34,907 bases of DNA, taken from positions 1-34,907 of the forward strand of contig CAIYZD010000311.1 in the NCBI GenBank assembly GCA_903930585.1, written 5' to 3'. Of the stretch, positions 1-34,907 are shown one piece after another (the first letter of the stretch is position 1; each line of letters begins with the position of its first letter). The position numbers and the translations under genes were made by a program. Source of the DNA: an uncultured Geobacteraceae bacterium (GTDB lineage Bacteria > Desulfobacterota > Desulfuromonadia > Geobacterales > Pseudopelobacteraceae). The notes beneath the pieces are model-generated. The model saw nothing but the letters and a program-made list of their open reading frames with translations. It did no database searches and was not told where the DNA came from.

Positions 1-370
1 CCGCTGACTTAAGCATCAAAAAGCGTGCTTCCACTCAATTCGGGAAAAGGGCTATGGTCGATGTCATATTGGCGGCCAATGGATTTAAGCCAACCAGCAA
101 TAATGCCGGAAAGGTGATAAACGAACCACCATCACCAGCCAGAACATTCTGTGTACCAGCGTAAAAAACCAGCAAATGCAATGAAAAACAATGAGTAAAA
201 ATCAATATGTACAACTGGTATCAAGTGCTCCACGGTTTTGTGATAACGGCTCATGAGCTGAACTCAGTTGGCTCCATGCGCTCTTTATAGAGCAGCTACC
301 CATACCGCTATAAGAGTATACATTGATGTGCCATATATACGAGCAAATAGTGAAATCGGATCATGACTAG

Positions 371-1206
371 GGGCCGTTCTCAATCAAGATTTTATTTCAA
401 CTTTCCGATAAAGAGGCATCAACCCTTTATCGGAGGTTACGATGGACAGAAGAGTATTACGCGACGACCAGTGGGAGAGAATAACCCCTTTATTGCCTGG
501 CAAAGCAGCTGATTGCGGCGTAACAGCCAAAGACAACCGCCTCTTTCTTGAAGCAGTCCTTTGGATTATCCGTACCGGTTCTCCCTGGCGGGACATGCCA
601 CCCGAGTTTGGCCATTGGCATCGCGTGTATGTGCGGTATAACCGCTGGTCCCATAAGGGAATATGGAAGCGGGTTTTTGAAACCATTGCTGGTGATCCCG
701 ATCTGGAGTACCTGATGGTTGACGGTAGCATTGTCCGTGTCCACCAACATGGTGCGGCTCAAAAAAAACACAAGCAGAACAGGCCCAAGGTCGATCTCGT
801 GGTGGATTGAGTACCAAGATCCATGCTGCGGTCGATGCACTTGGCAACCCGGTTCGCCTTCTGTTAACAGGGGGCCAGATATCGGATTACCAGAAGGCTG
901 ATGACTTGATAGAAGGCTTTCAGGCCGACTATGTCATTGCCGACAAAGGATATGATTCAGACGCCTTTGTACAGGCCATCAATAGCACGGGAGCGGAGGC
1001 AGTCATCCCGCCACGCAGCAACCGCAAGAAAATGCGTTCCTATGACGAAGAGTTATATAAAGACCGGAATCTGGTTGAGCGTTTATTTCAAAAACTGAAA
1101 CACTATCGAAGGATTGCCACACGATATGAACGTCTGGCAAGAAACTACTTCTCAATGCTGGCGCTGGTTTCAACTGTCATATGGTTGGCATGATTGAGAA
1201 CAGCCC
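371..1206 (+). mobile_element. IS5-family (IS427-group-like) insertion sequence, apparently complete
   Basis: Terminal inverted repeats: left ctaggggccgttctcaatca (367-386) and right tgattgagaacagcccctag (1191-1210) are reverse complements with one mismatch. CTAG flanks both ends (367-370, 1207-1210; a TA duplication is also consistent). Encloses a two-frame DDE transposase. Confidence 0.9.
442..1193 (+). CDS. IS5-family transposase made by -1 frameshifting (ORFA 442..810, ORFB to 1193)
   Basis: ORFA MDRRVLRDDQWERITPLLPGK... and ORFB ...STKIHAAVDALGNPVRLLLTGGQ...DKGYDSDAF...RNLVERLFQKLKHYRRIATRYE. The run A8 (761-768) joins them: the -1 frame reads SKKTQAEQAQGRSRGGLSTKIHAAVDA, restoring an uninterrupted transposase. 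Confidence 0.9.
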
Positions 1207-1283
1207 CTAGTATAAGGGGCTCGGAACTTACCAATTACCGTTTTACGCCAGTTAAATTCCGAGTCCTCAAAGGATTTATTATT

Positions 1284-3011
1284 GTGAAAAAGAGCACGTC
1301 ACACGTAACACAGATATCCTCAAACAATTCGGTGAGCAACAACCTGCGCTCTCAGTTGCATTTTTCCTGTGATACCGGCCAGATATGGCTGCACGAACAT
1401 CGCATGCTTCTGGTTCACGCCGATTCGCATGCGCAGATGCGCCGCGAACTGATAGAAACCCTCGGAAGGGACCGCGCACGTGGCCTCCTTATGCGCATGG
1501 GGTATGCGTCAGGTATGTCTGATTTTGAACTTGTAAGCATTACCCCCGGGGTTACCAGTGACCTGGAAGCATTTACGGCCGGCCCGCTACTTCATACTTT
1601 GGAAGGAATCGTAAAAACCATTATCATCAAGCTGGAAATCAACCGTAAATTGGGTAAATTTTACGTCGAATGTAGCTGGGAAAATTCGTGGGAAGCCCAG
1701 GCACACCTTCGTCGTTATGGGGAGGCTTCCGAGGCGGTGTGCTGGAATCTGATCGGCTATGCGAGTGGTTTTACCTCTGCTTTTATGGGAAAACCAATTC
1801 TCTGCAAGGAGGTCAAGTGTCATGCTATGGGTGCGGAGCACTGCTATCTTGTTGGCAAACCGGTCGAGGAATGGGAGGACGCAAGCGATTTTGCGCTGTT
1901 AACAAATCCAGATTCGATTGCCGACCAACTCAGGGGGCTTCAAACCCAAGTCGTGCAGTTGCGTTCCGCCATGGGTGAAAAAAAGTTACCCTCTGACATA
2001 GTGGGCAATTCACCGGCTTTTCTTGCAGCGTACGAGCTGCTGACGCAAGCAGCGGGAAGCCAGATCACGGTAATGCTGCAGGGTGAGACCGGGGTTGGCA
2101 AGGAAATTTTTGCCCGCACCCTGCACAGCATGGGTAACCGTTGCAAAGAATCGTTTATAGCCATCAATTGCGCAGCCATCCCGCACGACCTTGTGGAATC
2201 CGAACTGTTCGGTGTGGAAAAAGGCGCCTATACCGGCGCACACACCTCCCGTGCCGGTCGCTTTGAGCGAGCCGATGGCGGCACGCTGTTTCTTGACGAG
2301 GTCGGCGACCTCCCTCTTTCCGCGCAAGCAAAGCTGTTGCGCGTGCTTCAGGAGGGCGAAGTTGAGCGCCTCGGTGGAACCAAAACATACAAGGTAAGCG
2401 TGCGACTGGTCACGGCGAGCAACATCAACCTGAAGCAACTGGTCGAAGAGGGCAAGTTTCGGTCTGATCTGTATTTCCGGCTCAACGCATTGCAGATCAA
2501 CATTCCGCCACTCAGAGAACGCTCAATGGATATCTTGCTCCTAGCCAAGAGTTTTCTTAAGAAATATTCTGCGATCAGCGGGAAAACGGTGCGCGGATTT
2601 TCCGCCAAGGCCAAACTGGCGTTACTTGCGTACCAATGGCCTGGCAACATCCGGGAACTGCAAAACGCCGTGGAACGGGGTGTTATGCTCGCTCCGAGTG
2701 GCACTAAGATCGGGATAAACCATTTGTTTCCTTCATACAGCAATGATGATTCACTTGATTTTGGACTTAATGCCAAAGGCGGACTGAGTATCAGCCAGAG
2801 GGAAAGCGGTAAAGACTTTTACGAAGCCATTTTGAGCGGCAAGATTACGCTTGAGCAGGCCATCACCCTGTCGACGGAAGCCGCTGTTGATAAAGCAAAC
2901 GGCAATCTTTCCGCAGCGGCGAGGTTACTTGGTGTGACACGATCGCACCTTGCCTATCGCCTTGAGCACCAACAGGAAAAAGCAATTAAAAAGTCTGCGA
3001 AAGTCAAGTAA
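1284..3011 (+). CDS. Sigma-54-dependent transcriptional activator, XylR/DmpR-like (XylR_N + V4R + AAA+ + Fis-type HTH)
   Basis: N-terminal effector domain (LHFSCDTGQIWLHEHRMLLVHADS), V4R-like region (CKEVKCHAMGAEHCYLVGKP), Walker A GETGVGKE, GAYTGA loop, C-terminal Fis-like AARLLGVTRSHLAYRLE. GTG at 1284 preceded by AAAGGA; the listed 1194 TTG start lies inside the IS end. Confidence 0.88.
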   Translation: MKKSTSHVTQISSNNSVSNNLRSQLHFSCDTGQIWLHEHRMLLVHADSHAQMRRELIETLGRDRARGLLMRMGYASGMSDFELVSITPGVTSDLEAFTAGPLLHTLEGIVKTIIIKLEINRKLGKFYVECSWENSWEAQAHLRRYGEASEAVCWNLIGYASGFTSAFMGKPILCKEVKCHAMGAEHCYLVGKPVEEWEDASDFALLTNPDSIADQLRGLQTQVVQLRSAMGEKKLPSDIVGNSPAFLAAYELLTQAAGSQITVMLQGETGVGKEIFARTLHSMGNRCKESFIAINCAAIPHDLVESELFGVEKGAYTGAHTSRAGRFERADGGTLFLDEVGDLPLSAQAKLLRVLQEGEVERLGGTKTYKVSVRLVTASNINLKQLVEEGKFRSDLYFRLNALQINIPPLRERSMDILLLAKSFLKKYSAISGKTVRGFSAKAKLALLAYQWPGNIRELQNAVERGVMLAPSGTKIGINHLFPSYSNDDSLDFGLNAKGGLSISQRESGKDFYEAILSGKITLEQAITLSTEAAVDKANGNLSAAARLLGVTRSHLAYRLEHQQEKAIKKSAKVK

Positions 3012-3027
3012 GATGTACCACATTTAG

Positions 3028-3056
3028 GAGCAAGGCCATCCGGGTACGGAGGTCTT
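3028..3056. terminator. Hairpin downstream of the XylR-like gene, possible weak terminator
   Basis: Imperfect inverted repeat agcaaggcc...ggtcttgct shortly after the stop; no long U-tract. Confidence 0.35.
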
Positions 3057-3321
3057 GCTTGCTGCCGATTCAACATGGCCATAAGAACGGCATTATCTCT
3101 TCATGGCATCGTCCAGTAGTTACAGGCACAGAATCCCTCCCCACATCACACATGCGCCGTGATCCGATACGATTGCTGTTTTACTGCAAAATTTGCTGTT
3201 AAAAGCATCTTGTATCGTTTAAGATGCCATAATAAAATGGACTGATACAGGTGGCTAATGTGGTACACAATTAGTTGAATGCAGTGCTGTTGCACATTAA
3301 TAAAAAACCGAGGGGGACGAA

Positions 3322-4299
3322 ATGGAAAAGCTGAAGGTTCATTACAGTGAATTAGGGTTATCCAACACCAAAGAGATGTTTAGCAAGGCGATGGCCGGTA
3401 AATATGCCATTCCTGCATATAATTTCAATAACCTCGAACAGCTTCAGGCGATTGTTACCGCCTGTGTCGAGACCAATTCACCGGTGATTATCCAGGTTTC
3501 CAAGGGGGCGCGCAGTTACGCAAATGAAACCATGCTTCGCTGCATGGCGATGGGGGCCGTGCAGATGGCTCGTGAAGCAGGCTCTACTATCCCGATATGT
3601 CTGCACCTTGATCATGGAGATACGTTTGAACTGTGCAAGTCCTGTGTGGATAGCGGTTTTTCGTCGGTCATGATTGACGGCTCACACCTCCCGTTTGAAG
3701 AGAATGTGGCGCTTGCCAGAAAAGTTGTCGAGTATGCCCATCAGTTCGATGTTACGGTTGAGGCGGAGCTGGGCGTTCTGGCGGGTATCGAGGACGAGGT
3801 CTCGGCGGAACATTCCACCTACACGAAGCCGGAAGAAGTCGAAGAGTTTGTCAAACAAACCGGTGTTGACTCCCTGGCAATTTCCATCGGCACCAGCCAC
3901 GGTGCCTATAAATTCAAAGCCGGTCAACCGGTCCCACCACTCCGGTTCGATATTCTGGAAGAGTGTGAAAAACGTATTCCCGGCTTTCCTATCGTTCTGC
4001 ATGGCGCCTCATCGGTGGTGCAGGAGTATGTCGAACTGATCAACCAGTATGGGGGCAAACTTGAAGGGGCGGTTGGTATCCCCGAAGATCAATTGCGGCA
4101 AGCGGCAGCAAGTGCCGTATGCAAGATCAATATCGATTCGGACGGCAGGTTGGCGGTAACCGCCAAGATTCGTGAGTACTTTGCCAAGGATCCCAAGGAA
4201 TTCGATCCGCGCAAATACCTGGGTGAAGCACGTAAGGAACTGGTTAAGCTGGTAAAACACAAGAACGAAGCGGTCCTCGGTTCGGCTGGAAAAGCCTGA
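3322..4299 (+). CDS. fba: Class II fructose-bisphosphate aldolase
   Basis: AIPAYNFNNLEQLQAI, ICLHLDHGDTFELCKSCVDSGFSSVMIDGSHLPFEENV, VEAELGVLAGIEDEV, SIGTSHGAYKF, VLHGASSV motifs; RBS-like aaccgaggggg upstream. Confidence 0.93.
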   Translation: MEKLKVHYSELGLSNTKEMFSKAMAGKYAIPAYNFNNLEQLQAIVTACVETNSPVIIQVSKGARSYANETMLRCMAMGAVQMAREAGSTIPICLHLDHGDTFELCKSCVDSGFSSVMIDGSHLPFEENVALARKVVEYAHQFDVTVEAELGVLAGIEDEVSAEHSTYTKPEEVEEFVKQTGVDSLAISIGTSHGAYKFKAGQPVPPLRFDILEECEKRIPGFPIVLHGASSVVQEYVELINQYGGKLEGAVGIPEDQLRQAAASAVCKINIDSDGRLAVTAKIREYFAKDPKEFDPRKYLGEARKELVKLVKHKNEAVLGSAGKA

Positions 4300-4334
4300 T
4301 CTGAACAGCTCAATGATACTGCAGGAGGTAACGG

Positions 4335-4709
4335 ATGAGTACCCGTAAGTTTTCTCGTGTACAATTTAATGTCGGGGCGACCATCAAGGTCGCGGAGCGA
4401 CAGTTTCAGGGCGCGGTAGAAAATCTCAGTATGACCGGTATGTTTCTGGTGACCGGCGAACAGCTTGCCTTGGAAGAACATGTAGATATTACGATAATTC
4501 TTACGGGTACTTGTCCGGAAATCGCCGTTACTTTTGCAGGTGTAGTCACCCGGATAGCCGAACATGGCGTCGGGTTCACCTTCGAGAAGATGGATCTTGA
4601 TTCGTACATGCATCTTAAGAATATCATCGCCTACAATATTGATGACGCGGAAAAGGTCATGGAAGAGATTGGGCATTCGATCGATGAGAAATTTGCTTCA
4701 GAGAAATAA
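4335..4709 (+). CDS. PilZ domain protein (probable c-di-GMP binding)
   Basis: RKFSR (RxxxR) near the N-terminus and NLSMTGMFL (NxSxxG), followed by a beta-barrel-like sequence; RBS gcaggaggtaacgg. Confidence 0.85.
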
Positions 4710-4738
4710 AGATTGGGCACGGGATTGAGGACGGCTCC

Positions 4739-6712
4739 ATGAAAAGGCATTCAACTCTGTTTTCTGCCGGCGGTTTTCTGCTTGGTATTTCTGCTCCTAT
4801 CGGCTGGATTGCCATCAAACTGCTCTTTTATTATGACGTCAACGGTAGTTTCTTTGAGCAGATTTTCGGCGACATCGTGAAAGACGGCGAACACTTTGCG
4901 ATGTACAGCTATATGGGAGGCGGAACCGCCATGGTTCTTGCCACTCTTGGATTCATGATCGGCAGGAATGGCGACGAACTTCGTGCGCGTGCCTCCGAGC
5001 TTAATATCCTTCACACGGAAGTCGGTGAGCAGAAAGAAATCTTCGAAAATCGCTACAAGGTGCTGGACAGAAACATCAAAAACTTTCATCAGATCAGCAG
5101 TAAGATCCAGAAATCGCTCAATCTCAATGAAGTGCTGCTGCTTTGTGCCGAGGGGCTGCACAATGTGTTGGGATACGAACGAGTCAATATTCTCATAGCC
5201 GAAGAGGGTGGACTTCGTTTCTTTGCCGCTGTCGGGACGGAGGGGTTTGATCCGTCCGGAGTTGTTTTGCCGATAGATGCGAGCATTGGGGTTATCGGAA
5301 AATGCTTTCTGGAGCGTAAGGTATACATGATTGATGATATCTCGCGTTATCCCGATGACTACCATGTGAAACCCCCCAACGATAACATGGCGCCGCTACG
5401 GTCAAAGAGCTTTATCATCTGTCCGATCGTCGTAAAGAACAGTTCTATCGGGGTATTCGGGATCGATAATAAAAACAGTCATCGCGCCCTTAATGACTCG
5501 GATGTCGATACTATTCTGCTTTTTGCCGATCAGGTGGCATCGGCTATCACCCGCATCAATTTGCTGAAGTCGATCGATACACTTACCTCGGAAATGGAGA
5601 GCTCGTTCAAGTTTTTGCTGGCAAGCCGTGACCAATATTCGCGCAATGTCGGTAATCTGCGTGATGGTGTCGATTCTGTCGCTGACGGCACGTCCATCAT
5701 TGCATCCGCGTCAGAAGGTGTTATGGCATCGATTGACGAAACCAGTTCCGCTGTCAACGAGATTTCGGTTGCGATCGAGGAGGTTACCCGCAACCTGGAT
5801 CATCTGGCAGGGGTTGTCCACCAGTCGGCATCGGCAATGGAGCAGATCCTCAGTACCATCGGCAATGTTGAGCAGAATGCGGCCATTTCTCATGAAGTTT
5901 CGCATCAGGTAAAACAACGCGCTGAAGAGAGTCGGGCGGTCGTTACGGAAACCATCACCGCTCTTGACGAAATAAAGCACTCGGTCGGTCTTTCATTTGA
6001 CGCTATTCAACGGTTGGCTGAAAACAGCACCCGTATTGAAAATATAGTAAGTGTCATCAACGATATCACCAAACGTACCAACCTGCTGGCACTGAATGCG
6101 TCCATCATTGCCGCCCAGGCGGGCGAATACGGAAAGAGCTTCGGCGTCGTCGCCGATGAAATCCGCAATCTGTCGCTTCAGACCGGTCATTCGACCGGTG
6201 AAATCACCTCCATCATCGAAGAGATCATGACTGAGTCAAAGACTGCTGCCAATAATATCAGGGTCAGCAAGGAGCTTGTACAGCGCGGCGTTGAATTGGG
6301 GTATACCACGGGGGAATCGCTCAAAGCCATTTTTGACAGCTCCACGTGTTCTCTTGAAATGACCAAGCAGATCAAACAGGCGACACAAGAGCAGGTGGGC
6401 AGCGTTCAACTGGTTGCGCGCTCCATGGAAGAGGTCAGTTCCATGACTTCCCAGATTTTTGCCGCGTCGACCGATCAATCGAGGGCCACCAAGAGTATAG
6501 CCAGATCGATTGAAACGATCAAGGATATGACTCATGAAATGGTTCACTCCACGTCGCGTCAGGTTGATGACGGCAAGCTGATTCGTCGCAATGTGGAATC
6601 GGTCGGCGTCATGGTTGCCGAAATGTTTGATAACATGGAGATGCGCAGAGCGCAGAGCGCTGAGGTTGTCAAGGAGCTGGAGCAGATGAAAAACCTGACC
6701 GGCCCACACTGA
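4739..6712 (+). CDS. GAF-domain methyl-accepting chemotaxis-like protein, membrane anchored
   Basis: Two hydrophobic N-terminal segments, GAF-like region ([31 protein letters not shown]), MCP signalling hairpin [32 protein letters not shown]. Confidence 0.87.
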
Positions 6713-6771
6713 ACTCAATTATAACGGATGGGAAATAGCTGGTAGCAAGTAGCACATTTTGAAGGAGATTT

Positions 6772-7572
6772 ATGAGAAAAAAGACGACGATACCCGATAT
6801 AGTGAAAATGAAATCGAACGGGCAGCGTATAACGGTCTTGACTGCATACGATTTCCCGTTTGCGCGCCTCGTTGACGGCGGTGGGATAGATATCATTCTG
6901 GTGGGTGATTCGGCCGGTGTTGTTTTTGCCGGCCACGATACAACGCTGCCGGTTACCATGGATGAGATGCTGTATCATGTGCGGGCCGTGAAGCGTGCCG
7001 ATCCCAAGGCCCTCGTAGTCGCCGACATGCCGTTCATGTCATATCAGACCGGTATCGAGGATGCCTGCCGCAATTGTGGCCGGATGATCAAAGAAGGTGG
7101 CGCCGAGGCGGTCAAGGTTGAAGGGGGGAGCAACATGGCCCACGTTGTCCGGGCGGTATCGTCGATCGATATCCCGGTCATGGCGCACATCGGTTTGACT
7201 CCGCAGTCGGTTCACCGTATGGGGGGGTACAAGGTCCAGGGACGCAACGATCAGGCTGAGCGGATCATGGACGATGCCTTGGCCGTACAGCATGCCGGAG
7301 CCTTTGCCGTTGTGCTGGAGGGGATTCCGGCAGCGCTGGCGGCTGAAATCAGTGCTGAGCTGACCATTCCGACTATCGGTATCGGGGCCGGCCCTTCCTG
7401 TGATGGGCAGGTGCTGGTGATCCATGACATTCTCGGGCTCTGTGAAAAATACTCCCCCAAATTCGTCAAGCGCTATGCCGATCTGGCTCCTCTTATTTCC
7501 GATGCCGTAACCCGGTATGTTGCCGAGGTTCGGAGCGGTGAGTTTCCGACAGAAGAGCATTCATTCAGCTGA
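6772..7572 (+). CDS. panB: 3-methyl-2-oxobutanoate hydroxymethyltransferase
   Basis: VLTAYDFPFARLVDGGGIDIILVGDSAGVVFAGHDTTLPVTMDEMLYH, VKVEGG, MAHIGLTPQSVHRMGGYKVQGR, TIGIGAGPSCDGQVLVIHDILG; RBS aaggag; adjacent to panC. Confidence 0.97.
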   Translation: MRKKTTIPDIVKMKSNGQRITVLTAYDFPFARLVDGGGIDIILVGDSAGVVFAGHDTTLPVTMDEMLYHVRAVKRADPKALVVADMPFMSYQTGIEDACRNCGRMIKEGGAEAVKVEGGSNMAHVVRAVSSIDIPVMAHIGLTPQSVHRMGGYKVQGRNDQAERIMDDALAVQHAGAFAVVLEGIPAALAAEISAELTIPTIGIGAGPSCDGQVLVIHDILGLCEKYSPKFVKRYADLAPLISDAVTRYVAEVRSGEFPTEEHSFS

Positions 7573-7597
7573 GCGGAGTTGAAGCCAAAGGAACGAT

Positions 7598-8449
7598 ATG
7601 CAGATAATAAACAGTATTTTCCATATGCAGGCGCTTGCAATCGCCCCAGAACGGGGTGAGAGGCGTATTGCTCTTGTTCCCACCATGGGGTTTCTGCATG
7701 AAGGGCACGCCTCTTTGCTGCGTGAGGGGCGCAGACGGGGCGACGTCCTGGTGCTCTCGATTTTTGTCAACCCGATCCAGTTTGGGAAAAACGAGGATCT
7801 GGACCGCTATCCGCGCGACCTGGAACGGGACTGTCAGATTGCCGAAGCATGCGGAGTTGATATAGTCTTCATTCCGACTGCGGAAGAGATGTATCCGCCG
7901 GGGTTCCAGACCGGGGTTACCGTCCGGGATATTGCCCTGCCGCTTTGCGGCGCCAGCCGTCCGGGGCACTTTGACGGCGTGGCAACGGTCGTTACCAAAC
8001 TGTTCAATATTGTCCGTCCCGACGTGGCGCTCTTCGGTTGCAAAGATTTTCAACAACTGGCGGTTATCCGCCGTATGACGGCGGATCTGAATTTGCCGAT
8101 CGAGATCGTCGGCATGCCGATTGTGCGCGAGGCGGACGGCCTGGCGATGAGTTCGCGCAATGCGTACCTGTCGCCGTTTGAGCGGCAGAGCGCACTTTGT
8201 CTGTTTCGTGCCGTTAAACGGGCCCGGGAGCTGTATGCTGCCGGAGAACGTTCAGCAGTTGCTCTGACGATGGAAACGCGTGCCGTTATTGAACAGGAAG
8301 CGGCTGCTGCCATTGAGTACGTCGAGTTCCGTGATGGCGCGTCGTTGTGTGAGCTGGAAGCTGTTGACGGCAGTACCGTGCTGGCTCTGGCAGTGAAAAT
8401 GGGGCAAACCAGACTGATCGACAATACCGTGCTTGGTGAGGAGTTGTAA
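7598..8449 (+). CDS. panC: Pantothenate synthetase
   Basis: [104 protein letters not shown]. Confidence 0.97.
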
Positions 8450-8495
8450 TAAATACTGAGCAGTCCCGATGGGGCGAAATGTATTGGCAGGTAAC

Positions 8496-8529
8496 AAAAA
8501 AAGAGACGCCCCCATGGAGCGTCTCTTTT
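8496..8529. terminator. Bidirectional intrinsic terminator between convergent panC and the ankyrin gene
   Basis: aaaaaaagagacgccccc atggagcgtctctttt: stem AAAAGAGACGC/GCGTCTCTTTT with A/T tracts on both sides. Confidence 0.88.
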
Positions 8530-8555
8530 CAATCACATCTATTGCTTCAGGCAGG

Positions 8556-8978
8556 TCAGGCGTTGCCGGCTTTTGCCCGTTCCGCTTTTTTCAGCAGTGC
8601 CGAGGCCAGCGGGTGAGAGTTGATTTCGGCATACAGGTTTGCGGTATTACCGGTTGGTGTTTTGATCGCCGGATTTGCGCCCCCCTCAAGGAGTGCCTGC
8701 ACCGTCTGGTTGCACCCGTAAATGGCAGCCAGCATCAGCGGCGTGTGCCCTTCCCGGTCGCGGACATCAATGTCAGCCCCTTTTTCAATAAGCATTCTGG
8801 CAATTTCGGTATGCCCGTTGGCAGCGGCATAGTGGAGGGCGGTCTTGCCTTTATCGCTGCTGGCGGTTATGTCGGCGCCGCGGTGCAGCAGATCCTGGAC
8901 AAAATCCTTGAGCCCCTCTTTTGAGGCGCTGATCAGTGGGGTGTGGCCATGACGGTCTTTCGCATTCACGCTTTCCAT
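8556..8978 (-). CDS. Ankyrin-repeat protein
   Basis: Repeats DRHGHTPLISASKEGLKDFVQDLLHRGADI, DKGKTALHYAAANGHTEIARMLIEKGADI, DREGHTPLMLAAIYGCNQTVQALLEGGAN. Confidence 0.92.
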   Translation of the reverse strand: MESVNAKDRHGHTPLISASKEGLKDFVQDLLHRGADITASSDKGKTALHYAAANGHTEIARMLIEKGADIDVRDREGHTPLMLAAIYGCNQTVQALLEGGANPAIKTPTGNTANLYAEINSHPLASALLKKAERAKAGNA

Positions 8979-9142
8979 GTTTGACTCCTCCCGTGCTTAC
9001 ATGATCGGGCAGCAGTGCCCGTAAAGTATCGCTTCAATGCAACTCCATGAAAATAACACTTTTTTCTCTATATCATATTTTCATAGTGAACACCATGCGC
9101 TTTTGAAAATAATATGAAAAATATCATGCCGGAATTAAGTGC

Positions 9143-9172
9143 TTGAATCTAAAGGGTTCGTAACACTATAAT
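9143..9172 (+). promoter_or_regulatory. Candidate sigma-70 promoter for engB
   Basis: TTGAAT (9143-9148), 18-nt spacer, perfect TATAAT (9167-9172), just upstream of the RBS and ATG at 9197. Confidence 0.6.
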
Positions 9173-9196
9173 GCTGGGTCCAAGGAGAGCGTTACC

Positions 9197-9799
9197 ATGC
9201 AGGTAGTTCATGCCGAATTCATAAAAAGTGCTGCAAAACCGAAAGATTATCCGCCCCCGGGGTTACCGGAGGTGGCGTTCGTGGGGCGCTCCAACGTCGG
9301 TAAATCGTCACTGATCAACGTGCTGGCAGGACGTAAGGGGCTGGTGCGAACCAGCTCTACGCCAGGCAGGACGCAGCTGATCAATTTCTTCGATATTAAC
9401 GGCATCCTGACCCTGGTTGATCTCCCCGGTTATGGGTATGCCAAGGCGCCTCCTGAATTGCGCAAGCAGTGGGGACCGATGATCGAGTCGTATCTCTCCA
9501 TTCGTGAATCGCTCAAAGCGGTCGTACTTATCCTCGACATCCGACGGGTGCCATCCGATGGCGACCTGCAGATGCTGCGCTGGCTGGAGATGTACAATAT
9601 CCCGCCAATACTGGTTCTGACCAAGTGCGACAAGTTGTCAAAAAATGAGCAGGCCAGGCAGCGATCTATCATTGCTTCCGCCATCAAACGTGACAAAGGG
9701 ATGCTGCTTCCCTTTTCCGCTCTTTCCAAAGAGGGGCGTGACGGCATCTGGAACGAGATCGGCGCCGTGCTGGAAATACAGGGGAATCAGCAGCCATGA
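9197..9799 (+). CDS. engB: Ribosome biogenesis GTP-binding protein EngB (YsxC/YihA)
   Basis: [65 protein letters not shown]. Confidence 0.96.
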
Positions 9800-10602
9800 A
9801 AAAGACCGCCTCGAAAACAACCGCTGCTCCCATGCCGGATATGCAAAAACGTCCGGATACCCGCCGTATTCCGATAGCCAAGGTCGGAGTCAAGGACATT
9901 ACCTATCCGATCGTGGTGATGGACAAGAACCGAACTCTGCAGCATACGGTTGCCAGGATCAATATGTATGTTGATCTGCCGCATCAGTTCAAGGGTACTC
10001 ACATGAGCCGTTTTGTGGAAATTCTCAACAAGTACCGCGAGCAGATTGCCCTTGATAAACTTGAGACGATTCTCGATGAAATGAAATCAAAGCTCGGTTC
10101 GGACAGTGCCCATCTTGAGATCCAGTTCCCGTATTTTATCGACAAGGCCGCGCCGGTGTCCGGAGCAAAAAGCCTGATGGAGTATACCTGCGAATTCAAT
10201 GCGTCCATGACGGACCACCTCGATTTCATTCTCGGCATCAAAGTGCCGCTTACCTCGCTCTGCCCCTGCAGCCGGGAGCTGTCCCGTTTCGGGGCCCACA
10301 ACCAGCGGAGCATTATGACGGTGCGGTTGCGTTACCGTGACTTTATCTGGATCGAAGACCTGGTGGAACTGATCGAGCAGTGCGGCTCCAGTCCGCTCTA
10401 TTCACTGTTGAAACGCGCCGACGAAAAGTTCGTCACTGAGCACGCCTTTGAAAATCCCCGCTTTGTGGAGGACATGGTACGCGAAGCCTATTCGCGTCTT
10501 GCGGCGCTTGATAACATTATCTGGTTCTCGGTGGAGGCGGAAAATTTCGAGTCAATCCACAACCATTCCGCGTATGCCGCGGTGGAACTGGATCGGAGAT
10601 GA
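9796..10602 (+). CDS. folE2: GTP cyclohydrolase FolE2 (type IB, COG1469)
   Basis: [103 protein letters not shown] overlap with engB. Confidence 0.95.
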
Positions 10603-10688
10603 AAAGAATTAGCTCCCAATCCGATGATGTTTTGGAAAACGCGTCACCGCTGGTCGCCAGGTAGTCAGGTGTCATTAAGGGAAATGAA

Positions 10689-11423
10689 ATGAAATCATTT
10701 GGTATCATCGCTGCGGTTCCTCAGGAAATTGAGCTGCTGGAGAAGGCGCTTGAAAAATCCGAAACGGTGAAATCGGGCGGGTACGACTATCTGGAAGGGA
10801 CTATCGGTAATCTGGCGGTTGTCATCTGTGCCGGAGGAGTCGGCAAGGTCAATGCGGCGGCAGCCACCGCCGTTATGATCGACCGCTATAATCCCCGGCT
10901 TGTCATTAACACCGGCTGCGCCGGCGCCTATATCGGCAGCGGCCTTGCGGTCGGCAGTCTGGTTGTGGCGAGCGAGGAAGTTCTGGCGGATGATGGTGTG
11001 GTGGTTGCCGAAGGGTGGAAAGATCTCCATTTCATGAATCTTCCCTCCGTAACAGCGGAGGGGAGAAACTGTTACAATATACTTCCTCTTTCCCGAGACG
11101 CCTCGGAAAAGGCACTGCAACTGGCAGATGACAATGGTGTGTCTCTTATATGCGGCCGCTTCGCGACCGTTTCAACCTGTAGCGGCACCAGTCGGCGCGG
11201 GGGAGAGCTTGCTGCTCTCTGGAACGTGCTGGCGGAAAGCATGGAGGGGGCGGCGGTGGCTCAGGTCTGTCTCAATTGCGGAATTGATTGCCTTGAAATC
11301 CGGGGAATCAGTAACATGGTGGAAGAACGTGATCTGAAAAGGTGGGACATGCCGAGTGCGGTTGGAGCGGCCCAGCGGTTCGTGTTACAGTATATTGAGG
11401 AGATGGGGCGGTCGGCGTTGTAA
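10689..11423 (+). CDS. mqnB: Futalosine hydrolase (futalosine menaquinone pathway)
   Basis: Nucleoside phosphorylase fold: VICAGGVGKVNAAAATAVMID, INTGCAGAYIGSGLAVGSLVVASEEVLADDGV, AESMEGAAVAQVCLNCGIDCLEIRGISNMVEERDLKRW. Confidence 0.88.
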   Translation: MKSFGIIAAVPQEIELLEKALEKSETVKSGGYDYLEGTIGNLAVVICAGGVGKVNAAAATAVMIDRYNPRLVINTGCAGAYIGSGLAVGSLVVASEEVLADDGVVVAEGWKDLHFMNLPSVTAEGRNCYNILPLSRDASEKALQLADDNGVSLICGRFATVSTCSGTSRRGGELAALWNVLAESMEGAAVAQVCLNCGIDCLEIRGISNMVEERDLKRWDMPSAVGAAQRFVLQYIEEMGRSAL

Positions 11424-11426
11424 TTC

Positions 11427-12110
11427 TCACCGTGTCCCGAAAATTGCCGTGCCAACCCGCACCAGGGTAGCCCCTTCCTGAATCGCCGCTTCAAAATCGC
11501 CTGACATCCCCATGGAAAGTTCCGTCATATCAACGCCCGTAATCCGTTCGGCGGCAATAGCCTCCGACAGTCGCCGCAGCTCGGCAAAACAGGGGCGCGC
11601 CGCCTCCGGGTCGTCGAAGAAGGGGGGCATCGTCATCAGCCCCCTTACCCTGATGTTCGGGAGCAGGGCAGATTCCCGAACCAGTTGAATCGCTCCCGCC
11701 TCGGTTGTTCCTGACTTGGTCTTCTCGCCGGAAATATTGACCTGTATCAGCACGTCGCAGCTTTTGCCGAGTTTCCCCCACTGCCGGTCAATCTCCGTGG
11801 CCAGTGAAATGCGGTCGACCGAATGGATGAGCGCCACCTGACCGGCAATATATTTGACCTTGTTGCTCTGCAGATGGCCGATGACGTGCCATTGTACGGC
11901 TTCGTGCACTTCAGCCAGTTTTGGCGCCAGCTCCTGGACGTAATTCTCGCCAAAAACCGTCTGTCCTGCCTGGAAAGCAGCAACGATATCCGCAGCCGGG
12001 CGGGTTTTCGATACCGCAACCAGGCGGACAGAGTCGGGATCGCGACCGGCCTGAACAGCTGCCGCACGGATGCGTGCGTTGATCAGTGCAAGATTGCCGG
12101 CAATGGTCAT
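11427..12110 (-). CDS. YggS-family pyridoxal phosphate-binding protein (PLPBP)
   Basis: VRLVAVSKTRPAADIVAAFQAGQTVFGENYVQEL, WHVIGHLQSNKVKYI, RGLMTMPPFFDDPE, LSMGMSGDFEAAIQEGATLVRVGTAIFG. Confidence 0.95.
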   Translation of the reverse strand: MTIAGNLALINARIRAAAVQAGRDPDSVRLVAVSKTRPAADIVAAFQAGQTVFGENYVQELAPKLAEVHEAVQWHVIGHLQSNKVKYIAGQVALIHSVDRISLATEIDRQWGKLGKSCDVLIQVNISGEKTKSGTTEAGAIQLVRESALLPNIRVRGLMTMPPFFDDPEAARPCFAELRRLSEAIAAERITGVDMTELSMGMSGDFEAAIQEGATLVRVGTAIFGTR

Positions 12111-12116
12111 GGACGA

Positions 12117-12701
12117 TTACTCCACTGCCTGCAAGGTTTGCAGCACTTCATACAATTCCGTCATCGGCAGGCCGATGACGTTGGTGTATGACCCGTTGAT
12201 CGAACGGACAAAATGCACCGCGCCCCCCTGGATTGCATAGGCGCCAGCCTTGTCCATCGGGCAGCCGGTGGCAATATATGCGGTGATCTCTTTTGGCTCC
12301 AGCGTCTTGAAGGTTACTTCCGTGCAGACGTTGCGGCTGACGTGGACGCCGCTGGTTTTATCGAAGACGGTGAAGCCGGTAATGACTTCGTGATCGCGTC
12401 CGGACAGTCCGGACAACATTCGTTGTGCATCGGCCGCATCGGTCGGTTTGCCGAGAATGGCGCCATCCAACACCACAATGGTGTCGGCTCCAATGAAGTA
12501 ACGACCGTCGTTTGTCGCCGCAACCGCATCTGCTTTTTCGCGTGAGAGGCGCATGACATGGTCGGCGGCCGCTTCTCCCGGCAGTGCATCTTCACAGATA
12601 TCAGCCGGTACGACATGAAATGGAATGCCTGCCAGTGTCATTAGTTCGGTGCGGCGCGGCGATGCCGACGCCAGGATTATTGTCCCGTGATTATTTTTCA
12701 T
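12117..12701 (-). CDS. maf: Maf family nucleotide pyrophosphatase
   Basis: IILASASPRRTELMTLAGIPFHVVPADICED, RYFIGADTIVVLDGAILGKPTDAADAQRMLSGLSGRDHEVITG, YIATGCPMDKAGAYAIQG, NVIGLPM. Confidence 0.95.
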   Translation of the reverse strand: MKNNHGTIILASASPRRTELMTLAGIPFHVVPADICEDALPGEAAADHVMRLSREKADAVAATNDGRYFIGADTIVVLDGAILGKPTDAADAQRMLSGLSGRDHEVITGFTVFDKTSGVHVSRNVCTEVTFKTLEPKEITAYIATGCPMDKAGAYAIQGGAVHFVRSINGSYTNVIGLPMTELYEVLQTLQAVE

Positions 12702-12999
12702 CTTCTTCCGCTTTCCGCGCGTCTTCGACAGCTTTTTTCCGGGCTTCTGCCCGCGCTATACCCGCCTTGTGTTCTTCCTCCATATCCTGCCAATGCTTGG
12801 TCCAGTCCGTTTTGCGCACGTAATGCAGTACGAACACCCCCGGAATGATGACACATCCCCAGAAAATATTCATGGTTGCATCGTGGAGGATGCCGAATAC
12901 CAGCGAAGCAATACCCATCACCAGCAAAAACGCTTCCATTGACAGAATCCGCCCTATCAGAGAGGCTTTCTGAATCTCTTTCTGTCCATCATGCGTCAT
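12691..12999 (-). CDS. Small membrane protein of unknown function (102 aa)
   Basis: Two hydrophobic segments (MEAFLLVMGIASLVFGILHD, IFWGCVIIPGVFVLHYV) and a charged C-terminal coil; overlaps both neighbours by 11 nt, consistent with translational coupling. Confidence 0.75.
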   Translation of the reverse strand: MTHDGQKEIQKASLIGRILSMEAFLLVMGIASLVFGILHDATMNIFWGCVIIPGVFVLHYVRKTDWTKHWQDMEEEHKAGIARAEARKKAVEDARKAEEDEK

Positions 13000-14389
13000 G
13001 TGATTTCTCCTTCCAGGGAAACATTTTACCCGGATTTAATATGTAATTCGGATCAAGAGCCGCTTTGATGGCTTTCATCGCGGCAATCTGGTGCGGCGAA
13101 AGTTCCAGCTCGATATAGGGCGCCTTGGAAAGCCCGACCCCATGTTCACCCGACATGGTGCCATTCAGATTCAGAGCGGCCTGAAAAACATCACGAATCG
13201 CTTCATGCGCTTTTTCGTCCATACCGGGAACAGCTTTATCGACCATGATATTGACGTGAATATTGCCGTCACCGGCATGACCGAAGTTGACGATCGGAAT
13301 ATCGTACTTCGCCTGGATTTTCTCGATGGTGCGAATAATATCCGGGACTTTGCTGCGCGGCACCACGACATCTTCGTTGTATTTTGTCGGATTGATATCT
13401 CGTAGTGATGGCGACACCAGTCGCCGTACCCGCCAGAGTTCTTCCGATTCGGCGGCGTCTTTGGCGGCGCGGAACTGCACGAGTCCCAGCGGTTTGATCA
13501 GTTCATGGATCTGCGCCGCCTGCTTCTCGATCAGGTCGCGGTCACCATCCACCTCAATCAGCAGCACCGCCCGCCCTTCAGCCGGAATGCCGAGGCTGAA
13601 GCGCCTCTCGACGCATTGCAGGGTAGCATAGTCCATGAATTCGAGCGTGGTCGGGATGATCTTGTTGCCGATAATCGTCGAAACCGCCTTGGCGGCGCCG
13701 TCGATGGAATCGAAGATCGTCAGCATGGTCTTCTTGGCATCGGGAAATGGCAGGATCTTGAATATGATCTTGGTGATCACCCCCAGCGTTCCTTCACTGC
13801 CGCAGAGCAGGCGGGTCATGTCGTAGCCGACTACCGCCTTGTAGGTTTCGCCGCCGGTGCGGATAATCTCACCGGTCGGCAGTACTACTTCGAGCCCCAT
13901 GACGAAGTCGCGGGTGACGCCGTATTTGACGCAGCGTGGTCCGCCTGCATTTTCGGCGACGTTTCCTCCCAGGGTGGAAAACTTGAGAGAAGCCGGATCA
14001 GGCGGGTAGAAGAAGCCGAGCTTTTCAACCGCCATCTGGAATTGTTCCGTCACGACTCCCGGTTCAACCTCGGCAATCAGATTTTCGGTGTCGATCCGGA
14101 GAATGCGGTTCATCCGGGTTGTCACCAGCACGACCCCTCCCCCTTTGGGGAGCGAGCCTCCGGTAAAGCCGCTGCCGGCGCCACGCGGGAACACCGGGAA
14201 ATTTTCCCGGTTTGCCAGCTTCAGAACAGCTGAAACCTCTTCAGGGTTGGCCGGGTGGACGACCGCATCCGGTAAGAATTCCATCTGGGTGGCGTCATAA
14301 CCGTAGCAGATCATATCCTGTTTAGTGGTTGTTATATTGTCGGAACCGACAATAGATGTCAGTTCATTGATCAGATGCGCTGCAAGCAT
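12989..14389 (-). CDS. glcD: FAD-linked oxidase, glycolate oxidase GlcD-like
   Basis: PVFPRGAGSGFTGGSLPKGGGVVLVTTRMNRIL, STLGGNVAENAGGPRCVKYGVTRDFVMGLEVVLPTGEIIRTGG, NFGHAGDGNIHVNIMVD, GTMSGEHGVGLSKAPY, LDPNYILNPGKMF. Confidence 0.92.
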   Translation of the reverse strand: MLAAHLINELTSIVGSDNITTTKQDMICYGYDATQMEFLPDAVVHPANPEEVSAVLKLANRENFPVFPRGAGSGFTGGSLPKGGGVVLVTTRMNRILRIDTENLIAEVEPGVVTEQFQMAVEKLGFFYPPDPASLKFSTLGGNVAENAGGPRCVKYGVTRDFVMGLEVVLPTGEIIRTGGETYKAVVGYDMTRLLCGSEGTLGVITKIIFKILPFPDAKKTMLTIFDSIDGAAKAVSTIIGNKIIPTTLEFMDYATLQCVERRFSLGIPAEGRAVLLIEVDGDRDLIEKQAAQIHELIKPLGLVQFRAAKDAAESEELWRVRRLVSPSLRDINPTKYNEDVVVPRSKVPDIIRTIEKIQAKYDIPIVNFGHAGDGNIHVNIMVDKAVPGMDEKAHEAIRDVFQAALNLNGTMSGEHGVGLSKAPYIELELSPHQIAAMKAIKAALDPNYILNPGKMFPWKEKSHDA

Positions 14390-14513
14390 GGGTGATCCTT
14401 TCCGTGAAAATTCAACGGGAAGGATACATGATATGGCGGTAACAGTGCAAGGCAGTTCTGCGTGAATAAAAAAGCCTTTTCATGGTTAAAATGAAAGAGC
14501 TCGTATAGTATGA

Positions 14514-14543
14514 TTGCAAGCCACGCCCTTTCAGGGCTATTAT
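14514..14543 (+). promoter_or_regulatory. Candidate sigma-70 promoter upstream of the ABC-F gene
   Basis: TTGCAA (14514-14519), 18-nt spacer, TATTAT (14538-14543); the spacer contains gccctttcagggc. Confidence 0.45.
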
Positions 14544-14571
14544 GACCTAAAACAGTGAAAGAAGAAAACCA

Positions 14572-16464
14572 TTGGCACTTATATCGCTTCGCAGCATAAC
14601 TCTGGCCTTCGGAGGCCCCCCCATTTTTGACGGCATCAACCTGCAGATCGAATCGGGTGACCGGCTCTGTTTGATGGGGCGCAACGGCAGCGGTAAATCG
14701 ACGCTGCTGAAACTGATCGGCGGCGAGCTCACCCCGGAAGGGGGAGAGGTGCAGCGGCAACAGGGACTCAAGGTGGCGCAGCTTACCCAGGATGTGCCGC
14801 AGGGTTTGTCCGGAAATGTTTTTGACGTGGTCGCATCCGGTATGGGCACGGCCTCTGCCGTGCTGGCGGAATACCACCATGTCAGCCACCAACTCGCCCA
14901 TGACAGTAGTGACAAACTGCTGGCCCGCCTGGAAGCGCTGCAAAAAGAGCTGGAGGAAAATGACGGCTGGAGTCTGCACCAGGAGGTGGAGCGGGTCCTG
15001 AACCGGCTCGATCTTGATGCCGAGGCCGAATTCACCGCGCTTTCCGGCGGCACCAAGCGGCGGGTGCTGCTGGCCCGTGCCCTGGTGTCCAACCCCGATA
15101 TCCTGATCCTGGACGAACCGACCAACCACCTCGATATCGACACGATCCTCTGGCTGGAAGAGTTTCTCGCCAAAAACGTTAAAACAGTGCTGTTCGTCAC
15201 CCATGACCGCGCCTTTGCCCGGCGGCTGGCCAACCGGGTGGCCGAGCTGGATCGGGGGCGGATCTACGCCTTTTCATGCGGTTACGATGAATTTGTCGAG
15301 CGTCGCGAAGCGTTGCTGGAGGCGGAGATAAGCCGTCAGGCATTGTTCGACAAGAAGCTTGCCCAGGAGGAGGTCTGGGTCAGACAGGGGATCAAAGCCC
15401 GCCGTACCCGTAACGAGGGGAGGGTTCGGGCGCTGAAGAAACTGCGTGAAGAATCCCGTCAGCGACGTGAACGGCAGGGATCTGCGAAAATCCAGCTGCA
15501 GGTAGCGGATCGTTCCGGGGCGCTGGTGGCCGAGGCGATCGGAGTGACCTTTGCTTATGACGGACGGGCGATTGTAAAGAATCTCTTCACTACGATCATG
15601 CGGGGTGACCGGATTGGCATCATCGGCCCGAATGGTTCGGGCAAGACGACGCTGCTTCGTCTGCTGTTGGGCGAACTGGAACAGCAACTGGGGGAGATCA
15701 AGCTGGGAACCCGCCGCGAGGTACTCTATTTCGACCAACTGCGCGAACAGCTGGATGTGAACAAAAGCGTGCAGGAGAATGTGGGCGAGGGGAATGACAC
15801 GCTTATTATCAACGGTCAGCCGCGCCATATAATCGGCTATTTACAGGACTTTCTGTTCTCGGCGGAACGGGCCCGTTCGCCGGTCAGCATCCTGTCAGGT
15901 GGTGAACGTAACCGACTGCTGCTTGCCAAGCTCTTTACCAAGCCGTCCAACATCCTGGTTATGGATGAACCGACCAACGACCTTGACGCCGAAACGCTTG
16001 ACCTGCTGGAAGAGCTGTTGATGGAATACCCCGGCACGCTGCTGCTGGTCAGTCATGACCGTGAATTTCTCAATAATGTGGTGTCGAGCACCCTGGTGTT
16101 GACCGGTGACGGTTCGGTGCGGGAGTTCGTCGGCGGTTATGACGACTGGCTGAGTCAGGCAGCTGATGAAGTGGCTGCTCTTTCCCCTGTTCCGCAAAAA
16201 GCGCTTCAGGAAAAGGGGAAACCGCAGAAAGAGAAGGCCCGTAAACTCTCCTTCAAGGAAGAACGTGAATTGGAGGCGCTGCCGGAGCGGATTGCCGCTA
16301 TCGAAAAGGAACAGGGAGCGCTGCACGCCCGCCTGGCAGATCCGGAATTCTACAAGAGCGCCGGTGCCGAAGTTACTGTTGTCAATAGCCGTCTGGAAGA
16401 ACTGGAGCAGGAACTGGAATCGGCATTTGTGCGATGGGATGAACTGGAAAGTTTGAAAGGGTAG
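14572..16464 (+). CDS. uup: ABC-F family ATPase (Uup-like, with C-terminal coiled coil); TTG start
   Basis: Two ABC cassettes: Walker A GRNGSGKST and GPNGSGKTT, signatures LSGGTKRRV and LSGGERNRL, Walker B ILDEPTNHLD and VMDEPTNDLD; C-terminal coil KLSFKEERELEALPERIAAIEKEQ. Confidence 0.92.
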   Translation: MALISLRSITLAFGGPPIFDGINLQIESGDRLCLMGRNGSGKSTLLKLIGGELTPEGGEVQRQQGLKVAQLTQDVPQGLSGNVFDVVASGMGTASAVLAEYHHVSHQLAHDSSDKLLARLEALQKELEENDGWSLHQEVERVLNRLDLDAEAEFTALSGGTKRRVLLARALVSNPDILILDEPTNHLDIDTILWLEEFLAKNVKTVLFVTHDRAFARRLANRVAELDRGRIYAFSCGYDEFVERREALLEAEISRQALFDKKLAQEEVWVRQGIKARRTRNEGRVRALKKLREESRQRRERQGSAKIQLQVADRSGALVAEAIGVTFAYDGRAIVKNLFTTIMRGDRIGIIGPNGSGKTTLLRLLLGELEQQLGEIKLGTRREVLYFDQLREQLDVNKSVQENVGEGNDTLIINGQPRHIIGYLQDFLFSAERARSPVSILSGGERNRLLLAKLFTKPSNILVMDEPTNDLDAETLDLLEELLMEYPGTLLLVSHDREFLNNVVSSTLVLTGDGSVREFVGGYDDWLSQAADEVAALSPVPQKALQEKGKPQKEKARKLSFKEERELEALPERIAAIEKEQGALHARLADPEFYKSAGAEVTVVNSRLEELEQELESAFVRWDELESLKG

Positions 16465-16466
16465 AA

Positions 16467-17669
16467 TTATTCTCTGACCGGCATCCGCAGCAGCAGTGTT
16501 GCCACGCTCAGCGCCGTTACCGTCAGCAGCATGATCATCGCCGCCACCCCGTTCCAGCCGAACTGTTGCCAGAAGATTCCGCCAACGGTACCCGAAATAC
16601 TTGAACCGAGATAATACGAAAAGAGATAGAGCGATGATGCCTGGGCCTTGGCGGTCCGGGCGCGCCGCCCGACCCAGCTGGATGCAATGGCGTGGGCGCA
16701 GAAGAAGCCGCAGGTAAAAACTCCCACCCCCGCAACAATCAGCGGCAGTGAATCAGACAGGGTAATCACAGTCCCCGCCAGCATGGTAGTCAGGGTAAGC
16801 CGAAGCATGAATGGACGGCCGAACCGGTTGATCAGGCTGCCGACGATCCCCGCGCTGAACGAGCCGAGCAGGTAGACAAGAAAAATCAGGCTGACCTGAA
16901 ACCGGCTGAGTGTGAAGGGGGGCGCCAGCAGGCGGAACCCGATGTAGTTGTAAAGCGAGACGAAGCCCCCCATGGAGAGGAAGGCCAGCGCGTACAGGCA
17001 ATGCAGCCCGGGATCGCGCAGGTGCTGGAACAGCGAGGTAACCAGGTAGCGGAGCTGAAACGGGCGCTGCCGGAAGTTGGCGGAGGGGGGGAGCATCTTC
17101 AGGAACAGCAGGCTGAGCAGCAGGCTGATGACGCCGATCACAGCAATTGCCGTGTGCCACGGCATGTACGAGCAGAGCAGCGCCGATCCGATCCGTCCCG
17201 ACATCCCCCCCATGGCGTTGCCGCTGATGTAGAGCCCCATGGCGTGGCCGATGGCCTGGGCATCCATTTCCTCACCAAGGTAGGCCATGGCCACCGATGG
17301 GACGCCTGCGAGCACCAAACCTTGCAGCAACCGCACCGTCAGCAGGGATGTAAACGAATGGCTGAAGTACGTTGCCATCGCCAGCAGTGATGTCAGAAAG
17401 AGTGCCGCCGTCATGACCTGCCGCCGTCCAAGCGTCTCGGAAACCGTGCCTGCCAGCAGCATGCCGATTGCCAGGGCAAGCGTCGAGCATGAGAGTGGCA
17501 GGCTGGCTACTGCGGGCGCCACCGCAAATTCCTGCGCGAACAGCGGTAGTAGCGGCTGGACATCATATACCGTGACGAAGGTGACAAATCCGGCGCAAAA
17601 TAGTGCCACGTTGATCCGCCGGAACCGCGAGGTGCCGACCCGGACTGCTCCTTCGGTAATGGCGGACAT
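16467..17669 (-). CDS. MFS transporter (YnfM-like)
   Basis: 12-TM hydrophobic pattern, ALAIGMLLAGTVSETLGRRQVM, RLLQGLVLAGVPSVAMAYLGEEM. Confidence 0.85.
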   Translation of the reverse strand: MSAITEGAVRVGTSRFRRINVALFCAGFVTFVTVYDVQPLLPLFAQEFAVAPAVASLPLSCSTLALAIGMLLAGTVSETLGRRQVMTAALFLTSLLAMATYFSHSFTSLLTVRLLQGLVLAGVPSVAMAYLGEEMDAQAIGHAMGLYISGNAMGGMSGRIGSALLCSYMPWHTAIAVIGVISLLLSLLFLKMLPPSANFRQRPFQLRYLVTSLFQHLRDPGLHCLYALAFLSMGGFVSLYNYIGFRLLAPPFTLSRFQVSLIFLVYLLGSFSAGIVGSLINRFGRPFMLRLTLTTMLAGTVITLSDSLPLIVAGVGVFTCGFFCAHAIASSWVGRRARTAKAQASSLYLFSYYLGSSISGTVGGIFWQQFGWNGVAAMIMLLTVTALSVATLLLRMPVRE

Positions 17670-17845
17670 TCAGACTCCGTTTGAGAATCGTTTACTTCCG
17701 TCAGTCAATAGCAAAATTGCCGGTAAAATACTATGGTAAGTTTGAACCCGCGTTTGCCCGGTCTCATAATTATTGTACTCTATTGACAACGAACCAAATA
17801 TGCGCGATTGTTTTCCCGCGATGATCGAAACCGGGGCGAGCAGGG

Positions 17846-19315
17846 GTGGAACGACCGATTATGAATTTCCCGATTTTCCAGAATGTGAGCCTGTTACTGA
17901 GAACCTTCCGGCAGGTTGCAACTATGGTTGTTCTTCTGATGCTGGCCGGTTGTGCCGCTACCTCAACGTTTATCGCCTACCCCCACAAAATTCAGCCGCT
18001 TATCACTTCCCTGTCGGATCGCACCCCGATAGATTTATCGCAATGCCTGCTGAACGAGTGCAAGAGCAATGATCTCATTCTCTACACTATGGAGCGTGGC
18101 CGTTACGCACAGATAATCGGCAACAGCGCCGCCAGTACGTCCGACTTCAGCGCTTCGATGGCAAAAATCGCGGAAAATGACGCAAAAGCGCTGATCAGCG
18201 CTTCCGGTATCGGTGCCAATGTTGCGGCGACGCTGGTTAATGACAACGCAATTCCCTACGAGGGGGAGGGGTACGAACGGGTTCTGCTGCATCATTATCA
18301 GGCGCTCAACTATCTGAATAAAAAAGATATTGAAGGAGCTGGGGTCGAGGTCCGCCGTGCCAACGCCGAACAGGAAGACTCCCTGAAGCGGTTTGAAAAG
18401 GAGGTCGTTAACGCGCAGAGAGAAGCGACGCAAAAAAAGGTCGGTGGCTCTGCGTCCCGGGTAGTGAGTCAGTACGCCCAGATGGACGAGGTGGCCGGCA
18501 AAGTAAAAAACTCATTCCAGAATGCCTATACGTTCTATCTGTCCGGTTTTATTTATGAACTGCTTAAGCAACCCAATGATGCCTACATCGATTACAAAAA
18601 GGCGCTGGAAATTTATCCGGAGAACAGCTATCTGCAGAAGGATGTGCTCCGTCTGTCCACACAGCTTGCCATGGATGACGAGCTGCTGGAGCTCAAACAG
18701 CGGTTTCCGATTGATACGAAGCAATTTGTCGCCAAAAACAGTGCCGGATCCGGTGAACTTCTGGTGCTCTTTGAAGATGGATTTGCTCCTCAAAAGCACG
18801 AGATGAAAATTGCTCTGTCGCTATACACCGGTAATCTGGTCACCATTGCGTTTCCGATCTATCAGGAAAAATGGTCATCCCATGTCCCGTTGCAAGTTAT
18901 TGGTAACAATCAATTTATTGGATATACCGAACCGATCTGCGATGTCCGGGCTCTGGCGGTCAAGGCGCTTAAGGAACAAGCGCCCGTAATAGCCACCCGT
19001 CAGATTATCCGGGCCGTGGCCAAGGAGGCTACTGCAGCGGAAGCAAAGAAGCAGATGGGGGATTTGGGTCAGTTTGCCGCCAACATCTGGAGCCTGATCA
19101 GCGAGAACGCCGATCTGCGCAGTTGGCTCACCTTGCCGTCCAACGCCCAGATCTTGCGGACGACAATTCCGGCAGGCCGCTACAAATTGGCGTTGCAGCA
19201 CCCGATGGCCGGAATGCCGGCGTATATTCATGTAACCATAACTGCCGGAGGCAAATCCGTTTTGCAGGTTGTTCGGACCGGGCGGGAGATCTATAGTTCA
19301 GTTGCTCAGTTTTAG
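17846..19315 (+). CDS. COG3014-like lipoprotein; GTG 17846 or ATG 17861 start
   Basis: Lipobox LMLAGC near the N-terminus; VLLHHYQALNYLNKKDIEGAGVEVRRANAEQ and a TPR-like segment NDAYIDYKKALEIYPENSYLQKDVLRLS. Confidence 0.75.
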   Translation: MERPIMNFPIFQNVSLLLRTFRQVATMVVLLMLAGCAATSTFIAYPHKIQPLITSLSDRTPIDLSQCLLNECKSNDLILYTMERGRYAQIIGNSAASTSDFSASMAKIAENDAKALISASGIGANVAATLVNDNAIPYEGEGYERVLLHHYQALNYLNKKDIEGAGVEVRRANAEQEDSLKRFEKEVVNAQREATQKKVGGSASRVVSQYAQMDEVAGKVKNSFQNAYTFYLSGFIYELLKQPNDAYIDYKKALEIYPENSYLQKDVLRLSTQLAMDDELLELKQRFPIDTKQFVAKNSAGSGELLVLFEDGFAPQKHEMKIALSLYTGNLVTIAFPIYQEKWSSHVPLQVIGNNQFIGYTEPICDVRALAVKALKEQAPVIATRQIIRAVAKEATAAEAKKQMGDLGQFAANIWSLISENADLRSWLTLPSNAQILRTTIPAGRYKLALQHPMAGMPAYIHVTITAGGKSVLQVVRTGREIYSSVAQF

Positions 19316-19325
19316 GGAGGTTCCC

Positions 19326-20351
19326 ATGAATACCGTAGTACGACTCTTTGTCGCAGTAACCGTATCGATCCTGTTAATACCGCTGGTACTCTCTGCCGCG
19401 GAGTTGAGTAAAGGGGAGAAGGACACCATCTTTATCGCGCCTCTCAAGGTTCAGTCGGCGGTGGCTGAAATGGCGCGAAAGAAGAACCGGCTTGCCGAGC
19501 TGAAGCAGGTCTCCGGATCTCTGGAAACGCAGCTGATTTCAACGCTGAACGGCACTCGCGTTTTTCAGCTGGTAGAACAGGGTGCTCAAGCCAAGCCTGA
19601 ATTTGAACCTGACGCAGCCGCAGATAACGTAGACCGGGACGATACGGACGCTGCTCAGGTTGCTGAAAAGGCGGGAGCGAAATTTGCGTTCATTCCGATG
19701 ATTGATGCTTTTGAGGACAGATCCGAAACCGTCGAATACCAGGCAACAGGCAGGGCGTCGCTCAGCCGCAAACTGTTTTTGTCGGCGGTCGTGCAGATTG
19801 TCGATACGGAAAGCGGCGAACTGCTTCCCGACTCTCCAAGTGTCCAGCTCACCAGGGGTGAAGAGATTGAAAATGCCCGGATAGGGCAGCTTGCGGGGAG
19901 TGAAGAGATCATCGTTGCCCTGGCCAGGGAGATGGCTATGAAACTGTCTCAGGAGGTCGTTATGCTGCTCCGTCCGGCAAAAGTTCTGGCGGTGACCGGC
20001 AAGCAGGTGCTGATCAACCGGGGGAGCGATGCCGGCTTTGCAAAGGGTGATCTGGTGGAATTCTATTCCGTGCAGGCGGTGAAAGATGACGATACCGGCG
20101 AGATGTTCAGCAACGAGGTGCCGGTGGGGCAGGCGGTGATCAAGCGGATTGAAAAATTCCAGAGCTACGCCGCCATCACCGGAGACGACAAAGGTATTAC
20201 CAAAGGGTGCGTGGCGCGTTTCCTGAAGACGGCGGCCAATCGTGCTGCAGAAGGGGCGCCGCCACCTGATGCGACGCTGCCGGATTTCGGGACAAAAAAC
20301 GATATGGGGACAACCCCTGGTTCAAGTGAAAAACCACTCAAGTGGAAATAG
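19326..20351 (+). CDS. Exported CsgG/FlgT-like protein of unknown function
   Basis: Signal peptide ending VLSAAE; repeated LSRKLFLSAVVQIVDTESGELL / VLAVTGKQVLINRGSDAGFAKGDLVEFYS resembles the C-terminal barrel of FlgT-like proteins. RBS gggaggttccc ATG 19326. Confidence 0.65.
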   Translation: MNTVVRLFVAVTVSILLIPLVLSAAELSKGEKDTIFIAPLKVQSAVAEMARKKNRLAELKQVSGSLETQLISTLNGTRVFQLVEQGAQAKPEFEPDAAADNVDRDDTDAAQVAEKAGAKFAFIPMIDAFEDRSETVEYQATGRASLSRKLFLSAVVQIVDTESGELLPDSPSVQLTRGEEIENARIGQLAGSEEIIVALAREMAMKLSQEVVMLLRPAKVLAVTGKQVLINRGSDAGFAKGDLVEFYSVQAVKDDDTGEMFSNEVPVGQAVIKRIEKFQSYAAITGDDKGITKGCVARFLKTAANRAAEGAPPPDATLPDFGTKNDMGTTPGSSEKPLKWK

Positions 20352-20360
20352 GGAGGAGAG

Positions 20361-20804
20361 ATGATGAAACAGAGAAATATCTTCATCGTTGGCGGAATAG
20401 CAACGGCTCTAGTTGTATCGCTGGGTTTAACCGGCTGCAGCACGACAGCCGGAGTAGAAGCAACCGGTAAGATGTCATGGGATGATCAGGGTGCGCGGAC
20501 GCTTGACAAGAATGTACAGTTCAACAACAGCAGCCTCAAGGGAGATATCCAGATTGTCGATATTAAAAGTACCATGGCCGGCGACATTATGAGGGCCCAG
20601 GCTACCTTGCGTTCCAAGGACAAGGATACTCTGCCGTTTCAGTACCGGTTCGAGTGGTATGAGGCCTCCGGCCTCGAAATCAATTCCGGGGCTGGTTCCT
20701 GGAAACCGCTGATTTTGAACGGGCGTGAGGCCAAGACCATTCAGGCGGTAGCTCCGGATCCCCGTGCCAAGGAGTTCAAACTTAAGATTCGTGAGCCGGA
20801 TTAG
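20361..20804 (+). CDS. YcfL-like (DUF1425) lipoprotein
   Basis: Lipobox LGLTGCS; RAQATLRSKDKDTLPFQYRFEWYEASGLEINSGAGSWKPLILNGREAKTIQAVAPDPRAKEFKLKIRE. Confidence 0.8.
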   Translation: MMKQRNIFIVGGIATALVVSLGLTGCSTTAGVEATGKMSWDDQGARTLDKNVQFNNSSLKGDIQIVDIKSTMAGDIMRAQATLRSKDKDTLPFQYRFEWYEASGLEINSGAGSWKPLILNGREAKTIQAVAPDPRAKEFKLKIREPD

Positions 20805-20838
20805 TATAAAAACCATAACTAAAGCGAGGGTACAGAGT

Positions 20839-21441
20839 ATGAAAAATGGCATGAAAGTGCTTCTGGTAGCAGCGGCGTTAAGTGCGGCATCCCTTTCCGG
20901 CTGTGCATCGACCATTCAATATGGCGATGCCGGATCGTCCAAACCGGTCTCAACCGAATTCGGTTCTTCCGATCTCCAGCAGATTGCCGAAACCATGGTT
21001 GATTCGATGCTGACCTTCCCACCCCTGGTTGAATTGACCTCGGCGCGACGACCGGTTGTGAGCGTCGATAAGGTCAAGAATAAAACGATGCAGCATATCG
21101 ACACCGAATCGATTACCGACTCGATCCGGGCCAAGTTGCTTCGATCCGGCAAATTCCGCTTTATTGACCGCACCACCGATGCACAGACGATCGAAGAACT
21201 TAAAACCCAGCAGGATAGCGGTTTGGTCGATAAAAACAGCGCTATCAAATTCGGCCAACAACTTGGCGCCGAATTTCTGCTGACCGCCAACTTCTCCGAG
21301 ATCCGGCAGAAGGCCGGCAGCACTACCGATGTGTATTACAAATTTACGATGTCGCTTAAAAACCTGAAAACCGGCATTCTGGAATGGTCCGATGAAAAAG
21401 AGATCCGCAAGGTGTTCAAACGCGGCACCTTTGGAGGGTAA
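20839..21441 (+). CDS. LpoB-like penicillin-binding protein activator lipoprotein
   Basis: Lipobox LSGCAS; RRPVVSVDKVKNKTMQHIDTESITDSIRAKLLRSGKFRFIDRTT, LGAEFLLTANFSEIRQKAGSTTDVYYKFTMSLKNLKTGILEWSDEKEIRK. Confidence 0.85.
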   Translation: MKNGMKVLLVAAALSAASLSGCASTIQYGDAGSSKPVSTEFGSSDLQQIAETMVDSMLTFPPLVELTSARRPVVSVDKVKNKTMQHIDTESITDSIRAKLLRSGKFRFIDRTTDAQTIEELKTQQDSGLVDKNSAIKFGQQLGAEFLLTANFSEIRQKAGSTTDVYYKFTMSLKNLKTGILEWSDEKEIRKVFKRGTFGG

Positions 21442-21445
21442 TGCC

Positions 21446-21940
21446 ATGAAAAAACTGCTTCTGTTGCTTCCCGTTATGCTGCTTCTGGTGGCTTGTTCCA
21501 CGGTAAAACCGAGCTTCGTTTTTCTTGAAAAGACGGCGGTTGATCAGAATACCGGACTTACCTGGGCAAAGAACGCCAATATGCCAGGTCATCAGCTTAT
21601 CTGGCGCGGTGACGACAATGTCTACGAATACATGAAGCGTCTGAACGAGACGAACTATGCAGGATACGCCGATTGGCGGGTGCCGTCAAAAGAGGAGATG
21701 GCCAAACTGATCGAGTATGCCAGGTCCATGGGGTACGATCAGGCCAGAATGGATACCTGGCCCTACCAGAAACTGCGGCAACTCGGTTTTATCGATGTGC
21801 GGGATTATGAGTACTGGACATCCACCCGCCAATCACCGACCGAAATGTGGACCGCCGATATGACCAGCGGCGCGGTCGCTCCGAAACCGGAAGCGAGGCC
21901 GTATTATCTCTGGCCGGTGCGTGGGAACAGTATCCGCTGA
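21446..21940 (+). CDS. Lipoprotein with Lcl C-terminal/DUF1566-like domain
   Basis: Lipobox LLVACST; DQNTGLTWAKNAN, YAGYADWRVPSKEEMAKLIEYA, YEYWTSTRQSPTEMWTADMTSG; RBS ggagggtaatgcc. Confidence 0.8.
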   Translation: MKKLLLLLPVMLLLVACSTVKPSFVFLEKTAVDQNTGLTWAKNANMPGHQLIWRGDDNVYEYMKRLNETNYAGYADWRVPSKEEMAKLIEYARSMGYDQARMDTWPYQKLRQLGFIDVRDYEYWTSTRQSPTEMWTADMTSGAVAPKPEARPYYLWPVRGNSIR

Positions 21941-21990
21941 ATCCGGTTTGGTTTGCGCAGTCTGGCACTCGGCAATAAACTGAACGTCAG

Positions 21991-22020
21991 GTAACGGGGG
22001 GCAACAGTCCCCCGTTACAC
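21991..22020. terminator. Hairpin between the convergent lipoprotein operon and AI-2E gene
   Basis: Perfect 10-bp inverted repeat GTAACGGGGG...CCCCCGTTAC (21991-22000 / 22009-22018); no U-tract. Confidence 0.55.
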
Positions 22021-23004
22021 CAGTTTCAATGCCTTTAGCTCAGCTTTCAGCCATGCATACACAATCGGAGCTGCCACCATGCCGCTTATACCAAAAATTG
22101 CCTCCATAACCAGCATGGCGCAGAGCAGTTCCCATGCACGGGCATGTACCTCACCACCCACAATGCGCGCATTTGTGAAGTATTCCAGTTTATGAACCAG
22201 AACCAGAAACAGGGCTGATACGCCACCTACACCCGGCGAAATTCCCAGACTGATCACTACGATGATGGTGTTGGATACGAGGTTGCCCACTACCGGCAGC
22301 ATCCCGGTCACAAACGTGAACAGGATCAATACGGAAACCATCGGCAGATGTATGTCGAACAGCGGCAGGATAATGGCAAGGTAGGTGGCTGTCAGTATGG
22401 TGTTGAGGCACGATATCTTCACCTGGGCAAAGACGACTTTTTCGAAAGAGTCTGCCAGCACCTGCAGGCGGCAGTGGAGAGCAGCGGCGAGTGGGCCCTG
22501 TTCTGCTCCACTGAAAGAATGCAGGGCGGTCATTCCGCCAACGACCATTCCCAGGAGAACATGGGCAAAGGTCATGGCGCCCTCCATGCCCACAGCCGAA
22601 AGATTGTGGCCATTTTCGCGAATAAAGTCGGCAACCCGGGACTGGAGCTCATCGACCGAATCCGGTAATGATGCGGCCAAATGGGCGGGGAGGGTTCGTT
22701 TGAGGTGGTCCAGTGTCTCTGCGACAGCTGTTAGTAACGCGGCCACGCCGTGGAGTCCGTGGAAGAGCGACCAAACCCCGAAACCGGCTCCGAACAGGCC
22801 TGCGGCTACAATGATGGCAATCATCCCGAGAGCAACTTCATGTGCCATCCGGTTCCAGTGAGCCGGCACTCTCCGGGCAAGCTTGACAGTCAGGACGTGT
22901 ACGGCCAGACCTGCGATAACCGCTGCCAACAGATGAAAATGAAGTACCAGCGGCACGGTAAAGAGTGCCAGGAGGTAGCTGGTTATTCCGGATTCTTTGT
23001 TCAT
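22015..23004 (-). CDS. AI-2E family (PerM-like) transporter
   Basis: Multiple TM segments and the C-terminal pattern VTGMLPVVGNLVSNTIIVVISL...LVLVHKLEYFTNARIVGGEVHARAWELLCAMLVMEAIFGISGMVAAPIVYAWLKAEL; start at MNKESG preceded by GGGAGC. Confidence 0.85.
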   Translation of the reverse strand: MNKESGITSYLLALFTVPLVLHFHLLAAVIAGLAVHVLTVKLARRVPAHWNRMAHEVALGMIAIIVAAGLFGAGFGVWSLFHGLHGVAALLTAVAETLDHLKRTLPAHLAASLPDSVDELQSRVADFIRENGHNLSAVGMEGAMTFAHVLLGMVVGGMTALHSFSGAEQGPLAAALHCRLQVLADSFEKVVFAQVKISCLNTILTATYLAIILPLFDIHLPMVSVLILFTFVTGMLPVVGNLVSNTIIVVISLGISPGVGGVSALFLVLVHKLEYFTNARIVGGEVHARAWELLCAMLVMEAIFGISGMVAAPIVYAWLKAELKALKLV

Positions 23005-23238
23005 GAATGCTCCCGGTTGAGGAAATGCTGTGCTGACGTGCATGGATACCATAACGTACGGTACGGGTAAACTCCATTGTATTTCACGATAATTGTTTTG
23101 TTGTTGACATGAGCGTCAAGGCGACTTAGTTTGCGGGAAATGCCGTTCTCTAAGAGCCGGCGGTGCTGATTTATTATGATGAATGAATGACGCATATGCA
23201 GTGTAAATGTCGAACATACCTGTGGAAGGAGCTTTGAT

Positions 23239-24522
23239 ATGAACAGCAGGCTGGTAGCATCATGTATTACGGCTGCGGTAATGGGAACAGCAACCATGTC
23301 GTTCGGAGCGGGATTCAAGATAGCTGAACAGGGGGCTAAAGCAATGGCAATGGGCAACGCTTTCGCTGCCCAGGCGGATGACCCGTCTGCGCTCGCCTAT
23401 AACCCGGCTGGTATTGCGTTTCAAAAGGGAACGCAGGTTCAGTTGGGTTCAACTACCATACTGGTGCCGCAGTCCGACTTTCAGGGGACGACACGATTAA
23501 GCCCCACCGCCACATCTGAAAAGGCAAACCGGGATATTTTTATCGCGCCGACCTTTTATGCAACCACATCGATGGACAGTTTACCGCTCTCGTTTGGTCT
23601 GGGCGTAAACTCGTTCCATCCACTGGCAAAACGATGGGATACCAACAGCGCCTTCCGTGACAGCATTCAATCAATATCTGTCAAGCCGATTAATTTTCAA
23701 CCAACGGTCGCCTATCGGTTTGACGACCTGAAACTGGCAGTTGCAGGTGGTTTCGATATAACGTACGCTCAAGTGTCACTGCAAAAAATGGTCTATGCCC
23801 CGGTTCAAAACCCCTCAAATGGTGCAATAATTTCACCTTATGGACAGTATGGGACATTAGGCGCTGATGCAACTGCAACAGGATATGGTTATAATTTCGG
23901 CCTCCAATGGAAGCCATTGCACAATATCTCTTTTGGTGCTGCGTACCGGAGCAAGATCAAGCTCGGGCTGGAAGGTGACGCAAATTTTTTGCCCGGAACA
24001 TATGGTGCGTCGCTTGGGCAACCTAAAACAACAGCCTCAACGGATATTACACTTCCCGATGCTCTCACCCTCGGTATTGCTTATAAACCGACTGACAAGC
24101 TGACAGTGGAATTTGATGTTGAACGTACCGGCTGGAGTTCTTATAACGAGTTGAACCTCAAATTCGGCACATCGTTAGCTGCCTTTAACAATAACCCTGC
24201 CAAAAAGAACTGGGAAGACGTCTGGGCGTATCGATTCGGCACCCAGTATGCGATCACTCCCAAGATAGATTTGCGCGCCGGGTATGCCTACGATACGACT
24301 CCCGCACCAAACGATACCGTCGGCCCCGAACTTCCGGATGCCGATCGCCACAACTTCAGTGTTGGTACCGGCTTTCATAATGACCTCGGTTCCGTTGATC
24401 TGGCGTACATGTGGGTTCACTGGATTGACCGGACCGTTACGACACCCAACTCCACCGGTATTGCGGGAACATTCAAAAGTGATGCGTATCTGTTTGCCGC
24501 TGCGGTAACATTGAAATTTTAG
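23239..24522 (+). CDS. OmpP1/FadL/TodX-family outer membrane transporter
   Basis: GAGFKIAEQGAKAMAMGNAFAAQADDPSALAYNPAGIAFQKGTQVQLGSTTI, KPTDKLTVEFDVERTGWSSYNELNLKFG, C-terminal F; RBS gaaggag. Confidence 0.9.
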   Translation: MNSRLVASCITAAVMGTATMSFGAGFKIAEQGAKAMAMGNAFAAQADDPSALAYNPAGIAFQKGTQVQLGSTTILVPQSDFQGTTRLSPTATSEKANRDIFIAPTFYATTSMDSLPLSFGLGVNSFHPLAKRWDTNSAFRDSIQSISVKPINFQPTVAYRFDDLKLAVAGGFDITYAQVSLQKMVYAPVQNPSNGAIISPYGQYGTLGADATATGYGYNFGLQWKPLHNISFGAAYRSKIKLGLEGDANFLPGTYGASLGQPKTTASTDITLPDALTLGIAYKPTDKLTVEFDVERTGWSSYNELNLKFGTSLAAFNNNPAKKNWEDVWAYRFGTQYAITPKIDLRAGYAYDTTPAPNDTVGPELPDADRHNFSVGTGFHNDLGSVDLAYMWVHWIDRTVTTPNSTGIAGTFKSDAYLFAAAVTLKF

Positions 24523-25226
24523 GTTGAGCAGGATGCCGATACATACTCCGCAATCATCTGCGCCATTCGCTCCGGTGTGTTCTTGTCGTTGTTGAACACC
24601 AGATGATAGAAACGTAAATCGCGAGGATCCACACTGAAGTAGTCGTGAATAAAGGCATTACGCTGCTTCTGATTTTTATCGACGACGCTTTCCGCCTCGT
24701 CTTTGGATATCTGCAGCCGCCGCGCGATTGATGCTACCTTGAATGTGTGGGAAGCATAGATGCGGAAATGGTAGCACTGTTTAAGCTGCTGCGTGACGAT
24801 ACTGCTTCCGCGTCCGACAATGATCGAGTTTCCTTTTTCCGCCAGAGAAAATACATGTTTGCACAGCAGCCGGAAATGGTCGTTATCGCTTTTCCAGTTT
24901 GGAGAGAATGTCGCCAGAATCTCATCCAGAATGCGGCTTTTTTTCTTCCCAAGACTCTGCACGATGTTTTCAGATAAATGGTGATTCCTGGCTACCTCCT
25001 CCAAAAGAGCTTTGTCCATGATATCCCACGGTTCACCGCTGTTCTTCTCCATTATTTCCTTGAGGCATACGGTCATCGGGTATGCTTCGCAGCCAAATTC
25101 ACGGGAAACGGTGATGGTGGGATGCACCTTGCCGCGGCAAGCATCGCTCTCGTCCTGTCTGCGGTTGATCTCCAGCAATGACCTGAGCCGCATTTCAATC
25201 GACGGAACCAACATTGTAACAGACAT
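24519..25226 (-). CDS. Cytidylate kinase-like family protein
   Basis: PTITVSREFGCEAYPMTVCLKEIMEK, WDIMDKALLEEVAR, NSIIVGRGSSIVTQQL, HFRIYASHTFKVASIARRLQISKDEAESVVDKNQKQRNAFIHDYFSVD. Start may be 25226 or 25241. Confidence 0.8.
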   Translation of the reverse strand: MSVTMLVPSIEMRLRSLLEINRRQDESDACRGKVHPTITVSREFGCEAYPMTVCLKEIMEKNSGEPWDIMDKALLEEVARNHHLSENIVQSLGKKKSRILDEILATFSPNWKSDNDHFRLLCKHVFSLAEKGNSIIVGRGSSIVTQQLKQCYHFRIYASHTFKVASIARRLQISKDEAESVVDKNQKQRNAFIHDYFSVDPRDLRFYHLVFNNDKNTPERMAQMIAEYVSASCST

Positions 25227-25363
25227 AACATCCTCCTTCATACAAATGATGATAGCGTGCTTCGACTCAGATTATACCACTATTGAGCACAATCTCAATT
25301 CATGGCGTGTTGGCCGGGAGTCGGGGTAACCGGTCGGCAGATACGGCATTATCACGGACACCG

Positions 25364-25393
25364 TTGACAATGTAATGTTTATAAGGGTATGCT
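25364..25393 (+). promoter_or_regulatory. Candidate sigma-70 promoter for the alpha/beta hydrolase
   Basis: Perfect TTGACA (25364-25369), 18-nt spacer, TATGCT (25388-25393), about 32 nt before the ATG at 25426. Confidence 0.55.
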
Positions 25394-25425
25394 TCATGTT
25401 GGAAAACGTTCCGGAAGGTAAGTGA

Positions 25426-26196
25426 ATGAATAATAAGAGTAAAAACTCGGAAATGGAGCGCGCCGAGGTGAGTCCGGCACATCAGATAACGATGGTGCTG
25501 TTGCCCGGCATGCATGGTTCGGGACAGGTTTTTGCGCCGTTGGTGAGGGAGATGCCGGATTATATCAGAACGGTGGCGCTATCCTACCCACCAGACCTGG
25601 CCCTGGACTACGCAGGTTATCTGGATATCGTCATGGCGGCGCTGCCAGATGACCAGCCGTTCGTGCTGCTGGGAGAATCTTTTTCCGGCCCCCTGGCTCT
25701 CATGGCGGCAGCTCGCCATCCCAAAGGACTGTGTGGTGTCATTCTCTGTGCCACCTTTGCTACATGGCCGCTTTCGTTTGCTCCCTCTATTGCGAGGCTG
25801 ATACTGGCTCTCGGGGTGTTCAGGCTGAAATCGACCAGGCTTTTTTTACGGGCGGTGCTCGGCAGGAATGCGACCGGCGAACTTAAGAGGCAGTTTTCCG
25901 AAACGTTGACCCGTACGAAGGCAGGGGTTTTTAATGCCCGCGCGCGGGCCGTGATTAATGTCGATTGCACGGCGGCATTACGGGACTGCCCTGTGCCGCT
26001 TCTGATATTGGTTTCCGACCATGACCGGATTGTAGCGGAACCTTGCACTGATATGATGCAGAACATTCGGCCGGATGCCGAAACAGTGCACTTCGGGACT
26101 CCTCATCTCATTCTGCAATATGATCCGGTTGCCGCAGTCGGAGTAATATGCGGGTTTGTGGAGAAGGTCAGATCAAATATGTGTCATCCCGCGTAA
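25426..26196 (+). CDS. Alpha/beta hydrolase
   Basis: VLLPGMHGSG, nucleophile elbow LLGESFSGPLAL (GxSxG), SDHDRIV acid region, HLILQ histidine; RBS ggaaggtaagtga. Confidence 0.85.
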   Translation: MNNKSKNSEMERAEVSPAHQITMVLLPGMHGSGQVFAPLVREMPDYIRTVALSYPPDLALDYAGYLDIVMAALPDDQPFVLLGESFSGPLALMAAARHPKGLCGVILCATFATWPLSFAPSIARLILALGVFRLKSTRLFLRAVLGRNATGELKRQFSETLTRTKAGVFNARARAVINVDCTAALRDCPVPLLILVSDHDRIVAEPCTDMMQNIRPDAETVHFGTPHLILQYDPVAAVGVICGFVEKVRSNMCHPA

Positions 26197-26349
26197 AAAG
26201 CCCTTGCAAAATGGGGGCATACCATATACGGAAGGGGGTGGCACGATCGCCGTCCTCGAAAAATATGGTATCGGCACCTGATTTCAAAAAAACCTCAGTG
26301 ATCGTATTCAGAGTCGAATACAACAACCGTTGCTCGGTGAGGCCGGGAT

Positions 26350-26682
26350 ATGGCAATACTTTCAATAGATACTATCTCCGAAGGCATGGTCCTGATGTCC
26401 GACGTTCGTGACCGGAGCGGACGCCTGCTTCTGGAATGCGGTACGGAAATTAACGCCAAACATCTTCGCATGTTTCGGACATGGGGGATTACCGAGGCCG
26501 ACATTGTGACCGTTGATGGTCATGCCGATGGCCCGGCTTCCGCCGCGGCTGATCCGGAACTTCTGAGGGATGCGGAAAACGCATTGCGTCCCTTGTTTTG
26601 CAACGCCAACCTGTCCTATCCTGCCATGGGTGAATTGTTCCGACTCTGCCTGCTCAGGAAGGTGCGCAATGAATCCCGCTAA
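26350..26682 (+). CDS. Small protein resembling the N-terminal region of HDOD/HD-GYP proteins
   Basis: ISEGMVLMSDVRDRSGRLLLECGTEINAKHLRMFRTWGITEADIV; overlaps the HDOD start by 14 nt. Confidence 0.7.
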   Translation: MAILSIDTISEGMVLMSDVRDRSGRLLLECGTEINAKHLRMFRTWGITEADIVTVDGHADGPASAAADPELLRDAENALRPLFCNANLSYPAMGELFRLCLLRKVRNESR

Positions 26683-27532
26683 TCTCACGCTTGATTTTCT
26701 GGTCAACGATGCCGTGGTGTATTCGTTGCCGCTGCTCCATGACCGACTCAACCAGGCCATCAATCATCCGCGAAGTTCAATTACCGATATTATCAGGATC
26801 ATTTCCGAGGATGCCGGGCTTTCCTCACGTATTCTAAGGCTGGCAAACAGTCCGATGTTCGGATTTCATTCGGATATTGATTCCATCGGCAAGGCGGTCA
26901 CGATCATCGGGACCCGACAGTTGCACGACCTGGCTATGGCTGTCTCTGTCATGGGAGTCTTCAAAGATATTCCGGAGGGGGTGATCAGCATGACTTCCTT
27001 CTGGCAACACAGTATTACCTGTGGCATTATTGCCCGCATTCTGGCTACCTACCGGCGGGAATCCAATGTGGAACGATTCTTTGTTACGGGCATGTTGCAC
27101 GACATCGGGCAGTTGATTCTCTGTGTCAAGGTGCCGGGGCTGGTGCGGGAGATGATCGTCGCAAGCCGGGATTCGGGTATCGCATACTTTGCCGTCCAGC
27201 GTTCCGTATTGGGTTTTGATCATGGCGCCGTGGGGGGAGAATTGTTGAAACGGTGGAAGATTCCGGCGATCATCACTGAACCGGTGGGGTGTCACCATGC
27301 TCCCGGACGGGCAGAACTGTATCCGATGGAAACTTCGTTGATACATGTGGCTGACGTGATCGCCCATACCATGCAGGTCGGGTTTGTCGGAGAACCATTT
27401 GTTCCTCCCATGGATCAGCGTTCCTGGGAACGACTATCCATTCCGATCAGCCTACTGGCAACCATCATGGACCGGGCTGATGCCCAACTGGGCGAAGCCA
27501 TGGCAATACTTTCAGGAGATGCTCCTTCATGA
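26669..27532 (+). CDS. HDOD domain protein
   Basis: IIRIISEDAGLSSRILRLANSPMFGFHSDIDSIGKAVTIIGTRQLHDLAMAVSVMGVF, FFVTGMLHDIGQLIL; ATG 26669 preceded by aggaaggtgcgca. Confidence 0.9.
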   Translation: MNPANLTLDFLVNDAVVYSLPLLHDRLNQAINHPRSSITDIIRIISEDAGLSSRILRLANSPMFGFHSDIDSIGKAVTIIGTRQLHDLAMAVSVMGVFKDIPEGVISMTSFWQHSITCGIIARILATYRRESNVERFFVTGMLHDIGQLILCVKVPGLVREMIVASRDSGIAYFAVQRSVLGFDHGAVGGELLKRWKIPAIITEPVGCHHAPGRAELYPMETSLIHVADVIAHTMQVGFVGEPFVPPMDQRSWERLSIPISLLATIMDRADAQLGEAMAILSGDAPS

Positions 27533-28920
27533 ATGACACGCCGGAAACCGTATATCTGGAACTTAAGAGACTACAGGAACGTAACCTCTATGTGGAGGAG
27601 CGTAATCTTCGTTACGTCAGCATCCTGGATATGCTGGCCTCCAGCAGCGAATTTCAGGAGGACCTGAACCGGGACAGGGACATTGACTCGATTTTCAACG
27701 CGACTCTGCAACAGGTCAAGCGGTTGCTGGCGTTCACCTATATGGGGTTCTACATGAACTCGGACGAAAGCAGTTTTGAACTACTGAAATGCGATCCTCC
27801 TTCATGCAGGCAGGAGCTTGAAGTTGAGGTTGAAAGCAGAATCATGGATGGCAGTTTTGCCTGGGCCCTCAACCAGAATCGTCCGGTATTGCACTCGGCC
27901 CGCACTGACGGACAGACCTTGATCCTTCACGTTATTACCACCCAATCCCGGATTCGCGGAATGTTTGTGGGGCTTCTTCCCGGCAGTCAGTTAACCGTCG
28001 ATGCTCCATCGCTGAACGCGCTTACGATAATTCTGGTCAATGCGGCGTATGCGCTTGAAAGCGCCACACTCTACACGATGCTTAATGATTCAATGCTTCA
28101 TCTGGAGCAAAAGGTGGAAGAGAGGGTCGAGGAACTGCAAAATGCGCGGCAGTTGGCCGAGGCCGCAAATCGGGCGAAGAGCGCTTTTTTGGCAAACATG
28201 AGCCATGAACTGCGAACTCCTCTGAACGCCACCATCGGGTTTACCGATGTTGTTCTGTCAAAAACGTTTGGCCCCCTGAACGAAGATCAGGAAGAATACC
28301 TCGGGTATGTTCTCCAAAGCAGTCGGCACCTTCTGGAACTGATAAACGACATACTTGACCTGTCCAAGGTTGAGGCAGACAAGATGGAGCTTAGTTTGAG
28401 CAAAGTAACTATTCGTCATCTGCTGGGAAACAGCCTTGTCATGGTCAAGGAGTTGGCCCATCGTCGCAAAGTACAGATCAGGGAGGAGTTTGCTGCCGAT
28501 GTTCCCGTCATTGTCATGGTCGATGAGCGGAAACTAAAGCAGATTATCTACAATCTCCTTTCCAACGCGATAAAGTTTACTCCTGCTGGTGGGAGCGTTA
28601 CGGTCACTGCCCGTTGTTGTCATGACTCTTTGGCATTTCCACCGGATGTGTATGAAAAATTGACAAAAATGGGAACCTGTGCCGCGCAGTACCTCTGCTT
28701 GACGATAACCGATACCGGAATTGGCTTGAAACAGGACGATTTAAATCGTATCTTTAATCCTTTTGAGCAAGCTGACAATACCGAAACCCGCGACTTTGAA
28801 GGGACCGGCCTGGGGCTGGCCCTGGTCAGAAAGCTGCTTGAACTGCATGGAGGAGCAATCTGGGCCGAGAGTGAAGGGGTGGGGAGCGGAAGCTCATTTC
28901 ATCTGGTGTTGCCGGCGTGA
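27529..28920 (+). CDS. GAF-domain sensor histidine kinase
   Basis: H-box AFLANMSHELRTPLNATIGF, N-box LKQIIYNLLSNAIKFTPAGG, G1 DTGIGL, G2 GTGLGLALVRKLLELHGG; ATGA overlap with the HDOD gene. Confidence 0.93.
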   Translation: MNDTPETVYLELKRLQERNLYVEERNLRYVSILDMLASSSEFQEDLNRDRDIDSIFNATLQQVKRLLAFTYMGFYMNSDESSFELLKCDPPSCRQELEVEVESRIMDGSFAWALNQNRPVLHSARTDGQTLILHVITTQSRIRGMFVGLLPGSQLTVDAPSLNALTIILVNAAYALESATLYTMLNDSMLHLEQKVEERVEELQNARQLAEAANRAKSAFLANMSHELRTPLNATIGFTDVVLSKTFGPLNEDQEEYLGYVLQSSRHLLELINDILDLSKVEADKMELSLSKVTIRHLLGNSLVMVKELAHRRKVQIREEFAADVPVIVMVDERKLKQIIYNLLSNAIKFTPAGGSVTVTARCCHDSLAFPPDVYEKLTKMGTCAAQYLCLTITDTGIGLKQDDLNRIFNPFEQADNTETRDFEGTGLGLALVRKLLELHGGAIWAESEGVGSGSSFHLVLPA

Positions 28921-28952
28921 TGTTTGGAAGGATGAGGGATGAGGGATGAGGG

Positions 28953-29345
28953 ATGGAGAATAATAACAATCTGAAAAATATTCTGCTCTGTGATGACAAC
29001 GTGCTGAACCGCAAGTTGATCGCCGCCATGATTACGGGGTTGCCCTATAGTTTCATGGAAGCGGCAAATGGGCGGGAATCACTGGCTCGGGTCCTGTCAG
29101 ACCATGATTCTATCGATCTGGTGCTCCTTGATATCGGAATGAAGGATTTCAGCGGTATTGAAGTCTGCCGGGCCATACGCAGGAGCGAGCAGGACCGGAA
29201 ACGCCCCCTGCCGATTATTGCCTATACGGCCCATGCCATGGTAAATGATCGTGCCAAGTACTTTGCTGTCGGTTTCAATGATATCCTGACCAAGCCAACC
29301 ATGCGAGAGGACCTCTTTGAGATATTGCGTAAATATGTGTCCTGA
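28953..29345 (+). CDS. Single-domain response regulator
   Basis: ILLCDDNVLNRKLI, DLVLLDIGMKDFSGIEVCRAIR, IIAYTAHAM, FNDILTKPTMREDLFEIL. Confidence 0.9.
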   Translation: MENNNNLKNILLCDDNVLNRKLIAAMITGLPYSFMEAANGRESLARVLSDHDSIDLVLLDIGMKDFSGIEVCRAIRRSEQDRKRPLPIIAYTAHAMVNDRAKYFAVGFNDILTKPTMREDLFEILRKYVS

Positions 29346-29414
29346 AGGGTGCCGTAGCGGAAGCAATGTGTTTATGTCATCCGTCGATATAGAACGATCC
29401 AAGGAGTGATCAAC

Positions 29415-29801
29415 ATGAAAACGCTGATTGTCGAAGACGACTTCCTGAGCCGCAAGCTGATGCTTGCCTATCTTACTCCGCTGGGTGAATGCGATGTTGC
29501 CGCCAATGGTCTGGAAGCTCTTGAGGCCTTTGTGCTGGCCTGTGATATGGGGAAATACTACGATCTTGTTACGCTTGATATTATGATGCCCGAGATGAGC
29601 GGGCAGGAGGTTCTCAAGCGGATCCGGAGTATTGAAGAAGAACGGGGCCTTGATGCCGCCCGTGTCGTCATGACGACTGCGCTGCAAGACTCCGTTAATG
29701 TAATGACTGCGTTCAAAAGCCAGTGTGATGGGTATCTGATCAAGCCGATCGAGTCCGAAAAATTACGGGAGCTGTTGCGTACGCTAAACCTGATTGGCTG
29801 A
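29415..29801 (+). CDS. Single-domain response regulator
   Basis: KTLIVEDDFLSRKLMLAYL, DLVTLDIMMPEMSGQEVLKRIR, GYLIKPIESEKLRELLRTL; AAGGAG 8 nt before ATG 29415. Confidence 0.9.
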   Translation: MKTLIVEDDFLSRKLMLAYLTPLGECDVAANGLEALEAFVLACDMGKYYDLVTLDIMMPEMSGQEVLKRIRSIEEERGLDAARVVMTTALQDSVNVMTAFKSQCDGYLIKPIESEKLRELLRTLNLIG

Positions 29802-29862
29802 AATTACGTAGTGAATGTCCGTTTCGGGCACTATTCTGACACAAACGTGACACGGTACGCTT

Positions 29863-31236
29863 ATGAATACTTCAACGGCCACCATACTTGCAATCGACGA
29901 TGATGATATTTCGTTACGCGTTCTTGCCAGATGTCTGAAAGGGTTTGGTTATGACGTGGTTACCGCTTCCGGTGGATTGCAGGCTCTGGAGCTTCTCAAG
30001 CTGCGTGAATTCGACCTGCTGATTTCCGACCTGCGCATGCCGGTTATGGACGGCATAATGTTGATGAAAGAGATTCGTAAGCGGGACATACCTACTCCCT
30101 TTATCGTGGCGACCGCCTGCGGCAGCATTGAAAGTTCGGTTGCCGCCATGCGCAGCGGGGCCTTCGACTACATAGAAAAACCGTACAATCAGGACGATCT
30201 GCAGCTGACGGTGCAGCGTGCGCTTGATTATCATCGGGCCATGACTGAAAATCGTCAGATCAAGGCATACCTGCAGGAACGTTTTACCTTTCAGAACATC
30301 ATAACAGTCAATTCCGCAATGAAAGAAATGCTCAAAATGGCGGCCAAGGTGGCGTCGTACCCGCACACAACCGTTGCTATTTACGGTGAAAGCGGCACCG
30401 GTAAGGAGGTGCTCTCTCAGGCCATCCATTTTGCCAGTACCGGAATGCCGACCGGGTTTGTGGCGGTTAACTGCGCCGCCATTCCGGAACACCTCATGGA
30501 GAGCGAGCTGTTTGGTCATGTTAAAGGCGCTTTCACCGGCGCTGACAGGGATCGTGACGGGAAATTCAGCCAAGCCAGAAACGGTACGCTGCTTCTTGAC
30601 GAGATTGGCGATATGCCGCTTTCCCTGCAGGCCAAGCTTCTGCGCGTCCTGCAGGAGCGCACGTTTGAAAAGATCGGCGGAAGCGCCAGTATCCCACTGA
30701 CCTGCCGGGTCATTGTGGCAACAAACGCCAACCTGCTTCAGCGGGTGGAGGCCGGTTCCTTTCGTGAAGACCTGTACCACCGTATTAACGTGTTTCCTTT
30801 GCTGATTCCTCCGTTACGCGACAGGAAGGATGACATCTGGCAGATATGTGAACACGTTCTGGCCGGACTTCAGCAGCATTTGGGAAAGCCGTTGCCCGGC
30901 ATTTCCCAAAAAGCGATGGATCTGCTTCTTGGCTACGATTGGCCGGGAAATGTGCGCGAACTGCGTAACTGTCTTGAAAGAGCGGCAATTCTCACGTCCG
31001 GCGATCTGATCCGCCCCGAGCATCTCGGTTTGCTCCAGGAAGAGCATCTGTCAGGCAATCCACAGGACACGGATCGGCTGTATACGACCTACAATCTTAA
31101 AATTCCAACGCAGTCGTTGTCGCTTGCATCCCTGACCAGTCAGATTCTCGCTCAGACACTTGAACAATGCCGGGGCAATAAATCAAAGGCAGCCCATCTG
31201 CTGAAAATCGACCGTAAAATGTTCTACCGTGACTGA
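29863..31236 (+). CDS. NtrC-family sigma-54-dependent response regulator (REC-AAA+-Fis HTH, short C-terminus)
   Basis: REC ILAIDDDDISLRVLAR...LLISDLRMPVMDGI; Walker A GESGTGKE, GAFTGA, LLDEIGDMPL; HTH remnant QCRGNKSKAAHLLKIDRKMFYRD then stop. Confidence 0.92.
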   Translation: MNTSTATILAIDDDDISLRVLARCLKGFGYDVVTASGGLQALELLKLREFDLLISDLRMPVMDGIMLMKEIRKRDIPTPFIVATACGSIESSVAAMRSGAFDYIEKPYNQDDLQLTVQRALDYHRAMTENRQIKAYLQERFTFQNIITVNSAMKEMLKMAAKVASYPHTTVAIYGESGTGKEVLSQAIHFASTGMPTGFVAVNCAAIPEHLMESELFGHVKGAFTGADRDRDGKFSQARNGTLLLDEIGDMPLSLQAKLLRVLQERTFEKIGGSASIPLTCRVIVATNANLLQRVEAGSFREDLYHRINVFPLLIPPLRDRKDDIWQICEHVLAGLQQHLGKPLPGISQKAMDLLLGYDWPGNVRELRNCLERAAILTSGDLIRPEHLGLLQEEHLSGNPQDTDRLYTTYNLKIPTQSLSLASLTSQILAQTLEQCRGNKSKAAHLLKIDRKMFYRD

Positions 31237-31335
31237 AGGTGTCAGTTGTACCTATTCCCCTCATACTGTACTATTTTGGTACGGTTGTCGTGTGCTTGCA
31301 GAGTGTAACTATCCGTTATTTCTGTAATACAACTC

Positions 31336-31353
31336 TTGGCACTTAATGTGCTT
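31336..31353 (+). promoter_or_regulatory. Candidate sigma-54 (-24/-12) promoter
   Basis: TTGGCACTTAATGTGCTT: GG at 31338-31339, exactly 10 nt, GC at 31350-31351; near-consensus -24 block TTGGCAC; immediately after an NtrC-type regulator and upstream of the 31408 ORF. Confidence 0.68.
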
Positions 31354-31407
31354 GGGTATTGCTGAAATCGTTGTTATGTCCCCCAAAAGTACACTATGGA
31401 GAGTTCT

Positions 31408-31614
31408 ATGAGCCAGGAAGCGGTGGAGCGTTTATTGGGCAGGTTGTTGACTGATGACTCATTGCGTAAACGGGCTGAAGAGTCCATCGAAGATGTGTGC
31501 AGAGAGATTGGTTACAACCTGAATGCAGGCGAATTGAGCGCTATCAGCCGGGACGATATAATCCGGCTTGGCACGGTGTCATGCCGGATGGACAGGAACA
31601 TCAAGCGATTTTAG
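31408..31614 (+). CDS. 68-aa small protein resembling leader-peptide-like (Nif11/Franean1_4349-type) RiPP precursors
   Basis: MSQEAVERLLGRLLTDDSLRKRAEESIEDVCREIGYNLNAGELSAISRDDIIRLGTVSCRMDRNIKRF; RBS ggagag 4 nt before ATG 31408 (ATG 31396 also in frame). Confidence 0.7.
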   Translation: MSQEAVERLLGRLLTDDSLRKRAEESIEDVCREIGYNLNAGELSAISRDDIIRLGTVSCRMDRNIKRF

Positions 31615-31628
31615 GGAGCAGAGGGAAT

Positions 31629-31709
31629 ATGCAAAAGAATGTAGCAGTGAGTGAAACAGTCGGTTTGTCCGGATGTTGCCGATCCGTTTGGCGTAGAAGC
31701 CAGCCATGA
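31629..31709 (+). CDS. Putative 26-aa micro-ORF, ATGA-coupled to the REC-PP2C gene
   Basis: MQKNVAVSETVGLSGCCRSVWRRSQP*; ggagcagaggg upstream; its TGA (31707-31709) overlaps the ATG at 31706. Confidence 0.4.
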   Translation: MQKNVAVSETVGLSGCCRSVWRRSQP

Positions 31710-32827
31710 GCGAATCAGAATCGACAATACTGATTGTTGACGACAGTCAGCTCAATGTAACCCTGCTTGATGCGATACTTCGTCCGGCCGGATACCGTAC
31801 TCTCAAGGCGCTCTCAGGTCAGGAAGGGAGGCGTCTGGCGCAGCAGCACCAGCCCGCCATGATACTGCTCGACATCACGATGCCGGGGGAAGACGGTTTC
31901 ACGACATGCAGGATTCTCAAGTCGGATCCGCGCACTGCCGACATCCCGGTGATCTTTATTTCCGCCCTTACCGGAGCCGAAAGCAAGGTTTCCGGTTTTT
32001 CCACCGGCGCAGTGGATTACATCACCAAACCCTTCGAAAGAACCGAGGTATTGGCACGGGTCGCGTTGCATCTCCAGATGAGGGAGCGGTTTGTCGCAGC
32101 AGTTCAAAAACAGCACCAGATCCTCGACAAGTTGAAGCGTGCGCAACATGGGATGCTGGTCAAACCGGAGGATATGCCTGAAGCAACATTTGCCGTATGC
32201 TATCGCGCCGTGCATTCGGTCGGGGGTGATTTCTACGACGTCTGTACCACGAAAGACGACTGCTATGCCTATTTTGTGGCCGACGTCAGCGGGCACGACC
32301 TGGAAACGTCGTTTAATACGTCGGCCATAAAGGCTCTCTTTCAGCAAAGTGCCGGGGTAGACAGTTTGCCGGAAGAGGTCTTGCGGGCTATCAACCGCGG
32401 GGTAATTCCTCTGTTTTATTGCAGTGGCATGCATATGACCGCCTGTCTGGTACACCTTGACCGCCGCCTGGCCACGGTGACTCTGGTCAATGCCGGACAT
32501 CTTCCGGTCATCCATCTGTCTGTTGACGGCACAGTGGAACTGATTGAAGCGGAGGGGGATATTCTGGGGGTCTTCGATGAACTGGTGCTTCACCCGATAA
32601 CAAAAAATGTACGGCGGGGAGACCGGCTCTTCATCTACACAGACGGTCTCGTGGAGTTGCACGGAGAGAGTTTGAACCGCAAAGATGGGATCGACACGCT
32701 TTCGTCGCTTTGCCACGAAACAGCCGCACTGCCGTTGCGCGAGGCAATTACGGCGATCTGCTCCCGTATCTGCGACGCCGGTTCTATGCCGGCAGATGAC
32801 ATCATCTTGTTGGGTGTGGAGGTTTAG
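31706..32827 (+). CDS. Response regulator with SpoIIE/RsbU-type PP2C phosphatase output
   Basis: REC ILIVDDSQLNVTLLDAIL...MILLDITMPGEDGF; PP2C VHSVGGDFYDVC, YFVADVSGHDLETS, NAGHLPVIHL, GDRLFIYTDGLVEL, DDIILLGVEV. Confidence 0.93.
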   Translation: MSESESTILIVDDSQLNVTLLDAILRPAGYRTLKALSGQEGRRLAQQHQPAMILLDITMPGEDGFTTCRILKSDPRTADIPVIFISALTGAESKVSGFSTGAVDYITKPFERTEVLARVALHLQMRERFVAAVQKQHQILDKLKRAQHGMLVKPEDMPEATFAVCYRAVHSVGGDFYDVCTTKDDCYAYFVADVSGHDLETSFNTSAIKALFQQSAGVDSLPEEVLRAINRGVIPLFYCSGMHMTACLVHLDRRLATVTLVNAGHLPVIHLSVDGTVELIEAEGDILGVFDELVLHPITKNVRRGDRLFIYTDGLVELHGESLNRKDGIDTLSSLCHETAALPLREAITAICSRICDAGSMPADDIILLGVEV

Positions 32828-33586
32828 ATGCCTGACATACAACGAGACCCGGCGCGGCTCCGAGCGACATTTTCTTCGGATCTTACCAATGTGGACAGTG
32901 TATGCACTGCCGTGCAGCAACTACTTGCGGAGCATGGGCATCCGTCACATTTTCCGTCAAAACTGGTGCTCCGCGAATTGCTCAACAACGCCGTACGTCA
33001 CGGCAACAGGGGAAACCACGATAAGACGGTTGAATGCACGGTACGGATTACCACTGATTCCATCCTGATCGACGTGACGGATGAAGGGGAAGGATTTGCC
33101 TGGCGGGAACGGTTTCCGCCCCCTGATGACGAAACTTCAATTTTGGATGATGAGGGGCAATTGCCCACATCCAGTTACGGCATGAAAATACTGGTCCATT
33201 ATACCAGTAACGTAGAGTTTAACGATAAGGGCAACAGAGTTGCCGTTTGCATAGATAGATACCCAAAAGGAGGCGCTGCAATGTTCTCAGTTCAGAAAGA
33301 GGGTCAGCAGGCTGTACTCAGGCCCGCCGTCAACATAGTCGCCAGTGAAATTGACGTATTGCGTACAGAATTCAAGCAACTGCTGGCGGAAGGGGTGATG
33401 GAATTGATCATTGACCTGTCCGATGTGCAGATGATCGACTCCATGGGACTTGGAGTGCTCATTTCAGCCCACAACTCGCTGAAAAAAGCCGGAGGGACGC
33501 TATCCGTCATCAACGCATCCAAGGAGCTGTACAACCTCTTCCGCAGCATGCGTCTTACCCAACACTTTTCTGTAACTTCCGCCTGA
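32828..33586 (+). CDS. Fusion of RsbW-like HATPase (anti-sigma factor type kinase) and STAS (anti-sigma factor antagonist) domains
   Basis: HATPase_c_2 N-box LVLRELLNNAVRHGNRG and G1 IDVTDEGEGFAW; STAS ELIIDLSDVQMIDSMGLGVLISAHNSLKKAGGTLSVINAS. Confidence 0.9.
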   Translation: MPDIQRDPARLRATFSSDLTNVDSVCTAVQQLLAEHGHPSHFPSKLVLRELLNNAVRHGNRGNHDKTVECTVRITTDSILIDVTDEGEGFAWRERFPPPDDETSILDDEGQLPTSSYGMKILVHYTSNVEFNDKGNRVAVCIDRYPKGGAAMFSVQKEGQQAVLRPAVNIVASEIDVLRTEFKQLLAEGVMELIIDLSDVQMIDSMGLGVLISAHNSLKKAGGTLSVINASKELYNLFRSMRLTQHFSVTSA

Positions 33587-33599
33587 CAAGGGGTAAAAA

Positions 33600-34907
33600 A
33601 TGGATATTTTCGATGACGAATTGCTTGCCGATTACGTGGAAGAATCCCGCGAACATCTGGCGAATATCGAAAGCGACCTTCTCACCATTGAGGAGCAGGG
33701 TGAAAACATTGACCTGGATCTGGTCAACAAAGTGTTTCGCGCTGCCCACTCCATCAAGGGGGGCGCCGGTTTTCTTAACCTCAACACTGTCAAGGACCTG
33801 TCCCACAAGATTGAAAATGTGCTCAGCCTCGTGCGTAACCGCGAACTTGCGCCTACCCCCGATATCGTCAATGTCATGCTGCTCTCGTTCGACAAATTGC
33901 GTGAGCTGATCAACAACCTTCAGGAAAGTGAACAGGCCGATGTGTCTTCACTTATCGATGCGCTCTCCCGCATCATCACACCCGCGCCGGACAGTGGCGG
34001 TGTAGTGGCCGAGCCCCAGGAGGAGACGGTCCTGATTCCGCTGCCGCAAGGAGTCGAATGCATGGCGGCATCGCGCTTCGACCTCACTCAGGCGGCCAAG
34101 GAGGGTAACACGGTCTTCCTTGCGGAATTCGACCTGATCCACGATGTACACCAGCTTTGGCGTACGCCCCATGACCTTATCCGCACCATAGACGGCTGCG
34201 GCCTGCTGCTGGAAAGCATGGTCCCCCTGCTGGATGTGGGAACCCTGGATGACGAACCGGCCAACTGTATCCCCTTTTATGCGCTGATTTCCAGCATGCG
34301 GAGTGCTCAGGAACTCGCCGTCGAACTCAAAATCGGGATTGAGAGGATAACCGTGGTCGCCGCTGCTCCCGGTCCTGCCGCTGCCGCTGATGCCCCTGCT
34401 GAGCCACTGTCTTCCCGCCTGACACTTTCCGGTGCCGTACCGGTTCCGGCTCCCGCTGCCGAATCAACACTTCGTATCGATGTGGCACGGCTGGATTCGC
34501 TGATGAACCAGGTCGGAGAAACGGTGAAGGAGAGAAACCAGCTACAGACGGTCAGCCGCAAGGAGCTCACCCCCGCACCGGTGTCAATAGCGGCGGTCCC
34601 CACGCAGACCGTAACCAAAACGGACATCCCGGCCGCACCGGCAACCGACTCGACGCTACGCATCAACGTTTCCCTGCTGGATACGCTGATGAACCTGGCC
34701 GGCGAGATGGTGCTCGGGAGAAACCAGCTGTTGCAGGCCATCGGCCGCGCCGATGCCAACGCCATTAAGGCTGCCGGCTACCGGATAAACACGGTTACCT
34801 CCGAACTCCAGGAAGCGATCATGTTGACGCGCATGCAGCCTATCGGCACGATATTCAACCGGTTTACCCGTGTTGTACGCGATATGGCGCGCGACCTGAA
34901 CAAAGAG
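33600..34907 (+). CDS. cheA: Chemotaxis histidine kinase CheA (N-terminal part; continues beyond window)
   Basis: Hpt domain LLADYVEESREHLANIESDLLTIE...VFRAAHSIKGGAGFLNL; P3 dimerisation STLRINVSLLDTLMNLAGEMVLGRNQLLQ; open at the window end, so absent from the supplied ORF track. Confidence 0.92.
   Translation, partial: MDIFDDELLADYVEESREHLANIESDLLTIEEQGENIDLDLVNKVFRAAHSIKGGAGFLNLNTVKDLSHKIENVLSLVRNRELAPTPDIVNVMLLSFDKLRELINNLQESEQADVSSLIDALSRIITPAPDSGGVVAEPQEETVLIPLPQGVECMAASRFDLTQAAKEGNTVFLAEFDLIHDVHQLWRTPHDLIRTIDGCGLLLESMVPLLDVGTLDDEPANCIPFYALISSMRSAQELAVELKIGIERITVVAAAPGPAAAADAPAEPLSSRLTLSGAVPVPAPAAESTLRIDVARLDSLMNQVGETVKERNQLQTVSRKELTPAPVSIAAVPTQTVTKTDIPAAPATDSTLRINVSLLDTLMNLAGEMVLGRNQLLQAIGRADANAIKAAGYRINTVTSELQEAIMLTRMQPIGTIFNRFTRVVRDMARDLNKE

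Follow-up and report, generated by a model that had tools for sequence, protein, structure and literature searches.

The window (the whole 34,907-nt stretch of DNA analysed) ends in a dense signalling cluster (26350–34907) that encodes HDOD, histidine kinase, two single-receiver, NtrC-type, REC-PP2C, kinase-STAS and CheA proteins. Near its other end, an IS4/5-family transposase spread across two overlapping ORFs (442–1193; DUF4096 and DDE domain) is adjoined by a XylR_N/V4R sigma-54 activator. Within the signalling cluster, an RsbW-like kinase is joined without a stop to a STAS domain, as the first-pass annotation had read it: the frame is uninterrupted over its 252 codons, and both Pfam domains are found, that of STAS at residues 158–247 (Table 1). 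The stop codon TAG of the REC-PP2C gene abuts the ATG of the fusion. The REC-PP2C protein, the presumed STAS phosphatase, is 72% identical in G207, a genome of another family in the same order, and 67% identical in G014, a relative from the same genus. Both relatives also carry a homologue of the CheA-like protein, which is encoded by the conserved next gene; complete homologues measure about 1040–1100 aa and include Hpt, CheW and REC domains. Most of the larger loci that we examined have the conserved unit of REC-PP2C, kinase, STAS and CheA, in this order. We saw no sigma factor gene adjoining the fusion in the window.

Table 1. Coordinates of the kinase-STAS locus and its neighbours in the window.
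Feature	Position	Strand	Remarks
REC-PP2C (SpoIIE-type) phosphatase response regulator	31706..32827	+	373 aa; Response_reg 3.6e-25, SpoIIE 3e-31
Kinase-STAS fusion ORF	32828..33586	+	252 aa; orthologous fusion in G207, distant fusions in f64
RsbW/SpoIIAB-like HATPase_c_2 domain	32870..33247	+	residues 15-140; PF13581 E 1.3e-15; Foldseek
Internal Shine-Dalgarno sequence AAAAGGAGG in linker codons	33265..33273	+	7 nt before the internal ATG; anti-SD -11.6 kcal/mol
Internal in-frame start and putative free STAS frame	33281..33586	+	101 aa (about 11 kDa)
Ser205, predicted STAS phosphoacceptor	33440..33442	+	Asp204-Ser205 invariant in 31 fused sequences
CheA-like hybrid histidine kinase	33600..34907	+	cut by contig end; Hpt, H-kinase_dim

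The two domains and their joint

AF2 modelled the fusion as two well-folded, confident domains connected by a linker that is disordered at residues 147–150 (pLDDT <50); the relative placement of the domains is unreliable (pTM 0.59), and the model does not distinguish cis from trans docking of kinase and STAS. In Foldseek, the kinase domain matches SpoIIAB (1th8, 1l0o) and RsbW (6m37), and the STAS domain matches 6m36 and 1thn. Since the NCBIfam equivalog scores of the fusion fall far under their cut-offs (SpoIIAB, 23.1 versus 135 bits; RsbW, 19.8 versus 145 bits; SpoIIAA, 34.7 versus 114.75 bits), we regard its domains as relatives, not members, of these named families. The joint itself reads CCA AAA GGA GGC GCT GCA ATG, and no repeats were found around it.

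The kinase has a GHKL fold with N-box and DxGxG motif, and residues E50, N54, D85, G87 and G89 are invariant. What it lacks is the GxG of the G2 motif in the ATP lid: most of the other kinases aligned have an SGRGL-like motif at this place, and those of the window and G207 have SSYGM, without the first Gly of this second ATP-binding motif. The lid is also extended by an insertion of about 12 residues (window 33128–33190, and locus L062). Among 45 aligned kinases, the combination of insertion and SSYGM is restricted to the window and G207, and it renders the activity of these two kinases uncertain. In the STAS fold (Pfam E 5e-13), a phosphorylatable Ser follows an Asp; the serine that had been described as intact is indeed so, being Ser205 within MIDSMGLGVL. 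A scan of the contigs of the genome with the window protein returned two distant kinase relatives only. An ordinary pair of separate STAS and RsbW-like kinase genes is also present in the same genome (G000:C567, L029).

Fused, separate and kinase-deleted relatives

Our homologue search covered the phylum and then family f64, and the survey of separate versus fused genes that the first-pass annotation had proposed found both states. G207 encodes a 253-aa fusion that is 64% identical to the window protein and lies in the same operon. More distant fusions occur in 26 of the 149 genomes of f64, a further family, some of these genomes being assembled in 1–6 contigs. Identity to the window protein over the fusion is mostly ~29–39%, and, as judged by their sequences, most of the f64 fusions are distant homologues of it.

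Separate genes for kinase and STAS are found in many genomes, and the STAS start often lies a few bases from the kinase stop or overlaps it. The two genes share a 4-nt ATGA overlap in L106–L108 and L110, and in L104, L109 and L114 the stop codon TGA of the kinase lies in or beside the Shine-Dalgarno (SD) sequence. As the SD of the STAS gene is located at or over the kinase stop in unfused relatives (e.g. L104, L109, L110 and L114), loss of the stop would give the fused arrangement complete with its internal SD. In two loci, L116 (G678) and L117 (G668), kinase and STAS share a reading frame that a single TGA interrupts, which puts them one substitution from the fused state. At 2896–4827 of L099 (G562) we found a REC-PP2C-HATPase-STAS triple fusion of 644 aa, in which GGAGG and ATG are retained before the STAS domain.

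The kinase can also be missing. In G014 it has been deleted, and phosphatase, STAS and CheA remain. Between REC-PP2C and STAS (G014:C15, L022) there is an 86-nt kinase scar with the in-frame remnant VEFNERVTKVTVPMEKHIKKGE; the scar preserves the TAG-ATG junction, and the C-terminus of the kinase can still be recognised in it (shuffle P=0.001). The STAS protein of G014 has no possible start other than the homologous ATG, and its own SD is present. In G004, the kinase is absent and REC-PP2C and STAS remain. Because STAS persists without a neighbouring kinase in both genomes, it probably has an output besides the adjacent kinase; other HATPase_c_2 proteins exist in both. The trees require a minimum of 4–6 changes between the fused and separate states, a figure that only bounds the number of fusion events, since the backbones of the kinase, STAS and combined trees are weakly supported.

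The internal Shine-Dalgarno sequence and ATG

The first-pass annotation had noted an SD at 33274–33280 followed by an in-frame ATG. Both elements are present, the ATG at 33281–33283; the interval given for the SD is in fact the 7-nt spacer, and the SD lies immediately upstream of it. G207 has the GGAGG core at the corresponding position, even though the encoded KGG has changed to REG, and in the fusions the core occurs in varying codon phases, coding KGG, REG, EEG, RRD, RS or GGS. Since both the phases and the encoded peptides differ, the SD looks conserved as nucleotides. An in-frame ATG at the N-terminus of STAS, scored at model column -1 to +3, is found in 25 of the 31 fused loci.

Anti-SD pairing at the linker ATG has a median of -7.5 kcal/mol (26 fused genes) versus -2.2 for 178 control ATGs, i.e. 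other in-frame ATGs within the same fused ORFs (p=1e-10), a comparison slightly biased towards this result because genes with more than one candidate ATG entered with their best. When synonymous codons were shuffled with the peptide fixed, the observed value was -8.9 versus an expected -6.1 (P=0.0005, 10 clusters); this test took the first ATG and was weighted over ten clusters set by hand, phylogeny not being fully removed, and it controls for the peptide, not for selection of the peptide itself. In 10 out of 10 clusters, the mRNA at the internal ATG has less structure than the greater part of the ORF (Wilcoxon p=0.001), and of 200 shuffles of the start segment of the window, 199 fold as well as the native segment or better. 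Given its KGG peptide, the SD of the window taken alone is not exceptional (synonymous shuffle, p=0.32), and on this test the notion that it is individually improbable did not hold up: the case for the internal start is comparative in its strength. A conserved SD and an in-frame start, the two marks of a functional internal start, are both found, and the comparative data favour the earlier suggestion that the same DNA likely encodes both the fusion and free STAS. A usable ATG at the joint is missing from six fusions (L100–102, L133, L140 and L142); the internal start is therefore not obligatory, and the free product would be dispensable in some lineages.

Proposed mechanism and known systems

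We consider the locus to be, probably, a partner-switch module in which kinase and STAS share one ORF and the kept SD and ATG yield free STAS in addition to the fusion; that one gene gives both products is the most likely reading of the sequence. Fusion, recurrence, operon, conserved internal SD and ATG, and phosphosite are fixed by the data. In the proposed mechanism, a serine kinase of RsbW type would have merged with its substrate, STAS, into one ORF, the ribosome binding site and ATG of the STAS gene being retained in the joint. The products would be (a) a kinase-STAS fusion, flexibly joined by a short linker, and (b) STAS alone, made via the internal start, which would supply STAS in excess over the kinase. 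The kinase would phosphorylate Ser205 on tethered and free STAS alike, the REC-PP2C protein encoded just upstream would remove the phosphate, and the CheA-like hybrid kinase encoded just downstream would control REC-PP2C. Free STAS, unphosphorylated (or phosphorylated), would then bind an output partner. Phosphorylation of Ser205 by the kinase domain and its reversal by the PP2C protein are assigned by homology, as in HsbR-HsbA. We infer that both products are made and that the kinase is active, and likewise the direction of control, the target and the built-in kinase/antagonist ratio that the first-pass annotation had suggested.

The premise that kinase and antagonist are separate proteins describes the usual case but has an exception: in M. 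tuberculosis, Rv1364c combines PP2C, kinase and STAS in a single chain, and it both adds phosphate to a Ser in its STAS domain and removes it (PMC10950880, PMC9138534). Like the window, Rv1364c (PAS-PP2C-kinase-STAS) has kinase and then STAS in one polypeptide and a phosphatase in the same pathway. In the window, by contrast, the phosphatase is a separate gene, and there is a candidate internal start for free STAS, none being described for Rv1364c in the literature examined. PP2C, kinase and STAS in one chain were found only in L099, the domain order of which is that of Rv1364c with REC replacing PAS. HsbR-HsbA of P. aeruginosa and CrsR-CrsA of S. oneidensis resemble the window in bringing REC, PP2C, HATPase kinase/anti-sigma and STAS antagonist into one pathway that is fed by a histidine-kinase/Hpt cascade. 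In these systems, however, kinase and phosphatase form one protein and STAS has a gene to itself, whereas the kinase of the window is fused to STAS: the REC-PP2C frame ends at 32827, and the ORF shared by kinase and STAS opens at 32828. In HsbR-HsbA, the phosphorylation state of STAS decides its binding partner (PMC6482189).

SpoIIAB-SpoIIAA and RsbW-RsbV of Bacillus have in common with the window both folds (Foldseek 1th8, 1thn and 6m36) and the conserved phosphoserine, but they are encoded by separate genes, and the window operon is without a sigma factor gene. In-frame internal initiation, as in infB/IF2 and clpA, similarly gives a long and an N-terminally truncated protein from one ORF; in the window, the short product would differ in that it forms a whole signalling partner by itself, one that serves as the substrate of the N-terminal domain. 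E. coli is known to use more than one in-frame start within a single gene (PMC13245402), how overlapping genes are coupled has been studied thoroughly (PMC6728339), and the G. metallireducens genome paper mentions an anti-anti-sigma gene of Geobacter that carries phosphatase and kinase domains and is frameshifted in two species (PMC2700814). In the literature searched, which mostly excludes subscription journals, we found no description of a partner-switch fusion keeping the substrate's own start. For fusion as such, Rv1364c is a precedent, and internal starts are familiar as a device; what would be new is their recurrent combination.

Several other explanations have to be weighed against a fusion accompanied by free STAS. 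That a missing indel, through sequencing or assembly error, made the fusion might be suspected of a MAG-like assembly in 854 contigs, and the out-of-frame 'gca tag' near the joint, to which the first-pass annotation had pointed as a stop that an indel could restore, is present at 33249–33254. Such an artefact is ruled out as the source of the fusion by its recurrence in G207 and 26 f64 genomes, one of which is in 1 contig, and we regard it as next to impossible. If the fusion alone were made, phosphorylating itself like Rv1364c (PMC10950880), the SD and ATG would be relics of a STAS gene that was once separate, or would merely result from a G/E/K-rich linker. This would fit the six fusions that lack the ATG and the unexceptional SD of the window, and Gly/Glu/Lys/Arg-rich linkers are SD-like by composition, an effect that may contribute in part. 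A relic should decay, yet 25 of 31 fusions, from about 10 linker clusters without a conserved peptide, have kept both ATG and SD, and the codon bias towards the SD and low mRNA structure also argue against it; we judge this explanation unlikely.

A strong SD within an ORF can act as a pause site as well, and this one is located exactly at the domain boundary. That it mainly pauses the ribosome between domains, aiding co-translational folding with little initiation, is nevertheless very improbable, as pausing needs neither an ATG at initiation spacing nor one that lines up with where unfused STAS genes begin. A further explanation concerns the kinase: in the window and G207 it may be a non-catalytic, ATP-gated docking or anti-sigma domain, free STAS being phosphorylated by another kinase. 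The SSYGM motif and lid insertion are in line with this, as are the survival of REC-PP2C and STAS without the kinase in G014 and G004 and the other HATPase_c_2 proteins of these two genomes, but R49, E50, N54, D85, G87 and G89 are all retained, and we hold lost catalysis to be rather unlikely.

If the favoured reading, fusion plus free STAS, is true, internal initiation would hard-wire the kinase/antagonist ratio within one gene, a simple way to set it; modelling of the Bacillus sigma-B switch shows that whether the response is pulsing or monotonic depends on how much kinase is synthesised relative to antagonist (PMC5207722). Possible, though doubtful, is a wider role of this device, recurrent in the order of this genome and in other families of the phylum: selection may keep kinase and substrate joined and free substrate besides, each transcript giving one tethered and several free STAS, with the tethered STAS serving as a built-in competitor or phosphorylation memory, the free STAS as the output, and the substrate excess setting the threshold of the switch. 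The locus family constitutes a natural series (separate, overlapping, divided by one in-frame stop, fused with or without an internal start, triple-fused and kinase-deleted) that shows how neighbouring operon genes can fuse while the second protein stays, and it cautions annotators that such fused ORFs may encode two products.
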